Shown here one piece after another: positions 1 through 64,000 of a DNA stretch of 64,000 nucleotides. The stretch is taken from positions 1 to 64,000 of the forward strand of contig JAIQGF010000003.1 in assembly GCA_020072845.1 (NCBI GenBank), written 5' to 3'. The notes below the pieces were generated by a model. That model made no database searches and had not been told where the DNA came from. It saw only the letters and a list, made by a program, of their open reading frames with translations. The stretch comes from Terriglobia bacterium. Its GTDB lineage: Bacteria; Acidobacteriota; Terriglobia; Terriglobales; Acidobacteriaceae. A program made the translations under genes and the position numbers. Position 1 is the first letter of the stretch. Each line of letters starts with the position of its first letter.

Positions 1-330
1 AGCGCCAATGCGTTGCAAGCCAGCGTCGGGAGCGCGCCGCAACCCGACAGCGCGCCTCACCCCGCGGCCGCCATGCGCGAGGAGTGTCTGCGCACCGGCG
101 CGGTGGTGGATTGCGTAGACACGGCTTCTGATGCGCGCGGCATCATCGATGCCGAAGCCTGCGGGCGGATGGAAATCGCTGCCGTGGTGGCCGCTCCGGT
201 GTGCGTGGAAGGCAGGACGGTGGGCGTTCTGGAAATACACTCCGCCCTGGCCTACAACTTCATGGAAGACGATGTCGAAGTGCTAAAGCGAGTGGCCGAT
301 GTAATCGGCGCCCTGATTTGCAGGAAGTGA
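1..330 (+). CDS. GAF-domain protein, C-terminal end (partial)
   Basis: The frame is already open at base 1, so the gene begins outside the window and only about the last 109 residues are visible. The end reads as the last strands and helix of a GAF domain: a hydrophobic run ending 'VVAAPVCVEGRTVGVLEIHS' followed by an amphipathic helix with 'FMEDDVEVLKRVADVIG'. GAF domains bind small ligands or act as sensory modules in signalling proteins. No output domain follows, because the stop comes just after the GAF helix; whatever else the protein carries lies upstream. An in-frame TTG at base 13 should not be taken as the true start. Confidence 0.6.
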   Translation, partial: SANALQASVGSAPQPDSAPHPAAAMREECLRTGAVVDCVDTASDARGIIDAEACGRMEIAAVVAAPVCVEGRTVGVLEIHSALAYNFMEDDVEVLKRVADVIGALICRK

Positions 331-664
331 ATCCCCCAGGGGCTAACAGGCTGCTGAAAAACTCAGAACAGCAGGTTCCTCGCGGGCTTCGGCGCTTCGC
401 GCCTCGGTCACGGCTGAAGCCGTGACCTACCGAGCCCGCTCGGAATGACACAATTCAAGGGCTTGTTCGGCGCGGCTCCCTCGGCTCCGCTCGGGACAGG
501 TTCCGCCGCGCCCCTTCCAAGCAAATGGCTCCTTCGCCCTTCGACTTCGCTCAGGGTCGGGACAGGTTCCGCCGTGCCCTACCCCAAGGAAAACGACTTG
601 TGAAACCAGTAAGTGGTCCGGGAGTGCCTGTGCACACGCGAGGGCGCGTGTGCCACATCGGCCT
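331..664. repeat. Intergenic repeats and hairpin between the GAF gene and hpt
   Basis: No gene is supported here. Visible structures are a perfect 10-bp stem (406-415 with 418-427, two-base loop, no T-run) and a 21-bp nearly exact direct repeat (492-512 and 558-578, core CGGGACAGGTTCCGCCG). The text around them (fragments such as CGCTCGGAATGACA, also present near 5480-5493) recurs elsewhere in the window, so this is a mosaic of dispersed genomic repeats. The hairpin could act as a weak terminator for the converging genes. Confidence 0.6.
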
Positions 665-1213
665 CTACTGCAATTCCGGCGGCAGGACGCAGATGTCGGG
701 CAGGTTGCGGTAGCGCTCGGCGTAGTCCATGCCGTATCCCACCACGAACTCATCGGGAATGACGAAACCGACGTAGTCGGCCTTGACCGGCTCGATGCGG
801 CGGCACGCCTTGTCGAGCAGCACAGCTACCTTCAGCGCGCGCGGCTGGTGCGCGAGGAAGAGCTTGCGCAGGTAACCCATGGTGAGGCCGGTGTCGAGAA
901 TGTCTTCGACGATGATGACGTTCTTGTCGGCCATGGATGAGTCCACGTCCTTGTTCATCTTCACTTCACCGCTGGTCTTGGTGCCGTTGCCGTAGCTGGC
1001 AACGCTGATGAAGTCGAAGGTCGCGTCCAGCTTGACCTGCCGCGCCAGATCGCCGAGAAAAATGGACGCGCCCTTCAGCACGCCCACGAAGATGATGGAT
1101 TGGCCGGCGAAGTCGCGGGTGATCTGGTCCGCCATCTCGCGGACGCGGCGCGCGATCTGCTCCCGGGTGAACAGGACTCGGACTTGAGAACCCACGGCAG
1201 TGGTGGAGTGCAT
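665..1213 (-). CDS. hpt: Hypoxanthine phosphoribosyltransferase
   Basis: A type I phosphoribosyltransferase of purine salvage; it joins hypoxanthine (and usually guanine) to PRPP to give IMP/GMP in the cytoplasm. The 182-residue length is normal for the family. The PPi-binding loop VLKGAS is at about 45-50, and the PRPP-binding motif VIIVEDILDTGLT is at about 99-111, with the two acidic residues before DTG. The C-terminal part has the base-recognition segment (KADYVGF, FVVGYGMDY) typical of bacterial Hpt. The start at 1213 is the first ATG and gives a full-length N-terminus. It stands alone; flanking intergenic DNA holds dispersed repeats. Confidence 0.95.
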   Translation of the reverse strand: MHSTTAVGSQVRVLFTREQIARRVREMADQITRDFAGQSIIFVGVLKGASIFLGDLARQVKLDATFDFISVASYGNGTKTSGEVKMNKDVDSSMADKNVIIVEDILDTGLTMGYLRKLFLAHQPRALKVAVLLDKACRRIEPVKADYVGFVIPDEFVVGYGMDYAERYRNLPDICVLPPELQ

Positions 1214-1483
1214 GGACGGCTATGGTAGCCGAAGTTTTGGGTTTTGACACTTCGCATGTTTAGCCACAGAGGGCACAGAGGAAGAAAGAGAAAAGCATTG
1301 GCGATTGTCGATTGCCGATTTCGGGAAAAACCGTGTCGCGCAATCAGCAATCGACAATCCAAAATCGCATTTCCTTAAGTCCCTCCTCCTCTGCTTCCTC
1401 TGTGTCCTCTGCGTCAATTTCCGGGTGGGCTGATAAAATCCTTCCGACTCATTGGCAGCAGACATGGCAGAAAGGCGGCCATT
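1214..1483. repeat. Intergenic region with inverted CACAGAGG repeats
   Basis: The left side (1259-1288) carries TTAGCCACAGAGGGCACAGA and the right side (about 1381-1416) carries the opposite-strand version (CTCCTCTGCTTCCTCTGTG), so the two could pair into a long imperfect hairpin. Between them are short words of the type GATTGTCGATTGCCGATT (about 1299-1375) and their complements. The same families occur at 4128-4620, 3597-3690 and 12431-12515. No gene is supported. Confidence 0.6.
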
Positions 1484-2191
1484 ATGGATCTGAAAGGCGC
1501 AAAACTCACCTGGCTGGGGCACTCCACATTCCGGCTGGAGACCGGCGGCAAGACCATCCTGATTGATCCCTGGGTGATGGGGAACCCGTCGTGCCCGGAC
1601 AGCGAAAAGAAATTGAAGAAAGTGGATGCGATGCTGTGCACGCACGGCCACTTCGACCACATCGGCGACGCGGTGGCGATCGCCAAGCAGCACAACCCGG
1701 TGGTGGTGGGGATCTTCGAACTGGCGATGTGGCTGCAGAAAAAGGGCGCGAAGCAGGTTGCGCCGATGAACAAGGGCGGCTCGCAGGAGGTCGCCGGCAT
1801 CAAGGTCACCATGGTGCACGCCGACCACTCCTGCGGAATCCAGGAGGACGATGGGTCCATCATCTACGGCGGCGAGGCGTGTGGTTACGTCATCGAACTG
1901 GACAGCGGCGTGAAGCTGTACCACGCCGGCGACACCAACGTGTTCGGCGACATGCATATCATCCACGAGCTGTATCACCCGGAGATCGTGATGTTACCGA
2001 TCGGCGATTTGTTTACCATGTCGCCGCGCGAGGCGACCTACGCGTGCCAGTTGCTGCGGCCTCAAACGGTGATCCCCATGCACTGGGGCACGTTTCCGGC
2101 GCTGACCGGCACACCGGCGGAACTGAAGCGGTTGGTCGCGGACGTGGGATGCGATGTGCTGGCCATGAAGCCCGGGCAAACGATGGGATGA
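1484..2191 (+). CDS. Metal-dependent hydrolase, UPF0173 / metallo-beta-lactamase fold
   Basis: A 235-residue single-domain metallo-beta-lactamase-fold protein. The metal site is visible as THGHFDHIGD (H54, H56, D58, H59), then HADH (about 112-115), D150 in YHAGDTN, and H200 in IPMHWGTF. This pattern and length fit the UPF0173 family of metal-dependent hydrolases, whose physiological substrate is not settled. The ATG at 1484 begins the typical first strand ending LTWLGHSTF. The gene is followed, after a run of GATCGGGTGATC-type repeats, by an O-methyltransferase in the same direction, but the 120-base gap argues against tight coupling. Confidence 0.85.
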   Translation: MDLKGAKLTWLGHSTFRLETGGKTILIDPWVMGNPSCPDSEKKLKKVDAMLCTHGHFDHIGDAVAIAKQHNPVVVGIFELAMWLQKKGAKQVAPMNKGGSQEVAGIKVTMVHADHSCGIQEDDGSIIYGGEACGYVIELDSGVKLYHAGDTNVFGDMHIIHELYHPEIVMLPIGDLFTMSPREATYACQLLRPQTVIPMHWGTFPALTGTPAELKRLVADVGCDVLAMKPGQTMG

Positions 2192-2195
2192 ATGG

Positions 2196-2240
2196 GATCG
2201 GGTGATCAGGTGATCGGATGATCGGGTGATCTGCTAGCGA
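2196..2240. repeat. Short tandem GATCGGGTGATC-type repeat
   Basis: Directly after the hydrolase stop the sequence repeats a 9-10-base word (GATCGGGTGATCAGGTGATC and variants) about four times. The same word family is found downstream of the secretin gene near 29826-29865. It contains the palindrome GATC many times over. Confidence 0.6.
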
Positions 2241-2313
2241 ACACGAGAGGGCGAAGCATCGAGAGTGCACGGGTCAGAGACCGTGGCACACAAGATCGTA
2301 GCTAAGGAACACT

Positions 2314-2991
2314 ATGGCGAAGGCAGAGCGGCCCTCGTGGGCGATGGGCGGTATCACCGGCGAAGCGGTGGACAACTATCTCTACTCGTTGCTGCCGGAG
2401 AGCGACCCGGTGCTGCGCGAGATGGAAGAAGAGGCGGCGCGGCGCAAGATCCCGATCGTGGGGCCGGCGGTGGGGAGGCTGTTCTACCTGCTGGCGCGGC
2501 TGAGCGGAGCGCGGCGCGTGTTCGAGATGGGCTCGGCGATCGGATATTCGACCATCTGGTGGGCGCGCGGCGTCGGCGAAGACGGGCACGTGATCTATAC
2601 CGACGGCGATTCCAAGAAAGCCATGGAGGCGTACAAGAATTTCGAGCGCGCCGGAGTGGAGAAGCGGATCGAGATCAAGGTGGGCGACGCACTGGAGCTG
2701 CTGTCGGAGCAGAACCTGGAGCCGTTCGACATTATCTTCAACGACGTGGACAAGGAAGATTATCCCAAGGTGTTCCGTCTGGCGGTGCCGCGCATACGCC
2801 GAGGCGGGCTGTTTGTCACCGACAACGTGCTGTGGAGCGGGCGGGTAGCGGAAGCCGCTGCGGGCGGAAAAAACACGGGGGATTCAACGCGCGCGATTGT
2901 CGAGTTCAACCGGATGCTGTACGGCGCGAAGGAACTGTTTCCCACGATTTTGCCGTTGCGGGATGGAGTAGCGGTGGCGCTGAAGCAGTAA
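2314..2991 (+). CDS. SAM-dependent O-methyltransferase (family 3, COMT/caffeoyl-CoA-like)
   Basis: A 225-residue class I methyltransferase. The SAM-binding motif I is FEMGSAIGYST at about 70-80; an acidic residue ends strand 2 (YTDGDS, about 95-100). The metal-binding acidic residues of the cation-dependent O-methyltransferase family appear in FNDVDKEDY (about 142-150) and TDNVLWSG (about 169-176). The family methylates catechol-like or other small hydroxylated substrates; the actual substrate cannot be told from sequence. The ATG at 2314 is preceded by AAGGAAC. It ends just before a crotonase-like gene on the other strand. Confidence 0.85.
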   Translation: MAKAERPSWAMGGITGEAVDNYLYSLLPESDPVLREMEEEAARRKIPIVGPAVGRLFYLLARLSGARRVFEMGSAIGYSTIWWARGVGEDGHVIYTDGDSKKAMEAYKNFERAGVEKRIEIKVGDALELLSEQNLEPFDIIFNDVDKEDYPKVFRLAVPRIRRGGLFVTDNVLWSGRVAEAAAGGKNTGDSTRAIVEFNRMLYGAKELFPTILPLRDGVAVALKQ

Positions 2992-3014
2992 TTAGCAATT
3001 AGCAATTAGCGCCC

Positions 3015-3596
3015 TCACCTCAAGAGTTGCGTAACTGCGGCGGCGACGGGATCGTCGGCGATCGCGTCCACCAGGCCGATGCGCAGCGCCTCGCGGGCGT
3101 GGACTTTCTCTGCTTCGATCATCATCTGCAAGGCGCGCGTTTTGCCGACCAGGCGCGGCAGGCGCTGCGTTCCGCCCCATCCGGTAATCAAGCCCAGAGC
3201 GGCGCCGCGATGCCCGAAAACGGCGTGCGGCGAAGCGATGCGGCGATGACAGGCGAGCGCCAGGTCGAGTCCGCCGCCCATGCAGTATCCGCCGACGGCG
3301 GCGACGACGGGAGCGGGGAAGCAGCCAATTTCATTCATCAGCGCCTGGCCCATGTGCGAAAAGTCATACGCCGTGGGGCCGGTGAGGGCGACGATTTCCG
3401 ACAACTCAGCCCCGGCGGAAAAGAATCTGTGGTTGCCGGTGATGATCAGCGGCCGTGGAGCGCGCGCGAGTTCGCGCACGGCGTCGGTGAGGGCGAGCAC
3501 GCAGGCGCGGGTCAGGCGATTGGTGCCGTCGGGCGAAGTGAGGCGGAGGACGGCGCAGGCGTCGCGCTCCTCGAGGTTGTAGTAGGCGTCCGGCAT
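3015..3596 (-). CDS. Enoyl-CoA hydratase/isomerase-like (crotonase) protein, short and lacking both usual glutamates
   Basis: Crotonase fold, acyl-CoA binding: the oxyanion-hole segments are visible (HRFFSAGAEL at about 56-65; YCMGGGLDLA at about 104-113) and the motif GWGGTQRLPR follows at about 139-148. At 193 residues it is shorter than the usual 255-265 and ends soon after LRIGLVDAI, so the C-terminal helical region is missing. The positions that hold the two catalytic glutamates in classical hydratases appear as D111 and about G131. Hydratase activity is therefore doubtful. The start at 3596 is chosen because the upstream residues up to 3632 are encoded by a dispersed noncoding repeat. 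The mutase small subunit lies next upstream on the same strand. Confidence 0.75.
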   Translation of the reverse strand: MPDAYYNLEERDACAVLRLTSPDGTNRLTRACVLALTDAVRELARAPRPLIITGNHRFFSAGAELSEIVALTGPTAYDFSHMGQALMNEIGCFPAPVVAAVGGYCMGGGLDLALACHRRIASPHAVFGHRGAALGLITGWGGTQRLPRLVGKTRALQMMIEAEKVHAREALRIGLVDAIADDPVAAAVTQLLR

Positions 3597-3694
3597 AAGA
3601 AAAGCGAACCACGGATTTACACGGATGAACACGGATCAGACAAGAAGAAAATTCATCCGTGTTGATCGGTGGCGATCCGTGGTCAAGTTTTTCG
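3597..3694. repeat. Dispersed repeat, CGGATTTACACGGAT family
   Basis: The gap between the crotonase-like gene and the mutase small subunit consists of CCACGGATTTACACGGATGA and, in the opposite sense, ATCCGTGTTGATCGGTGGC, which can fold back on each other. Related copies lie at 4160-4290 and 12431-12515. Confidence 0.7.
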
Positions 3695-4117
3695 CTAGGT
3701 GCCGGCGGGGATGCCGCGCGGTTTCACGTTGTGGCGGATGAACTGGATGATCTCGTCCATGGCGGTGCCCGGCTGGAAAATTCCCGCAACACCTTGCTGC
3801 TTAAGCTGCGCCACATCCTGGTCGGGAATGATGCCGCCCACCAGCACCAGCACGTCGTCCATCTTGTTCTGGTTCAGCAGATCCATGACGCGCGGCACGA
3901 TGGCGTTGTGCGCGCCGGAGAGAATGGAAAGGCCGATCACGTCCACGTCTTCCTGCAGCGAGGCGTTGACGATCATCTCCGGGGTCTGGCGCAGGCCGGT
4001 GTAGATGACCTCCATGCCGGCGTCGCGCAGGGCACGCGCGATAACTTTGGCGCCGCGGTCATGCCCGTCCAGACCGGGTTTGGCGACAAGCACACGGATT
4101 TTGCGTTCGTCTGGCAT
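3695..4117 (-). CDS. Methylmalonyl-CoA mutase, cobalamin-binding (small) subunit
   Basis: A stand-alone B12-binding domain of 140 residues. The cobalamin 'base-off/His-on' motif DxHxxG is present as DGHDRG (D17, H19, G22), followed by the expected SILSGAH (about 65-71) and GGIIPDQD segments. Together with the catalytic subunit at 5507-7306 it would form adenosylcobalamin-dependent methylmalonyl-CoA mutase, interconverting methylmalonyl-CoA and succinyl-CoA in propionate metabolism. In one-chain mutases this domain is the C-terminus; here it is a separate gene, as in archaeal and several soil-bacterial enzymes. It lies downstream of the large subunit on the same strand, with an AlkA-type gene and a repeat array between. 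Confidence 0.93.
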
Positions 4118-4127
4118 CGCAGGCCAC

Positions 4128-4620
4128 TATTTAACCACAGAGGACACGGAGAAAAACAGTCAACCGCGGATTTACGCGGAGGAACGCGGATCGGAACAAC
4201 AAAATGGGAAGCGCAAGCAAGAATTTAGCCACAGAGGACACGGAGAAAAATAGCTAGCCGCGGATTTACGCGGAGGAACGCGGATCGGAACGACAAAACA
4301 GGAAGCGCAACCAAGAATTTAGCCACAGAGGACACGGAGGAAAACGAAGCTTTTGCTGTAATTGGCCTTCGCGTTCCTCTGTGCCCTCTGTGGCTGACTT
4401 TTCTCATGGGAATCGCAAGAAAGAATTTAGCCACAGAGGACACAGAGGATCACCCAGCTCTTGCTTTCTTAGCCTTCACGTTCCTCTGTGCCCTCTGTGG
4501 CTGAGTTTTCTTCGGGCACGGAGGATCACGAAGCTTTTGCTTTCTTAGCCTTCACGTTCCTCTGTGCCCTCTGTGGCTGAGTCTTCTTCGCGTGTGTCCT
4601 CTGTGGCTGAGTCTTCTTCG
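4128..4620. repeat. Array of dispersed repeats (CCACAGAGGACACGGAG and CGCGGATTTACGCGGAGG families)
   Basis: About five imperfect units of 75-105 bp start near 4131, 4224, 4318, 4426 and 4516. Units 1 and 2 are near-identical direct duplications: TTAGCCACAGAGGACACGGA, then CGCGGATTTACGCGGAGGAA, then GGAAGCGCAA. Units 3-5 carry the repeat plus its opposite-strand copy (TTCCTCTGTGCCCTCTGTGG), so each can fold into a hairpin. The right end runs into the 3' end of the AlkA gene. No gene is supported in 4118-4525; protein-like readings there are repeat-derived. Confidence 0.8.
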
Positions 4621-5257
4621 CGGGCTTGTCCACCGAGCGCCACAGGTACCAGCAGGCCAGGGAGCGGTAAGGCTTCCACTTTTCCGAAAACTTCAAAATC
4701 TGCTTCGGCTTGGGGATTTTGCGCTTGCCGTAGGCTTGGCAGATCGCCATGTTGATGCCGAGGTCGGCGGTGGGCATCACGTCGAGGCGGCCGAGCGCGA
4801 AGATGAGGAACATCTGCGCCGACCACACCCCGACGCCTTTCACGCGCGTGAGGTGCTCGATGACTTCGTCGTCGGACATGCTGGGCAGGCTGGCAAAGTC
4901 CACGTCGCGGGCGATGGTTTTGTGCGCCAGGTCGCGAATGTAGCTGAGCTTCTGGCGGGAGAGGCCGCAGGCGCGCATCTGGACTTCAGAGAGGGCGAGC
5001 ACGGATTCGGGCGTGATCATGAAACCGCCGTAGAGAGAGCGCTCGGTCGCCTGCCCGCCGACCGCCTGTTCGCAGGCGTTTTGCAGGCGCTGGTAGATGG
5101 TGCGGGCGGCGGCGCCGGCGAGTTGCTGGAAGACAATGGCGCGGACCATGGCTTCAAAGGTTGCCGGGCGGCGGTCGAGGCGGAAAGGGCCGACGCGGGC
5201 GATGATCGAGGCCATGACGGGATCGGATTTTTTCAGGTGAGTGATGGCGCGGCGCAT
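4526..5257 (-). CDS. DNA-3-methyladenine glycosylase II-like (HhH-GPD), with repeat-encoded tail
   Basis: A 243-residue HhH-GPD DNA glycosylase of the AlkA type, which removes alkylated purines in base-excision repair. The helix-hairpin-helix is visible in LTRVKGVGVWSAQMFLIF and the catalytic aspartate follows in MPTADLGI. The start at 5257 (MRRAITHLKK) is chosen because upstream codons come from noncoding repeat text. The last 30 or so residues are lysine/glutamine rich (AKKTQPQRTHAKKTQPQRAQ) and are encoded by the repeat array at 4128-4620, so they are an acquired extension, not part of the fold. The gene sits between the two mutase subunit genes with no functional link that I can see. Confidence 0.87.
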   Translation of the reverse strand: MRRAITHLKKSDPVMASIIARVGPFRLDRRPATFEAMVRAIVFQQLAGAAARTIYQRLQNACEQAVGGQATERSLYGGFMITPESVLALSEVQMRACGLSRQKLSYIRDLAHKTIARDVDFASLPSMSDDEVIEHLTRVKGVGVWSAQMFLIFALGRLDVMPTADLGINMAICQAYGKRKIPKPKQILKFSEKWKPYRSLACWYLWRSVDKPAKKTQPQRTHAKKTQPQRAQRNVKAKKAKAS

Positions 5258-5506
5258 GGGAGTTTCAGTTTCGAGTTTCAGTTTCCGGTTGTCAATGTGC
5301 AGGGATGAAATCGGCTCACCACGGAGGCACGGAGACACGGAGTATTGAAGATTGCAGATTGAAGATTGAAGAATGGGTGCCGCGCGGCTGGGGTAAACGG
5401 CGGTCCCGGCGTGGGCGCCGGGACCCACCCAAAGTGAAACGGCACCGCCGGAGCAGCGGGCAAAAAGCAGGTTCCTCGCTGCGCTCGGAATGACACCTTT
5501 TGGAAG

Positions 5507-7306
<1,800 letters not shown>

Positions 7307-7488
7307 GATGGTTGTCGAAGCAAACCCCTCATCATAAGAGATGCGTGGAGTGGGAGCAAGAATGTCACCAGTTAGGGTAGTGGGTCCCTTTCTGAGAAGG
7401 GCGGTTGACGGGCCCAATCCGAGATTGTGGAGTCACAAGATTTCGCTGTCCTCCTCCAATTTCTCCAATTCGATCTTTTGTGTGATTG

Positions 7489-7827
7489 TCAATACGTGGA
7501 GGCCCATGCACCAAGCAGCATAAATACATTCACCAAAACGCTGACAGCTATCGTGGTCCACGCAAACAGCTTAGCGATCGGAGAAATGAGGAGTAGTCGT
7601 CTTCGTTTCCTGAACACGACAAGAGCAATCGTTGTCGTGATTGGTGTGACAAAGAAAAACCAAAGGAAGAAAAGCTCCGCGATACTTAGATGTGGCCAGA
7701 ATGGAACGGGACGGTCAATCGGGAACGAAAAAAGGAAAAGCGCGAAGCCCAGCAAGGAAGGGGAGCACCAGGCAAATACAGACCCAACATTCTTTTGGTG
7801 GAGGATTGATTCTTCGGAAGATGACAT
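7489..7827 (-). CDS. Small integral membrane protein, unknown function
   Basis: Not recognised. The 112-residue product has three strongly hydrophobic stretches, about 16-34, 47-70 and 82-108, with a basic loop FRKRRR (about 72-77) between the second and third; that charge pattern is typical of a real membrane protein rather than a chance frame. It stands alone in a low-gene-density gap between the mutase and a small single-span protein. Upstream of it (7828-8088) I see nothing else. Confidence 0.5.
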   Translation of the reverse strand: MSSSEESILHQKNVGSVFAWCSPSLLGFALFLFSFPIDRPVPFWPHLSIAELFFLWFFFVTPITTTIALVVFRKRRRLLLISPIAKLFAWTTIAVSVLVNVFMLLGAWASTY

Positions 7828-8088
7828 TTCGAAAACCTATCGCGATATTCTAGGAACCGTCGGTTAACTGCTTCTGCATGATAAATCGGTTTCCCGGAAA
7901 GTGGCCCACTACCCCAGTTCGCGAAGGTCAAAACGTTTCCTGAAATCTGCAAAGAGTTGCGGTAACCAGAACCGGAGTACCGGCGTAACGGGGGCATAGG
8001 TGGCGAGATGTCAATCACTTGCGAAACCGCGCTGTGGCGCTCCGGTTGCGATGTAGCAATGTGCTTGCAATCGGAGCGAGGCCAAACC

Positions 8089-8430
8089 ATGGACAGTTTC
8101 CTGCAACGTGAACGGGAAGAGCTGAAAACGCGGTGGAGCGGCGTGCTGGTGTTGTTGACTTGCCTTGCCATGATCCTGGTGGTGGCACAACAGGGTGGCA
8201 CCATTGATAAACAGCGGAACCTCATCCAACTGCTGTGGGACGATAGCAAGCAACTGAACAAAATCCGCATCCAAGATCTCGTCAAACAGCGCGAGAAAAT
8301 GTACCTCTCGGATCCACACTACGCCGCGCCGCAAGAGAAAGACAAAGCCCCGGCTGAAAAGGCTGCGCCGGCGCCGCAACGTCCGCCGGCGGTGCCAGCC
8401 AAGCCGATGCGGGTGCTGCACCAGATTTGA
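8089..8430 (+). CDS. Single-span membrane protein, unknown function
   Basis: Not recognised. The 113-residue product starts MDSFLQREREELKTRW, has one membrane segment at about 18-34 (VLVLLTCLAMILVV), then a polar, probably periplasmic region and a proline/alanine/lysine-rich tail. The ATG at 8089 is chosen over an upstream in-frame ATG at 8008 because the segment from here looks like a clean membrane-anchor N-terminus. It converges on the glycosyltransferase gene, leaving 21 bases between stops. Confidence 0.55.
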   Translation: MDSFLQREREELKTRWSGVLVLLTCLAMILVVAQQGGTIDKQRNLIQLLWDDSKQLNKIRIQDLVKQREKMYLSDPHYAAPQEKDKAPAEKAAPAPQRPPAVPAKPMRVLHQI

Positions 8431-8451
8431 TTAGCCGTCGCGTGATTTAGC

Positions 8452-9228
8452 TCAACCGCCGCCACGGTTCTGGCGTGAGAGTTCCCACGCCTTGGCGTAT
8501 TTCCAGCTCACATACGCGGAGTGATAGAGGTGCAGCAACAAGCCCTCGCGTCCATCGAGGAAGCCGAGGCGCACAACATAGTTGTAGAAAAACGTCGCCA
8601 CCGGGTTGACGACGATGTTGACCAGATCGAAGCCGCGACGGCGCGCCGCGTCCAGGTGCTCGGCTTGCATGGAGGAATAGTTGTTCATGTGGGCGATGTA
8701 GGCGCGCAGCGTGGGATAGGCGTAGTGCAAGATGGCGTGGCGCAGGTTGGCGGTGTCGCCGGTGATTGTCATGGTGGGATGAGCGCCGTGCTCCACCCAA
8801 CGCGCGGTGCCGCGGCGGACCAGGCGCAGCTTGCGGTCGGGATAGAAACCGCCGTGGCGAATCCAGCGGCCCAGAAAAAAATTCTTGCGCGGAATCCAGT
8901 AGCCGTTCACCGGCGGATTGCTCGCCAGCAGAGTGCGGATTTCGCCGGCCGCCGCCGGTTCCAGGGGCTCGTCGGCATCGAGCGAGAGCACCCAATCACA
9001 CGCCGCCTTGTCGAGCGCCGAATTTTTCTGCGCGGCAAAGCCCTTCCACGGTTCGTGAAAAACTCGTGCGCCGGCGGCCGCCGCGATCTCCAGCGTGCGG
9101 TCGGTGGAGCCGGAATCGACCACGATGATTTCGCCGCCGAGCGAGCGCAGCAGCCCCTCCACGCTGCCGAGCGTCCGCGGAAGGTTTTCTTCTTCGTCCT
9201 TGGTGATGATGGCGACCGAGAGGGTCAC
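8452..9228 (-). CDS. Family 2 glycosyltransferase (WaaE/KdtX-like)
   Basis: A 258-residue GT-A glycosyltransferase. The N-terminal nucleotide-sugar-binding region reads LSVAIITKDEEENLPRTLGS, the first acidic motif VVDSGSTD is at about 36-43 and the metal-binding LSLDADE at about 81-87. The sequence around EPWKGFAAQKNSALD is characteristic of the WaaE/KdtX-type subfamily, which adds sugars to the lipopolysaccharide core. There is no obvious operon partner; it is followed upstream by intergenic words of the form GAGTACTGAGTAC. Confidence 0.87.
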   Translation of the reverse strand: MTLSVAIITKDEEENLPRTLGSVEGLLRSLGGEIIVVDSGSTDRTLEIAAAAGARVFHEPWKGFAAQKNSALDKAACDWVLSLDADEPLEPAAAGEIRTLLASNPPVNGYWIPRKNFFLGRWIRHGGFYPDRKLRLVRRGTARWVEHGAHPTMTITGDTANLRHAILHYAYPTLRAYIAHMNNYSSMQAEHLDAARRRGFDLVNIVVNPVATFFYNYVVRLGFLDGREGLLLHLYHSAYVSWKYAKAWELSRQNRGGG

Positions 9229-9239
9229 GGGGGAATTGT

Positions 9240-9371
9240 AGATTGATGATTGAAGATTGACGATTGCAAGACGAGTACCGAGTACTGAGTACTGAGTACC
9301 GAGCGCGGAAGCAAAGGGCCGGGATATTACCCGGCCTCGCTAACTCCTAGCTACTAACTCCCGACTACTGA
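9240..9371. repeat. Short intergenic word repeats
   Basis: Contains GATTGATGATTGAAGATTGA (9240 onward), then GAGTACTGAGTACTGAGTAC (about 9280-9298), then near-repeats of CTACTAACTCCCGACTACTG. No gene is supported. Confidence 0.5.
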
Positions 9372-11432
9372 CTACTTCAGCTCCGGCGGGACCGAGGTCT
9401 GGGGCGGTGTTGATGGGGCCGGAGGCTGGCCGACCGGGCCGGTGGGCGAGGGCGGCAGCGGTTGGCCGGTTGGGCCCGGCGGCTGCGGCGTGATCGGCGG
9501 CGCCTGCGGGTTCTGGCTGCGCGGAATGACGCCCGGCACGGTCGGAGGCTTCTTCACCTGCGCGGTCTCCGCGTCGGCGATATCAATGCCGAGACGGGTG
9601 AGCGTCAAGCCGGTGGCGCGGTCCACTTCCACGCGCGATTTCTCATAGGCGGCGCGCGCCGCCACCAGGTTCGATTCCGCCTGCGTCAGGTCGCGCTGAG
9701 ACTGCAGCACGTTGTAATTGGTGGACGCACCCAGCAGGTACTTCTTCTGCTCGGCATCCAGGCTTTCGGCGGCCAGCTTGGCGCCGGCTTGGGCGGCGTC
9801 GACCCGGGCCCGGTTCTGCTCCAGCGCGTATTGCGCGTTGCGCACCTCGATGCGAATCTGGTTCTGAAGCTGCTGCAAACGCATCTGCGCCTGGCTGTAT
9901 TCCAGCTCGGAGCGGACCTGGTCGGCCTGGGCGCTGCGGTTGCGAATCGGGATGGTCAGCGACAGCCCCACACCTTTGTCCGGCGCGGTGCTATCGAACA
10001 AACCCCCGAAGGTGGAGCCGTAGCCCACCGTCGGGATGCTTCCCGCGGGGAGACCGAGGAGCGGATTCTGCAACCCACCCAGGGCCGAGGCGCCGTAGAA
10101 CCCAAACAGATCGAGGGTGGGCAGCAGCGCGCTGCGTGCCGCTTTCTTGTTGATGTCGCGGTTGGTCAGGTCAATGCGCGACTGCGCCAGCTCCCAGCGG
10201 TGGGAGAGCGCGTCGCTCTCCATATCCTGGATCGGTGTGACCGGCTCGGCGGACGGCATCGACATGGTGTCGGTCGGTATCACCACGGCGGCCGCGAGCA
10301 CCGGGTCCTGCAGGTTGCGCGCCAGCGCATTCTTGGTGAGCAATTGCTGCAACTGGAGCGCCGTCTGGCTGATAATCAGGTCCTGGCGGGCGGAAGCGAC
10401 CGCGCTTTGCGAGCGCACCACCTCGATCGGCGCCAGGGTGCCGATCTGCACCTGCTTCTGGGTGTCGGTGAGCAACTGGTTGGCCAGCCCCAGCGAGCGC
10501 TCTTTCACCCGCACGTCCTCGTAGGCATTCACCAGGTCCCAATAGATGTTCTGAATCTGGGTGACGGTGGAGATCACCTGGCCGCGGAAGGCGACATCGG
10601 CGATCTCGCGGCTGTTCTTTGCCATGCGGATGAAGCGCAGGTTGGGCGCGATGCCGAAGCCTTGCAGCAGGTGCTGACTGACGGTCAGCCGGAAGCTGCT
10701 ATTGAGCACCGGATTCAGGTTGGTGCGGATGCTGTTGGTGGTGAGGCGGGAATTATTGAAGCCCACACTCATGTTGGTTCCCGTAGCGAAGCCCTGGTTA
10801 TAGGCAAAATTCGCCGTCCCGGTGTTCTGCAACAGGTTGGCGACGCCGGCGGTTACCGTATTGGACAGCGGGGTGACCGAGTGCTCGATCTGAAGGGTGC
10901 CGCTGAGGAAGGGATCGAAGGAAGGTACGGTTGGTCCGACACCGGTAGTGGAAGTGACCAGTCCGCCGGTGCCGGTGCCGGCGCCGCCTGCCGCACTGCT
11001 GGTGCCGCCGGCGCTGGCGCCCGAAGCGCCAGTGCCGAACCCGTTGACACCGCCGCCGGGGGTGCCGCTGACGATGCCGGTGGCCACGCCGCGCGCCGCC
11101 GCGCCCGACTTGGTGCGCAGGATGTCGGTGTCGGCGATGTCGAGGTTATAGCGGGCAATCGCCAGGTCGAGGTTGTTCTCCAACGCCAGCGTAATGGCGT
11201 CGTCCAGCGAGAGCATCAGCTTGCCGTTCTTGATCAACTGGTCGATGCGGGGGCTGTTCGAAAAGTTCGGCGGAGGCACGGTCCGCGCCTGGTAGGGCGC
11301 GATGGGATTGGGAAACTGCGATTTGCCTTTGGAATAATCCGTGCGCTGAGCCCAGGCGGACGAAGCCAGGCAAGCCACCAGAGCCAGGGTGATCAGACTG
11401 CCGCGAAACACAAAAAAAGACCTCGAAGACAT
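9372..11432 (-). CDS. TolC-like outer membrane efflux protein
   Basis: A 686-residue outer-membrane factor. A signal peptide ends near SSAWAQ (about residue 24). The protein shows the repeated OEP pattern: LSLDDAITLALENNLDLAIA at the start of the first half, and coiled-coil segments rich in Q, A and R in the second (QADQVRSELEYSQAQMRLQQ; YALEQNRARVDAAQAGAKLA), ending in the typical SNLVAARAAYEKSRVEVDRA. There is a Gly/Ala/Ser/Thr-rich insertion in the first half and a long Pro/Gly-rich C-terminal tail (after VKKPPTVPG), both unusual additions. The start at 11432 gives a clean signal peptide; codons upstream to 11696 are discarded. No inner-membrane pump genes are adjacent. Confidence 0.88.
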   Translation of the reverse strand: MSSRSFFVFRGSLITLALVACLASSAWAQRTDYSKGKSQFPNPIAPYQARTVPPPNFSNSPRIDQLIKNGKLMLSLDDAITLALENNLDLAIARYNLDIADTDILRTKSGAAARGVATGIVSGTPGGGVNGFGTGASGASAGGTSSAAGGAGTGTGGLVTSTTGVGPTVPSFDPFLSGTLQIEHSVTPLSNTVTAGVANLLQNTGTANFAYNQGFATGTNMSVGFNNSRLTTNSIRTNLNPVLNSSFRLTVSQHLLQGFGIAPNLRFIRMAKNSREIADVAFRGQVISTVTQIQNIYWDLVNAYEDVRVKERSLGLANQLLTDTQKQVQIGTLAPIEVVRSQSAVASARQDLIISQTALQLQQLLTKNALARNLQDPVLAAAVVIPTDTMSMPSAEPVTPIQDMESDALSHRWELAQSRIDLTNRDINKKAARSALLPTLDLFGFYGASALGGLQNPLLGLPAGSIPTVGYGSTFGGLFDSTAPDKGVGLSLTIPIRNRSAQADQVRSELEYSQAQMRLQQLQNQIRIEVRNAQYALEQNRARVDAAQAGAKLAAESLDAEQKKYLLGASTNYNVLQSQRDLTQAESNLVAARAAYEKSRVEVDRATGLTLTRLGIDIADAETAQVKKPPTVPGVIPRSQNPQAPPITPQPPGPTGQPLPPSPTGPVGQPPAPSTPPQTSVPPELK

Positions 11433-11676
11433 GCGCTTCTCTCCCCTACGTCGTACAACGTGCAATGCGATAGACTGCCGCGGGCCACGATCGTCACCAG
11501 ATACTACGCAAATGCCCTCCGGCAGGTTCAAAAAACCGGCAGGCGGGATAGGGCCACCGCTGCCTGGATGCGGAAACCCACTAGTATAGCCGAGCCGGCA
11601 GGACTCATCGAGTTTCGCCGAGTAAAGATTCTGTAAACACCGGCGCGGCAGCTTGGTTGCGTGCGCCATCGGTTCG

Positions 11677-12432
11677 ATGCGAAATTTCAAATTCACGCTC
11701 GCCTACGACGGCACCGACTTTCATGGCTGGCAGGTGCAGCCCGGCCGGGGGACGATCCAGGCCGCGCTGGGCGACGCGCTGCGCCGGATTACCGGTGAAA
11801 CCGTCCTGCCGCAGGGCTCCGGCCGGACCGATGCCGGCGTACACGCGCTGGCGCAGGTGGCGTCGTGCGCGCTGGCCTCTTCCATCCCGGCGGCCAACCT
11901 GGTGGTGGCGCTCAACGACATTCTGCCGCCTTCGATCCGCGTCATGCAGGTGGAGGAAGCGCCGCCGGAGTTCCATGCCCGCAAGTCGGCACGGGCGAAG
12001 ACCTACCGATACCGCATCTACCGCGGCGATATCTGCCCGCCGTGGCTGGCGCGCTACGTTTATCATCACCCGTATCCGCTGGATGAAAACGCAATTTGCG
12101 CCGCCGCCGAACAGGTGACCGGCGAGCACGATTTCACCTCGTTTGCGGCGGTGGATGAGGAGAAGCGCGAGGAGGAGGGCGGACGTTCTAACCTGCGCAC
12201 GATTTTCGTTTCGCAATGGCAGCGCGCAGACGATGAGTTGATCTATACCGTCCGCGGCAGCGGATTCCTGCACCACATGGTTCGCAACCTGGTGGGGACG
12301 TTTCTGCTGGTGGGGAAGGGAAGCCTGCAACCGGCCGATCTGGCGCGCATTTTGCAGGCGCGCAATCGCTCGACGAATCCGGGGGCGACCGCGCCGGCGA
12401 GCGGGCTGTATCTTGTCGGGGTTGAATATTAA
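11677..12432 (+). CDS. truA: tRNA pseudouridine synthase A
   Basis: A 251-residue TruA, which converts uridines 38-40 of the tRNA anticodon stem-loop to pseudouridine. The first strand LAYDGTDFHGWQ (about 9-19) and the catalytic motif GSGRTDAGVHA (about 48-57, catalytic aspartate D52) are both intact, followed by KTYRYRIY and, late, SGFLHHMVRNLVG. The ATG at 11677 is the start consistent with family N-termini. It is monocistronic here; a repeat of the CGCGGATTTACGCGGATT family follows. Confidence 0.96.
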   Translation: MRNFKFTLAYDGTDFHGWQVQPGRGTIQAALGDALRRITGETVLPQGSGRTDAGVHALAQVASCALASSIPAANLVVALNDILPPSIRVMQVEEAPPEFHARKSARAKTYRYRIYRGDICPPWLARYVYHHPYPLDENAICAAAEQVTGEHDFTSFAAVDEEKREEEGGRSNLRTIFVSQWQRADDELIYTVRGSGFLHHMVRNLVGTFLLVGKGSLQPADLARILQARNRSTNPGATAPASGLYLVGVEY

Positions 12433-12515
12433 CCGCGGATTTACGCGGATTCACGCGGATCAAAACGGAACAAAACTCCGATCCGTGTTCATGAAGTGGC
12501 GATCTGTGGTTCGTT
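12431..12515. repeat. Dispersed repeat, CGCGGATTTACGCGGATT family
   Basis: Directly after truA: three tandem words (CGCGGATTTACGCGGATTCA, then CGCGGATC) followed by an opposite-strand half (CCGATCCGTGTTCATGAAGT), forming an imperfect inverted repeat. Same family as 3597-3690 and 4160-4290. Confidence 0.65.
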
Positions 12516-12551
12516 TTTCTTCTGAGTCCATCTAAGCTAGTCTGCCAGCAA

Positions 12552-14123
12552 ATGGCTACTGAGCCCCAAGTCGTTGCCCGCCGCATTGCCGCCGTGAATC
12601 CGGCGACCGGGGAGACGCTCGGCGAGTTTGACTGCGCCAGCGACGCTGAGGTTATAGCTGCAGTGGAACGAGCCCACGCCGCACAGCCGGCCTGGGAGGC
12701 GGTCGGGGTCCAGCAGCGGATCGAGGTCCTGCGCCGCTTTCAGCGGCTCCTGCACGCCAAGAAGGAGGAAGTGGCGCGGCTGATCACGCGCGAAGCCGGC
12801 AAGCCTTACGTCGAGGCGCTGGTGAATGAGGTGGTGGTCGCGCTGGACGCAACACGATTTTGTGCCGAGCAGGCGCCGGGATTGCTGCTCCCCGAGCCGG
12901 TACCGCACGGCAATCCGATCATGAAGGCCAAGGTCGGACGCCTGCTGCGCCGGGCGCACGGGGTGCTCGGCATCATCTCGCCGTGGAATTTTCCGTTCTC
13001 GACACCCACGGGCGAGGTAGTGGCGGCGTTGGTGATGGGCAACGCGGTGGTGCTGAAGCCCTCGGAATTCACCCCGCTGAGCGCGCTGGAATTGAAATCG
13101 CTGTTCACATCGGCGGGCCTGCCGGAGGACATTTTCCAGGTCGTGCTCGGCGACGGCGCAACCGGCGCGGCGCTGATTGCTTCGCCCATAGAAAAGCTGG
13201 TCTTCACCGGAAGCGTGGCCACCGGGCGCCGCGTTGCGCAAGCCTGCGGCGCGCGCTTGCTGCCGGTGGTGCTGGAACTGGGCGGCAAGGATCCGATGCT
13301 GGTGCTCGACGACGCCGATGTGGACGTCGCCTCCAGCGCCGCGGTGTGGGGTGCATTCGTCAACGCCGGGCAGGCGTGCCTCTCCGTGGAACGCTGTTAC
13401 GTGCATCGCAGCCTGCATGACCGGTTTGTCGAGCTGTGCGTGGAGAAGACGCGCAAGCTGAAGGTCGGCAACGGCGCCGATCCGCAAACCGACATCGGCC
13501 CCATGATCCACGAGCGGCAGTTGCGCGTCGTCGAAGAGCAGGTGAATGACGCCGTCAGCAGCGGCGCACGCGTGCTGGCCGGCGGACGGCGCATGGCCGA
13601 ACTCGGCCCGAACTTCTACGCGCCGACGGTCATCACCGGCGTGGACCACTCGATGCGCATCATGCGCGAGGAGACTTTCGGACCGGTGCTGGCGATCATG
13701 GCCTTCGACGACGACGAGGAAGCTATCAGCCTCGCCAACGACTCCGAGTTCGGGCTCGCGGCCAGCGTGTGGACGCGCAATCGATACCGCGGCGAGCAAC
13801 TGGCGACGCTGATTGCGGCGGGAACGGTGCTGGTGAACGATGCGGTGATCGGCTATGGCATCAGCGAGGCCCCGCACGGCGGCGTCAAGTGCAGCGGCAT
13901 CGGGCGCACCCATGGGAAACTGGGCCTGGAAGAGATGGCATGGGTGCAATACCTCGACTCCGACCGCCTGCCACGGTTGAAGAAAACCTGGTGGTACGGC
14001 TACGGTCCCGACTTCGCGCGCCAGATGGAAGCCTTTGCCGACTGGCTGTTCGCGCCGGGGTTGTTTGCGCGAGTGCGCGGCGCAGTGCGCTCGTCAAGAT
14101 CGCTGTGGCGGCGGCGGCTGTGA
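12552..14123 (+). CDS. NAD(P)+-dependent aldehyde dehydrogenase
   Basis: A 523-residue ALDH-superfamily enzyme oxidising an aldehyde to its acid. Cofactor site SPWNFPF (about 143-149) and FTGS (218-221) are present, the general-base glutamate is E242 in LELGGKDP, and the catalytic cysteine is C276 in NAGQACLS. The C-terminal oligomerisation region ends with about 40 extra residues (WWYGYGPDFARQMEAF and a basic tail), making it longer than the usual 480-500. The substrate cannot be fixed from sequence; succinate-semialdehyde-type or broad-range enzymes are possible. Its stop is followed by the convergent permease gene. Confidence 0.92.
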   Translation: MATEPQVVARRIAAVNPATGETLGEFDCASDAEVIAAVERAHAAQPAWEAVGVQQRIEVLRRFQRLLHAKKEEVARLITREAGKPYVEALVNEVVVALDATRFCAEQAPGLLLPEPVPHGNPIMKAKVGRLLRRAHGVLGIISPWNFPFSTPTGEVVAALVMGNAVVLKPSEFTPLSALELKSLFTSAGLPEDIFQVVLGDGATGAALIASPIEKLVFTGSVATGRRVAQACGARLLPVVLELGGKDPMLVLDDADVDVASSAAVWGAFVNAGQACLSVERCYVHRSLHDRFVELCVEKTRKLKVGNGADPQTDIGPMIHERQLRVVEEQVNDAVSSGARVLAGGRRMAELGPNFYAPTVITGVDHSMRIMREETFGPVLAIMAFDDDEEAISLANDSEFGLAASVWTRNRYRGEQLATLIAAGTVLVNDAVIGYGISEAPHGGVKCSGIGRTHGKLGLEEMAWVQYLDSDRLPRLKKTWWYGYGPDFARQMEAFADWLFAPGLFARVRGAVRSSRSLWRRRL

Positions 14124-14165
14124 AGAGTCCCGAGTCGCGAGTCCCGAGCGTTGTCGAGTGGCGAC

Positions 14166-15476
14166 TCAATCGGAAATCGCAACTCTGTTACGCGACCACA
14201 CCCAAGTCAGGCATCCAATCAATAACGTGACTGCCAGCACCAGAGCTGCGCTGCGCTGCATTCTCGTCGCCAGCACGCCCATGAAGACCAACGACAGGGC
14301 CGCGAAGACATTGCCCGCGGGCAGACGAAAGGCGTCGGCGTGCGGCTGTTTTCTGCGCAGTGCCGGAAGGGCGGCAGCGACCGCGCCGTAAACGAAAATC
14401 CGCGCCAGCACCGACAGGATCGCGTTCCAGCGAAAACTTCCGGCAACGGAAAAACCGATCACCAGCAACGCGAAGAGCAGGATGGAGATGTAAGGGGTGC
14501 GGAAGCGTGGATGCACGGCGGCAAACCATCCCGGGAAGTCGCCTTGTTCTCCCATGGCAAAGGTGAGACGCGGCGCATGCAGCAGATTGGCGCTGAGGTA
14601 TCCGTAAATCGAGACCAGCGCCCCGCCGGCCACCAGCGAGGCACCGAGCGGCCCGAGAAAGCGCCGCGCCGCATCGGCGGCAGGCTTGGCGCTGGCGGCA
14701 GCGTCCGGCAAAATGTGGATCACCACGTATTGCAGGCTGACAAACACCAGGGTTGCCGTCGCAATGGAAACCAGCAGCGCGAAGGGCGCATCCTTGCGCG
14801 GATCGCGAGTCTCTCCCGAAACCAGGAACGCCGCCTCGAATCCGGCGTAGGCGTACACCATCAAAGTCAGGCTGTCGAACCAGTCGCTGGCGCCGGGCAT
14901 GACTCTTGCCGGCGTCACGCGGAGCAGCGGGTGCAGCAGGAGCGCCATCAGACCGCCGGCAATCAGAAACGTCAGCAGGCCGAGTTTCGCGACGGTGAAT
15001 ATGTTGCTCACCGCCGTGCCGCCGCTGACCCCGCGGTAGTTCACGGCGGCCAGCAATGCGATCAGCACCGCCAGAACGAGCGCGCGCGCCAGCGGAGCCT
15101 CGACCTGGGGGAAAAACTGCGCGCCGTAGGAGATGAACAGGTTGGCAACCGCGGAGGTCGCGGTGATACGCGACAGCCACATCATCCAGCCGATCTGGAT
15201 GGCAACGAACGGCCCAAAGGCGGTGCGGGCGTAAAGATAAGGCCCGCCGGCTTCGCGGAATTGCGAAGCGACCTCCGCCAGACACGCGGCGATGACGGCC
15301 ACGCCCGCGGCGGCGATCAGGTACCCCGGCACACTCAGCGCTCCCAGGCGCGCCGCCAGCAGGGATGGGATGCCAAATACGCTGGCGCCGATGATGGTGT
15401 TGAACATCAGCGCCGCCAGGCTCCAGCGCCCGATGGCGCGCACCAGGCGTTTGTCATGTCTCGAGGGCACGTGCAT
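14166..15476 (-). CDS. APC-family amino acid permease
   Basis: A 436-residue inner-membrane transporter with about 12 hydrophobic segments. The APC signature is near the N-terminus: FNTIIGASVFGIPSLLAAR (unwound first helix, substrate site) and later FREAGGPYLYARTAFGPFVA. It probably exchanges or imports amino acids; the specific substrate is unknown. The start at 15476 (MHVPSRHDKR) is chosen because upstream codons are word repeats (about 15483-15543). No enzyme gene is clearly paired with it. Confidence 0.9.
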   Translation of the reverse strand: MHVPSRHDKRLVRAIGRWSLAALMFNTIIGASVFGIPSLLAARLGALSVPGYLIAAAGVAVIAACLAEVASQFREAGGPYLYARTAFGPFVAIQIGWMMWLSRITATSAVANLFISYGAQFFPQVEAPLARALVLAVLIALLAAVNYRGVSGGTAVSNIFTVAKLGLLTFLIAGGLMALLLHPLLRVTPARVMPGASDWFDSLTLMVYAYAGFEAAFLVSGETRDPRKDAPFALLVSIATATLVFVSLQYVVIHILPDAAASAKPAADAARRFLGPLGASLVAGGALVSIYGYLSANLLHAPRLTFAMGEQGDFPGWFAAVHPRFRTPYISILLFALLVIGFSVAGSFRWNAILSVLARIFVYGAVAAALPALRRKQPHADAFRLPAGNVFAALSLVFMGVLATRMQRSAALVLAVTLLIGCLTWVWSRNRVAISD

Positions 15477-15685
15477 GCTTTTTTCGGTAGTCTGTAGTCC
15501 GTAATCGGCAGTTCGGACGGGAATACCGGATTTCGGACTACCGGGCACCGACGACGATGAACCGCTGGTGTGACCGCAGTAACTACAACAATCTTCCTTC
15601 TCCGCTGAGTTATCCAGTAAAATAGCGTGTTTTCATCGATAATCTGCGGCAGGCCACGAGGTCATCGTCCTTGGCGACTACGGGT

Positions 15686-16021
15686 ATGAAACCAGAACCG
15701 GTGCAAGCGGGAAACCTTCCCCAGCTTGCCAAACACAAAATCAAAGTGAAGAAGCCCGGGCAGCGTGCCTGCAACCAGAAGGACGAGAAAAACAAGCTGT
15801 GCGGCGGACACCTGAAGCGCTGGTTCTACGCCAGCGACGTGCTGGAAAAAGCCTGCGGCGATGTGGAGCAGGCTCTGGGCCCCGATGCCGAGATTTACCG
15901 CTGCGAACATTGCCGCACGCTCTACCTGCCCAATCCGCAGGACCCGAGCGGCCTCAATGTCGCCGGCCGCGGCCAGATTTCGACGTTCGGGTTAACCCTG
16001 CCGCCGAAGGATACCAAGTAG
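15686..16021 (+). CDS. Small conserved-looking protein with CxxC motif, unknown function
   Basis: Not recognised. 111 residues with a lysine-rich N-terminus (HKIKVKKPGQRACNQ), a possible short helix-rich centre, and a CEHC pair (YRCEHCRTLYLP) late in the chain; with the two upstream cysteines (RACNQ, KLCGG) this could make a small zinc site. The even codon use, lack of hydrophobic segments and sensible composition support a real soluble protein. The ATG at 15686 is preferred over a TTG at 15671. It runs in the same direction as the following HMGL-like gene, 88 bases away. Confidence 0.55.
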   Translation: MKPEPVQAGNLPQLAKHKIKVKKPGQRACNQKDEKNKLCGGHLKRWFYASDVLEKACGDVEQALGPDAEIYRCEHCRTLYLPNPQDPSGLNVAGRGQISTFGLTLPPKDTK

Positions 16022-16109
16022 GGAGAGCTCTTAGCTCTTAGCTTTTAGCGAATAGCTGTGGGGATTTGGCACGTCGTTGCTTGTGGGGTGGCACCGCGCA
16101 TCCAAGCTC

Positions 16110-17366
16110 ATGAGCGTGAACTGTTCTGACCTGATTTACGACTGGAACAACATGCCCGGGCCGGACTCCAAGCCCGGCGGCCCGGTGCTGCTCAACGATG
16201 AGTCGCTGCGCGACGGCCTGCAATCGCCCTCGGTGCGCGATCCCTCGGTTCCGGAAAAAATCGAAATCCTCCACCTGATGGAGACGCTCGGCATCAACTC
16301 GCTCGACATCGGGCTGCCCGGCGCCGGACCGCGCGCGGTGGAGCACGCCACGGCGCTGGCGCGCGAGATCATCCACCACAAGATGAAGATCAAGGCGAAC
16401 TGCGCGGCGCGCACGCACGAGAACGACATCCGCCCCATCGCCGAGATTACGCAGAAGACCGGCCTGGAGATCGAGGCCGCCACCTTTATCGGCTCCAGCC
16501 CCATCCGCCGCTACACCGAGGGCTGGACGGACGACTTCCTGCTCAAGACCACGGAAAAAGCGGTGAAATACGCGGTGTCGCTGGGCTTGCCCGTCATGTA
16601 CGTGACCGAGGACACCACCCGGTGTGACCCCGAGACGGTGAAGAAGCTGTACACGGCGGCCATCAACTGCGGAGCGCGCGCCATCGTCATCTGCGACACC
16701 TGCGGGCACGCCACGCCCATGGGCGCGCTCCACCTGGTGCGCTACATCATCAAGGAAGTGGTGGTCCCGTCGGGGATGATGATCCGCGTGGATTGGCACG
16801 GGCACTGCGATCGCGGCATGGCGCTGGCCAATTCGCTGGCCGCGCTGATGGGCGGCGTGCACTGCGTGCATGCCTGCGGGCTGGGCATCGGCGAGCGCGT
16901 CGGCAATACCCAGATGGACCAGATGCTGGTCAACCTCAAGCTGATGGGCATCACGCCGTGGAAGGACCAGGACCTCTCGAAGTTGAAAGACTATTGCGTC
17001 GCCATCGCGCGCGCCACCGGATTGCCCATCCCGCGCAACTACCCGGTGGTGGGCGACGACGCCTACCGCACCGGCACCGGGGTGCACGCCGCGGCGGTGA
17101 TCAAGGCGTACAAGAAAAACGACATCGAGCTGGCCAACAACGTCTATTCCGGCGTGCCCGCGCATTACTTCGGGCTGGAGCAGATCATCGAGATCGGGCC
17201 CATGAGCGGCAAATCCAATATCGTTTTCTGGCTGGAGCGCCACGGCCTGGAGCCCACCGACGGCGTGGTCGAGCGCATCCTACAGCGTGCCAAGACGTCG
17301 GAGCGCATGCTGACCGAGAACGAAATCCTGGAGTGCTGCCAATCGTCGGCGCCAACGACGCGTTAG
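16110..17366 (+). CDS. Isopropylmalate/homocitrate synthase-type (HMGL-like) enzyme
   Basis: A 418-residue DRE-TIM metallolyase-superfamily barrel. The signature arginine-aspartate is in LRDGLQS (R34, D35), metal-binding histidines are in DWHGHCDRG (H230, H232), and HACGLGIGERVGNTQMDQ (about 254-271) closely matches the alpha-isopropylmalate/homocitrate synthase GxGERxGN motif. The family condenses acetyl-CoA with a 2-oxo acid. There is no LeuA-type regulatory domain at the C-terminus, so feedback control by leucine is not expected; a specialised role (homocitrate-, citramalate- or re-citrate-like) is possible. The start at 16110 follows the last word-repeat segment. Confidence 0.85.
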   Translation: MSVNCSDLIYDWNNMPGPDSKPGGPVLLNDESLRDGLQSPSVRDPSVPEKIEILHLMETLGINSLDIGLPGAGPRAVEHATALAREIIHHKMKIKANCAARTHENDIRPIAEITQKTGLEIEAATFIGSSPIRRYTEGWTDDFLLKTTEKAVKYAVSLGLPVMYVTEDTTRCDPETVKKLYTAAINCGARAIVICDTCGHATPMGALHLVRYIIKEVVVPSGMMIRVDWHGHCDRGMALANSLAALMGGVHCVHACGLGIGERVGNTQMDQMLVNLKLMGITPWKDQDLSKLKDYCVAIARATGLPIPRNYPVVGDDAYRTGTGVHAAAVIKAYKKNDIELANNVYSGVPAHYFGLEQIIEIGPMSGKSNIVFWLERHGLEPTDGVVERILQRAKTSERMLTENEILECCQSSAPTTR

Positions 17367-17385
17367 GGCCATGTGAACAGACAGG

Positions 17386-17466
17386 GTTTCACGTTTCAAG
17401 TTTCACGTTGCGGTGATCTTTGTTGGAAGGAGAGGTCTTGACAACGTGAAACGTGAAACTCGAAAC
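17386..17466. repeat. Long inverted repeat built of GTTTCACG words
   Basis: The left arm (17386-17410) reads GTTTCACGTTTCAAGTTTCA continuing to CGTTG; the right arm (17442-17466) is its imperfect complement (CAACGTGAAACGTGAAACTC and on). About 20 of 25 positions can pair around a 31-base loop. It sits between the HMGL-like gene and the M20 peptidase and could be a transcription stop or a small repeat element. Confidence 0.6.
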
Positions 17467-17523
17467 GCAAAACCAAGTGCAAATCTGATTCCGCGCGTTT
17501 AAGGTAATATCCAGTTTTTGCCC

Positions 17524-18792
17524 ATGCCTAACATCCCTTCAGCCGCGGAGTCCCGGCCGCCGGCGCAAAACGCCGCCGCGCAACAAGTCGCGCGCATCGC
17601 GGCGCTGGCTCCGGTGGAAGCCGCCGCGGCCTGGTTCCTGGCGCACGAGCAGCACCTGCTGGAGCGTCAGATGGAGGTGACGCGCATCGCCGCGCCCCCG
17701 TTTGGGGAGACGGCGCGCGCCGAGTGGCTGGCAGCGCGTTTCCGCGAGCTCGGCCTCAGCGACGTGCACATTGACGGCATTGGCAACGTCATCGGCATCC
17801 GCCCCGGCTTGGCCGCGGAGAGTGAGCCCAAGTACCTGGCGATCAGCGCGCACATTGATACCGTGTTTCCCGCCGGAACCGGGGTCAACGTCCGGCGCGA
17901 AGGCAATCGCCTCTACGGGCCTGGGATTTCCGACAACGGCGCCGGCATCACGGCGCTGCTGGCGCTGGCCGGGGCGATGGGCCACGCCGACATCCATACG
18001 GAGTGGTCGCTGGTGTTCGTCGGCAATGTCGGCGAAGAGGGCGAAGGCGACGTGCGCGGCATGCGCTACATCTTCGCCGAGCCGCGCTGGCGCGATGCCA
18101 TCGAGGCCACCATCGTGCTCGACGGCGCCGGCACCGATACCATTGTCACCGAAGCGCTGGGCAGCAAGCGGTTCCTGGTGACGATCTTCGGCCCCGGCGG
18201 CCATTCCTGGAGCGATTTCGGGACTGCCAATCCGATTGTCGTGCTGGCGCGCGCCATTGACCTGTTCGCGCGCACGCCAGTTCCCGCTTCCCCGAAGACC
18301 ACCTTCAATGTCGGCGTGATTACCGGCGGCACTTCGGTGAATTCGATTCCGGAGTCGGCGGCCATCAAGGTGGACATCCGCTCCGCCGCGGGCGAGCAGG
18401 TGGAGCGGATGGAGCGCGCGCTGCGCGACGCGATCGAGCGCGCTGTGGCACAGGATGGGCGCACCTCGTTTGGCGGGCGCTCGCAGAGCGGACTGGCCGC
18501 CGACATCAAGTTGATCGGCAGCCGTCCTGCCGCACGCCTGAGCGCCGACAGCCGCATGCTCGCTATCATCCAGGCCGTGGACTTGCTGCTCGACAACAAC
18601 GCCCGCCTGCAACGCGCCTCCACCGACGCCAACATCCCGCTCTCGCAGGGACGCGATGCCCTGGCTATCGGCACCGGCGGCGCAGGCGGCGGCGCGCACA
18701 CGCTGCACGAGTGGTACGACCCCACCGGGCGCGACCTCGGATTGCGGCGGATCCTGCTCACCGTGCTCGCCGTGGCCGGAGTCCAGGAATGA
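17524..18792 (+). CDS. M20-family metallopeptidase
   Basis: A 422-residue dinuclear-zinc peptidase/deacylase of the M20 (ArgE/DapE/CPG2/PepT) family. Metal ligands are visible: H110 and D112 in SAHIDTVF, D137 in GISDNGAG, the catalytic and ligand glutamates in VGEEGEGD (about 169-176), and the last histidine in HTLHEWYD near the C-terminus. The insertion between metal ligands is the dimerisation domain (GGHSWSDFGTANP). The substrate, probably a small peptide or acylated amino acid, is unknown. The ATG at 17524 is two codons after a TTG. Its TGA overlaps the ATG of the next gene (ATGA at 18789), so the two are translationally coupled. Confidence 0.88.
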   Translation: MPNIPSAAESRPPAQNAAAQQVARIAALAPVEAAAAWFLAHEQHLLERQMEVTRIAAPPFGETARAEWLAARFRELGLSDVHIDGIGNVIGIRPGLAAESEPKYLAISAHIDTVFPAGTGVNVRREGNRLYGPGISDNGAGITALLALAGAMGHADIHTEWSLVFVGNVGEEGEGDVRGMRYIFAEPRWRDAIEATIVLDGAGTDTIVTEALGSKRFLVTIFGPGGHSWSDFGTANPIVVLARAIDLFARTPVPASPKTTFNVGVITGGTSVNSIPESAAIKVDIRSAAGEQVERMERALRDAIERAVAQDGRTSFGGRSQSGLAADIKLIGSRPAARLSADSRMLAIIQAVDLLLDNNARLQRASTDANIPLSQGRDALAIGTGGAGGGAHTLHEWYDPTGRDLGLRRILLTVLAVAGVQE

Positions 18793-20504
18793 AAATTGTC
18801 GCCGCGCTATTGCTTCTTTCCGCCATGAACCTGCACGCGCAACTCACCAAGCTCGAACGCCCCGACCAGATTTTCATCCATGGCGACATTTACACCGGCG
18901 CGGAGGAGGGTTTCGGCGGCGCGCCCGCCAAGGTCTATCCGCGCGCGCAGGCAATGGCGGTGCGCAACGGGCGCATCATGGCGGTCGGCGCCAGCGATGA
19001 AATTCGCAAAATCACAGGCCCGCACACGCTGGTGGTGGACCTGGGCGGGCGCTTCGTCATGCCCGGCTTCAACGACGCGCACCTGCACCTGGCCAACGGC
19101 GGCTTCGAGATGCTGAATGTCGAGCTGTCGAACACGAAATCGTTTGATGAGATGAAGGCGCGCATTGCCGAGCGCGCGAAGACTGCCGCGCCCGGCGAAT
19201 GGATCCTGGGACGCGGCTGGGACGACACCAAGTGGCCGGTGCAGAAAATTCCCACGCGGCAGGATTTGGACGCGATCACCGGCGATCATCCCGCGCTCTT
19301 TATCCGGACCGACGGGCACATGCTGGTGGCGAACACGGCGGCGCTGCGCGTTGCCGGTGTCACGAAGCAAACTCCCGATCCGCCGGGAGGCCGCATTGAT
19401 CGCGAAGCGGATGGCGAGCCGGCGGGCGGTCTGCGCGAGACCGCACAGGATCTGGTGCGCAAGAAAGTTCCGCCGCCCACGAAGGCGCAACGCCGGCGAG
19501 GCGCCGAACTTGCGATGCGGGAGGCGGCGCGGTACGGGCTCACCTCGGCGCAGGACAATTCGCAGTGGGATGACTTCTTGGCCTATGCCGAACTGGAAAA
19601 AGAGGGCAAGCTGACGCTGCGCATCACCGAGTGGCTGCCGTTTCCGCAGCCGGTAAACGTGCTGGAGAAGCGCCGCGTGTTCCATGCGCCGCAGGACCCG
19701 ATGCTGCACAGCGGGATGCTCAAGGGCTTCATGGATGGCTCGATCGGCTCGCACACGGCGGCCATGCTCGCGCCTTACACCGACGAGCCGAAAAATTCCG
19801 GCCTGCCGCAGTCCGAGCAGGCGAAGCTCGACCAGATGGCCGCGGAGCGCGCCGCTGCCGGCTTTCAGATGGGCTTCCACGCGATCGGTGACCGCGGCGT
19901 CGCCATGGCGCTGGAGGCATTCGCGACGGCCGAACGTTACGTCGAGGGAAAAAATCCCAGAGCGCCGCAACTGCGCCAGCCAGGAAAGTTCCGCTTCCGC
20001 ATCGAGCACGCGCAGGTGGTCGCGCCCGCCGACTTCGCGCGCTTCCGCCAGTTGCAGGTCATCGCCTCCATGCAGCCCAACCATTTGTTGACGGACATGA
20101 ATTGGGCGATCACGCGCATCGGAGAGGAGCGCGCGAAATATTCCTATGCCTGGAATGAATTTCTGAAGAACAGCGTGGTGCTGGCGTTCGGCACCGACTA
20201 TCCGGTGGAGCCGATCACACCCTTCCGCGGGTTGTACGCGGCGGTCACGCGCAAAAACGAAGCGGGCACGAAAGAGTACGTGCCGGAGCAGAAGATTTCG
20301 ATCGACCAGGCCATCGCCGCCTACACCACCGGCGCCGCCTACGCCGAATTCGCCGAGAAGGAGAAGGGAAGGCTCGCGCCGGGCTTTCTGGCCGACTTCG
20401 TCGTGCTCGACCGCGACATCACCAAGGTTGCGCCCGCGGAAATACTGCAGACCAAGGTGCTGCGCACGGTGGTGGGCGGGAAGACGGTGTATCAGGCGAA
20501 GTAG
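18789..20504 (+). CDS. Exported amidohydrolase (amidohydrolase_3, YtcJ-like)
   Basis: A 571-residue amidohydrolase-superfamily enzyme with a signal peptide (MKIVAALLLLSAMNLHAQ). The first metal motif is visible in FNDAHLHLANGG; later family text includes FMDGSIGSHTAAM, FHAIGDRG and EHAQVVAP, and the final AFGTDYPVEP aspartate loop. This subfamily (YtcJ-like) hydrolyses N-acyl or formyl amide bonds; the substrate is unknown. ATG at 18789 overlaps the M20 stop, so a peptide- or acyl-amino-acid-degrading pair is likely. It is the last gene before the A/T-richer stretch. Confidence 0.85.
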   Translation: MKIVAALLLLSAMNLHAQLTKLERPDQIFIHGDIYTGAEEGFGGAPAKVYPRAQAMAVRNGRIMAVGASDEIRKITGPHTLVVDLGGRFVMPGFNDAHLHLANGGFEMLNVELSNTKSFDEMKARIAERAKTAAPGEWILGRGWDDTKWPVQKIPTRQDLDAITGDHPALFIRTDGHMLVANTAALRVAGVTKQTPDPPGGRIDREADGEPAGGLRETAQDLVRKKVPPPTKAQRRRGAELAMREAARYGLTSAQDNSQWDDFLAYAELEKEGKLTLRITEWLPFPQPVNVLEKRRVFHAPQDPMLHSGMLKGFMDGSIGSHTAAMLAPYTDEPKNSGLPQSEQAKLDQMAAERAAAGFQMGFHAIGDRGVAMALEAFATAERYVEGKNPRAPQLRQPGKFRFRIEHAQVVAPADFARFRQLQVIASMQPNHLLTDMNWAITRIGEERAKYSYAWNEFLKNSVVLAFGTDYPVEPITPFRGLYAAVTRKNEAGTKEYVPEQKISIDQAIAAYTTGAAYAEFAEKEKGRLAPGFLADFVVLDRDITKVAPAEILQTKVLRTVVGGKTVYQAK

Positions 20505-20565
20505 GCGGCCTCACGCCTACGCCGGAACCTGAACTGGAGCGAGATCGGCGCTACTGATGCACACC

Positions 20566-21366
20566 TCAGGTGCGTGCAGCAGGCGGTGTTGGCCGGTTCA
20601 TGCGGATCGCGCCGCACCGAATACTCCGTGCAACTATCAGATGGATTGCCTGAGGCGTGTCACGCACAACCTCCGTCTTGACAAGGCACTCAAGTGGGCC
20701 TTGTGCCTTCGCCTCTCGTAGCGCAAGGAACGCCGGTGAGATAACGTACCGTGTGGCAGCCCATGTTCCGTGGCCGAACGAACCGGCGATGATCATCATT
20801 TCCTTTTCGGGGGCATAGGGGTTGGGCGCACGCAGGATTAGGCCAAAGTCGGTTCCCGCGCCGTCGCGGTCAAGTGGGTCGGGATTATAAAGGCGAGGGG
20901 GGTCGCTTGTTGTGTCTCGAATAACAATTGCATTTTTATCTACCTCGGGATCCCCAAATCGCAATTTCGAATCGATCTGCTTTACCGCGCCACGGGTCAC
21001 TTCGTTCGCATCAGGTCCCCCAAGCGCTATTATCGTGTGCTTCAAGTCATCACCCTCAAGTCGATTATCGTAGACGACCTTTGGGTCGCGGGCTCCGATC
21101 TGAGCTAGGTAACGCTGGAGTTCGCCGAGAGCGATCGCGTCTCCGACTCCGATAACGCCGGAACGTTCGAAGAGTCGGAACTGTTCAAAATGCCCGACCA
21201 CAAGACGAAGGTCGTCGGAAATGAAGGGGTGCCAGAATGCGCGCGCGGGGCGAGTGCCCCACCATCTTTTCCCCGAGTTTAAAACCCACCCCGCTGCGGC
21301 CACAACCAAGTACTTAGCGGCTTCCTTCGCCAGGTCCCATCCAAATGGGGGCAATGATAGCTGCAT
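20566..21366 (-). CDS. Membrane-anchored protein of unknown function
   Basis: Not recognised. 266 residues: a short amphipathic/hydrophobic N-terminal segment (AAKYLVVAAAGWVLNSG, about 15-31) then a soluble domain. That domain has alternating strands and helices with the conserved-looking segments SGVIGVGDAIALGELQRYL, HTIIALGGPDANEVTRG and MMIIAGSFGHGTWAATRYVI, which read like a nucleotide- or ligand-binding alpha/beta fold. The DNA is visibly more A/T-rich than neighbouring genes. It is divergent from 21461-22144, also a membrane protein; the pair may be a transferred unit. I can offer no function. Confidence 0.6.
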   Translation of the reverse strand: MQLSLPPFGWDLAKEAAKYLVVAAAGWVLNSGKRWWGTRPARAFWHPFISDDLRLVVGHFEQFRLFERSGVIGVGDAIALGELQRYLAQIGARDPKVVYDNRLEGDDLKHTIIALGGPDANEVTRGAVKQIDSKLRFGDPEVDKNAIVIRDTTSDPPRLYNPDPLDRDGAGTDFGLILRAPNPYAPEKEMMIIAGSFGHGTWAATRYVISPAFLALREAKAQGPLECLVKTEVVRDTPQAIHLIVARSIRCGAIRMNRPTPPAART

Positions 21367-21420
21367 AACATCACGCTCCTCTAAGACGAAATCAGCGAGA
21401 TGTCGGTCGGGAAAATAGAG

Positions 21421-21434
21421 TTTATAAGTATAAA
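21421..21434. promoter_or_regulatory. Palindromic TTTATA-AG-TATAAA between divergent genes
   Basis: A 14-base palindrome-like A/T element lies midway in the 94-base gap between two divergent genes. Each half resembles a -10 box for the gene on its side, so it may be a shared divergent promoter or an operator. Confidence 0.35.
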
Positions 21435-21460
21435 CTGACTCCGCTCAAGTCAGGCTGAAA

Positions 21461-22144
21461 ATGCAAAGAATTGGTCCGTTCCAACAAGTTGCACCGTTCC
21501 TGTCAGCCCTCTTTCGTCACTGGCTGTCGAAGTCCTTATTTCTGCTGGGCCTTGGCTCGACGGCTGCCACATACGTTTCGAGCTACCTAGCCGGTTTTGC
21601 AGTTCCACGCTGGCTCCCAGTTGTGTTCTTCGCTGCCGCATTCATGTGGGGCTTGTTTGATGTGTTTCGTGGGCAAGCGGATGAAATCGAGCGCCTGAAG
21701 AGGGAAAACGCTGAGCACGAGAGCGCTGAGGTGATTCGCCTAAAGAATGAGAACTCAAGTCTGACCAGCCGAATCGCAGCCCTTGGAGGTGATGCGCGTA
21801 CCAAGAAGGCGAAGCTGCTTGCAGATCTCATCTCCGAGCTTGAGGGGAACCTCCGAACCGCTCAGAGCTTCTACAGCGGCCCTCCGGGAAACAGGGTCTA
21901 CTTGCCGCCTTCAATCGACTGCTGGAAACAAGAGCGCAATGAACTGTCCTTCTTGGATCTCGGGATCAGGAATGAGCTTAAAGAAATCTATGGGCAGATC
22001 GAACGTTGGCGTGGGATTGTTGCGTCCGGCCTGAGTCCAAGCATCGGTAGCCCGGAGATCTCCGAAATAACCCAAGCTGTGAAAAGGGAGTTGCCTTACT
22101 TAGTGCCAAAGTTAAAGGCAGTTCAAGGGGAGGTTCTACGGTGA
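21461..22144 (+). CDS. Two-span membrane protein with coiled coil, unknown function
   Basis: Not recognised. 227 residues: two hydrophobic helices (about 24-44 and 50-66), then a predicted coiled coil (about 70-105; DEIERLKRENAEHESAEV, RLKNENSSL) and a helical cytoplasmic domain. Its end abuts the broken protein-L-isoaspartate methyltransferase gene on the other strand, suggesting that this gene and its divergent partner arrived by insertion. Base composition is more A/T-rich than the surroundings. Confidence 0.6.
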   Translation: MQRIGPFQQVAPFLSALFRHWLSKSLFLLGLGSTAATYVSSYLAGFAVPRWLPVVFFAAAFMWGLFDVFRGQADEIERLKRENAEHESAEVIRLKNENSSLTSRIAALGGDARTKKAKLLADLISELEGNLRTAQSFYSGPPGNRVYLPPSIDCWKQERNELSFLDLGIRNELKEIYGQIERWRGIVASGLSPSIGSPEISEITQAVKRELPYLVPKLKAVQGEVLR

Positions 22145-22737
22145 CTCACGACGGTTGCGGATCTTACCGGCAACCTGTGTTGTTCCCTCATTGCTGGCTC
22201 CCTACGTTCAGATTCCGGACTCGGTTCCGCCTGTAGCGGCCTATGTGCCTGCCATGCCCCAACCACCGGCTTTGCCTGCCACAACGCCAGGTCGGGTCGC
22301 ACCTCGCAGCCCACCACGCTCCCGCCCGCTCCCACCACTTCCGCCATAATCGCAGTGTAGTAGCCGACACCGCAGCCGAGGTGATAGGCGCGGTCGCCGG
22401 GCTGCAGTTGGAGGGCGTCAATCCAGCGGCCCAGAGCGCTGGGCTGGCCGTTATTGATGTCGCGGTCTTTGTCGAGCACGACTACCACGTTGTGATAAAG
22501 GTGGCGCGGGTCATCAATGGGCGTATACGACATCTGGATGCCGGTCGCGGCCGACATTCCGCGCACGTCGGCGGACGCGATCTGCCACGGTCCCGGGCCG
22601 AGGAACTGCTCGCGGCGCACACGGGCAAAGGCGTCGGCAAGGCCGGGAGTGGAGAGGTTGGCGGCGAAACGGACCTCGTCGGCGTAGAACTGACGGCACT
22701 CCTCAAGAGTCATGCGGGGAGTATCCCACGCAGGCAT
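22123..22737 (-). pseudogene. Protein-L-isoaspartate O-methyltransferase, 3'-truncated
   Basis: The N-terminal half matches a protein-L-isoaspartate (PCMT-type) methyltransferase: FARVRREQFLGPGPWQ, then the SAM motif I in GDRAYHLGCGVGYYTAIMAE, and the acidic strand-2 end in VVGCEVRPDLA. After that (about base 22300) all similarity stops and the frame continues through low-complexity residues to a stop at 22123. About 100 family residues, including the post-I and motif II region, are missing. I read it as a gene cut by the insertion of the A/T-rich segment to its left. The start is either the ATG at 22737 or the one at 22713. Confidence 0.65.
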
Positions 22738-23524
22738 GATGCGAGCAAAGCAGGGACACGAAATCAAATATGAAACCGCTCCTCCCCTGAACGCCATCTA
22801 CTTAAGTCGGACAGACAGCTTGCCTCGCACTCAACAGTCCGCCGCCTCCGACAGCGCGCTGCGCCTCTACATCCTTCGCCACTTCATTGACCGCGGACGC
22901 GCGCCCACAGTCGCCGAAATGGCTGCCGCGCTATGCGCATCAACCCGCACCATCCGCGCCGGACTGCGACGCCTGGTCCAAACCCATGCATTCTGTCTCC
23001 AGGAAAATGGCGAACTCTGGCGCGCCGCTCCCTTTTCCGCCGTGCCCACCGCTTTTCCAGTGCAGGCCGGCAATCGCCGATGGTGGGGCAACTGCATCTG
23101 GGACGCACTCGGCATTCCCGCCATGCTGGGGCGCAACGCCCGCATCGAAGCCGCCTGCGGATGCTGCAATCACCGCATGTTGCTGGAGATCAGCAACGGG
23201 AAGCTGCGCGCGCCGGCGGGCATGATCCACATCGCCGTTCCCGCCTGCCACTGGTACGACGACATCGTTTTCACCTGAAAGACCATGCTTCTGTTCCGGT
23301 CGGAACAGCATGTGGAGCGCTGGTGCGCGCAGTGGAAGCAGCCGCGCGGCGGGACGCTCACGCTGCCGCAGGGATGGAGGCTCGCCCAGGAATGGTACGG
23401 CAACCGGCTCAGCCCCGACTGGCGTCCGAAAACCGTGCCGGAAGCGCAGGCCGCGTTTGCGAGCATCGGCCTGGCCGGCGAATTCTGGAGATTGGCAGAG
23501 GCAAAAGAGAAAGTTCTGAGGTGA
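22712..23524 (+). CDS. MerB-like organomercurial lyase family protein, probable selenoprotein (in-frame TGA)
   Basis: Two open stretches in the same frame, 22712-23275 and 23279-23524, are separated only by TGA at 23276-23278 and together make one MerB-type protein of 270 residues. The N-terminal half is a winged helix (PTVAEMAAALCASTRTIRAG), then the MerB core. The first catalytic pair of MerB (Cys-x-x-Asp) is C128/D131 in WWGNCIWDAL. Recalling plasmid R831b MerB (Cys96, Asp99, Cys159), the TGA is codon 189, 61 residues after C128 (63 in MerB), and a tryptophan falls at +15 after it in both proteins. The TGA is therefore at the second catalytic cysteine, where selenocysteine would be chemically sensible. 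MerB cleaves carbon-mercury bonds. The start is uncertain: 22712 overlaps the divergent methyltransferase start. The alternative reading is a nonsense mutation. Confidence 0.75.
23284..23312 (+). promoter_or_regulatory. Candidate bacterial SECIS element
   Basis: Immediately after the in-frame TGA the sequence folds as: CATGC (23284-23288) with GCATG (23308-23312); bulge TTC (23289-23291); TGTTCC (23292-23297) with GGAACA (23302-23307); apical loop GGTC (23298-23301). Bacterial SECIS elements need a short upper stem, a bulged U and a G-U in the apical loop, 15-20 bases after UGA. Here the loop begins 20 bases after UGA. From memory, E. coli fdhF has the same GGUC loop beginning 19 bases after UGA. 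Confidence 0.7.
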
Positions 23525-23527
23525 CCG

Positions 23528-23983
23528 ATGGCGCCAGAACCTGCTTATCGCAAAGCCACCGCCTTCGAAGCCTTCTTCAATCGCATGTTCGGCGTGCTGG
23601 TCGGACTCGGCTTGGGCATGCGGCACAACTATCTGGTGCAGGTGCGCGGGCGCAAGAGCGGGAAGGTTTATTCCACGCCCATTGATCTTCTCGAACTGCG
23701 CGGCAAGCGATTCCTGGTGGCGCCGCGCGGGCGCACGCAGTGGGTGCGCAACGCCGAAGCCGCGGGCGAGGTCACGCTGAAGAGAGGCAGCTTCCGGCGG
23801 ACATTTCAAATTCGTCCGCTGACCGACGCCGAGAAACCGGAAATTCTGAAAGCCTACCTGGATTCCTTCAGAACGACGGTGCAGCGCTATTTTCCTGTCG
23901 CAGCAGGGTCGGCGGCGGAAGCGTTCGGCGCGATCGCGCAGGAGTATCCGGTGTTCGAGTTGATCGATTCTGTCGCCCGCTGA
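23528..23983 (+). CDS. Deazaflavin (F420)-dependent nitroreductase-family oxidoreductase
   Basis: A 151-residue protein of the DUF385/Ddn family, small split-barrel proteins that bind F420 or related deazaflavins. Family text: RHNYLVQVRGRKSGKVYSTP (about 37-56), then VAPRGRTQWVRNAEAAGEVTL. It starts three bases after the stop of the MerB-like gene, whose last codons carry the GAGG ribosome-binding sequence, so the two are an operon. This ties an electron-transfer or reductase function to the presumed organometal lyase. The substrate is unknown. Confidence 0.82.
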   Translation: MAPEPAYRKATAFEAFFNRMFGVLVGLGLGMRHNYLVQVRGRKSGKVYSTPIDLLELRGKRFLVAPRGRTQWVRNAEAAGEVTLKRGSFRRTFQIRPLTDAEKPEILKAYLDSFRTTVQRYFPVAAGSAAEAFGAIAQEYPVFELIDSVAR

Positions 23984-23984
23984 A

Positions 23985-24180
23985 GCGGGCTTGTGACCGA
24001 AATGGAAGCTGACCCCCGGCTTGCGCCGGGGGCTACGTTCTGTCGCTCGCTGCGCGAGCTCGCCGCTCGAGGGCGAGCGCGCCCCAACAACAGCCGCGGG
24101 CGAGGGCGCCCGCGGCAGTTGAAATTCTCGTGTATGAAACGGCAGCCCCGGCGAGGGCGCCGGGGCCTACCAGACTTTGA
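23985..24180. repeat. Cluster of GC-rich hairpin repeats
   Basis: Between two convergent genes there are several perfect hairpins: CCCCCGGC / GCCGGGGG (24013-24020 with 24025-24032, loop TTGC), a CGCGGGCG / CGCCCGCG stem near 24097-24116 and a CCCCGGCG / CGCCGGGG stem near 24145-24165. None has a T-run, so they may be repeat elements that also stop transcription. Confidence 0.6.
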
Positions 24181-24194
24181 ATCTCAAACCACAA

Positions 24195-25055
24195 TCAGGG
24201 CTTCGGTTGGTAGTACTTGCCGTTGACTTCGGTGCCCATCACCGCAAAATCGCACGTCGAGGTTTCCAGCGGATCAGTCTTGAACGTGAACCCGGTCGAA
24301 GGCACCCGCATGGTGGCTTCCAACTGCGCGATCGCCTTGTGTCCGTCGAAGCGGAACTGGCGCAGCGGGTCGTGGTAGCTGACTGGTTCATCCATCGCTT
24401 TAAACACCAGCTTGAAGTCCATGAAAGCAGGCGTGGTTTCGGCGTCCATGGCCGGCCAGCGCGGCTGATCGATAATAGCGACGTTGGTCATCTGTAGGGT
24501 GGCGGTTTTGCCGTCCGGGCTGAAAACGAGCCCGCTGGCGGGAACCGGTGTTACCCAGTAGAGTCCTTCCGGGGAAATGGGCGGATGAAAATCGTGGAAC
24601 TGGTTGGCAGGGACCGCCGGTCCCTTGAAGACGGTGAGTCAGGTGTGAGTGAAGATGCCCGGCTGGGCTTTGCGCGCCGCCCAGTACTCGCCGGCCATGT
24701 AGCTGTAATCGGTGGTGGGATTGCCCCAGGCGAGGCGGTTGCCCTGATTGTCGGTGCCCATGCCGTGAAAGCCGTTGCAACGCGCCAGCTTGCCACTGAA
24801 GTGGAAGATGTTCGACAGCTCGACATTTGGCATCGGGATCTGGTTGTGATTACCGTTTTTGTCGAGCCACGGAATCGGGTAGGGACACGAGCCGCCGTTC
24901 GACACCCCATGGTTCTGAGGGATTGGCGGCGCGCAACTTTCAGGTGTGGACTGTGCCTGCAGCAGGACGCCGGATACGGAAGCGGCTGCCGCTGAGGCGA
25001 TGCCGAGCTTAAGCAAGCTCCGCCGATTGAGTCCCGACGAGTGACGGTGATCCAT
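24195..25055 (-). CDS. TAT-exported protein of unknown function, frame interrupted by TGA (codon 139)
   Basis: Two same-frame open stretches (25055-24642 and 24638-24195) are separated only by a TGA at 24641-24639. Joined, they make 286 codons. The N-terminus is a twin-arginine signal (NRRSLLKLGIASAAAAS, R11-R12), so the product is exported folded. The mature part contains SCPYPIPWLDKNGNHNQIP, NGFHGMGTDNQGNRLAWG, then after the TGA VPANQFHDFHPPISPEG and STCDFAVMGTEVNGKYY. I do not recognise the fold. Both halves keep sensible composition, so either the stop is recent (or a sequence error) or TGA is decoded. A 7-bp hairpin (24609-24615 with 24619-24625) starts 13 bases after the TGA, the same spacing as in the MerB-like gene. 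Confidence 0.6.
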
Positions 25056-25173
25056 GCGAACTCCTTTCCGGGATACTTAAAACTGTTGTATTCAGAATGG
25101 CGCGGCGCTCCCGGAGTTGCCTGGGACCTCCGCGGGAGTATAACAAGTAGCGTGGTAATTCGTCTGAGCCGGC

Positions 25174-26712
25174 CTAGCGCGCTCCCTCGGCGAAGTCGCG
25201 CACGAACTCCACCAGCGAGCGCACCGCGATTCCCGAAGGGCCCTTGGCGATCCAGGCCTTGTTCTCCTCTTCCCACGCAGTGCCGGCGATGTCGAGGTGC
25301 ATCCACGGCGTGTCGTCCACGAATTCCTTGAGGAACATGGCTGCCGAAATCGCGCCGCCCCAGCGCCCGCCGGTGTTCTTGATGTCGGCGATGTTCGATT
25401 TGATGAGTTCCTGATATTCAGCGTCCACCGGCAGCCGCCACATTTTTTCGCCGGAACGCTGCAGTGCGCCGCGAAAGCGCTCCCACATGGCTTCGTCGTT
25501 GGTGAAGACGCCGGCGTTGATGTAGCCGAGCGCGACCACGCAGGCGCCGGTGAGGGTGGCGGCGTCCACCAGGTGGGTGGCGCCGAGCTGGCGCGCGTAG
25601 TAGAGGCCGTCGGCGAGCACCAGGCGGCCTTCGGCATCGGTGTTGATGATCTCGATGGACTTGCCGGACATGGCGATCTGCACGTCGCCGGGTTTTTGCG
25701 CTTTGCCGGAAGGCATGTTTTCCGAGGCGCAGACGACGGCGATGACGCGCACCTTTGGCTTCAGCAGCGCGATAGCGCGCATCGCGCCCAGCATGGCAGC
25801 GCCGCCGGCCATGTCGTACTTCATTTTTTCCATGCCATCGGCGGGCTTGATGGAGATGCCGCCGGTGTCGAAGGTAATGCCCTTGCCGACCAGCCCGATG
25901 ACGGGGGTGGCGGGCGCGTCCTGGGGTTCATATCGCACTACGATAAGTGCAGGCGGTTCGTCGGAGCCTTGCGCGACGCTCCAGAAGGCGCCCATCTTCA
26001 GCTCTTTGATTTTGTCGGCGCCGTAGGTTTCGATCTTGAGCGCGGCCACGTTGAGGGATTCGACCATGCGGCGCGCATGCTCGGCCATCATGGTGGGCGT
26101 CATGCGATTGCCGGGCTCGTTGACCAGTTCGCGGGTGAAGTTCTGGGACTCGCCCATGACCCGGCCTTGCTCCAGGGCGGCGCGCAAGTTCACCTCGTCT
26201 TGTCCGGAGACAACCACGGTGAGGTCGTCAATGCGCTGGTCCTTGCGGTCGCTGCGGTATTTGTCAGGATCAAAGTCGCCGACGAAGGCGCCTTCGACCA
26301 CCGCCTTGACGGCATCGGCCTGATCCCACCCTCCGCCTTCGGCGGAAGGGCGGGCCCGAAGCTCCGGCAGGACGAAGGCGAAGCTGCGGATGGACTTCGG
26401 CTTGAGAAAGCGGGCGGCGGCGCCGGCGAGCTTGCGCAATTCGAACGCGGAAAAAGTTTTCGCTTTGCCGCCGCCGACGAGCAGCAGGCGCTTGGCCTTC
26501 AGGCCGCTGGGACGGTGGAGCATCACGGTTTCGAAGATCTTGCCGGTGGCCTCGCCGGTGGAGATGAACTCGGCAGCGGCATCCTGGAGCGCCTTGTCAG
26601 CCGAGGCGACGCGGGCGTCGGGCTTGTCCTTGTCGCCGTGGTCGAGGACGGGCAGGACAAGACATTCGGTTTCAAGCTGCGCGGGAGAGGAGAAAGAGAG
26701 GTTCGTATTCAT
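25174..26712 (-). CDS. pepA: Leucyl aminopeptidase (M17)
   Basis: A 512-residue cytosolic aminopeptidase with the usual two-domain M17 layout. The catalytic domain has GLVGKGITFDTGGISIKPAD (metal-binding Lys and Asp), the YDMAGGAAMLG segment, and the signature NTDAEGRL with the metal-ligand aspartate and glutamate. DIAGTAW near the end closes the active site. It removes N-terminal residues from peptides using two divalent metals. It lies in the same direction as smpB, 102 bases downstream of it, with word repeats (GATTGTCGATTGTCGATTGG) in the gap. Confidence 0.95.
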   Translation of the reverse strand: MNTNLSFSSPAQLETECLVLPVLDHGDKDKPDARVASADKALQDAAAEFISTGEATGKIFETVMLHRPSGLKAKRLLLVGGGKAKTFSAFELRKLAGAAARFLKPKSIRSFAFVLPELRARPSAEGGGWDQADAVKAVVEGAFVGDFDPDKYRSDRKDQRIDDLTVVVSGQDEVNLRAALEQGRVMGESQNFTRELVNEPGNRMTPTMMAEHARRMVESLNVAALKIETYGADKIKELKMGAFWSVAQGSDEPPALIVVRYEPQDAPATPVIGLVGKGITFDTGGISIKPADGMEKMKYDMAGGAAMLGAMRAIALLKPKVRVIAVVCASENMPSGKAQKPGDVQIAMSGKSIEIINTDAEGRLVLADGLYYARQLGATHLVDAATLTGACVVALGYINAGVFTNDEAMWERFRGALQRSGEKMWRLPVDAEYQELIKSNIADIKNTGGRWGGAISAAMFLKEFVDDTPWMHLDIAGTAWEEENKAWIAKGPSGIAVRSLVEFVRDFAEGAR

Positions 26713-26814
26713 TCTTGATCCTTGTTACTTGAAAATCATTGTTGATTGTCGATTGTCGATTGGCGATTGGCGCGGAAGCCCGATGAAATCGGCAATCGAA
26801 AATCGGCAATGCGG

Positions 26815-27342
26815 TTAGGTCTTTCTAGAGCGGGCGATGGCCTCGCGGGCTTCACGGTCGGCGGTGCGGCGGCGCTCGGTTTCGCGCTTGTCCCAGAGCT
26901 GTTTGCCCTTGGCGAGCGCCACTTCCACCTTGATGCGGCCGCTCTTGAAGTACATGCGCGTCGGAATCAGGGTCATGCCCTTTTGCTGGGTTTTCCCGAT
27001 CAGCTTGCGCAACTCCGCGGCATGGACCAGCAACTTACGGGTGCGCAAGGGCTCGTGATTAAAGATATTACCGTGTTCGTAGTGGCCGATATGAGCATTC
27101 AACAACCACAGCTCGCCATCCTTCACCAGGCCATAGGCATCCTTCAGATTGGCCCGCCCGGCGCGGACGGATTTGACTTCGGTCCCGGTGAGGACGATGC
27201 CAGCCTCGAACTTATCGGAAAGGAAGTAGTTATGAGCGGCGGCGCGGTTGACGGTGGCGTCGCGCTGGCCGGCGGCCACGGGCTCGCGGCGCGGACTTTT
27301 TTCCGGATTGGGCCGGGTCTGATGGGTCGCCTGCCGCGCCAT
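26815..27342 (-). CDS. smpB: SsrA (tmRNA)-binding protein
   Basis: A 175-residue SmpB, the partner of tmRNA in trans-translation that rescues stalled ribosomes. The core shows HNYFLSDKFEAGIVLTGTEV, then VKSVRAGRANLKDAY, NAHIGHYEHGN and the basic C-terminal tail (KGKQLWDKRETERRRTADRE) that folds in the ribosomal mRNA channel. A basic/polar N-terminal extension of about 30 residues precedes the core; a start at an internal position is possible but the next candidates would cut into it only slightly. The tmRNA gene itself is not in this window. Confidence 0.95.
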   Translation of the reverse strand: MARQATHQTRPNPEKSPRREPVAAGQRDATVNRAAAHNYFLSDKFEAGIVLTGTEVKSVRAGRANLKDAYGLVKDGELWLLNAHIGHYEHGNIFNHEPLRTRKLLVHAAELRKLIGKTQQKGMTLIPTRMYFKSGRIKVEVALAKGKQLWDKRETERRRTADREAREAIARSRKT

Positions 27343-27441
27343 GAGAATCGCACAACCTCCAGCACGAAACTTTTATGCTAGCACGGCGTTAGCATCCCAG
27401 GTGCCCCGCCATTCCAGCGCGGCGCGACGCAAGGCGGATGC

Positions 27442-27447
27442 TATAAT
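27442..27447 (+). promoter_or_regulatory. Possible -10 box upstream of the secretin gene
   Basis: A perfect TATAAT lies 10 bases before the ATG at 27458. I see no good -35 hexamer 16-18 bases upstream, and the short leader would leave little room for a ribosome-binding site, so this may be fortuitous. Confidence 0.25.
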
Positions 27448-27457
27448 TTGCGTTCTC

Positions 27458-29827
27458 ATGCATCTGCTTCAGCCACAAAGCCTCCGGCTGGCATGGAGGG
27501 TGGGCGCACGCTTCCGGCGCATCGCCGCCGCAGGATTGCTGGTGCTGACCCTCGCGCTCCCCGCCGCTGCCGATAAAGCCAAGAGTTTCTATGACAAAGG
27601 ACGCGATGCTGAGGCGCGCCAGCATTGGGAACAGGCCTACGAGTTCTTCAGGCAGGCCTACGACCTGAAGCCCAAGGAGTTGCGCTATCGGACGGCGTTC
27701 GAGCGCGCGCGCTTCGAAGCCGGGGCGGCGCACGTGCACCGCGGGCAGCAACTCCGGGACAGCGGGGATTTACAGCAGGCGCTGGCCGAGTTCCTGCGGG
27801 CGGCGCAGATCGATCCCTCCTCGGCTATTGCGCAGCAGGAGATCCGGCGCACGCGCGAGATGCTCGAGCACGCGCCGCCGCCGCCGGGACCGCCGTCGCG
27901 GGTGACGGACCTGGGCCGCATGGCGGCGGAGGCGGAGGGACCGGCGGAACTGAAGACGATCTCCAACGTCCCCATCACCATGCGCATGACCGACGACACC
28001 AAGATCGTATATACCGCCATCGGAAAACTGGCCGGGATCAACGTGCTGTTCGATCCGGATTATGTCTCGCGGAAAATTACCATCGACCTGAATAACGTTT
28101 CGCTGAACCAGGCGCTGGAGATCGTGGCGCTGCAGTCCAAGACATTTTGGCGGGCGGTGACGCCGAACACGGTTTTCGTGGCCGCCGACACCAAGGCGAA
28201 GCGGACCGAGATCGAGCAGAACGTGGTGAAGACGTTCTACCTGTCCAACCTGGCGCAGACCACGGAAATGCAGGACATCGTGAATACGCTGCGCACGGTG
28301 GTGGAGATCACGCGCGTGATCTCGCTGGCATCGCAGAACGCGATCGTGATCCGCGGCACGCCCGACCAGGTGGCGCTGGCGGAAAAGCTGGTGAACGATC
28401 TGGACAAGGCGCGGCCCGAGGTGCTGATCGACATCGCGGTCATGCAGGTGAGCCGCGACAAGCTACGCAACCTGGGGGTGTCGCCGCCGACGACGGCGTC
28501 AATCCAACTGCAGCCGAATGCGTCGACAAGCACGACCACGACAACGGGTACAACAACGGGTACGACGACGCCGACGACGTCGAATAATGCGCTTACGCTG
28601 AACAAGCTGGCCAACCTGACGTCCAATGATTTCCTGGTCACCATCCCGGGCGCGACGGCGAATTTCTTGTTTACCGACAGCGATACTAAAATCATCCAGA
28701 ATCCGCAGATTCGCGCGCTCGACGGGCAGAAGGCCTCCCTGAAGATCGGCGACCGCGTGCCGGTGGCGACCGGTTCGTTCCAGCCGGGCATCGGCGGCGT
28801 GGGCATCAACCCGCTGGTCAACACGCAATTCCAGTACATTGACGTGGGCGTGAACATTGACGTGCAGCCGACGGTGCACGCGGGACGCGAGGTCACGCTG
28901 AAGCTCACCATGGAAGTTTCATCGGTGAGTTCCCACGTCAGCATCGGCGGCATCGACCAGCCGGTGATCGGGCAGCGGCGGGTGGAGCACACCATCCGGC
29001 TCAAAGACGGCGAGCCCAGCCTGATGGGCGGAATGCTGGAAGAAGACGTGCTGAAGAGCGTCAGCGGCTACCCGTTTCTCTCGCAGGTGCCGCTGCTGAA
29101 ATACCTGTTCTCCGCGCAGAACACGGAGACCCGGACGAACGAAATCGTGTTCGTGCTGGTGCCGCACATCGTCCGCGCGCAGGACGTCACCGACGTGAAC
29201 CTGAGGCCGATTGACGTGGGCACGGCGAACGCAATTGAACTGCGGCGCAAGTCGCCCGCGCCTTCTCCGAGCGGAAATGGCGGCTCGGCGGCCGCACCGC
29301 GGCCGGCGCCGGCACCGGCGCCACCTCCGGCACAGGCGCCCGGAGCAGCCACGACTCCGCCACCAGCGCAAGCTCCGCAAGGTCCTCCGGCGCAGCCGTC
29401 CCAGGGCACAACCGGAGCGGCGATCATGAGCTTCGATCCGCCGCAGTTGAACCAGGCGGTGGGTACCACGTTCGCGGTGAATGTGACCGTGAGCGGCGCG
29501 CAAAACCTCTATTCGGTCCCGGTGCAGGTCAGCTACGATCCGCGGTCGTTGCAATTGATTAATGTGTCGAACGGGAATTTCCTGTCGCGCGACGGGCAGC
29601 CGGTGGTGATTGTGCACCGCGAGGACGCACCCGGCCTGGAGCAGATTTCGGCAACCCGGCCGCCGGGATCGGGAGGGGTGTCGGGACAGGGCGCGGTGTT
29701 TACCTTGACCTTCATGGCCAAGGCGCCGGGACAATCCACGCTGAGCATCACCAAGGCCGGCGCGCGCGATCCTGCCATGCAGCCGGTGCCGGTGACGCCC
29801 GGCCAGGCGATGGTGACGGTGAAGTAG
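27458..29827 (+). CDS. Type II secretion/pilus-type secretin with TPR N-terminus and cohesin-like C-terminus
   Basis: A 789-residue outer-membrane secretin. After a signal peptide ending near LPAAADK, residues about 40-140 are TPR-like (AYEFFRQAYDLKPKELRYR; QQLRDSGDLQQALAEFLRAA). STN/N-type domains follow (TIDLNNVSLNQALEIVALQS; IVIRGTPDQVALAEKLVNDL). The secretin core is at about 400-590 (NPQIRALDGQKASLKIGDRV; GMLEEDVLKSVSGYPFLSQV). A Pro/Ala-rich linker (about 600-653) leads to a cohesin-like beta domain (about 654-789; MSFDPPQLNQAVGTTFAVNV). A Ser/Thr-rich stretch interrupts the core. The start at 27458 gives a clean signal peptide. Two pseudopilin genes follow. Confidence 0.88.
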   Translation: MHLLQPQSLRLAWRVGARFRRIAAAGLLVLTLALPAAADKAKSFYDKGRDAEARQHWEQAYEFFRQAYDLKPKELRYRTAFERARFEAGAAHVHRGQQLRDSGDLQQALAEFLRAAQIDPSSAIAQQEIRRTREMLEHAPPPPGPPSRVTDLGRMAAEAEGPAELKTISNVPITMRMTDDTKIVYTAIGKLAGINVLFDPDYVSRKITIDLNNVSLNQALEIVALQSKTFWRAVTPNTVFVAADTKAKRTEIEQNVVKTFYLSNLAQTTEMQDIVNTLRTVVEITRVISLASQNAIVIRGTPDQVALAEKLVNDLDKARPEVLIDIAVMQVSRDKLRNLGVSPPTTASIQLQPNASTSTTTTTGTTTGTTTPTTSNNALTLNKLANLTSNDFLVTIPGATANFLFTDSDTKIIQNPQIRALDGQKASLKIGDRVPVATGSFQPGIGGVGINPLVNTQFQYIDVGVNIDVQPTVHAGREVTLKLTMEVSSVSSHVSIGGIDQPVIGQRRVEHTIRLKDGEPSLMGGMLEEDVLKSVSGYPFLSQVPLLKYLFSAQNTETRTNEIVFVLVPHIVRAQDVTDVNLRPIDVGTANAIELRRKSPAPSPSGNGGSAAAPRPAPAPAPPPAQAPGAATTPPPAQAPQGPPAQPSQGTTGAAIMSFDPPQLNQAVGTTFAVNVTVSGAQNLYSVPVQVSYDPRSLQLINVSNGNFLSRDGQPVVIVHREDAPGLEQISATRPPGSGGVSGQGAVFTLTFMAKAPGQSTLSITKAGARDPAMQPVPVTPGQAMVTVK

Positions 29828-29925
29828 ATCGGGTGATCCGGCGATCGGGTGATCGGGTGATCTGCGCAGGTCGCGGGCCGCCGCTCTCCTTTAAAATATC
29901 CGGACCAGAAAACATTCCCCGAGAG

Positions 29926-30423
29926 TTGTACCTTTTGCATATTCCCGAACAGAACGTAACGCCGCGTGCCGGGCGGTGGGGTGGCCAGCGCGGGCTGACC
30001 CTGGTGGAACTGATTGTCGCGATCACCATCCTGGCGATCCTGACGGGCGCGGCAATCCCGATTGCGCGGGTGCGAATCCGGCGCGACAAGGAGCGCGATT
30101 TGCGCCGGGCGCTGTGGGAGATGCGGGACGCCATCGACCGCTACAAAGATGCGGCCGATCGGGGCGCGTTTCAGATCAAGCTGGGAACCGAAGGCTATCC
30201 GCCGGATTTGGACACCCTGGTGAAAGGCGTGGACGTGGCTGGGAAAAAGGTCCGGTTCCTGCGCAAGATTCCGATCGATCCCATGACCGGCAAGGACGAA
30301 TGGGGCAAGCGCTGCATGAAGGACGATCCGGATTCGACGTCGTGGTGCGGCGACAATGTGTTTGACGTGTTTACGCAGTCAACCGGCACGGGGCTGGATG
30401 GGACCAAGTATGCCGATTGGTAA
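29926..30423 (+). CDS. Type II secretion/type IV pilus pseudopilin
   Basis: The prepilin peptidase site and hydrophobic helix are clear: QRG then LTLVELIVAITILAILTG, with the conserved glutamate five residues after the cleavage point. The mature part is a short helix (KERDLRRALWEMRDAIDRYK) and a small globular domain with a pair of cysteines (KRCMK, SWCGD). The start is uncertain: no ATG lies close upstream; TTG at 29926 or 29935 would give a leader of about 20 residues, and an ATG at 29833 an overlong one. It follows the secretin and precedes a second pseudopilin, so the three probably work together in secretion. Confidence 0.82.
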   Translation: MYLLHIPEQNVTPRAGRWGGQRGLTLVELIVAITILAILTGAAIPIARVRIRRDKERDLRRALWEMRDAIDRYKDAADRGAFQIKLGTEGYPPDLDTLVKGVDVAGKKVRFLRKIPIDPMTGKDEWGKRCMKDDPDSTSWCGDNVFDVFTQSTGTGLDGTKYADW

Positions 30424-30447
30424 TTTGCAATTGGTAATCTGCAATTG

Positions 30448-30846
30448 ATGAAGTCCCGGCAGAAATCACGCGGCTTTACCATCATCGAGCTGATGGTGGT
30501 GATCAGCATCATCCTGATCCTGATCTCGATAGCCGTCCCGATCTATAACCAGTCCATCCTGCGCGCCAAGGAAGCGGTGCTGCGGCAAGACCTGTTCGCC
30601 ATGCGCTCGGCGATTGACCAGTACACGATGGACAAGTCGAAAGCGCCGCAATCCCTGGAAGACCTGCTGCATGAAGGCTATTTGCGCGAGATCCCGAAGG
30701 ACCCGTTCACCGATTCGCGCACCACTTGGCAGGTGGCGCAGGAAGATATGCTGCTCAGCGTCGACCAGAACCAGCCCGGAATCACCGACGTGCACAGCGG
30801 ATCGAACCGGATGGGCACCGACGGGACGGCGTATAACACGTGGTGA
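30448..30846 (+). CDS. Type II secretion/type IV pilus pseudopilin
   Basis: A 132-residue pseudopilin. The leader is very short (MKSRQKSRG) before FTIIELMVVISIILILISIA, with the conserved glutamate at +5. The mature domain (AMRSAIDQYTMDKSKAPQSL, then YLREIPKDPFTDS and a C-terminal glycine-rich loop ending in GTDGTAYNTW) is typical of GspG-like pseudopilins, including the PKDPF-type calcium-loop region. The ATG at 30448 sits in a stretch of word repeats (AATTTGCAATTGGTAATCTG). It is the last gene of the secretin-pseudopilin group. Confidence 0.88.
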   Translation: MKSRQKSRGFTIIELMVVISIILILISIAVPIYNQSILRAKEAVLRQDLFAMRSAIDQYTMDKSKAPQSLEDLLHEGYLREIPKDPFTDSRTTWQVAQEDMLLSVDQNQPGITDVHSGSNRMGTDGTAYNTW

Positions 30847-30869
30847 GCTGCTGATTTTCGGGTTCAGGT

Positions 30870-30960
30870 TTTCCATTTGGTGATTTGTGATTTAGTGATT
30901 GGAAGAGGATTGCTGCTGGACGAGAAATCACTCAATCACTCAATCACAAATCTTTGAATG
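30870..30960. repeat. Inverted word repeats (TTGTGATTTAGTGATTGG family)
   Basis: Left half: GGTGATTTGTGATTTAGTGA; right half: AATCACTCAATCACTCAATC followed by ACAAATC. The halves are imperfect complements and could form a hairpin downstream of the pseudopilin gene. Confidence 0.5.
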
Positions 30961-31033
30961 ACACGCGCTGTCACACGCTACCCGACCCGTCCCAGTTGAA
31001 CCTCCTAACGCGCAGGACTACCATTCTCCCGTT

Positions 31034-32722
<1,689 letters not shown>

Positions 32723-32727
32723 GGCTT

Positions 32728-33249
32728 ATGACGGCACAGGTGGGCACGGCAACGGCGGCGGCGGCGCTCACGTACGCCGAGCTTTTGAACCACGACGAGC
32801 AGGAAACCGGGCAGTGGCACAATTGGTTTCGGAGGCATCCGGAGGCACTGGACATCAAGATGGAATTGGCGATGCAGCATGACGTTCGCGGCGTGCTGTT
32901 CCATGTCTTCGTGATCGAGTTGCGCTACGCAGAGCGGTTGCTGGAGCAGCCGGAGACGCCCAACGAAGCGCTGCCGAAGAGGTCGGTGGACGAACTGTTC
33001 GCCATCGGGGCGACGGCGCGCCAGAAATTTCGCGAGTTCATGGCGCGGGCGACGGACGCGGACTGGAATAAAACCATCAGCTTCAAAACCCTGTCGGTGG
33101 GGCAGATGTCGGCCAGCAAGAGGAAATGTTTCGTGCACGCGCTGCTGCACGGGATGCGTCACTGGGCGCAACTGGCGACGGCGCTGCGGCAGCGCGGCTC
33201 GCAAGCGGAGTGGCATCACGATTTCATGTTCACGAAGGCGATGGAATAG
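32728..33249 (+). CDS. DinB-family protein
   Basis: A 173-residue four-helix-bundle protein of the DinB/DUF664 superfamily, often metal-binding with three histidines; candidates here are H54 or H59 (MQHDVRGVLFHVF) and the late pair in VHALLHGMRHWAQL. Members include thiol-dependent transferases (bacillithiol and mycothiol S-transferases, maleylpyruvate isomerase) and many of unknown function. It begins six bases after hutU and ends one base before hutI, so it is co-transcribed with histidine degradation; the meaning is unknown. Confidence 0.75.
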   Translation: MTAQVGTATAAAALTYAELLNHDEQETGQWHNWFRRHPEALDIKMELAMQHDVRGVLFHVFVIELRYAERLLEQPETPNEALPKRSVDELFAIGATARQKFREFMARATDADWNKTISFKTLSVGQMSASKRKCFVHALLHGMRHWAQLATALRQRGSQAEWHHDFMFTKAME

Positions 33250-34521
33250 ATGCCCGCGCTGCTGCTGACCAACATCGGCCAGCTTCTCACAATGCAAGGG
33301 CCGCCGGGACCGCGGCGCGGGCGCGAACTGGCTGAAGTTGGGTTGATGGAAGACGCGGCGGTGCTGTGCCACGGCGGGAAAATTGTTTCGCTCGGCAAGC
33401 GGCGCGATGCGCAGCGCGATTCCTGGCTGAAATCCCACAAGAAAAAAGTTGAAGAGATTGATTGCCGCGGGGGCGTGGTGCTGCCGGGATTCGTGGATTC
33501 GCACACCCATCCGGCATTCGCGGTGCCGCGGCTGGTGGATTTTGAAAAAAGGATCGGCGGCGCGACCTATGAGCAGATCGCCGAGGCCGGCGGCGGGATT
33601 CGCTCCAGCGTGGAGGGCGTGCGGAAATCGGGCCGGGCGGCGCTGGCGGAGAAGATCTTGTCGGCGCTGAAGGAGATGGCAGCGCAGGGCACCACCACGG
33701 TGGAGGCGAAGTCAGGGTACGGGCTGAGCTTCGCGGCGGAAATGAAGTCGCTGGAAGCGATCCGCGCGGCGGCGCGGCAATGGCCGGGGACGGTGGTGCC
33801 GACGCTGCTGGGAGCGCACGTGGTCCCGCGTGAGTATCTCGACCGCCGCGAGGAATATGTGCGCGCCGTTTGTGAGGAGATGATTCCCCGGGCGGCGCGG
33901 CGCAAGCTGGCACGGTTCGTGGATGTGTTTATCGAGCGCGGCGCATTCACGGAAACGGAAGCCACCTTGATTTTCAAAGCGGCGCTGGAGAACGGGCTGG
34001 ACACGCGCGCGCACGTCGGCCAGTTGTCAGCACCCGCCGATGGGTTTCTGCCGTCGCTGGTGAATACGGTTGACCCGGCATCGCTCGACCACATGGATCA
34101 TGTGTCGGACAGCGACATCAAAGAACTGGCAAAGCGCGATACGGTGGCGACACTGGTGCCGGGAGCGAATTATTTCCTCGGTGCGGACGGCTACCCGCCG
34201 GCGCGAAAGCTGATTGATGCGGGCGTGCCGGTGGCGGTGGCGACGGATTACAACCCCGGCAGTTCGCCAACCAGCAACATGCAATTCGTGCTCTCGCTGG
34301 CGTGCACGCACATGAAGATGACACCCGCCGAGGCGATTGCGGCGGCGACCATCAATGGCGCGCACGCACTCCGCCTGGCGGACTGCAAGGGAAGCGTGGA
34401 GGCCGGTAAAGATGCGGACCTGGCGGTGTTCGGAGTCCGGGATTATCGCGAGATCGCGTACTGGTTCGGGTCGAACTTGTGTGGGATGACGGTGATGCAG
34501 GGGTGCATCGGGGAACTTTAA
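33250..34521 (+). CDS. hutI: Imidazolonepropionase
   Basis: A 423-residue amidohydrolase that opens 4-imidazolone-5-propanoate to N-formimino-L-glutamate, third step of histidine degradation. Metal motif: FVDSHTHPAF; later KSGYGLS, TLLGAHVVP, the zinc-ligand region FIERGAFT, and ATDYNPGSSPTSNMQFVL with the catalytic aspartate. The C-terminus ends YWFGSNLCGMTVMQG. The ATG at 33250 abuts the stop of the DinB gene, consistent with an operon hutU-dinB-hutI. Confidence 0.96.
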   Translation: MPALLLTNIGQLLTMQGPPGPRRGRELAEVGLMEDAAVLCHGGKIVSLGKRRDAQRDSWLKSHKKKVEEIDCRGGVVLPGFVDSHTHPAFAVPRLVDFEKRIGGATYEQIAEAGGGIRSSVEGVRKSGRAALAEKILSALKEMAAQGTTTVEAKSGYGLSFAAEMKSLEAIRAAARQWPGTVVPTLLGAHVVPREYLDRREEYVRAVCEEMIPRAARRKLARFVDVFIERGAFTETEATLIFKAALENGLDTRAHVGQLSAPADGFLPSLVNTVDPASLDHMDHVSDSDIKELAKRDTVATLVPGANYFLGADGYPPARKLIDAGVPVAVATDYNPGSSPTSNMQFVLSLACTHMKMTPAEAIAAATINGAHALRLADCKGSVEAGKDADLAVFGVRDYREIAYWFGSNLCGMTVMQGCIGEL

Positions 34522-34628
34522 CCGGGGCACATCGTATAAACATTCATGCAGCAGCTAACGCCCGCGCGGCGGGGCCGTCTATTCCTGTTTACAGCACTCT
34601 TTTGAGATGGATCTTTCCTGGAGGCGAA

Positions 34629-37238
34629 ATGAAGCGGTTGCTTAGTGCGGTTGCGGTGTTGCTGTTTATCGCGGGCGTGGGAAACGCGCAAAGACTGCCC
34701 GGCGACGTGGTTCCGAGCCATTACCAGATCACGCTGGCGCCGGACCTGAAGAGCGCGACGTTCGAGGGCGAGGAGACGATTGAGGTCCGGGTGCTGAAGC
34801 CGACGTCGAACATCGTGCTGAATGCGGCCGAGATCAAGTTCGGAGACGTGACCGTCAGCTCGGGCTCGGCGACGCAGACGGCGAAGGTGACCACCGATGA
34901 AAAGTCGGAAATGGCGACGCTGGCGCTGAGCAACGCGGCGCCGGCGGGTGCGGCGACGATTCACATCAAGTTCACCGGCAGACTGAACGATGGTCTCAGA
35001 GGCTTTTACCTGAGCAAGACCAAGCGGCGCAATTACGCCGTCACGCAGTTCGAAGCCACGGATGCGCGGCGGGCGTTTCCGTGCTTTGACGAGCCGGCGA
35101 TGAAGGCGACTTTCGACCTCAGCGTGGTGGTGGACAAAGGCGATACAGCGATTTCCAACAGCAAGATTGTTGCCGATACGCCGGGTCCGGGCGAGGGCAA
35201 GCACACGCTGAAATTCGCCACCACTCCGAAAATGTCCACCTACCTGGTGGCGCTCGAAGTAGGCGATTTCCAGTGCCTGGAAGGCGGCGCCGACGGGGTC
35301 CCGGTTCGCGTCTGCGCCACGCCTGACAAGAAGGAGCTGGGCAAGTTTGCGCTCGAATCGGCGGAGCACATCCTGAAGTTCTACAACCAGTACTACGGGA
35401 TCAAGTATCCGTTCCAGAAGCTCGATCTGGTCGCGCTTCCCGATTTCGGCGCGGGCGCGATGGAGAATACCGGCGACATCACCTATCGCGAGGAGGCGCT
35501 GCTGACTGATGACCGCACCGCCAGCATCGGCCAGCTCAAGGGAATCGGGGCCGTGACCGCGCACGAGATCGCGCACCAGTGGTTCGGCGACCTGGTGACC
35601 ATGCAATGGTGGGACGACGTCTGGCTCAACGAAGGCTTTGCGACGTGGATGACGAACAAGCCGCTGGCCGCGTGGAAGCCGGAATGGAACATCTGGCCGG
35701 CACAGGGGCCGCTCTCGGTTGACGCGCTGAAATCCACGCGGCCGATTCATGCCTCCGCGAAGGAAGTCAATACGCCAGCGCAGATCGGGACGTTGTTCGA
35801 CGGCATCGCGTATGGAAAAACCGCGGCGGTGTTGCGCATGCTGGAAAGCTGGCTGGGCGAGGAACCGTTCCGCAAAGGCGTGAATTCCTATCTTGAGCAA
35901 CATGCTTACGGTAACACCAGCGCTGCTGATTTCTGGAATGCGATGGCGAAGGCTTCCGGCAAGCCGGTGGACAAGGTGATGCCGACGTGGGTGGAGCAGG
36001 CGGGCGCGCCCATGTTGAGCGTGAAGGCGCAATGCGCGGGGAACCAGACTACGGTCGAACTCTCGCAGACGCGGTTCTTCAACGATCCGGAATTGCTGAA
36101 GCAGGGAAGCCCCGAGTTATGGCAGATCCCCGTGTGCATCAAGACAGCCGCAGGGGCAAACGCGCACTGCGAGTTGATGACGCAGAAGCAGCAGGCGTTC
36201 AAAGTGAATGGGTGCTCGGCTTGGGCATTCGTGAATGCGGGTGGCCGCGGATACTACTGGTCGGCATACAGCCCGGCATTGACGTCCAAACTGGCGGAGG
36301 TTGCCGAGCAGGCGTTGACGCCGCAGGAGCGCGTGTCGTTGCTCAATGACGAGTGGGCGCTGGCGCGCGCGGGGCAACATTCGATTGCACAATACCTGAG
36401 TCTCGCGCAGGGCATGCGCAGCGACCAAACGCGACAAGTGGTGCAACAGATCGCGGAGCGCGTGGCGTTCATGTCGGATGACCTGGTGGAACCCGCCGAC
36501 CGAGACGCATTCCGCGCGTGGGTCCGAAATCAGTTCCGGCCGATGCTCAATGAAATAGGCTGGAAGGCGAAGCCGGGCGAGAGCGACGACGTCAAGAGCG
36601 TGCGCGCCACCATCATCTACGCGCTCGGCTACAACGGCCGCGACCCGGAGGTCCTGCGCCATGTATCCGAGCTGGCGCAGCAATACAGGAAGGACCCGGC
36701 TTCGGTGGATCCCAACCTCGGGGGACTTGCGGTGGAATTGGCCGCACTGAACGGCGACGCGAAGCTCTATGACGAGTATGCGCAACGCATGTCGCAGGCC
36801 AAGACGCCGCAGGAGTTGTACACGTATATGGAAGCGCTCACGCGTTTTCCGCAGCCGGAACTGGCGCAACGGACGCTGGACATGATGATGTCGCCGGAGA
36901 TCAAGGCGCAGGACATGTTCCGCGGAGTGGGAGGACTGCTCGACAGTCCGGAGATGCGCGATCTGACGTGGGCCTACTTCAAATCGCACTGGGCGGAGAT
37001 CCAGAAGAAGGTTGGCGCCTCGCTGGGGTTCGGATTCGGCGGTCTGGCGGCCGCCTTTTGCAGCGAGCAAGCCAAGCAGGATGTGCAGCAATGGTTCGCG
37101 CAACATCCCGATCCGGGCGGGCCACGGGCGCTGCGGCAGGGACTGGAGCGGCTGGACACGTGCGTGCGCATCCGCAACACGCAGGGTCCGAACCTCGCAT
37201 CGTGGCTGAAGGAGCACGCCGGCGCGGCGACGCAATAA
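34629..37238 (+). CDS. M1-family aminopeptidase, exported
   Basis: An 869-residue zinc metallopeptidase of the M1 (aminopeptidase N/ERAP-like) family with a signal peptide ending at VGNAQ (about 21). Substrate-binding motif GAMEN at 276-280, zinc motif HEIAHQWFG at 312-320 and the third ligand E335 in WLNEGFATW are intact. The beta-sandwich and large C-terminal alpha-helical ERAP1-like domain follow (about 520-869). It trims N-terminal residues from peptides, here probably in the periplasm. The start at 34629 is the ATG that begins the signal peptide, with GGAGGCG just before it. It is the last chromosomal gene before the tRNA-Phe gene. Confidence 0.95.
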   Translation: MKRLLSAVAVLLFIAGVGNAQRLPGDVVPSHYQITLAPDLKSATFEGEETIEVRVLKPTSNIVLNAAEIKFGDVTVSSGSATQTAKVTTDEKSEMATLALSNAAPAGAATIHIKFTGRLNDGLRGFYLSKTKRRNYAVTQFEATDARRAFPCFDEPAMKATFDLSVVVDKGDTAISNSKIVADTPGPGEGKHTLKFATTPKMSTYLVALEVGDFQCLEGGADGVPVRVCATPDKKELGKFALESAEHILKFYNQYYGIKYPFQKLDLVALPDFGAGAMENTGDITYREEALLTDDRTASIGQLKGIGAVTAHEIAHQWFGDLVTMQWWDDVWLNEGFATWMTNKPLAAWKPEWNIWPAQGPLSVDALKSTRPIHASAKEVNTPAQIGTLFDGIAYGKTAAVLRMLESWLGEEPFRKGVNSYLEQHAYGNTSAADFWNAMAKASGKPVDKVMPTWVEQAGAPMLSVKAQCAGNQTTVELSQTRFFNDPELLKQGSPELWQIPVCIKTAAGANAHCELMTQKQQAFKVNGCSAWAFVNAGGRGYYWSAYSPALTSKLAEVAEQALTPQERVSLLNDEWALARAGQHSIAQYLSLAQGMRSDQTRQVVQQIAERVAFMSDDLVEPADRDAFRAWVRNQFRPMLNEIGWKAKPGESDDVKSVRATIIYALGYNGRDPEVLRHVSELAQQYRKDPASVDPNLGGLAVELAALNGDAKLYDEYAQRMSQAKTPQELYTYMEALTRFPQPELAQRTLDMMMSPEIKAQDMFRGVGGLLDSPEMRDLTWAYFKSHWAEIQKKVGASLGFGFGGLAAAFCSEQAKQDVQQWFAQHPDPGGPRALRQGLERLDTCVRIRNTQGPNLASWLKEHAGAATQ

Positions 37239-37320
37239 GAAATCTGGATTTGTTTCCGAACCGCAGATGGCGCGCGGAAGCGTCGTGGCGCCGTTTGCGG
37301 TTCTTGTTGTTGGGATGGAT

Positions 37321-37350
37321 TTGAGGGATGCGGGCGCAGATTGTTACAAT
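37321..37350 (+). promoter_or_regulatory. Likely promoter of tRNA-Phe
   Basis: TTGAGG (37321-37326) and TACAAT (37345-37350) are separated by 18 bases, close to a sigma-70 promoter, with the tRNA beginning 69 bases after the -10 box. Confidence 0.5.
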
Positions 37351-37418
37351 AAGAATTCCGGACGCTAACCTGTCGCGGCCTGAGCGCCGCCTCTCCTGTG
37401 AACTCCGGATACGAGCGT

Positions 37419-37494
37419 GGCCAGGTAGCTCAGATGGTAGAGCGCAGCCCTGAAAAGGCTGGCGTCGGCGGTTCGATTCCGTCCCTGGCCACCA
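37419..37494 (+). tRNA. tRNA-Phe (anticodon GAA)
   Basis: A complete cloverleaf can be drawn: acceptor GGCCAGG (37419-37425) with CCTGGCC; D arm from GCTC to GAGC; anticodon stem CAGCC/GGCTG around loop CTGAAAA, giving anticodon GAA; T arm GGCGG-TTCGATT-CCGTC; encoded discriminator and CCA (ACCA, 37491-37494). Its 3' part is duplicated at 50341-50386, which marks it as the integration target of the island to its right. Confidence 0.95.
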
Positions 37495-37495
37495 T
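37450..37495 (+). repeat. Left attachment site (attL), inside tRNA-Phe
   Basis: The 46 bases from CTGAAAAGGCTGGCGTCGGC to the CCAT just past the tRNA are identical to 50341-50386. Confidence 0.85.
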
Positions 37496-37551
37496 CATTC
37501 CACATAACTTACCCAGAACCCGCCAACCAAGGGATGACATGACTCAAAATG

Positions 37552-37998
37552 CTAAGCTGAGTGTTGGCTCCGAGTGGACGGTCGCCGGTAGAGCAGGCGG
37601 AGATCCTTGGTCCACAGAACGCAGCCATCAGGGAGCTTGCGGCCCAGGAACAAGCGTGGTTCGTCGACCATCAGTCCCCCAGGCCCGTCACGCGACCACC
37701 CAGGCGCGTCCCACCACTCGGCAATGGCGCGGATGTACTCCGCTGGCCACTCTCGCAGAGGCTTGAATTCCGAAGGCCAGGACACTGCCTTGATGAAGTT
37801 GCTGTCGCCATAGGTGAAGCAGATGCGGACCGGATGCTCTTTGGGAATCCGCACCAAGGTCAGATAGTGATCTCGCTTCGCATATTTCAGCCAGGCTCGA
37901 ATCTGGACCTTCCCGGAAGGCCAGTCGACAATAGGGACGAGGCACGCGTCCTTGCGGAGCTGAGCTTTGCGACCACGATGAAACAGAACAGCTAGCAT
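37552..37998 (-). CDS. Unknown protein at the left end of the island
   Basis: Not recognised. 148 residues, soluble, without hydrophobic segments. It is rich in tryptophan and proline-tryptophan pairs (VDWPSGK, SWPSEFKPLREWPAEY, AEWWDAPGWS), with RICFTYGDSNFI in the middle. The balanced composition suggests a real gene; the opposite strand and other frames there give lower-quality text. It is the only island gene on the minus strand and is divergent from the rest. An accessory or remnant function is possible; it does not look like an integrase or excisionase. Confidence 0.45.
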   Translation of the reverse strand: MLAVLFHRGRKAQLRKDACLVPIVDWPSGKVQIRAWLKYAKRDHYLTLVRIPKEHPVRICFTYGDSNFIKAVSWPSEFKPLREWPAEYIRAIAEWWDAPGWSRDGPGGLMVDEPRLFLGRKLPDGCVLWTKDLRLLYRRPSTRSQHSA

Positions 37999-38341
37999 GG
38001 CGCTTCACTGAGGGCGGTCTGCAACCACCTCCATCCTCGAGCATTTTAGCCGATGCTCATACGAGTCGCTGTTCGAGATTCGGTAGCGACCGGCTAGGCG
38101 TCACCACACCCAGGTGGTTATCACAACTTTGTATGACGCCACTCACTGACAAAACAGCGCCGCTCGTATCTCGTTACGCTTTGTAAGGCAAACCCTGCGA
38201 GCTGGCGAAGACCTCCCTTATATGCTCACCCCCGAGCGGTCGGCGCATCGGATACCGCTGTGAAACACGAGGCAGAGCGCAAGATCGCGTCTTCACCCGC
38301 GGCAATCAGACAGACATAGCCATGGATTGCGGAGGACTACG
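37999..38341. other. Noncoding gap upstream of the WD40 gene
   Basis: About 340 bases between divergent genes. I see no convincing gene or strong hairpin; the promoter for the rightward island genes should be here. The ribosome-binding sequence GGAGG of the next gene is at 38331-38335. Confidence 0.4.
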
Positions 38342-39745
38342 ATGAGCGACGATTCCGGCAGCGTTTCGGACTCTAAGCGGGACCCCGTTCGAGAGAGAGC
38401 ACCCGACGATCAAGATCCGGAGATCTATTCCATCCACAGAGAGAATGGGGCCTGGACGCTCTCCAGGCGCGATTTGGTGGCATCGGCTGCGGTTACGGCC
38501 TTGGGCGCCGCCGTCGCGGGATTGGCCGGTGGGACGGCGGCGGCAACAACCGACGCCGGTGCGCAGGCCAAGTGCGGTAGCGTTTTCGCGCATGAGATGG
38601 CGGTCTACGCGCTGGCGGTAAGCCCCGACGGAAAGACGCTCTGTTCGGCCGGCAAGGACGGATTTATCAAGTTCTGGTCACTGCCGCGCGGAGCCATGTT
38701 CAAAGCCATCCAGGGACACTCGCAGGCCGTTCACGCATTGGCGGTGAGCGGGGACGGCAAAATACTCTGTTCCGGAAGTGCCGACAAGACCATTGGCGTT
38801 CGTTCTCTGCCGGACGCCACGCGCGAGAAGAGCCTGGAAGGGCACGCGAGTGTCGTGGATGCGGTGGCGATCAGCAGCGATGGGAAATCCGTTTATTCCG
38901 CAAGCGTCGACTCGACGGTGAAAATCTGGTCTCTCGCGGACGGCGGGACCGCGAAAACGCTGTCCGCCTCCGATTCCATCGTGTTGGCTCTGGCGGTCAG
39001 TCCGGACGGCAAGACGTTGTTTTCCGGTGGTCATGACCGGAAGATAACGGTCTGGTCGCTGCCGGATGGCAGTCAGATGAAGACGCTGGAAGGGCACACC
39101 GATGCAGTAAGAGTGTTGGCCGTCAGTTCCGACGGCAGTTTGCTCTTCTCCGGCGGTTACGACCGGAAGATTCTGGTCTGGTCATTGCCGGATGGAGTGT
39201 TGCGGAAGACTCTGACGGGGCACACTCATTGGATCGAGGCACTGGCCGCCACCCCGGATGGTAGGTGGCTCTGCTCCGGCGGCGCTGACCAAAAGATCAT
39301 CGTTTGGTCATTGCCGGACGGAATGGCCACCAGGACGCTGGAGGGTCACTCCGACTGGGTGAGGGCCCTGACGGTCAGTCCCGACAGCAAGATGCTCATC
39401 AGCGGTAGTGCCGACATGACGATAAGACTCTGGGACCTTGTGGCAGGAACTCCTCTGGGATGCCTGATGGACCTTGCCGCGAACAAGCAGGACGTGCAAG
39501 GGATTCAATACCAGGCGACGGACGTATATGGGAAGATCATCAGTTACACGCTGCCCTGTGGTTCTCCCATCCCCCCAGGCGCGGTGTGCACCTGCAATTG
39601 TGTTCCCGGCTCCCTGGGAACATCCAACCGCTCATTCAACGCCGTCGGTGTTTGCACGTGTGACCTGGTGTGCACCTGCAATAAGGTTTGCACCTGCCAG
39701 GCCGTCCGCTCAACCTACTCGTCACACTACTGGCATCCGAATTGA
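38342..39745 (+). CDS. TAT-signal WD40 propeller protein with ten-cysteine C-terminal tail; candidate substrate of the radical-SAM enzymes
   Basis: 467 residues. N-terminal 40 acidic/basic residues, then a twin-arginine signal (SRRDLVASAAVTALGAAVAG, R42-R43). Seven WD40 repeats (about 83-375; SPDGKTL.SGG..D..I..WSLPDG), i.e. one seven-bladed propeller. The last 60 residues are a cysteine ladder: C406, C416, C418, C420, C438, C440, C444, C446, C450 and C452, mostly as CTC or CTCNC, ending SSHYWHPN. Such regularly spaced cysteines before a short tail are what sactipeptide/ranthipeptide-type radical-SAM maturases act on, and two RRE-like proteins and five radical-SAM domains follow in the same direction. 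The long stretch before the TAT signal could be the recognised leader. This substrate role is inference. GGAGG is six bases before the ATG. Confidence 0.8.
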   Translation: MSDDSGSVSDSKRDPVRERAPDDQDPEIYSIHRENGAWTLSRRDLVASAAVTALGAAVAGLAGGTAAATTDAGAQAKCGSVFAHEMAVYALAVSPDGKTLCSAGKDGFIKFWSLPRGAMFKAIQGHSQAVHALAVSGDGKILCSGSADKTIGVRSLPDATREKSLEGHASVVDAVAISSDGKSVYSASVDSTVKIWSLADGGTAKTLSASDSIVLALAVSPDGKTLFSGGHDRKITVWSLPDGSQMKTLEGHTDAVRVLAVSSDGSLLFSGGYDRKILVWSLPDGVLRKTLTGHTHWIEALAATPDGRWLCSGGADQKIIVWSLPDGMATRTLEGHSDWVRALTVSPDSKMLISGSADMTIRLWDLVAGTPLGCLMDLAANKQDVQGIQYQATDVYGKIISYTLPCGSPIPPGAVCTCNCVPGSLGTSNRSFNAVGVCTCDLVCTCNKVCTCQAVRSTYSSHYWHPN

Positions 39746-39831
39746 GGATCCACCCTGCTACAGGCCGGGCCGCACTTCCCTGGGAAATGGTGTAGCGAGC
39801 GATCTGCCATCTTCAGATAGGAGCGTTCGTG

Positions 39832-41946
39832 ATGACGAAGCGAGGGGGAATCGGGAATTGCTTGCTGGTGTCGTGCATTCTTGCCGCCCTGCCGTTGGCG
39901 GGCCAAGCCGCGGTGCAACGCGATCCACGAACGATGGCAGAGGCTTCGCAGGCGTGCGAAGACTCCGTAGCGCAAAGCGCGATGGACAAGTCCGTGAAGT
40001 TCGCCGCAGGTCTGCCAGAAGCTCGGACCGGTCCCACCGACACTCGCACCCGGCGATCCGCCGTCACGCCGAGTTCAGCGCGCCCGGTTTTCGATTGGGA
40101 CTTCGGTGACAATAGCCCCCACTCGAAGCTGGCGAGCCCTACTCACACCTATGCGCAACCAGGATTGTATGTCTGGACCGTCGTGATCAAACAAGGCGCC
40201 AGAGGTTGTACCAAGAGTTGGGTGCTCGCACTGTTGGCGTCTTCGGAGTACGCGTTGGCCAGGACAACCATCGCTGTGGCCCAGGAGCTTCTCTCAGGCC
40301 TGAAGCGCGATTACCGCTTGGAAGGATTGGGCACCAACCTTAAAGGCACTCCGCAGTATCCCATCCGGTTGAGATTCGAAGGAGGCGCCAATCAGGACCT
40401 GTCATGCCAGGCCCGGAACGCCGACTTCGTGATCGGAGACGACCGATCAATCGACCGGGAGAACGGCCCAGGGAAACCAAGGGCTCTGATGTCAGTTGCG
40501 TTTGACCAGATGGGCGTTCGCTTGCTGGCCGGACACTTCACCTGCGTCGGGACCTCTAAGGCTCAAGGCAGTAGCATGCATTTCCCGTTCGCCACCGTCC
40601 TGGATACAGGCGACGCCAAGTTTCTCCCCGGATCTCGATGCCTCGTAGGCGGATCCGAATACGTTTTCGACGGAGAGGCGTGGCGCAAGTTGGGCTCCAA
40701 GTGGGCCGATTTCGCGGATGCGCTCCAGAAGCGCCGGAACCCCGACTGGTTGTCCGAATTAGCCAGAACGCACCGCCAGCCGCTGGTCAGGATGGCCTCC
40801 ATCGCTGCCCTGACCAGCCAGACCCACTTGGCCGAGATCACCCTGAAAGGGACACGCACCGAAGATCGGCTGGAAGACAACGAAGCACGCCTGGCCGCTC
40901 TCGAGCGGATCTCGGATCAGGAGGTCTTGGGCGGCATCGTCCGCTCCAGTTCCGACGAGAAGATTCGGCTGGTCGCTATGAGGGGAATCCACGAGCGCGA
41001 GACCCTCGTGCGAATTTTCAAGGAATCGTCGCCAGGATCCTCGCTCCGTGCGGCGGCATTGGAAAAACTTGACGCCGGCGCGGTGGAGTTGATCCACGAC
41101 GAATCGTTGCTCGCCAACATTGCCGAAACGGCAATCAGGACCGCAGTCGGGCTGGCGGCCGTAAAGCAGCTGAACGACCCGCACACTCTTTCTAGGTTAG
41201 CCCTGGCTCTATCAGACGAAAGCGTGGCCGTGGCTGCGGTGGAACGGATCTCTGATCCTCAAATCCTATGGACGACGGCCCTCAAGAGCAAGAAGAGCTC
41301 GGTTCGGAAGGCCGCCGTCCAGCGCATCACCGATGAGAAGCTCCTGGCCGATCTGGCCATCAAAACCGATGACGCGGAACTCGGAACGGTGGCGGTTCGC
41401 GCCATCAGGGACCGTGGCCTGCTGGAATCCGTGGCCAAGCAAGCACCCAGAGCTCCCGTATGGCTGGCTGCCTCCCAGTCTGCAGCTCAGGCGCCCGTGT
41501 CTGCGCTCAGTCTCTACGATCCCGCCACCAGGGTGCTGGCCGTACCCTTTGTCAACGGCGTGAATCCCGGCATGAAGACCTCTGTGGAGCGGATGGACTC
41601 TTTGCTGAAGGAGAACCTCTCCGCATCCGGATGGCATTTCGCCGCTGATGAGCAGTCCTGCCGGTCGGAAGTGGGATCCTTGAACTCTGCGCTGGAAGCG
41701 GCACGACGGTGCGGCGCGCAGGTGGCACTTACTGGTACGGCCACGGGACCGCCGGACAAGAGCCATGGCGCACTGAAGTCTGTCGATTTCACCATCAAAG
41801 CTTTCGATGTGTTGACCGGCAAGATGATCCTGGAAGAGAAGCTCTCGCCGCCTGTCTCTCGCAATACGATACCGGAGCAGCAGGCGCAAAAAGAGATCAA
41901 GAACTTCGTGAAACGACTCAGTGCAGATATCAAGAAAAAGGGATGA
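39832..41946 (+). CDS. Exported PKD/helical-repeat protein of unknown function
   Basis: 704 residues. A signal peptide (LLVSCILAALPLAGQA) ends near residue 24-26. A PKD-like beta domain follows at about 80-120 (FDWDFGDNSPHS, PTHTYAQPGLYVWTVVIKQG). The middle (about 290-570) is a helical solenoid of short repeats around 'IxDxxxLxxIA' (ERISDQEVLGGIVRSSSDEK; QRITDEKLLADLAIKTDDAE). The C-terminal part (about 575-704; VLAVPFVNGVNPGMKTSVER, AAHRC-type cysteines, then FDVLTGKMILEEKL) resembles CsgG/LpoB-like envelope domains, weakly. It sits between the WD40 gene and the radical-SAM genes; an extracytoplasmic partner of the WD40 protein is plausible. AGGAG is eight bases before the ATG at 39832. Confidence 0.7.
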   Translation: MTKRGGIGNCLLVSCILAALPLAGQAAVQRDPRTMAEASQACEDSVAQSAMDKSVKFAAGLPEARTGPTDTRTRRSAVTPSSARPVFDWDFGDNSPHSKLASPTHTYAQPGLYVWTVVIKQGARGCTKSWVLALLASSEYALARTTIAVAQELLSGLKRDYRLEGLGTNLKGTPQYPIRLRFEGGANQDLSCQARNADFVIGDDRSIDRENGPGKPRALMSVAFDQMGVRLLAGHFTCVGTSKAQGSSMHFPFATVLDTGDAKFLPGSRCLVGGSEYVFDGEAWRKLGSKWADFADALQKRRNPDWLSELARTHRQPLVRMASIAALTSQTHLAEITLKGTRTEDRLEDNEARLAALERISDQEVLGGIVRSSSDEKIRLVAMRGIHERETLVRIFKESSPGSSLRAAALEKLDAGAVELIHDESLLANIAETAIRTAVGLAAVKQLNDPHTLSRLALALSDESVAVAAVERISDPQILWTTALKSKKSSVRKAAVQRITDEKLLADLAIKTDDAELGTVAVRAIRDRGLLESVAKQAPRAPVWLAASQSAAQAPVSALSLYDPATRVLAVPFVNGVNPGMKTSVERMDSLLKENLSASGWHFAADEQSCRSEVGSLNSALEAARRCGAQVALTGTATGPPDKSHGALKSVDFTIKAFDVLTGKMILEEKLSPPVSRNTIPEQQAQKEIKNFVKRLSADIKKKG

Positions 41947-42024
41947 CTAGATCCGGCGAAGCCGACCCCATCCCAGAAACGGCGTGATCCCGGAATGCAT
42001 TCTCCCGCAACGCAGGAGCGAAAG

Positions 42025-43476
42025 ATGACGGCCGATCCGCACATTCCGGAAGGCTGTTCCCGCCCGCCGGCGTTGACCGCGGCTATCCGCACCGAGATCC
42101 ACTCGATCCCGTGGGAGGACGGGGCGTTCATCTTCTACGCACCCTTGCGCCGAACCGCCTGGATCGGGAACGCGTCCGTCGCGCGGGTAATTGAGCGCCT
42201 GCGGGAGCCTCACGCGTGGGCCTTCACGGCCAAGGAAACCGAACTCGTGACCTTCTTGAAGAATGTGGGGATTCTCGGCGGACCGCCTGACGTCCCTCCG
42301 CGCGCCAAGTTTTCTTCCGGCTTCAACTTCACTCGTGCCAGTCTGCTGCTCACCACGGCCTGCACGTTGCGGTGCAGGTATTGTTATGCGGCAGCGGGAG
42401 ACCAGCTCGCAAAGCATATGTCGCTCGACACAGCCATCCGTGGAATCGACCTGATTGTGTCGAATGCCGTGCAACTCGGCGCGCCCGGCATCGAATTGTC
42501 TTTCCACGGCGGCGGGGAGCCGACCGTCAATTGGCCGGTCCTCACCGAGTCAGTTCAGTATGCGCAGCGGCGAGTCCGGGAGCATGGCCTTACGATGCAG
42601 GCGTACATGGCGACGAATGCGGTTCTTGAGCTCAGCCAGGTGGACTGGATTGGCGCCAACCTCAGTGGGCTGACGGTCTCGCTCGACGGCCTGCCCGCCG
42701 TGCATGACGCGAACCGATGCTTCCGGGATGGCGCCCCTTCGAGCGGCCGAGTGCTGCAAACGCTGCGGCTTCTTGACGAGCGCCGCTTCCCTTACGGCGT
42801 GCGAGCGACCGTTACGGCCGAGGCCATAGCCTCTCTTCCCGACTCAGTAGAGTACATATTCACGATGTGCCATCCCGCTTCGGTGCAGATGGAGCCCGTT
42901 TACCGCTTCGGACGAGGGCAGGCCGCCGCGACGGCGGAAAGCGAGGAGTTCATCAGCGCCTTCCGGCTGGCGCGTCAGCGCGCCCGTAGTCTTGGCGGCG
43001 AGCTTGTCTTCTCGCCGGTCCGCATCGGCTCGCTGACCGATCACTTCTGCGAGGCGACCAAGGGCAGCTTCTGCCTTTCGGCAGGTGGGAACGTCACTTC
43101 CTGCTACGAGGTCTTCTCCGAGGACCGGCCCTGGGCTTCGAAGTTTTTCTTCGGAAAACCCGCATCCGACGGCGGATATACCTACGATCAGAGTGTTCTG
43201 GCCGAACTGCGCTCTCAGTCCGTCCAGAATCGCCGCCACTGCCGGGACTGCTTTGTCCGGTGGGACTGTGCCGGCGACTGTTACCACAAGGCGCTGATCA
43301 CCAACGGCGACTCTGAGTTCCAGGGTACAGGCCGCTGCCACATCATTCGCGAATTGAGCAAAGATATGCTGCTCGACAGAATCGCCTCGTCGGGCGGCGT
43401 AGTCTGGCGCGAGGGACCGCCACCCGGTGCGACGCCCTCGCCTGGAACGGAGCTCGGCGATGAAAAGTGTGTCTGA
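42025..43476 (+). CDS. Radical-SAM/SPASM peptide maturase-like protein 1
   Basis: 483 residues. An N-terminal segment (about 20-100) could be a recognition or PqqD-like part; then the radical-SAM cluster CTLRCRYC (C113, C117, C120), the GGGEPT motif at about 162-167 that contacts SAM, and a C-terminal SPASM region with cysteines C342, C350, C360, C406, C409, C415, C419 and C438 for auxiliary iron-sulfur clusters (CRDCFVRWDCAGDC). This layout is that of anaerobic sulfatase-maturase/peptide-maturase enzymes, which make C-S, C-C or other crosslinks in peptides. The ATG at 42025 follows AGGAG by six bases and is preferred to 41995. The next gene overlaps its last 17 bases. Confidence 0.92.
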   Translation: MTADPHIPEGCSRPPALTAAIRTEIHSIPWEDGAFIFYAPLRRTAWIGNASVARVIERLREPHAWAFTAKETELVTFLKNVGILGGPPDVPPRAKFSSGFNFTRASLLLTTACTLRCRYCYAAAGDQLAKHMSLDTAIRGIDLIVSNAVQLGAPGIELSFHGGGEPTVNWPVLTESVQYAQRRVREHGLTMQAYMATNAVLELSQVDWIGANLSGLTVSLDGLPAVHDANRCFRDGAPSSGRVLQTLRLLDERRFPYGVRATVTAEAIASLPDSVEYIFTMCHPASVQMEPVYRFGRGQAAATAESEEFISAFRLARQRARSLGGELVFSPVRIGSLTDHFCEATKGSFCLSAGGNVTSCYEVFSEDRPWASKFFFGKPASDGGYTYDQSVLAELRSQSVQNRRHCRDCFVRWDCAGDCYHKALITNGDSEFQGTGRCHIIRELSKDMLLDRIASSGGVVWREGPPPGATPSPGTELGDEKCV

Positions 43477-44827
43477 GTTATTCGCCGTTCCGGTTCCGGA
43501 CTCCTGGGTCGTCATCGCTCCCCTGCACGGTGTCTCGGCCCGGGTCAACGGCCAGGCGGTCGCGGTCCTCGCGGGTGCGGGCGGAAGAACGAAGAACGGC
43601 AGCGTGGCGCAACTCGCGGAACTGTTCGACTCTCCAGCGGCGCCCGCGCCGGAACCCAGACAAGGCCCCATTTCGCCTCAGTTCCTCGGCCTCATAACCA
43701 CTCGCTCCTGCAACATGAATTGCGGCTACTGCAATTTCGGCGCACTCACGGCTCCCCAACGTCATATGGACCCGAACGTGGCCGTTACCGCAATCGATTG
43801 GATGGCCGACCTGGCGGCGCGTGAAGGACGCCGGACCCTGGATGTTCACCTGTTCGGCGGCGAGCCGTTCCTGGCTGGCGACGTAGTCGATGTCATCGTC
43901 CACCGGACGCGAATCGCGGCGTCCGCGCGGGGCCTGGAGCCGGTGTTGGAGGCCGCGACAAACGGCGCTTGTTCCGAGTGGCGGGCCCGCTTCGCCGGAG
44001 AGTATTTCAGCGCCATCGTACTTTCGCTGGATGGACCAGCCGGGATTCACGACCTCCACCGCCCGTTTCGAGACGGCACCGCCAGCTTCCAAGCCGTCGA
44101 GCGCACTGCGCGCATCCTCGCCGACGCGGCGGCCGACCTGAACCTGCGGGTCTGTGTGAGCCAGCGAAACGTGGAATCCCTCGCGTCCATCGCAGCCTGG
44201 ATGGCGAAGGAATTCCGCCCTTCGGCCATCGACTTCGAACCGTTGCGCCCGACCGCCGAGGCCGTGCGCGCCGGTCTGTTTCCTCCCGATCCTTACCGGT
44301 TCGCCGAGGCTTTTATGGAAGCTCACCGTGCGGCCTCGGAGATGGGTGTGCGGGTCACCTACTCCGCGTCAGATCGGGTAAACCCGCGGATCTGCTTTTG
44401 TCCTCTCGGCAACGATGCGGTGATTGTCGAAACGGACGGTAGCTTGCACGCCTGTTACCTCGACAAGCGTGAGTGGGCAGCGAGAGAGCTGGACCTTCAC
44501 CTCGGCGCTGCGGTGCCGGGGGAGGGTATGAGGCTCGACGAGCGATCAGTTGAGCGTGTTCGCCGCCTTGCCGTTCCACCGCCGAGATGCAGCGCCTGCT
44601 TCTGCCGCTATTGGTGCGCCGGCGGATGCCATGTGAACGGCTACGGCAACTCGCAATCCGGTTATGACGATTTCTGCGTACAGACTCGCCTGATCACGAT
44701 CGCGTGTCTGCTCCATCGGCTCCAGGCGGCGCCAACCGCCGGGGCCCTGTTGTCAGACCGATCTGCTGCGCGGGGATTTGCACTGCGCTTGTCTGACCGC
44801 ATCGCCGACTGGGAGAGCCCTTCATGA
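43460..44827 (+). CDS. Radical-SAM/SPASM peptide maturase-like protein 2
   Basis: 455 residues. Radical-SAM cluster CNMNCGYC (C84, C88, C91), then LFGGEPFL (131-138), and a C-terminal SPASM region with C312, C314, C332, C377, C380, C382, C386, C390 and C406 (RCSACFCRYWCAGGC). The first 70 residues (FAVPVPDSWVVIAPLHGVSA) read as a small N-terminal recognition domain. It starts inside the end of gene 1 (17-base overlap) and its TGA overlaps the ATG of the following RRE gene, so translation is coupled. Substrate unknown; see the WD40 tail. Confidence 0.92.
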   Translation: MKSVSELFAVPVPDSWVVIAPLHGVSARVNGQAVAVLAGAGGRTKNGSVAQLAELFDSPAAPAPEPRQGPISPQFLGLITTRSCNMNCGYCNFGALTAPQRHMDPNVAVTAIDWMADLAAREGRRTLDVHLFGGEPFLAGDVVDVIVHRTRIAASARGLEPVLEAATNGACSEWRARFAGEYFSAIVLSLDGPAGIHDLHRPFRDGTASFQAVERTARILADAAADLNLRVCVSQRNVESLASIAAWMAKEFRPSAIDFEPLRPTAEAVRAGLFPPDPYRFAEAFMEAHRAASEMGVRVTYSASDRVNPRICFCPLGNDAVIVETDGSLHACYLDKREWAARELDLHLGAAVPGEGMRLDERSVERVRRLAVPPPRCSACFCRYWCAGGCHVNGYGNSQSGYDDFCVQTRLITIACLLHRLQAAPTAGALLSDRSAARGFALRLSDRIADWESPS

Positions 44828-45099
44828 CGGAATCGCCACGAGTTGCTTCTGGCGTCTTCTGGACGGTTGAATCTGCCGGCGTGCTGATAATTCCCCGCCT
44901 CGGCCGCAAGCTGTTCCTCTCGGGCCTCGAAGCTGCCGCCTGGGACCTGATCAGCCGGGGGGATGCCCCGGAACGAGCTATTCCTAAGCTGGCGGTGATG
45001 GGCCGCGTAACCACGGAGGATGCCACCTCAGCTCTCACCGGCTGGTTGCGCGAATGGGCGCGCGCAGGATGGCTTGTTGGGGGGGACAGCGATGGCTAA
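44824..45099 (+). CDS. PqqD-like RRE protein 1
   Basis: 91 residues, the size and pattern of a stand-alone RiPP recognition element: three strands (SGVFWTVESAGVLIIPRL, GRKLFLSG) then helices (LEAAAWDLISRGDAPERAIP; DATSALTGWLREWARAGWLV), like PqqD. RREs bind the leader of a precursor peptide and deliver it to the radical-SAM enzyme. ATGA overlap with the upstream stop and an eight-base overlap with the next gene place it tightly in the operon. Confidence 0.8.
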   Translation: MTESPRVASGVFWTVESAGVLIIPRLGRKLFLSGLEAAAWDLISRGDAPERAIPKLAVMGRVTTEDATSALTGWLREWARAGWLVGGDSDG

Positions 45100-47047
45100 C
45101 CTTTCCATCACCACCCTCTGCAACCGCGATTGCGTTTACTGCTTTGCGCGATCGGCACGCGCATCAGTGCCCGCGCCATCCACCCACATGAGTCCTGCCC
45201 TGTTTGACAAAGCGCTCGATTTCCTGGCGCGGTCAGGCATTGATCGCGTCCGATTGTTGGGCGGCGAACCCACGGTCCATCCCGCCTTCCCGGAACTGGT
45301 TGCCAAAGCCCTTTCGCGGGACATGAGTCTGCTGGTGTTCTCGAATGGCCTGATGCCGGAGCCGGCCATCCGATGCATTGAAGAGGCGCCCGCCGGCAGC
45401 ATCGAGATACTGGTGAATGCGTCGGATGGGTGCGCGGCTCCAGATGTCGAAAGCGAGCGGCAGAAGGAAATCCTGCGCCGTCTCGGTACCCGCGCCATGC
45501 TCAGTGTCAACCTGCATCATGCGGGGATCGACCCTTCGTTCACTTTGCGTTGGATTCGCGAATACGGACTGGCATCGAATGTGCGCGTCGGCTTGGCGCA
45601 CCCCAGCCTGGGCAGCGACAACTCCTGGCTCAGGCCTCGTCAATACCGCGCGGTCGGCGAGCGTTTGGCGCCGTTTGTGGCCGAATGCAGGCAGCAGGGA
45701 GTTTCCATCGATTTCGACTGCGGTTTTGTTCCCTGCATGTTTCCCGAGGGCGTCCTGGAATCTCTCGGACTCAGCGCCGGTGACATAGGTCGGCGTTGCA
45801 GTCCTGTCCTGGACATACTCAGCGACGGCCAGGTTGTCTGCTGCTACCCGCTGGCCGCCCTCCATCGGGAAGCACTCACGGAGAATGTCGACGCCGAGTG
45901 CTTGCGGCGTACGTTCGAGGAAAGCTTCTCCCGTTATCGTCCCGCAGGGGTGTTGCCGCAATGCTCGGCCTGCGCCTTAAAGCGGCAGGGCGATTGCCTC
46001 GGTGGCTGCCTTGCCGCAGCTATGGAACGCATGCGTCCGACTCCATGGCAAGCCTTTGTGGAGAGCCCCCGCACCTCGATCCGCCGGGCTGCCGCAGCAA
46101 GTCAACGCTGGGTCGTCCCTTACATCGACCAACCGCTGCCGTTTTGGCGCGAGCTCCGTGACGACTTCGGCGCGGAGATCTGCGAGGTTTATCTCCCGCT
46201 CCCGCCAGAAGTGATTGGATCGGGCCGGCCGCCACAACCCTCCCAGCACACGCGAGAGTTCCTGGAAAGCGGACTTTTCCAGGTCAATGTCCTCGTCAAT
46301 CCCGTAGTGCTGCCGGAACCTGTTGACGTGGTTGCACCCCGAGTGGTTGGAATTCTGCGAACGTGGCGTGAACGTTACGGCATCGCCGGCGCAACGGTTT
46401 CGAACCTTCTCCTGGCTTCGCGAATCCGCGATGCGTTACCGGAACTGCAACTTGTGGCTTCCACATTGTTGGAAATTGACACGCCGGCGCAGGCGCTCAT
46501 GCTCGAAGACACTTTCGACGTGCTGGTGCCGGCGACCAAGGTGATGCGCGACATTTCCTCCCTGCGGCGGCTCCGCGCAGCCTTCCCCGGGCGCGTGAGA
46601 TTGATTGTGAACGAGGCATGTCTGCCCGGCTGCCCACACCGCAGGCAGCACTTCTATGAAATGGCTGCAGGGTTCGAGAACCCGGAGTCGCTTTGCCACG
46701 ACATGTTGGAGCGAGAGCCGTGGCTGCGTTTGACTGGGGCATGGGTGCTGCCGCAGCACCTCCACCTCTATGACAATACGTACGACGAGTTGAAGTTGGC
46801 CGGCCGCGTCACGTTGCGCGACCCTGCTCGTTATCGGCGGGTGCTGGGTGCGTACATAGCCCGCTCGGAGTTGCAGCCACAGGAAATCGGCGGCGGTCCG
46901 GCTGCGGTGAACTGGCCGATCAGCGTTTCCGAGGAGTTCTATGTACACACCCTGAATTGTGGTCATGCCTGCGATTCCTGCCAACGCTGCCGCGAGGTAG
47001 CGGGGAACGCCGGCCTGGTGTTGAACTCAATGGAGGTCATGCAGTGA
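45092..47047 (+). CDS. Radical-SAM/SPASM protein 3 fused to a U32-peptidase-like region
   Basis: 651 residues. The cluster motif CNRDCVYC (C10, C14, C17) is almost at the N-terminus, followed by RLLGGEPTVHP (about 54-64). SPASM-like cysteines: C236, C250, C251, C291, C294, C302 and C306 (QCSACALKRQGDCLGGC). From about 340 the text changes to that of peptidase U32-like proteins (VSNLLLASRIRDALPELQLV, then VNEACLPGCPHRRQHF at about 506-521), closing with a C-terminal C623-x3-C627-x2-C630-x2-C633. So one chain holds a radical-SAM half and a U32-like half, an arrangement I do not recognise. The start at 45092 is fixed by the overlap with the RRE gene and by the immediate cluster motif. Confidence 0.85.
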   Translation: MANLSITTLCNRDCVYCFARSARASVPAPSTHMSPALFDKALDFLARSGIDRVRLLGGEPTVHPAFPELVAKALSRDMSLLVFSNGLMPEPAIRCIEEAPAGSIEILVNASDGCAAPDVESERQKEILRRLGTRAMLSVNLHHAGIDPSFTLRWIREYGLASNVRVGLAHPSLGSDNSWLRPRQYRAVGERLAPFVAECRQQGVSIDFDCGFVPCMFPEGVLESLGLSAGDIGRRCSPVLDILSDGQVVCCYPLAALHREALTENVDAECLRRTFEESFSRYRPAGVLPQCSACALKRQGDCLGGCLAAAMERMRPTPWQAFVESPRTSIRRAAAASQRWVVPYIDQPLPFWRELRDDFGAEICEVYLPLPPEVIGSGRPPQPSQHTREFLESGLFQVNVLVNPVVLPEPVDVVAPRVVGILRTWRERYGIAGATVSNLLLASRIRDALPELQLVASTLLEIDTPAQALMLEDTFDVLVPATKVMRDISSLRRLRAAFPGRVRLIVNEACLPGCPHRRQHFYEMAAGFENPESLCHDMLEREPWLRLTGAWVLPQHLHLYDNTYDELKLAGRVTLRDPARYRRVLGAYIARSELQPQEIGGGPAAVNWPISVSEEFYVHTLNCGHACDSCQRCREVAGNAGLVLNSMEVMQ

Positions 47048-47577
47048 AGGAAGCGACAGCAGGCATGGGTGGCCGCCGCGCGTTCTTCCGTTGGCTGGCG
47101 CGCGAGAGCGTCATCCAGTTTGATGAGCTTCGCGGGCGGCCCCAATTGCGCCTGAGCGACCTTCCACAGCTTCCGGTTGCGCAGGTCGCAGCACTGAAAC
47201 CAGGCATTGTGCCGGGGGTGGAGATCATTCCGGCAGGTGATCGCGTCCTGGCCAGGTTGCCAAAGCGAACGGACGCAGTAACGCTGTTCTCGCTTCACCC
47301 GATGCAGTTAGCCATTTTCAACCGTTTCAATGGCATGAGTACCCTCGCCGAGGTTGCCGAATCGGTTTGCGCCCAGAGCGGTCAACCACCTGAGGAGGTG
47401 TTCGCCGCAACTCGGTCTCTCTTTCTTCGCTTGGCCGCACTGGGCGTATGTGCGCCGGTAAACACCACGTCCGATTCCAGTGACGACCCAGGAGAGCAGG
47501 GTTGCACTTCAGAGGAGCCGCTGGGCCGTGAGCCATTGAGCGAACCTAAGCTTGTAAGACCGGAAGGCCTCAAGTGA
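47044..47577 (+). CDS. PqqD-like RRE protein 2 with N-terminal and C-terminal extensions
   Basis: 177 residues. The centre (about 65-140) is PqqD-like: RVLARLPKRTDAVTLFSLHP, then IFNRFNGMSTLAEVAESVCA and AATRSLFLRLAALGVCAP. The first 60 residues include GGRRAFFRWLARES, like the basic N-terminus of some redox-maturation proteins, and the last 35 are acidic and probably flexible. Start: GTG at 47044, overlapping the previous stop (GTGA); an ATG seven codons later is possible. Its own stop overlaps the next GTG in the same way. Confidence 0.72.
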   Translation: MKEATAGMGGRRAFFRWLARESVIQFDELRGRPQLRLSDLPQLPVAQVAALKPGIVPGVEIIPAGDRVLARLPKRTDAVTLFSLHPMQLAIFNRFNGMSTLAEVAESVCAQSGQPPEEVFAATRSLFLRLAALGVCAPVNTTSDSSDDPGEQGCTSEEPLGREPLSEPKLVRPEGLK

Positions 47578-50297
47578 TCCAGCGCCTTTTGTCAGATCTG
47601 CCTGTCTTCGGAGTCCTGTCGCGGGCGGGAACGGCGGTTTACGCTCCTGGGCGGCTGGCATGGTTTGGTGATTCCAAACCAACCCAGGGCGCCATACCAC
47701 AATCAATTCTGGAGGCGGCGGTCGCCACGGTTCAGGATTGGGCGGCACTGGCCCGGGCCCCCTTCATGCCGGTCTGTCTCACGCTCAACCTGACCAACCG
47801 ATGCCTGCTGAACTGCAGTTACTGTTTTGCCAAGTTTCTTCCGGACCGGAATCGGCGGCAGGAGCAACCGGATTCGTCCGCCATCCTCGCTGCCGCGCGC
47901 CTGGTAATCGAATCTTGCCAGACCAGAAAGAAACCGTTTCAGATCGTGTTCTCAGGTGGTGGGGAGCCAACCCTGGCATGGGACAGTCTGCAAGCGGTCG
48001 TGAGAAAAACACGAGCGCTTGCCGAATCCCGTGGGATTGAATGGAAGAGCTACATCGCAACCAATGGCTGCACTTCCGCAACGCGCCTCCGCTGGCTTGC
48101 GAGGAACATCAGCAAGATCGGTCTGTCGTGTGATGGCCCCCCGGACATTCACGATTTGCAGCGGCCTACCGCGGACTTACGCCCGTCGGCTGGTGACATC
48201 AAGCGCGCTGCGGACATCCTTCGGAAAGGAGGTAGCGAGTTCGCGGTGCGCGCCACCATCACTCCGGCCTCGGCCTTGCGGCAGGCCGAAATTGTCCGCT
48301 GGCTGTGCGAGCGACTGGGTGCTCGCCAGATAAGGTTCGAACCGGTCTACCATGCAGCCCCCGGAATGGAGTTCCGGCCAGAGGACGCCAGTCGTTTCGT
48401 TTGCGAGTTTCTGGCGGCGCAACAGGTCGCTCGGGAACTGGGGGCGGACCTGTCGCTCTCCGGAGTGCGGCTCGATGAACTGCATGGACCGCACTGCAAT
48501 GTCTTAAAAGACGTCCTGCATCTGCGACCGGATGGGACGGCAACAGCCTGCTTTCTTTCCTGCACTGGCGCCTCGCTAGGAGCCGCAATCTACACCATCG
48601 GTTGTCTCGACAATAAGACGGGACAGTACCGTCTCGATTCCCGGCGCATCGCGCAATTGCGCGGCATGGCGGCTCGTTTACCGTCCCGCTGCAAGGAGTG
48701 TTTAAACGCTTATCACTGCGCTCGATCCTGTCCTGACCTGTGTCTCCTCAGCGAACCCCTGCAACCTGACGATTCCGAGCCAGATTTCCGTTGCCGCGTC
48801 GCTCGCCAACTTACCACTGCGTGGCTGCTGGACGCGGGCGCTCGATGCCGGAGCAAGGCTCCGGATCCGTCCTCCGAGCGGATCAAGCAGTTCCTTGCTG
48901 GTGTCGAAGCGCAGGTCCACGTCGCCCGCGTGGTCAGCGATTGGATTTCGCTCGGCCCGGATGCACCGACCGCCCGATCCCTCCCCGCCCCGCTCTGGAT
49001 CCGCCGGGGTTTCCAAATGGATAGGGAGGAGGCTTGGCGCCGGATTTCGGGGTACCTTCGCAACACTCGAACCGACGGACCACTCTCGGTGTACGTGCAT
49101 GTCCCATTCTGCCGGCTGCGTTGCGGCTTTTGCGACTGCTACGCGGAACCAGTCGCCAAGGGGTCGAACCGAAGCATCGGAGCATTCGCTAAGGGCCTGC
49201 TCGCCGAGATCGATGCGTGGGGCTCGTGTCAGCCTCCTTTGCCAGCCTCGATCACAACCGTGCACTTCGGCGGGGGAACGCCCAACAGTCTGCCCGCCGA
49301 TGTCTTTGGTGCGATCGTCACCAGAATCCGAGATTCCCTGGGCGTTACGCCAGCCACCGAATGGGCATTGGAGTCCACCACTTCTCTGCTGACAGGCGAG
49401 GGTCTGCAATGGCTTCGAGAACTCGGCTTCACGCGCTTGCACGTCGGGATCCAGACGCTTGAAGAGGAAGTCCGCTCAGCCATCGGCCGCCGCGAGAACA
49501 GCGAGAAGGCCGTCGCGCGACTGAGACTGGCCCTGGAGTTGGGGTTCGTGGTCTCGGTGGATCTCATTTACGGTTTGCCGGGACAGAGCACAAAAGGGTG
49601 GCTGGCAACACTCGACAAGCTGGTTGATCTGGGCATCGATGGCTTCTCGCTTTACAGCCTGCAGAGAACGGAACGCAACCAGCGCTTTCTCTCGCGACTT
49701 GCTGCGCCGCCTCTCGCTTCTGAAGCACGTTTCGCTTTGTTCCACGCTGCCCACCAGTTTCTGTTACGGCATGGCTACCACAAGAACCATTTCGCCCACT
49801 TTGCTAAAGAGCGCGATCGAAACCTGTACTACCAGCATGCCGTTCGCCGCGAGAACCTTCTCGCACTCGGGCCTTCGGCCGATGGCGTGTTCGGTCCCTT
49901 CCTTTATCGTCATCCGCAGCTTGCAGCTTATTCGCTTGGCGCGGCCGATGGGGGGCCGGTTCTGGAAGGCGCGTTGCAGATGTCGCCAATCGAATGCCGA
50001 TTGCGTGGCGCCGAAGCGGAGTTGATGGGCAACGCTATTTCCTGGCGGACATTCGAAAACCTGGGTCTAGACTCGCTGCTGAGCGAATGGCAATCCATGG
50101 GCCTGATTTCGTTGACCTCAGGGCGTCCGGAGCCTGAACTATCGGCTACAGGATCGTGGGAGATCGCCGGCATGCTTCAAGCCCTGACAGACAGACTACC
50201 TCAGACAGATTCTCGACCCCGTAATGTCCAGAGACTCGATTCGCTCGACGGTTCCTTTCGCTTTAGCTACAATGCCTGTGGAAAGTGGAGAACTTAA
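47574..50297 (+). CDS. Radical-SAM/SPASM protein 4 fused to a HemN/HemW-like radical-SAM domain
   Basis: 907 residues with two radical-SAM domains. First: CLLNCSYC (C77, C81, C84), FSGGGEPT (about 126-133) and SPASM cysteines C308, C326, C330, C373, C376, C382, C386, C390 (CKECLNAYHCARSC). Second, from about 500: VYVHVPFCRLRCGFCDC (C513, C517, C520, plus C522, the CxxxCxxCxC form of HemN/HemW), FGGGTPN (about 565-571), then HVGIQTLEEEVRSAIGR, DLIYGLPGQS and a HemW-like C-terminus (NLLALGPSADGVFG). HemW-type proteins include haem chaperones, HemN oxidative decarboxylation, and radical-SAM methylases. GTG start coupled to the previous stop (GTGA). It is the last island gene. Confidence 0.88.
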   Translation: MIQRLLSDLPVFGVLSRAGTAVYAPGRLAWFGDSKPTQGAIPQSILEAAVATVQDWAALARAPFMPVCLTLNLTNRCLLNCSYCFAKFLPDRNRRQEQPDSSAILAAARLVIESCQTRKKPFQIVFSGGGEPTLAWDSLQAVVRKTRALAESRGIEWKSYIATNGCTSATRLRWLARNISKIGLSCDGPPDIHDLQRPTADLRPSAGDIKRAADILRKGGSEFAVRATITPASALRQAEIVRWLCERLGARQIRFEPVYHAAPGMEFRPEDASRFVCEFLAAQQVARELGADLSLSGVRLDELHGPHCNVLKDVLHLRPDGTATACFLSCTGASLGAAIYTIGCLDNKTGQYRLDSRRIAQLRGMAARLPSRCKECLNAYHCARSCPDLCLLSEPLQPDDSEPDFRCRVARQLTTAWLLDAGARCRSKAPDPSSERIKQFLAGVEAQVHVARVVSDWISLGPDAPTARSLPAPLWIRRGFQMDREEAWRRISGYLRNTRTDGPLSVYVHVPFCRLRCGFCDCYAEPVAKGSNRSIGAFAKGLLAEIDAWGSCQPPLPASITTVHFGGGTPNSLPADVFGAIVTRIRDSLGVTPATEWALESTTSLLTGEGLQWLRELGFTRLHVGIQTLEEEVRSAIGRRENSEKAVARLRLALELGFVVSVDLIYGLPGQSTKGWLATLDKLVDLGIDGFSLYSLQRTERNQRFLSRLAAPPLASEARFALFHAAHQFLLRHGYHKNHFAHFAKERDRNLYYQHAVRRENLLALGPSADGVFGPFLYRHPQLAAYSLGAADGGPVLEGALQMSPIECRLRGAEAELMGNAISWRTFENLGLDSLLSEWQSMGLISLTSGRPEPELSATGSWEIAGMLQALTDRLPQTDSRPRNVQRLDSLDGSFRFSYNACGKWRT

Positions 50298-50340
50298 TCA
50301 GAGTCTCCCTAAGTGGTTGTTTATATTCAAAAGGTGAGTT

Positions 50341-50386
50341 CTGAAAAGGCTGGCGTCGGCGGTTCGATTCCGTCCCTGGCCACCAT
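50341..50386 (+). repeat. Right attachment site (attR), duplicated 3' part of tRNA-Phe
   Basis: 46 bases identical to 37450-37495, running from the anticodon loop to CCAT. The upstream 5' half of a tRNA is not present, so this is not a functional tRNA gene. Confidence 0.85.
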
Positions 50387-50558
50387 TAAGTTCAACCGGT
50401 CACGTGCTGACCGATGTGACGGCGCTCTACCTTATCCCACGCGTCCGATCCCTTCGGCTTCTGCTGCTTATTATTGGGGGGCCTCCCTCTGCATCCAATA
50501 GCGACCAGCCACCAAGTACCGATTTTGTTCCAGGGCTCCAGGGACTCCTGTGGACGAT

Positions 50559-52778
50559 TCAATGCACCGCCTGCGGCCCGGCTGGTTGACTGGAAACGGA
50601 TTGCAGAGCTTGCAGGATGTTCTTACCCTGATCCATTCCAACGCCCCAGAGCATGAGGGTCAGGTAGTCCTGATATGAGCCGAATGTCGGGTTCTTAACA
50701 TAGTAGGTGGAGAGCCCGGTGGCAAGAGCTACCGCGGCGGCGATAGCCCAGGAGACGTACTCAACACCTTCGAAGGCTCTGAGCATGCCGAACTCGCTGG
50801 AATCGCGGATATCCGGTCCTGGGGTTTCGAATACCGAGATTGGGGCTCCCGTGTAGCTCAAAGTTACCGACACTTTGACTTTGCCCCGGCGGGGAAAATA
50901 CTGCACCACGGAAGGGCCAAGCGTGATTGGGGTCAGAGTCACACTGTTCGGCGCTTTCCCCCTCAGCTTGTCGCGCCAGTTCCGCGCGCCGGGCTCGAGC
51001 GTGAATTTCCATGCATACTGCACCTTGCGGCGAAATAAGTACGAGCCGCTTACTTGGGAGTCGTCGGAAGTGACCGAGAAGGCGAACGGCGTGAAGGCTT
51101 CGAGTCCGTCCGGGTCGCTGGTCACAGGCATTTGGATCTTCAGACCTTCACTGCTTTTCTTCAGCCGCTCCCAGGCGAGCTCGTCGTTGAGGCGGAAGCA
51201 CTCCACAAGTTCGGGCTCCGGCTTGTTGACCAGTTTAGCGAAGACCTCGCTTTCCGTTCGGCAATCCCACAGGATGCGGAGGCGGGCGTAGTTGCGGTAG
51301 CTTTCTTCGACAGCATCGGCAGCTTGTGGAGGATTCGCCAACGCGGCGTCAAGGGCGTTCTTGAGCGGCCTGATTGCATCTTTCGCGTTGTCAGGCACAA
51401 CACCTGTATCAATATCCCTTTGCAGTTTCTGCAATGCCGGTTGGATCGTGTTCCAGAACGCGGTGGGGAATGTCGTGGCCTGAAGCCAATTGTTTAATCC
51501 CGTAAGTTCGGCCTTGATGCGTGCGGCCATGGCGTCATCGGGAGGCTCGGTTCCCAGCTCAGTGACGACGCGGTCGATGGATTCGGCGGCGCGATCGAAG
51601 ACCAACTTGTGCAGACGTCGTTGCAGGCCGTCGCGTAGTTCGCGAACCTGCTTGAGGATCTCGACAGTACTGCGCACGCTGTTGACGTAGGCTTCGATGA
51701 CGTCGGCGCCGGTCAGCCAGAATCGAGAGCTGAGCCGCTCGGCGAGATGAAGCAACGCCTCCACCCAGACCACGGCCGGCAGGTTGGGGAGGGTGGTGCC
51801 TTTGGACAGTCTCAGGCCGTGGATCTGCCGCAGGAGAGTGATACGGCGCCGTTTTCCGGCGAGCATCTTGGTGATCACGAAAGATAGGACTAGGGCGACC
51901 AGTAGCGTGCCGATGGCCAACACGACGGAGTCGCGGACGCGAGCCGTTATGGAGAGCTTGGCATTGTCGGTAGTCGCGCCGAGAGCAGTGAAGCGGAGTG
52001 GAATGCTGTACTCTCCGGGCTGGAGATTCTTACCGGTGATGGCGATTTCGGCCTGGGCGCCGGGATCGATGGTACGCAGGTTCGCGTTTTCGGCAGCGCC
52101 GGGCGGGGATGTCGAAAACGGCTTGTCCCAGGCTTCGCGGTTCCACTCGAAGCCGAGGTTGGCAAGTGGATCGAAGGCGCCGGGCGCCTTCAGGGTGGAA
52201 TCTATCTGCAATGCGACGCCCTTGGCCGGACTTTTCGTAGACTTCTCTTGCAGCGCGACCGAGCCCAGGCGAGCGTTGAAGGTGGAAAACAGGGCGGAGA
52301 GCGGGCGCACCAACTCCACCGTGACCGCCTGACGGTCGGCGGCCAGGGTTGCGGGCGGGGCGGTGACACGGCTGAGACTGAACCTTTTTGGGGTCTCGGG
52401 CTTCTTGTTGTCGGGAAACAGAGTCAGGCTTCCAGAGTATTTTCCGTCACCGCTGAACTCTGGGATCCGCAGGCACCACGACGCGGTCCGGCCATCCTGC
52501 AACTCAAAAGTGGCTGGTTGATGCTCCGCGCGTGCATTGGCGTCGCAATTCCTGAGAATGTCGACCGGAACAGATTCCTGGTCGCTGGCAAACCGCGAGG
52601 CGAGAATCTTGAAGCCCCTCACCGCCGCGTCGTCGCCAGTGTAGGTCGCGTGGACCGGAACCATCCGGCTGGCCGGGACGGGCACGTTATTTCCGTCGGT
52701 AATATCGAGGGCGAAGTTTTGGGCTACAGCGGTTCCGCAAAACAGCATTGCGAGTGCAAGCAAACGTAACGGTTTCAT
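50559..52778 (-). CDS. Large exported membrane protein, unknown function
   Basis: Not recognised. 739 residues with a signal peptide ending at TAVAQ (about 20), a beta-rich extracytoplasmic part (about 21-280, with repeated fragments such as GEYSIPLRFTALGA), a membrane segment at about 284-304 (VVLAIGTLLVALVLSFVI), a long helical cytoplasmic part (about 305-560; ILKQVRELRDGLQRRLHKLV), a further beta-rich segment, and two more hydrophobic stretches near the C-terminus (about 675-722). GGAGG precedes the ATG at 52778. It is directly right of the island's attachment site but outside it. Function could be envelope structure or signalling; nothing stronger can be said. Confidence 0.65.
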   Translation of the reverse strand: MKPLRLLALAMLFCGTAVAQNFALDITDGNNVPVPASRMVPVHATYTGDDAAVRGFKILASRFASDQESVPVDILRNCDANARAEHQPATFELQDGRTASWCLRIPEFSGDGKYSGSLTLFPDNKKPETPKRFSLSRVTAPPATLAADRQAVTVELVRPLSALFSTFNARLGSVALQEKSTKSPAKGVALQIDSTLKAPGAFDPLANLGFEWNREAWDKPFSTSPPGAAENANLRTIDPGAQAEIAITGKNLQPGEYSIPLRFTALGATTDNAKLSITARVRDSVVLAIGTLLVALVLSFVITKMLAGKRRRITLLRQIHGLRLSKGTTLPNLPAVVWVEALLHLAERLSSRFWLTGADVIEAYVNSVRSTVEILKQVRELRDGLQRRLHKLVFDRAAESIDRVVTELGTEPPDDAMAARIKAELTGLNNWLQATTFPTAFWNTIQPALQKLQRDIDTGVVPDNAKDAIRPLKNALDAALANPPQAADAVEESYRNYARLRILWDCRTESEVFAKLVNKPEPELVECFRLNDELAWERLKKSSEGLKIQMPVTSDPDGLEAFTPFAFSVTSDDSQVSGSYLFRRKVQYAWKFTLEPGARNWRDKLRGKAPNSVTLTPITLGPSVVQYFPRRGKVKVSVTLSYTGAPISVFETPGPDIRDSSEFGMLRAFEGVEYVSWAIAAAVALATGLSTYYVKNPTFGSYQDYLTLMLWGVGMDQGKNILQALQSVSSQPAGPQAVH

Positions 52779-53526
52779 CGGGCCAGCCTCCACGGGGGTA
52801 AACAACAACCCTTTGAGATGTATCACAACCTCGGAAGCGGGAATCGGATGCAGCCGCCCCGCATTTCGGGTTGTACGGCCAGGAACCCAGATCTCCTTTG
52901 CCGCTTCGTCGCCTATCATTACCGACTTTTCTTCACGCCTAACACTTCCTGACCGATGTTTTGTACGAAGCGAAGTGAGAGTCTACACCACAGGTTCTAG
53001 CTATGGGTTAGGTTTAAAAAAGGTGGCACTACCCATGCGACCCGATTAGTGACCGAGTCCCCGGGTATGGTAGTAGGAATAGCCCGATGCGATCGCCATT
53101 GAAGGCTGCCGCATCCATTCGCAGGCGTGCCGCCGAAATCACAAAGGACTATTGCGCTCTATTACATGGCCCGACCACGCGCACCGACTGCGGTGCTTAG
53201 CGCCCGTGGCGCGTTCCAGAATCACCACTCGGGGAGCGTGCCGCTTGCGATGTAATCGGGAGGCTGATGTTCCGTTTGTAGAACAAGACTGAAGAGGCAC
53301 AAGCCTTATTGCCTGTGGTTGTCCGCAGTTGCAACGTTGCAGTGTGTTGATTCTGAGCTGCAATCTGACAATCCGCTCGACACCGTTCCATTTTCAGGAA
53401 AAAGCAAACATTGCCTTGACTGTCCTTGATTAGGAATGGACAATGCGGGGTCACACAATTCCCGTCGGCAGCTCTAGTCGGTACTGCTTTTGCGACGCAT
53501 TGCGCTTCGTAGCAAGGAGGTCAAGA
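52779..53526. other. Gap of about 750 bases without a supported gene
   Basis: Short frames exist on both strands but none has a convincing start or composition. Base composition looks lower in G/C than the operons on either side. An AGGAGG ribosome-binding sequence for the next gene is at 53515-53520. Confidence 0.4.
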
Positions 53527-54411
53527 GTGAGCCCCTGTCAACGCTTTGCTGCGGGATTGACGATGCCTGCATTGTTAGCATTAGCCGGCTGTGCTACGGC
53601 GAGGCTCAACCAGTTCAACACCTTTGCTCAAGCTGGCATCAACTACGTGGCGGCAAGCCAAACTGTTATTCAGGATGCTGGCACCGCTGCCGTAAACACT
53701 GATTCAGCCCTTCTCGTTAAGGCGAGACCCAGTCTCGATCAATCGCAACGGAAGGCGCGAGTCGCCACGTCGGATGCATTGCTGAAGCAGCGTCTGCAAG
53801 TCCTGCAATTGATCAGTGCACACGGCAAGTTGCTTCAGGCATATTTCGAAGCGTTAGCGTCGCTATCCGACCCGAAGGCAAAAAATTCAATCGGCACCGC
53901 GGCACAGGGTGCGTACGATTCTTTGGCGAAGCTAAGCCCGACCCTGAAGAACGCCAAAATGGGCTCTACCAGCGTTTCGAGTTTCATACCGACCGCGACA
54001 GCTCCAGTCGTCGCCACTTTCAAAGTTCATGCGCTGAATGAGGAATTGAAGGCCAGGTCCAACGCCATAGCGAACGAACTTGCTCTCCAAGAAGCGGCGT
54101 TTAGCGCGATAGCAGCTGAACTCAAAACAGATGCTCAAGTGCAACAGAATTTCAGGGAGACAGATAGCATCAATCAGTTCACAGCGGAGACGCCGTTACC
54201 GGCAGAATGGGCGAGTCAGAGGCTAACACTTTTGTCAACGCCCCCGGCGATCGCTTCAGCGGATGCAGCATCTAAAGCTGCCGCGAAGCTGCGCAGTGCC
54301 TTTACGGCAGTGGTGGAGAATCGGCTCGATAGCGCTGGTTTTGCGAGCCTGATGAGCGACATTTCGAATATGGTGACGATAGCCCAAAGCATCCAAGGTG
54401 CTGTGAAGTGA
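53527..54411 (+). CDS. Predicted lipoprotein, unknown function
   Basis: 294 residues. A lipobox LALAGC places the lipidated cysteine at C22, so the protein is anchored in the membrane facing the periplasm. The mature part is almost all helix and rich in A, S, K and L, with no recognised domain; it resembles small helical-bundle envelope proteins. The start is GTG at 53527 because AGGAGG lies six bases before it; the open frame extends back to 53443 without support. It is followed after 11 bases by a small helical protein. Confidence 0.65.
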   Translation: MSPCQRFAAGLTMPALLALAGCATARLNQFNTFAQAGINYVAASQTVIQDAGTAAVNTDSALLVKARPSLDQSQRKARVATSDALLKQRLQVLQLISAHGKLLQAYFEALASLSDPKAKNSIGTAAQGAYDSLAKLSPTLKNAKMGSTSVSSFIPTATAPVVATFKVHALNEELKARSNAIANELALQEAAFSAIAAELKTDAQVQQNFRETDSINQFTAETPLPAEWASQRLTLLSTPPAIASADAASKAAAKLRSAFTAVVENRLDSAGFASLMSDISNMVTIAQSIQGAVK

Positions 54412-54422
54412 GGAGATGATAC

Positions 54423-54761
54423 GTGGACGCATCCAGTATTTATTCACGAACGCTCTCTCAGCTGGACGCAACCGAGCTCAGCATGACTTCCCCCCAGGGA
54501 GATGCCTTGATACAGGCTGCATCGCCCGCCGATCATCAAAGGGCAGTACAATTGCTGCTTGATGTTCATGAAGCCAGGCTCGCTTTAGGCAACGCTACTC
54601 TCCAGTCTATTGCTGACAAACTCAAGGCAAACGAGCAAGCCATCGTAGCGGGCACGGCGGCAGTGCAGGCTGCTTTGAAGGCTTTAGACAACCTTACGCA
54701 AATCCTGAATACGGTAAGCAACCTCATAGGGATAGTTGCACAAATTGTGCCGATGATTTAG
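54423..54761 (+). CDS. Small helical protein, unknown function
   Basis: 112 residues, GTG start with AGGAG seven bases before it, beginning right after the stop of the lipoprotein gene. The chain is helical (LLLDVHEARLALGNATLQSI; KLKANEQAIVAGTAAVQAAL) and ends in a hydrophobic helix (about 95-112; VSNLIGIVAQIVPMI), which may associate with a membrane or partner. The two genes probably form a two-gene operon encoding interacting proteins. Confidence 0.6.
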   Translation: MDASSIYSRTLSQLDATELSMTSPQGDALIQAASPADHQRAVQLLLDVHEARLALGNATLQSIADKLKANEQAIVAGTAAVQAALKALDNLTQILNTVSNLIGIVAQIVPMI

Positions 54762-55409
54762 CTCTACCCCTAAGGAGTCACCTGGGCCAACTACCGGCAT
54801 TGCCGGGTTGCCGTTCATGGCCACTCCTGCCAGCTAAGTCAGCAAGCTTCCTGGACATCCGAATAACTCACCTGCGGGATTCACCTGTGGCGGGCGGTTT
54901 TAATTACGGCGGTTACGAGGTCTGGAATGTTCGAAGTTCGTCCCCGGTCGCCTTCTCAATAGTCGAGGAGCCTAGTGACTCGCGAGTGACGAGAGGGAAA
55001 TGTGATCGGCCCTGGGAACTGAGCGCTGAAGATGGAATTCGTCGTTGCGCGGCCACCCAACGACGGCGCGAGAACGATCGCGCCATGGATCCTATCCCAA
55101 AATAGACAGCGTCCCAGCGAGGGAATGAGGAGGTCAGTTGAGGGGGCTTTGTCATTGACCTTGCTTGGCGCTCGCACCTAAGCTGCATTCATGTCCGGTG
55201 TAAAAGTAAGCGCTTGCTTTGTGACCCCTTCCGCTCAGCCCCGCGGCCAGAGCAAGGGCCGCGCGCACGCGACGCCACCAGACAAGCTGGGAAGGTCCCG
55301 ACAATTCCAGCCCGGGCACACTCGAGTCGGCGGCCGGGACCCGTTCTGACCGTTTCAACTGGTAATTAGAGCTGTTGAAAAGCACGTCCTAAGTGGCGGA
55401 GGCGAAGCC
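54762..55409. other. Gap of about 650 bases before the exopolysaccharide operon
   Basis: No gene supported. A short hairpin CCGGCA-TTGCCGG is near 54796-54808. The region should carry the promoter and leader through which the UpxY-type antiterminator acts, but I cannot point to a specific site. Confidence 0.4.
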
Positions 55410-55979
55410 ATGTCCATTGTTCCGGCAGTAACGCCGCTGGCCAGCATCGAACCGGGTCTTTGCGGCGATCCATCCCGCTGGTTTGCGGTGTACACGACCC
55501 CGAACCACGAGAAACGGGTGACCGCCCATTGCGGGCTACGAGGGATCGAGTCGTATCTGCCCCTGTACCGTGCGAAACGGCGCTGGAAGAACGGGTGCAC
55601 GGTTACGCTCGAACTGCCGTTGTTTCCCGGCTACGTGTTTGTCCACATTGCGCCTGGCGAGCGGGTGCGAGTGCTGGAGGTTCCCAGCGTGCTGTGGATC
55701 GTGGGGAACGGCCGGGAGCCATTGCCGCTGCCGGATGTGGATATCGAATCGCTGCGCGCCGGGCTGGGCGCTCGCGGGGCGCAACCGCACCCCTATCTCA
55801 CCCAAGGGCACCGCGCGCGGATCTGCTGCGGCCCGCTGCTGGGATGGGAGGGCGTGGTGCTGTGGACGAAAGGCGAATCGCGCAACCTGCGGGTGGTGCT
55901 CTCGCTGGACGCGATCATGAAAAGCGTGGCGGTCGAGGTCGGCGCCGACGAACTGGAACTGCTCGGGGCGGCGGCTTAG
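55410..55979 (+). CDS. UpxY/NusG-like transcription antiterminator
   Basis: 189 residues. The N-terminal half is a NusG N-domain (RWFAVYTTPNHEKRVTAHCG, then FPGYVFVHIAPGERVRVLEV), and the C-terminal half a KOW-like region (GHRARICCGPLLGWEGVVLW). Such specialised NusG paralogues (RfaH, UpxY, LoaP) ride with RNA polymerase through long polysaccharide operons and prevent early termination. Position at the head of the export/EPS genes fits. GGAGG is upstream of the ATG at 55410. Confidence 0.85.
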   Translation: MSIVPAVTPLASIEPGLCGDPSRWFAVYTTPNHEKRVTAHCGLRGIESYLPLYRAKRRWKNGCTVTLELPLFPGYVFVHIAPGERVRVLEVPSVLWIVGNGREPLPLPDVDIESLRAGLGARGAQPHPYLTQGHRARICCGPLLGWEGVVLWTKGESRNLRVVLSLDAIMKSVAVEVGADELELLGAAA

Positions 55980-55996
55980 CCAAGCGCAGGTAAACT

Positions 55997-56653
55997 CTGT
56001 CGTACTCCGGTGCCAAAGGCGCGACCGCGGAAGGACGCATCCTGGATGCCGCCGTCGATATCTTCGCCAAGCTCGGGTTCAGCGGCGCCAGCACGCGCGC
56101 GATCGCGCAGCGCGCCGGGGTCAATGAAGCCACCCTCTATCGCTGCTTCGGCCGCAAGCGCGACTTGTTCACGGCCGCGCTGGAAAGAGAACTGGGGCGG
56201 TTGCGCAGCCAGCTCGATGGCGTGCGCGCTGCCGCCCCCGGCGATCCGCAGCAGGCAATCAGCCGCGTTTTCCAAGAGCTGGCACGAGTCGTGGCCGGCA
56301 AGCCGGAGTTGATTCGCTTGCTGCAATTTAGTGTGCTGGAATTGGGCCCGGCGTTGAAGCCCCTCTATCGCAAGCACCTGGGTGACGTCATCGAAGCGAA
56401 AGCTGGGTCCCTGCATGACCGCCCTGAGCCGGCCAAGTTACCTCGTTTGCACGCCCAGGTGATCATGCTGTTCTTACTGGCCACCGTGATCGTCGTCGAG
56501 AACTTCTATGAGTTGTTCTCTGGGCCGGCGCAAGCGCCTTCGGCGGAGGCGATCACGGCAGCGTGCGCGGAGGTGTGGGGCTCCGTCCTGGTCCATGGCG
56601 GACTCGCACGCAACATTAATCCCACCGAGAGTTCCATGCGTAACGCATCATGA
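55997..56653 (+). CDS. TetR-family regulator, apparently with CTG start
   Basis: The helix-turn-helix is plain: RILDAAVDIFAKLGFSGAST, then RAIAQRAGVNEATLYRCFGR and KRDLF. In this frame a TAA lies at 55991 and the only start-like codon between it and the HTH is CTG at 55997, preceded by CAGG; the first TTG (56165) would delete the HTH. That gives 218 residues, normal for TetR. The ligand-binding part is helical (LIRLLQFSVLELGPALKPLY). Its TGA overlaps the ATG of the export gene (ATGA), so it probably regulates its own operon. A frameshift near the 5' end cannot be excluded. Confidence 0.8.
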   Translation: MSYSGAKGATAEGRILDAAVDIFAKLGFSGASTRAIAQRAGVNEATLYRCFGRKRDLFTAALERELGRLRSQLDGVRAAAPGDPQQAISRVFQELARVVAGKPELIRLLQFSVLELGPALKPLYRKHLGDVIEAKAGSLHDRPEPAKLPRLHAQVIMLFLLATVIVVENFYELFSGPAQAPSAEAITAACAEVWGSVLVHGGLARNINPTESSMRNAS

Positions 56654-59073
56654 AACGACGGGTTGCCATAGTTCTGCTGCTCCTCATGGCTCTAACCGCC
56701 GGGTTGCAGGGGCAAGCGCCCCCGGTCAGAGAGCCCCCGGTCAGAGAGCCCCCGGTCAGCGCGCCCCCGGTCAGAGAGCCAACGGTCAGCGCGCCGAAGC
56801 CGGCTGGTAGCGATAAAGCGCGACCGGAACAGCCGCCTGCCGCGTCGCGTGCGAATCCGTACCCCGACCTTGAGGCGCTGCGCGACTTGTACCAGCAAGT
56901 GATTCCCCCACGCATTCCTCTGGCGCGCTTCGGCGCGGATTTGTTTCACACCGGGACCGGCAATGTGGACAACCTTCCCATGGACCTTCCGGTCGGACCT
57001 GACTATGTGCTCGGCACCGGGGATAACCTGAACATAGAAATGTGGGGTGGTGTTTCGCAGACGCTGACGCGGGTGGTAGACCGGCAGGGGCGCATCGCTC
57101 TACCCGAAGCCGGCACGATAGCTGTCTCTGGCAAGACCTTGGCGGAGGCCAAGGAACTGATCCAACAAACGTTGGCGCCGCAGTTTCACCAGGTTCGAGT
57201 GGACATTTCGCTAGCGCGGGTGCGCACGGTAAGGGTCTATGTGGTCGGCGACGTCGAGCGCCCGGGGGCCTATGACCTGAGCGCACTGTCGACGCCGCTG
57301 AACGGCCTGTACGCGGCCGGTGGTCCCACCGCGCAGGGATCGCTGCGCGTCTTGCAGCACCGTCGCGGTAGCCGCTTGATCAGCGAATTAGATCTGTACG
57401 ATTTCCTGCTGCATGGCATCCGTGGCGACGTGGAGCGGCTGCAGCCTGGAGACACGCTTCTGGTGCCGCCCGCCGGTTCGGAGATCACCGTGGCGGGCAT
57501 GGTTCGCCGGCCCGCGGTTTACGAACTAAAAAACGAAACGAAGATCTCCGAGGTACTCGACTTGGCCGGGGGAGCGCTGGTATCGGCCAGCTTCCGCCAG
57601 GTCAGTGTGGAGCGGATCGTGGCCCACGAACGCCGCGTTTTGCTGAGTGTCACGCTTTCCGACAAGAGCGTGACGGTGGAAGAGTTGCGTTCGCAGCTGG
57701 ACCATTTTGCGGTGCAGGACGGCGATCGCATCCTGATTTCCCCCATCCTGCCTTACGACGAGCAAACGGTCTACCTGGAGGGACACGTATTTCGTCCCGG
57801 CAAAATTCCTTATCGAAACGGAATGCAGTTGTCGGACGTGATTCGCTCCCAGCAGGATTTGCTGCCCGAACCGGCCCAGCAGGGCGAGATCATCCGCTTG
57901 GTTCCCCCCGACTTCCATCCTGAGGCAGTACCGTTCCAACTTCGCGAGGTGCTGGCGGCGGAGGACCCCATCCCGTTGCAGCCGTTCGACACCATACGCA
58001 TCTTTGGCCGTTACGAGGCCGACCCGCCCAAAGTCACGATCACCGGCGAAATCCTGCGCCCGGGCGAGTACCCGCTGGCTGCCGACATGACCGCAACGTC
58101 CCTCATGCGTTTGGCCGGCGGTTTCAAGCGCAGCGCGTATAAGGACGAGGCGGACATTGCCAGCTACGTGGTCGAAAACGGCAAACATGTGCTGACCAAG
58201 CACACGACGGTGGCCATGGCCAAGGCCCTGGCGGACCCGTCGGCGGATGTGTTGCTCAAACCGGGCGATGTGGTTAGTGTCCGGCAACTGACGCGCTGGA
58301 AAGATGTCGGTTCGGCGGTCACTCTTGACGGGGAGGTACAGCATCCCGGCGGCTACGGGATTGAGTCAGGCGAACGGCTCAGCTCCGTCCTCCGGCGCGC
58401 CGGCGGATTTCTGGACACGGCCTATGCGCCGGGGGTGGTCCTGCAACGGCTCGAGGTCCGGCGAATGGAAGAGAAGAGTCGGGTGGAACTGATTCAGAAA
58501 ATCGAGTTGGCCGGTGCCACCATGCAGCTGTCGTCTGCCACGCCGCGCGAGGAGCAGCAAGCATCACAACAAGCTGCGCTGCAGCAGCAGCAGTACGTAT
58601 TGAAAGCATTGCGCGAGCAACCCACCACGGGACGGATGCTGGTGCGGGTCAGCACCGACATCGCCCAGTGGGAGCGCACTCCTGCCGACGTTGAGCTGCG
58701 AGCCGGCGACTTGATCACCATTCCCAAACGGCCGACCTCGGTGCTGGTCAGCGGCCAGGTGTACAACGCCGCGGCGATCAGCTTTGCCCCGCGCAAAACG
58801 GCGGCCTGGTACCTGGAGCAGGCCGGGGGCACGACCGAACTCGCGAACAAACGAAACATCCTTATCGTGCGGGCCAACGGTTCCGTGGTGGGCACCGGGG
58901 GCGGGTCGTACTGGTGGAAGGGTAACGTGATGAGCACGCGCATCGAGCCCGGCGATGTGATCGTGGTCCCAAACAAGTTTATCGGCGGCAGCAGCACCTG
59001 GCGCAACCTGCTCAACACCGCTCAGGTGGTTTCGTCGCTGGCCATCGCCGCGCGCGTGGCCACCAGCTTCTAA
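56650..59073 (+). CDS. Polysaccharide export protein, Wza-like (poly-export/SLBB)
   Basis: 807 residues. A signal peptide (IVLLLLMALTAGLQGQ) is followed by a short proline-rich repeat (PPVREPPVREPPVSAPPVRE) coded by a 15-bp tandem repeat. The Poly_export domain (LGTGDNLNIEMWGGVSQTL, RQGRIALPEAGTIAVSGKTL) comes first, then several SLBB domains (RVYVVGDVERPGAYDLSALS; YLEGHVFRPGKIPYRNGMQL; VTITGEILRPGEYPLAADMT; VTLDGEVQHPGGYGIESGER; VLVSGQVYNAAAI). A hydrophobic C-terminal stretch (VVSSLAIAARVATSF) may be the outer-membrane helix. The many SLBB repeats make it longer than E. coli Wza, as is common in Acidobacteriota. Confidence 0.9.
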   Translation: MKRRVAIVLLLLMALTAGLQGQAPPVREPPVREPPVSAPPVREPTVSAPKPAGSDKARPEQPPAASRANPYPDLEALRDLYQQVIPPRIPLARFGADLFHTGTGNVDNLPMDLPVGPDYVLGTGDNLNIEMWGGVSQTLTRVVDRQGRIALPEAGTIAVSGKTLAEAKELIQQTLAPQFHQVRVDISLARVRTVRVYVVGDVERPGAYDLSALSTPLNGLYAAGGPTAQGSLRVLQHRRGSRLISELDLYDFLLHGIRGDVERLQPGDTLLVPPAGSEITVAGMVRRPAVYELKNETKISEVLDLAGGALVSASFRQVSVERIVAHERRVLLSVTLSDKSVTVEELRSQLDHFAVQDGDRILISPILPYDEQTVYLEGHVFRPGKIPYRNGMQLSDVIRSQQDLLPEPAQQGEIIRLVPPDFHPEAVPFQLREVLAAEDPIPLQPFDTIRIFGRYEADPPKVTITGEILRPGEYPLAADMTATSLMRLAGGFKRSAYKDEADIASYVVENGKHVLTKHTTVAMAKALADPSADVLLKPGDVVSVRQLTRWKDVGSAVTLDGEVQHPGGYGIESGERLSSVLRRAGGFLDTAYAPGVVLQRLEVRRMEEKSRVELIQKIELAGATMQLSSATPREEQQASQQAALQQQQYVLKALREQPTTGRMLVRVSTDIAQWERTPADVELRAGDLITIPKRPTSVLVSGQVYNAAAISFAPRKTAAWYLEQAGGTTELANKRNILIVRANGSVVGTGGGSYWWKGNVMSTRIEPGDVIVVPNKFIGGSSTWRNLLNTAQVVSSLAIAARVATSF
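56716..56790 (+). repeat. 15-bp tandem repeat within the export gene
   Basis: Five in-frame units (GAGCCCCCGGTCAGA type) at 56716, 56731, 56746, 56761 and 56776. They encode the repeated PPVRE/PPVSA residues just after the signal peptide, and could expand or contract by slippage without breaking the frame. Confidence 0.8.
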
Positions 59074-60788
59074 TGTATCGCTGGGCGAGCACACTGCTGT
59101 TGTGGACGTTGTTGGCCGGCTACACCACCGCGCAGGAAGCGGCCGGGCCCAACCACGACGCCGGGCGGATTGCGGCTGCGCCGCGCAGCGCGGGGCGCGA
59201 TCGCGGAGGCGTGCCGGAGCACATGGGATCGCCTTACGTCCCGCTCGACAGCTGGGTCTACGGGGCATTCGAGCGGTTGGCTGCCCTCGGCCATGTGCGA
59301 ACTGCTTTCCTGGGCCTGCGTCCCTGGACACGTTTGGAGTGCGCACGTCTGCTGCAAGAAGCTGCCGACAGCTTGGCAAAAGAGGGCGTGCCGCCCACGG
59401 ATGACGCTGGAGCCCTGTATCGGTCGTTAAGCGGGGAATTTGCGGCCGAATCACGCAAGCTGCTGGGCGACCGGAACCTGGATGTGGAATTGGAGTCGCT
59501 GTACACGCGCTGGCTGCAAATCAGCGGGCCGCCGCTGGCCGATAGCTATCATTTTGGGCAGACGGTGATCAACGATTACGGCCGGCCGTATGGTCGATCG
59601 GCGAACTTGCAGGGCGGATTCAGCGGCCACGGCGAAGCTGGACCGGTCACGGTTTATGTACGCGGGGAGTACCAACAAGCACCGCGTACGCCGCCCTTGT
59701 CGGCGGCGGTACGGCAGTTGATCGCGAACCTGGACGCTGCCGAACCGCTGCCGGCAATGGCGATTCCCGCCCGGCAACAGTTTCGCTTGCTGGAGGCCTA
59801 TGTCGCCCTGAATCTTGGGAATACCCAGGTCGCGTTCGGCAAGCAGAGCCTGTGGTGGGGTCCCGACCGCGGTGGGCCGCTCATGTTCAGCAACAACGCA
59901 GAACCTTTTTATATGCTGCGCCTCAGCCGGGTCTCCCCGATGTTGTTGCCCGGCCCGCTGCGCCGCCTGGGGCCGGTTCGTTGGGAGAGTTTTCTCGGCC
60001 GCCTTGAGGGCCACCGCTACCCCGCACACCCGTATATCTCCGGACAAAAGATCAGCTTCAAGCCGACGCCGAACCTGGAGCTTGGGTTCTCCAAAATCAC
60101 CATCTTCGCCGGCGGAAATGTGCCCATCAGCTGGCGTGGTTACTACCGCAGCGTGTTCAGCGTAGGCGATCATCCGGGACAAACGCAGGACCCGGGTGAC
60201 CGGCGCGGCGGCTTCGACTTCAGCTACCGGCTGCCGAAGCTCCGCAACTGGCTGGTTCTGTATAGCGATTCCTTGGTCGACGACGATCCCTCTCCGCTGG
60301 CCGCTCCGCGCCGGGCAGCGATGAACCCCGGCATCTACCTGGTCCGCGTGCCGGGACTGCGCCGCTTGGACTTCCGCATGGAAGCGCCGTACACCGATGT
60401 GCCCACCGGCCGCAGCTTGGGTGGCAGGTTTATCTATTGGAATGGCGCGTTTCGCGACTCCCACCAAAACAAAGGAAACCTCCTGGGCAACTGGGTGGGC
60501 CGCGAGGGACGAGGTCTGCAGGTGTGGAGCACATACTGGATCTCCGGGGAAAGTACGGTTCAGTTTGGCTACCGGCGCGGGCGGGTGGCGAGCGATTTTG
60601 TGCCCGATGGCGGGAAGCTGCAGGATGTATCCATCCGCGCGACGATTTCCCACGGCCGTAATCTTCTCCTTGACGCGTGGCTGCAACACGAGACCTGGAC
60701 CTATGCGGCACTGGCCCCGGGCCGGCAAACCAACATCGCATTCTCTTTGCAACTGACTTACCGGCCCCACTGGCGACTCAGCCGGTAA
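59073..60788 (+). CDS. Wzi-like capsule assembly outer-membrane protein
   Basis: 571 residues with a signal peptide (LLLWTLLAGYTTAQ). Features of the Wzi/capsule-assembly family: an N-terminal helical plug-like region (SPYVPLDSWVYGAFERLAAL), then repeated beta-strand text with aromatic girdles (VAFGKQSLWWGPDRGGPLMF; YISGQKISFKPTPNLELGFS), ending in TYRPHWRLSR as in beta-barrels. Wzi attaches or guides polysaccharide at the cell surface. Its ATG shares a base with the TAA of the previous gene (TAATG), a coupled pair. Confidence 0.8.
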   Translation: MYRWASTLLLWTLLAGYTTAQEAAGPNHDAGRIAAAPRSAGRDRGGVPEHMGSPYVPLDSWVYGAFERLAALGHVRTAFLGLRPWTRLECARLLQEAADSLAKEGVPPTDDAGALYRSLSGEFAAESRKLLGDRNLDVELESLYTRWLQISGPPLADSYHFGQTVINDYGRPYGRSANLQGGFSGHGEAGPVTVYVRGEYQQAPRTPPLSAAVRQLIANLDAAEPLPAMAIPARQQFRLLEAYVALNLGNTQVAFGKQSLWWGPDRGGPLMFSNNAEPFYMLRLSRVSPMLLPGPLRRLGPVRWESFLGRLEGHRYPAHPYISGQKISFKPTPNLELGFSKITIFAGGNVPISWRGYYRSVFSVGDHPGQTQDPGDRRGGFDFSYRLPKLRNWLVLYSDSLVDDDPSPLAAPRRAAMNPGIYLVRVPGLRRLDFRMEAPYTDVPTGRSLGGRFIYWNGAFRDSHQNKGNLLGNWVGREGRGLQVWSTYWISGESTVQFGYRRGRVASDFVPDGGKLQDVSIRATISHGRNLLLDAWLQHETWTYAALAPGRQTNIAFSLQLTYRPHWRLSR

Positions 60789-60829
60789 ACGATTTTGTAT
60801 CTTCCTGACGAAACCGTGACGCACCATTC

Positions 60830-62089
60830 ATGTTGAGCACTGTGCTGTCACCGCCTGCCGTGGAGACCGAGGCGCTGGCGCCCTCCGCCGCGGCGCCGGC
60901 CGCCGCGCCGGCGCGCCTGGCGGTGTGGCTGCGGATCCTGTGGCAGGACCGGCGATACCTGTTGCGCGGCGTCGTGGCTGGCGTCGTCGCCGGAGTCTCG
61001 TTGGCATTTCTGGTGCCGGTGCGCTATCGAGCCGAGGTGCGGTTCGTCCCGGAACAGGGAGGCGTACTGGCAAAATCCACGCTCGCCGGCTTGGCGGCGA
61101 GCCGCGAGCTGCCCGGCAACAGTGTCTCCGATCTGGTTGGTATCGCCACTGCCGCGGGGTATTTCGTGGGCCTGGCGCGCAGCCACACCATCGAAAACCG
61201 CATTATCGACCGCTTCGATTTGCAGCGTGTTTACCGCCAGCGCCTGCGGACAGGAGCGCGCCGCATGCTGGAAAAAAACACCGACCTGGCGGAGGAAAAG
61301 AAAAGCGGCATCGTCACCCTCAGCGTGGTGGACGGCGAGCGGCGGCGCGCCGCCGAGATCGCCACCGCCTACGCCGACGAACTCAACCGGAGGTCAACGG
61401 AGCTGAACGTAGGGGCGGCGCACCGGGAGCGGGTTTTCATCGAGGGACGTCTGCGGGAAGTGCGCGCGGAACTGGCGGCGGCGGAGCTATCCCTCAGCCA
61501 GTTCTCCAGCAGCAACGTGACCCTCGACATCTCCGAGCAGGCCAAGGCGATGCTCACCGCGACTGCGGCCGTGCAGGGACAACTGATTGCGGCGGAATCC
61601 GAACTGCAGGCCCTCAAGCAGATCTATGGCGCGGAAAACAGTCGCGTGCTCGCCGCCACCGCCAAAGTCGCGGAATATCGCCGGCAACTCGGGCGCCTGG
61701 AAAACGCCGGCCGCAGCCCTACGCATGAGCTCCCTTCGCTGCGGCAGCTGCCGCTGATCGGCTTGCGGTACGCCGAGCTTTACCGTCAGGCCAAGGTTCA
61801 CCAAACGGTTTTCGAGCTGCTCACGCACCAGTACGAACTGGCCAAGATCGAAGAGGCGAGGGAGACGGTCAGCCTGCGGATTGTGGACCCGGCGGAGACG
61901 CCGGAAAGCCGATCGTTCCCACCGCGAGCGGTCATCGTGGTCCTCACTTGCGCCCTCACGGTCATGGCCGTCCTGAGCTGGCGCCTGGCGCGCCGGGCTT
62001 GGGCGGCACGGGGAGCCACCGATCCTTACAAATTGCTCGCTGACGAGGTGTGGCGCAGCGTGCAGCCGAGGCGAACTCCTGCGCCATAA
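60830..62089 (+). CDS. Polysaccharide chain-length determinant (Wzz-like)
   Basis: 419 residues. Two membrane segments (about 48-63, VVAGVVAGVSLAFLVP; and about 365-383, VIVVLTCALTVMAVLSW) flank a periplasmic, largely coiled-coil region (about 190-290; RERVFIEGRLREVRAELAAA). This is the Wzz/PCP topology that sets chain length in O-antigen or EPS assembly. The PxxP-rich segment before the second membrane helix (DPAETPESRSFPPRAV) is typical. No tyrosine-kinase domain is attached. Confidence 0.85.
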   Translation: MLSTVLSPPAVETEALAPSAAAPAAAPARLAVWLRILWQDRRYLLRGVVAGVVAGVSLAFLVPVRYRAEVRFVPEQGGVLAKSTLAGLAASRELPGNSVSDLVGIATAAGYFVGLARSHTIENRIIDRFDLQRVYRQRLRTGARRMLEKNTDLAEEKKSGIVTLSVVDGERRRAAEIATAYADELNRRSTELNVGAAHRERVFIEGRLREVRAELAAAELSLSQFSSSNVTLDISEQAKAMLTATAAVQGQLIAAESELQALKQIYGAENSRVLAATAKVAEYRRQLGRLENAGRSPTHELPSLRQLPLIGLRYAELYRQAKVHQTVFELLTHQYELAKIEEARETVSLRIVDPAETPESRSFPPRAVIVVLTCALTVMAVLSWRLARRAWAARGATDPYKLLADEVWRSVQPRRTPAP

Positions 62090-62119
62090 GCGCTGTCCAT
62101 TTGCCGGAAAGAGGAACGC

Positions 62120-63262
62120 ATGATCATCACGCAGACACCATTTCGCCTGACGCTGGGCGGCGGCGGCACCGATCTGCCCAGCTACTACAGCCAGTACGGC
62201 GGTTTCATTCTCAGCATGGCCATTGACAAGTACATGTACATCAGCCTGAACACGCCGCTGCTGAGCGCCTGCATTCAGGTTCGGTACTCCCAGAATGAGG
62301 TCTGCCGAGGGCCCTCGGAAGTGCGCCACACGCTGGCCCGCGCGGCCCTGGAATTTCTGGGCGTCGCGCAGCAGATCGAGATTGTGTCCATCGCCGACAT
62401 CCCCTCCGGCACGGGCCTGGGTTCCTCGGGCTGTTATCTCATCGGTTTGCTCAACGGCCTGCACACGCTGCTCGGGTGCCCCGTCGGGCCCGAGCAACTC
62501 GCCGAAGAGGCATGTCACATTGAACTGGACCTGCTGCGCAAGCCGGTCGGCAAGCAGGACCAGTACATGGCGGCGTTCGGCGGGTTGACGACGCTCAACA
62601 TTGACGCGAGCGGGAGGGTGCAGGTGGACGCGCTGCGCGTGCATCCCGAGACTTTGGAGTCGCTCGAGGCCAACACGCTGCTCTTCTACACCGGGGTTTC
62701 GCGGGACGCTCTCGACATCCTCGGCCAGCAGAGCCGTGAAGTTCGGCGGGACAATGCGGTGGTGGTCGAGAGCCTGCACCAGATCAAGGCGATCGGGCTG
62801 GAAATCCAGAGCGCGCTGATGCGCGGCGACGTGCACCGCTTCGGGGAGCTGCTCGACGTTCACTGGCAATCGAAGAAGCGCCTGTCGAACGGCATCTCCA
62901 ACCCGCAAATCGACGCCTGGTACGAATTGGCGCGCAAGAACGGAGCCGTCGGCGGGAAGATTTCCGGCGCCGGCGGCGGCGGCTTTCTCATGGTGTATTG
63001 CGACAACGGCAAGGCGCGACTGCGTGAGGCCATGAGCGCTGCCGGCCTGGTCGAGCTCCGCTTCCGTCTCAACTACGAGGGGAGCAAGGTGCTGGTGAAC
63101 TGCATGCCCACCGACAAATGCTGGCAGCACGTCATGCGGCTGAAGGAAGTCATCGTTCGCGTACCGGAAAAAGTCGACCTGCCCGTCGCCCCGCCCGAGG
63201 TTGCGGCAGCTCCCATGGGACTGCCGGCAGCGGGCGCTGACCGGCCCCACGTGCGGCCATGA
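62120..63262 (+). CDS. GHMP kinase, D-glycero-D-manno-heptose 7-phosphate kinase-like
   Basis: 380 residues of the GHMP-kinase fold. N-terminal TPFRLTLGGGGTDLPSYYSQ is the sugar-binding region typical of HddA-type kinases; the ATP loop is DIPSGTGLGSSGCY (about 94-107), and the third motif GKISGAGGGGFLMVY is near 283-297. With GmhB downstream it fits the GDP-D-glycero-D-manno-heptose branch. A proline/alanine-rich tail follows the catalytic fold. GGAAAGAGG lies before the ATG. Confidence 0.82.
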   Translation: MIITQTPFRLTLGGGGTDLPSYYSQYGGFILSMAIDKYMYISLNTPLLSACIQVRYSQNEVCRGPSEVRHTLARAALEFLGVAQQIEIVSIADIPSGTGLGSSGCYLIGLLNGLHTLLGCPVGPEQLAEEACHIELDLLRKPVGKQDQYMAAFGGLTTLNIDASGRVQVDALRVHPETLESLEANTLLFYTGVSRDALDILGQQSREVRRDNAVVVESLHQIKAIGLEIQSALMRGDVHRFGELLDVHWQSKKRLSNGISNPQIDAWYELARKNGAVGGKISGAGGGGFLMVYCDNGKARLREAMSAAGLVELRFRLNYEGSKVLVNCMPTDKCWQHVMRLKEVIVRVPEKVDLPVAPPEVAAAPMGLPAAGADRPHVRP

Positions 63263-63858
63263 ACGTGCCGGCGAAAGCCGTGTTTCTCGACCGGGACGGC
63301 GTCATCAACGAGATCGTGTATGACCGCGAGCTCGGCCTGATTGACTCACCCCGTTGCGCCCGTCAATTCCGCCTGTTGCCGCACGCCGCCGAAGGCATCC
63401 GCCTGCTCAACCAGGCTGGGTTCAAAGTCATCGTGGTGACCAACCAGCCTGGAATCGCCAAGAAGAGCCTGACCCGCCGGGCGTTGCGCGAAATCCATGG
63501 CCGCATGACGCGGATGCTGCAAGCCCGCGGAGCTCGACTGGACGCGATCTATTGTTGCCTGCACCATCCCGAAGCGAAGATCAAAACCCTGCGCCAGGTA
63601 TGCGAGTGCCGCAAGCCCGGTTGCGGCCTGCTGCGCGCGGCGGCGCGCGACTGGTCGCTGGATTTGCCCAGATCGTTCATGGTCGGCGACAGCTTTACCG
63701 ACATCGAGGCCGGGCATGCGGCGGGCTGCCGCACCATCTTCGTCGGGCGATGGAAGTGCGAAGCCTGCCAGCTGATGGGTGAGGACGGCGCCCGTCCTGA
63801 CATCCTGGCACGCGACCTGTCGGAAGCTGCGCAATTGATTCTCCGGGGCGCAGCATGA
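63259..63858 (+). CDS. gmhB: D-glycero-D-manno-heptose 1,7-bisphosphate phosphatase-like (HAD-IIIA)
   Basis: 199 residues. HAD motif I FLDRDGVIN (about 8-16), motif II VVTNQPGIAK (about 55-64), and the GmhB zinc-site pattern: CLHHPE followed by VCECRKPGCG. Late motif GDSFTDIEAGHAAGCRT. It dephosphorylates the bisphosphate made by the upstream kinase to give heptose-1-phosphate. ATGA overlap with the kinase gene shows coupling. A paralogue in histidinol synthesis (HisB N-domain) is similar, but the context supports heptose. Confidence 0.87.
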   Translation: MNVPAKAVFLDRDGVINEIVYDRELGLIDSPRCARQFRLLPHAAEGIRLLNQAGFKVIVVTNQPGIAKKSLTRRALREIHGRMTRMLQARGARLDAIYCCLHHPEAKIKTLRQVCECRKPGCGLLRAAARDWSLDLPRSFMVGDSFTDIEAGHAAGCRTIFVGRWKCEACQLMGEDGARPDILARDLSEAAQLILRGAA

Positions 63859-64000
63859 GCAGTCGACTGCAACCGGCCGCCGGCATCAAGCCAGCGCCGA
63901 CCCTGGCACGGGCACACCCCTGCTCCAGCGTCGCGCTGGACGGCAAAGCGCGCCGCCGACTCAGCTCACGGGTGGCAGGTGCCAGGTTCAAGACGGCACT
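63855..64000 (+). CDS. Start of next operon gene (partial, unidentified)
   Basis: An ATG at 63855 overlaps the stop of gmhB (ATGA) and the frame stays open to the window's edge, giving 48 residues. Composition is basic and alanine-rich, with no recognisable motif. By position it should be another sugar-nucleotide or glycosyltransferase gene of the same operon. Confidence 0.4.
   Translation, partial: MSSRLQPAAGIKPAPTLARAHPCSSVALDGKARRRLSSRVAGARFKTA

What the first reader, a model, noticed from the sequence alone, without database searches (positions are those of the whole stretch)
23276..23312. In-frame TGA at the second catalytic cysteine of a MerB-like protein, followed by a SECIS-like hairpin
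Seen: the frame is intact on both sides of one TGA (23276-23278). After it lies CATGC-(TTC bulge)-TGTTCC-GGTC-GGAACA-GCATG with the GGUC loop starting 20 bases after UGA. Known, from memory: MerB uses Cys96, Asp99 and Cys159; E. coli fdhF SECIS has a GGUC loop at nearly the same distance. The TGA is 61 residues after the C128/D131 pair, with a matching W at +15. A selenocysteine lyase of carbon-metal bonds is chemically attractive. MerB-like selenoproteins may have been reported; I cannot check, and this gene pair may still be new.
Basis: partly seen in the sequence, partly recalled or inferred. Interest (0 to 1): 0.92.

Follow-up and report, generated by a model that had tools for sequence, protein, structure and literature searches.

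The report
Selenocysteine version of mercury-cutting enzyme MerB
This soil bacterium carries a relative of MerB, the enzyme that cuts carbon-mercury bonds, in which one catalytic cysteine is replaced by selenocysteine at a recoded stop codon, and elsewhere in its genome a second relative in which both catalytic cysteines are replaced, which points to an overlooked selenium-based branch of this enzyme family.

Summary
TGA 23276-23278 interrupts a full-length MerB-family protein (PF03243, E 6.8e-30) at the column of MerB Cys159; Cys128 and Asp131 match Cys96 and Asp99. The same TGA occurs in about 30 homologues from Acidobacteriota, Chloroflexota, Actinomycetota and Calditrichota; related proteins carry Cys there. 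After the TGA, five codons forming a GGUC-capped hairpin are frozen at synonymous sites (Arg CGG 20/21, 4.6 expected, P 2e-14), and the stem covaries. The genome has tRNA-Sec, selA, selB and selD. The predicted fold (pLDDT 90) matches MerB structures best. MerB-like selenoproteins are already reported (SaoL, motif CU), but this protein scores 42 against SaoL's cut-off of 140. Unexpectedly, a second family has two TGAs, at the Cys96 and Cys159 columns, each followed by a conserved hairpin. It occurs in seven acidobacterial genomes including this one (contig C12:87022-87759); in another it lies directly upstream of selA-selD-selB. I found no report of it. Sec insertion is near certain; organometal cleavage is inferred, and the substrate is unknown. 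A published survey requiring Cys159 found no MerB in Acidobacteria.

The parts
22712..23524 (+). MerB-like selenoprotein gene, read through TGA 23276 to the stop TGA 23522-23524; start uncertain between 22712 and 22820
   Evidence: Pfam MerB PF03243 E 6.8e-30 over residues 108-230, i.e. on both sides of the TGA; 86% identity in two genomes of the same genus; comparable coding constraint before and after the TGA
23276..23278 (+). in-frame TGA, residue 189, proposed selenocysteine codon; column of MerB Cys159
   Evidence: TGA at the same column in about 30 loci of at least 4 phyla, Cys in related proteins; alignment to 5c17/3f2g
23291..23308 (+). SECIS candidate apex: 7-bp stem 23291-23297/23302-23308, loop GGUC 23298-23301
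   Evidence: Synonymous codon freeze P 3e-5 to 2e-14 at its five codons, none in flanking codons; 94% of cells paired, covariation score reached by 0 of 500 shuffles; C-G to U-A exchange keeping the GGUC loop in L076-L080
   Evidence: Present in the window and its two genus mates; the lower stem is not well conserved elsewhere
23093..23095 (+). Cys128 codon, counterpart of MerB Cys96
   Evidence: Invariant in 11 family members (A1 column C91); alignment to MerB structures
23102..23104 (+). Asp131 codon, counterpart of MerB Asp99
   Evidence: Invariant in 11 family members (A1 column D94); alignment to MerB structures
23156..23167 (+). CxxC pair Cys149/Cys152, near MerB Cys117
   Evidence: Invariant in A1 (columns C112, C115), but absent from some more distant TGA members
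23528..23983 (+). next gene, deazaflavin (F420)-dependent nitroreductase family; possible co-transcription
   Evidence: TIGR00026 over cut-off, PF04075; begins 4 bp after the stop; a similar protein follows in G001 but not in G002

Best explanation
The gene encodes a MerB-type organometal lyase whose second catalytic cysteine (MerB Cys159) is selenocysteine, inserted at UGA by SelB and tRNA-Sec under the direction of the hairpin that follows. Shown: the conserved TGA, the intact protein on both sides, the RNA element, the complete Sec machinery and the MerB fold. Inferred by analogy to MerB: Cys128 and the selenolate of Sec189 bind the metal of an organometal (methylmercury or a similar soft-metal alkyl), Asp131 helps give the proton that releases the hydrocarbon, and the bound metal leaves to a cellular thiol or another carrier. 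Selenolate binds Hg(II) more tightly than thiolate (general chemical knowledge), so the gain is probably in capturing trace organometal, at the price of needing help with product release. The true substrate is not known; no mer genes were seen beside any member examined, and this genome has no MerA over the cut-off.
For: TGA at the same column in members only 42-50% identical to it from four phyla. Cys forms at that column in G012, G386, G397 and on Sphingomonas/Paraburkholderia plasmids. Synonymous conservation confined to the hairpin apex and stem covariation; the Cys form L012 has no such hairpin. tRNA-Sec with anticodon tca, selB, selA and a selD with its own TGA. All 16 TGA-bearing genomes of the 396 sampled have selA against 249 of 396 overall, hypergeometric 5e-4 ignoring kinship. 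C128/D131/U189 match C96/D99/C159. AlphaFold model pLDDT 90.3; the top PDB hits are all MerB, 5c17 Z 19.2 and 3f2f Z 15.8, above the LexA winged-helix matches at 9.9. Selone mimics of MerB cleave Hg-C faster than sulfur analogues (PMC11639659).
Against: No measurement of Sec or of activity. Gene neighbours differ between members and none examined is a mer gene, and MerA over the cut-off is in only 1 of 18 such genomes, so mercury as the native substrate is unproven. The closest Cys forms also change Asp99 to Cys, so they are not simple Cys-for-Sec copies of a MerB. Hairpin energy is not exceptional for GC-rich coding DNA.
Confidence: 0.72

Rival explanations
1. It is a genuine selenoprotein with the MerB fold, but not a lyase: a metal sensor, carrier or redox protein that uses Cys128/Sec189 to bind a soft metal or to cycle a selenenyl-sulfide, possibly linked to the downstream deazaflavin reductase.
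For: No mer operon context seen; the N-terminal winged helix resembles LexA/DtxR-type DNA-binding domains, though MerB itself has one; additional conserved CxxC.
Against: Cys96, Asp99 and Cys159 counterparts are all kept (with Sec for Cys159); a pure metal binder would not need the Asp. The double-Sec family also keeps that Asp.
Confidence: 0.22
2. It is a member of the SaoL family of the Sec-assisted organometallic (SAO) system.
For: SaoL is a MerB homologue and selenoprotein with a CU motif (PMC13188914); the NCBIfam SaoL model matches residues 45-166 at E 7.6e-11.
Against: Score 42.2 against a curated cut-off of 140; motif TU/AU/NU, not CU; no SAO operon partners recognised around the members examined (partial check only).
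Confidence: 0.05
3. Ordinary stop codon: a truncated protein, pseudogene or sequencing error.
For: TGA is also this gene's real terminator and normally means stop.
Against: TGA at one column across four phyla; constraint after the TGA comparable to that before it, e.g. G000/G002 after UGA 54 same, 14 synonymous, 6 non-synonymous codons; W204 and the C-terminal GxxxxFW are conserved.
Confidence: 0.01
4. The TGA is read as another amino acid (for example Trp) by near-cognate readthrough.
For: One homologue, L055 in G223, has Trp at this column.
Against: The hairpin conservation and the Cys exchanges fit Sec; L055 has also shifted its Cys96 counterpart; every TGA-bearing genome in the sample has selA.
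Confidence: 0.01

Closest known systems
MerB, organomercurial lyase (plasmid R831b; PDB 3f2f, 1s6l)
   Same: Fold, Cys96-x-x-Asp99 pair, catalytic residue at the Cys159 column
   Different: Sec instead of Cys159, no adjacent second Cys (Cys160), extra C-terminal conserved segment ending GLxxxFW, no mer genes beside it
MerB2 (PDB 5c17)
   Same: Closest solved structure by sequence and by fold
   Different: Cys, not Sec; the window protein keeps the Asp that the sequence aligned lacks at that column
SaoL, MerB-like organometallic lyase selenoprotein (NF040728)
   Same: MerB homologue with a Sec residue; proposed organometal chemistry
   Different: Shorter model (159 positions), CU motif, Sec-assisted organometallic operon; curated cut-off not met here. 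I could not obtain a SaoL sequence, so whether its Sec is at the same column is untested
Cys-containing MerB-like proteins with C-x-x-C (L012, L063, L064; Sphingomonas panacis plasmid WP_069207870.1)
   Same: Closest Cys relatives of this family, Cys at the Sec column
   Different: Asp99 counterpart is Cys; no SECIS-like hairpin at that place in L012

Membership tests
Bacterial selenoprotein | In-frame TGA with protein homology on both sides | tested here: met
Bacterial selenoprotein | Sec/Cys exchange among homologues | tested here: met
   TGA in about 30 loci, Cys in L012, L063, L064, L081, L082
Bacterial selenoprotein | SECIS hairpin close behind the TGA | tested here: met
   codon freeze and covariation; no dedicated SECIS predictor was available
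Bacterial selenoprotein | selA, selB, selC (tRNA-Sec) and selD in the genome | tested here: met
Bacterial selenoprotein | Selenium present in the protein | not testable with these tools
   needs 75Se labelling or mass spectrometry
MerB family (PF03243) | Score over Pfam's gathering cut-off | tested here: met
   104.1 bits against 27
MerB, strict equivalog (NF009710, NF033555) | Curated cut-off | tested here: not met
   47.2 against 193 and 33.9 against 200
MerB, strict equivalog (NF009710, NF033555) | Cys96, Asp99, Cys159 | tested here: not met
   Cys96 and Asp99 counterparts kept; Cys159 is replaced by the TGA codon
MerB, strict equivalog (NF009710, NF033555) | Hg-C bond cleavage | not testable with these tools
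   enzyme assay needed
SaoL (NF040728) | Curated cut-off | tested here: not met
   42.2 against 140
SaoL (NF040728) | CU motif | tested here: not met
   TU in the window, AU/NU in other members; motif CU from PMC13188914

The most novel reading that the evidence does not exclude
Soil and sediment bacteria of several phyla carry an unrecognised selenium-based branch of organometal lyases. It includes an arrangement in which both metal-binding residues of the MerB active site are selenocysteine (U-x-x-D ... U), each UGA with its own recoding hairpin, and one genome (the window's) holds both the single-Sec and the double-Sec enzyme. It would break down organomercury or other metal alkyls without mer operons and with no MerA over the curated cut-off in nearly all carriers tested.
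Probability: 0.5. Interest if true: 0.9.

Novelty: new variant of a known kind. Interest (0 to 1): 0.8.

Why it matters
MerB is the known enzyme for breaking down methylmercury. Surveys find it by requiring Cys96, Asp99 and Cys159; a survey of 84,032 genomes listed none in Acidobacteria (PMC8261052), yet here 15 acidobacterial genomes with the single-Sec form turned up in two small samples. A likely reason is that standard gene calling stops at the UGA. If these enzymes work, the demethylating potential of soils is undercounted, and selenium supply would be tied to organometal turnover. The double-Sec form puts two selenolates in one metal-binding active site, which makes a clear chemical question testable: what does selenium gain where the substrate is a metal with high selenium affinity?

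Tried and rejected
Ordinary stop, pseudogene, sequencing error and Trp readthrough were considered and rejected (see rivals). Rfam found only a tRNA in the window, tRNA-Phe. Hairpin free energy against synonymous shuffles gave weak z-scores, so it is not used as main evidence. A gene-neighbourhood clue to function failed: neighbours differ between loci (isocitrate lyase family, peptidase, ABC transporter, DUF4268). Plasmid search found only relatives below 60% identity, the best about 33% and with Cys. The key SaoL paper (PMC9879109) and Haft and Tolstoy 2025 (PMC12013261) are not held, so SaoL was judged from reviews and its NCBIfam model. Review PMC7435645 lists 'organic mercuric lyase MerB2' among predicted selenoproteins without detail, so an earlier prediction of something in this family cannot be excluded.

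Full report
OBSERVATION. The window holds an open frame from ATG 22712 to TGA 23276-23278 that continues in the same frame to TGA 23522-23524. Read through, it gives 270 residues with a Pfam MerB domain at residues 108-230 (E 6.8e-30), spanning the TGA at residue 189. Coding constraint after the TGA is comparable to that before it: comparing G000 with G002, 106 same, 22 synonymous and 22 non-synonymous codons before, 54, 14 and 6 after.

THE TGA IS CONSERVED. Two genomes of the same genus have the gene at 86% identity with TGA at the same codon. A scan of genome contigs returned ten loci, 42-86% identical, from Acidobacteriota, Chloroflexota, Actinomycetota and Calditrichota, all with TGA at that column (L013 is the same record as L010). 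A profile search of 396 acidobacterial genomes gave 14 genomes with TGA in this family, two with Cys (G386, G397) and one with Trp (G223); six further TGA loci came from one class. G012 of the same family has Cys, as do homologues on Sphingomonas and Paraburkholderia plasmids. In a tree, the plasmid and acidobacterial Cys forms included group together within the spread of the TGA forms.

ACTIVE SITE. Sequence comparison with solved MerB and MerB2 puts residue 189 on MerB Cys159, and Cys128 and Asp131 on Cys96 and Asp99. Cys128 and Asp131 are invariant in the 11-sequence alignment A1. An AlphaFold2 model from window and genome-contig sequences has mean pLDDT 90.3, and the best structural matches are MerB2 (5c17, Z 19.2, 3.6 A over 191 residues) and MerB (3f2f, Z 15.8); the first matches outside MerB, to the winged helix only, are at Z 9.9.

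THE RNA ELEMENT. Among 22 sequences (L010 and L011, near-identical to the window, left out), the codons of the hairpin apex are frozen at synonymous positions: Leu CTC 14/16 (P 3e-6), Phe TTC 22/22 (3e-5), Arg CGG 20/21 where 4.6 are expected (2e-14), Ser TCG 20/21 where 6.7 are expected (9e-11), Glu GAA 20/22 (6e-8). Codons on either side show no such bias. These P values treat sequences as independent, so they overstate the case, but flanking codons of the same genes serve as the control. The seven-pair stem is paired in 94% of cells, against 42-59% when slid, and no shuffle of 500 reaches the covariation score. In L076-L080 the Arg codon has become Trp TGG and Ser TCG has become TCA: the closing pair changes from C-G to U-A and the loop stays GGUC. 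The Cys homologue L012 lacks the hairpin.

MACHINERY. The genome has a tRNA-Sec (C19:37445-37539, ARAGORN anticodon tca), selB (364.7 bits, cut-off 242), selA (563.7, cut-off 267.9) and a selD with an in-frame TGA of its own. All 16 genomes of the 396 sampled with a TGA-bearing MerB-like gene in the A1 search have selA, against 249 of 396 overall. The Cys-bearing genome G397 has no selA over the cut-off.

A SECOND, DOUBLE-SEC FAMILY. The profile search also drew out a more distant MerB family with two in-frame TGAs. With its own profile it was found in seven acidobacterial genomes with both TGAs (G000, G160, G256, G312, G379 with two copies, G431, G465), plus two genomes where the match covers only the second (G220, G316). 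G000 is the window's own genome (C12:87022-87759). The first TGA lies on the Cys96 column (motif U-A-E/V-D, so Asp99 is kept), the second on Cys159 (Y/F-U followed by FFWSEEHAR in most). Each is followed by its own hairpin. The first is GCCCUUCGUGCAAGGGC in most; in the window's genome it reads GUCCUUCGUGCAAGGAC, a C-G to U-A exchange in the stem. The second is UUCUUCUGGUCAGAAGAA with a GGUC loop in most. The three full sequences tested score 34-48 bits for Pfam MerB (cut-off 27) and fall far below every NCBIfam cut-off. In G256 the gene lies directly upstream of selA, selD and selB on the same strand.

MECHANISM. Shown: conserved UGA, RNA element, Sec machinery, MerB fold and active-site residues. 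Inferred: as in MerB, where Cys96 and Cys159 hold the metal and Asp99 assists (PMC4525700), Cys128 and Sec189 would bind the metal of an organometal and Asp131 would help protonate the carbon. Chemical models support a rate gain with selenium: selone mimics of the lyase react faster than their sulfur analogues (PMC11639659). Not shown: substrate, activity and how the metal leaves. MerA over its cut-off is in only one of 18 such genomes and not in this one, so Hg(II), if formed, has another fate, or the substrate is another metal alkyl.

COMPARISON WITH WHAT IS KNOWN. Reviews list one MerB-like selenoprotein family, SaoL (motif CU, part of the Sec-assisted organometallic operon; PMC13188914, PMC9312934). 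The window protein fails SaoL's cut-off (42.2 against 140) and lacks the CU motif. Review PMC7435645 lists 'organic mercuric lyase MerB2' among predicted selenoproteins without detail. I found no report of a double-Sec MerB, but two key papers were not readable here. A survey of 84,032 genomes that looked for Cys96, Asp99, Cys117 and Cys159 listed no MerB in Acidobacteria (PMC8261052).

VERDICT. A real selenoprotein family of MerB type, new as a subfamily as far as I could check, with a striking double-Sec sister family. Filed as a new variant of a known kind.

Noticed in passing
own genome G000:C12:87022-87759 (L092, L101:8023-8760); also L066/L073, L068, L071, L074, L091, L093: Second MerB-like family with two in-frame TGAs, at the Cys96 and Cys159 columns, each followed by a conserved hairpin; seven acidobacterial genomes.
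   Followed up: yes
L086 (G256:C19) 1746-8245, minus strand: Double-Sec MerB-like gene directly upstream of a selA-selD-selB gene run; this genome has a second selA elsewhere (C23).
   Followed up: partly
L086:3739-5439, minus strand: SelD carrying a C-terminal carboxymuconolactone decarboxylase/AhpD-like domain (PF02627), an apparent fusion.
   Followed up: no
own genome G000:C11:217051-218031 (L047): selD of the window's genome has its own in-frame TGA, so SelD is probably a selenoprotein here.
   Followed up: no
L055 (G223) 1504-2151: Homologue with Trp (YTWETIRFF) at the Sec column and a shifted Cys96 counterpart; looks like a family member that lost the catalytic pair.
   Followed up: no
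L012, L063, L064, L081, L082: Cys forms in which Asp99 is also Cys (C-x-x-C), a different MerB-like active site.
   Followed up: partly
window 23528-23983: Deazaflavin-dependent nitroreductase family gene starting 4 bp after the selenoprotein gene; a similar protein follows in G001 but not in G002.
   Followed up: partly
G379 (C202 = L062, C146 = L071, C15 = L100): One genome with one single-Sec and two double-Sec MerB-like genes.
   Followed up: no
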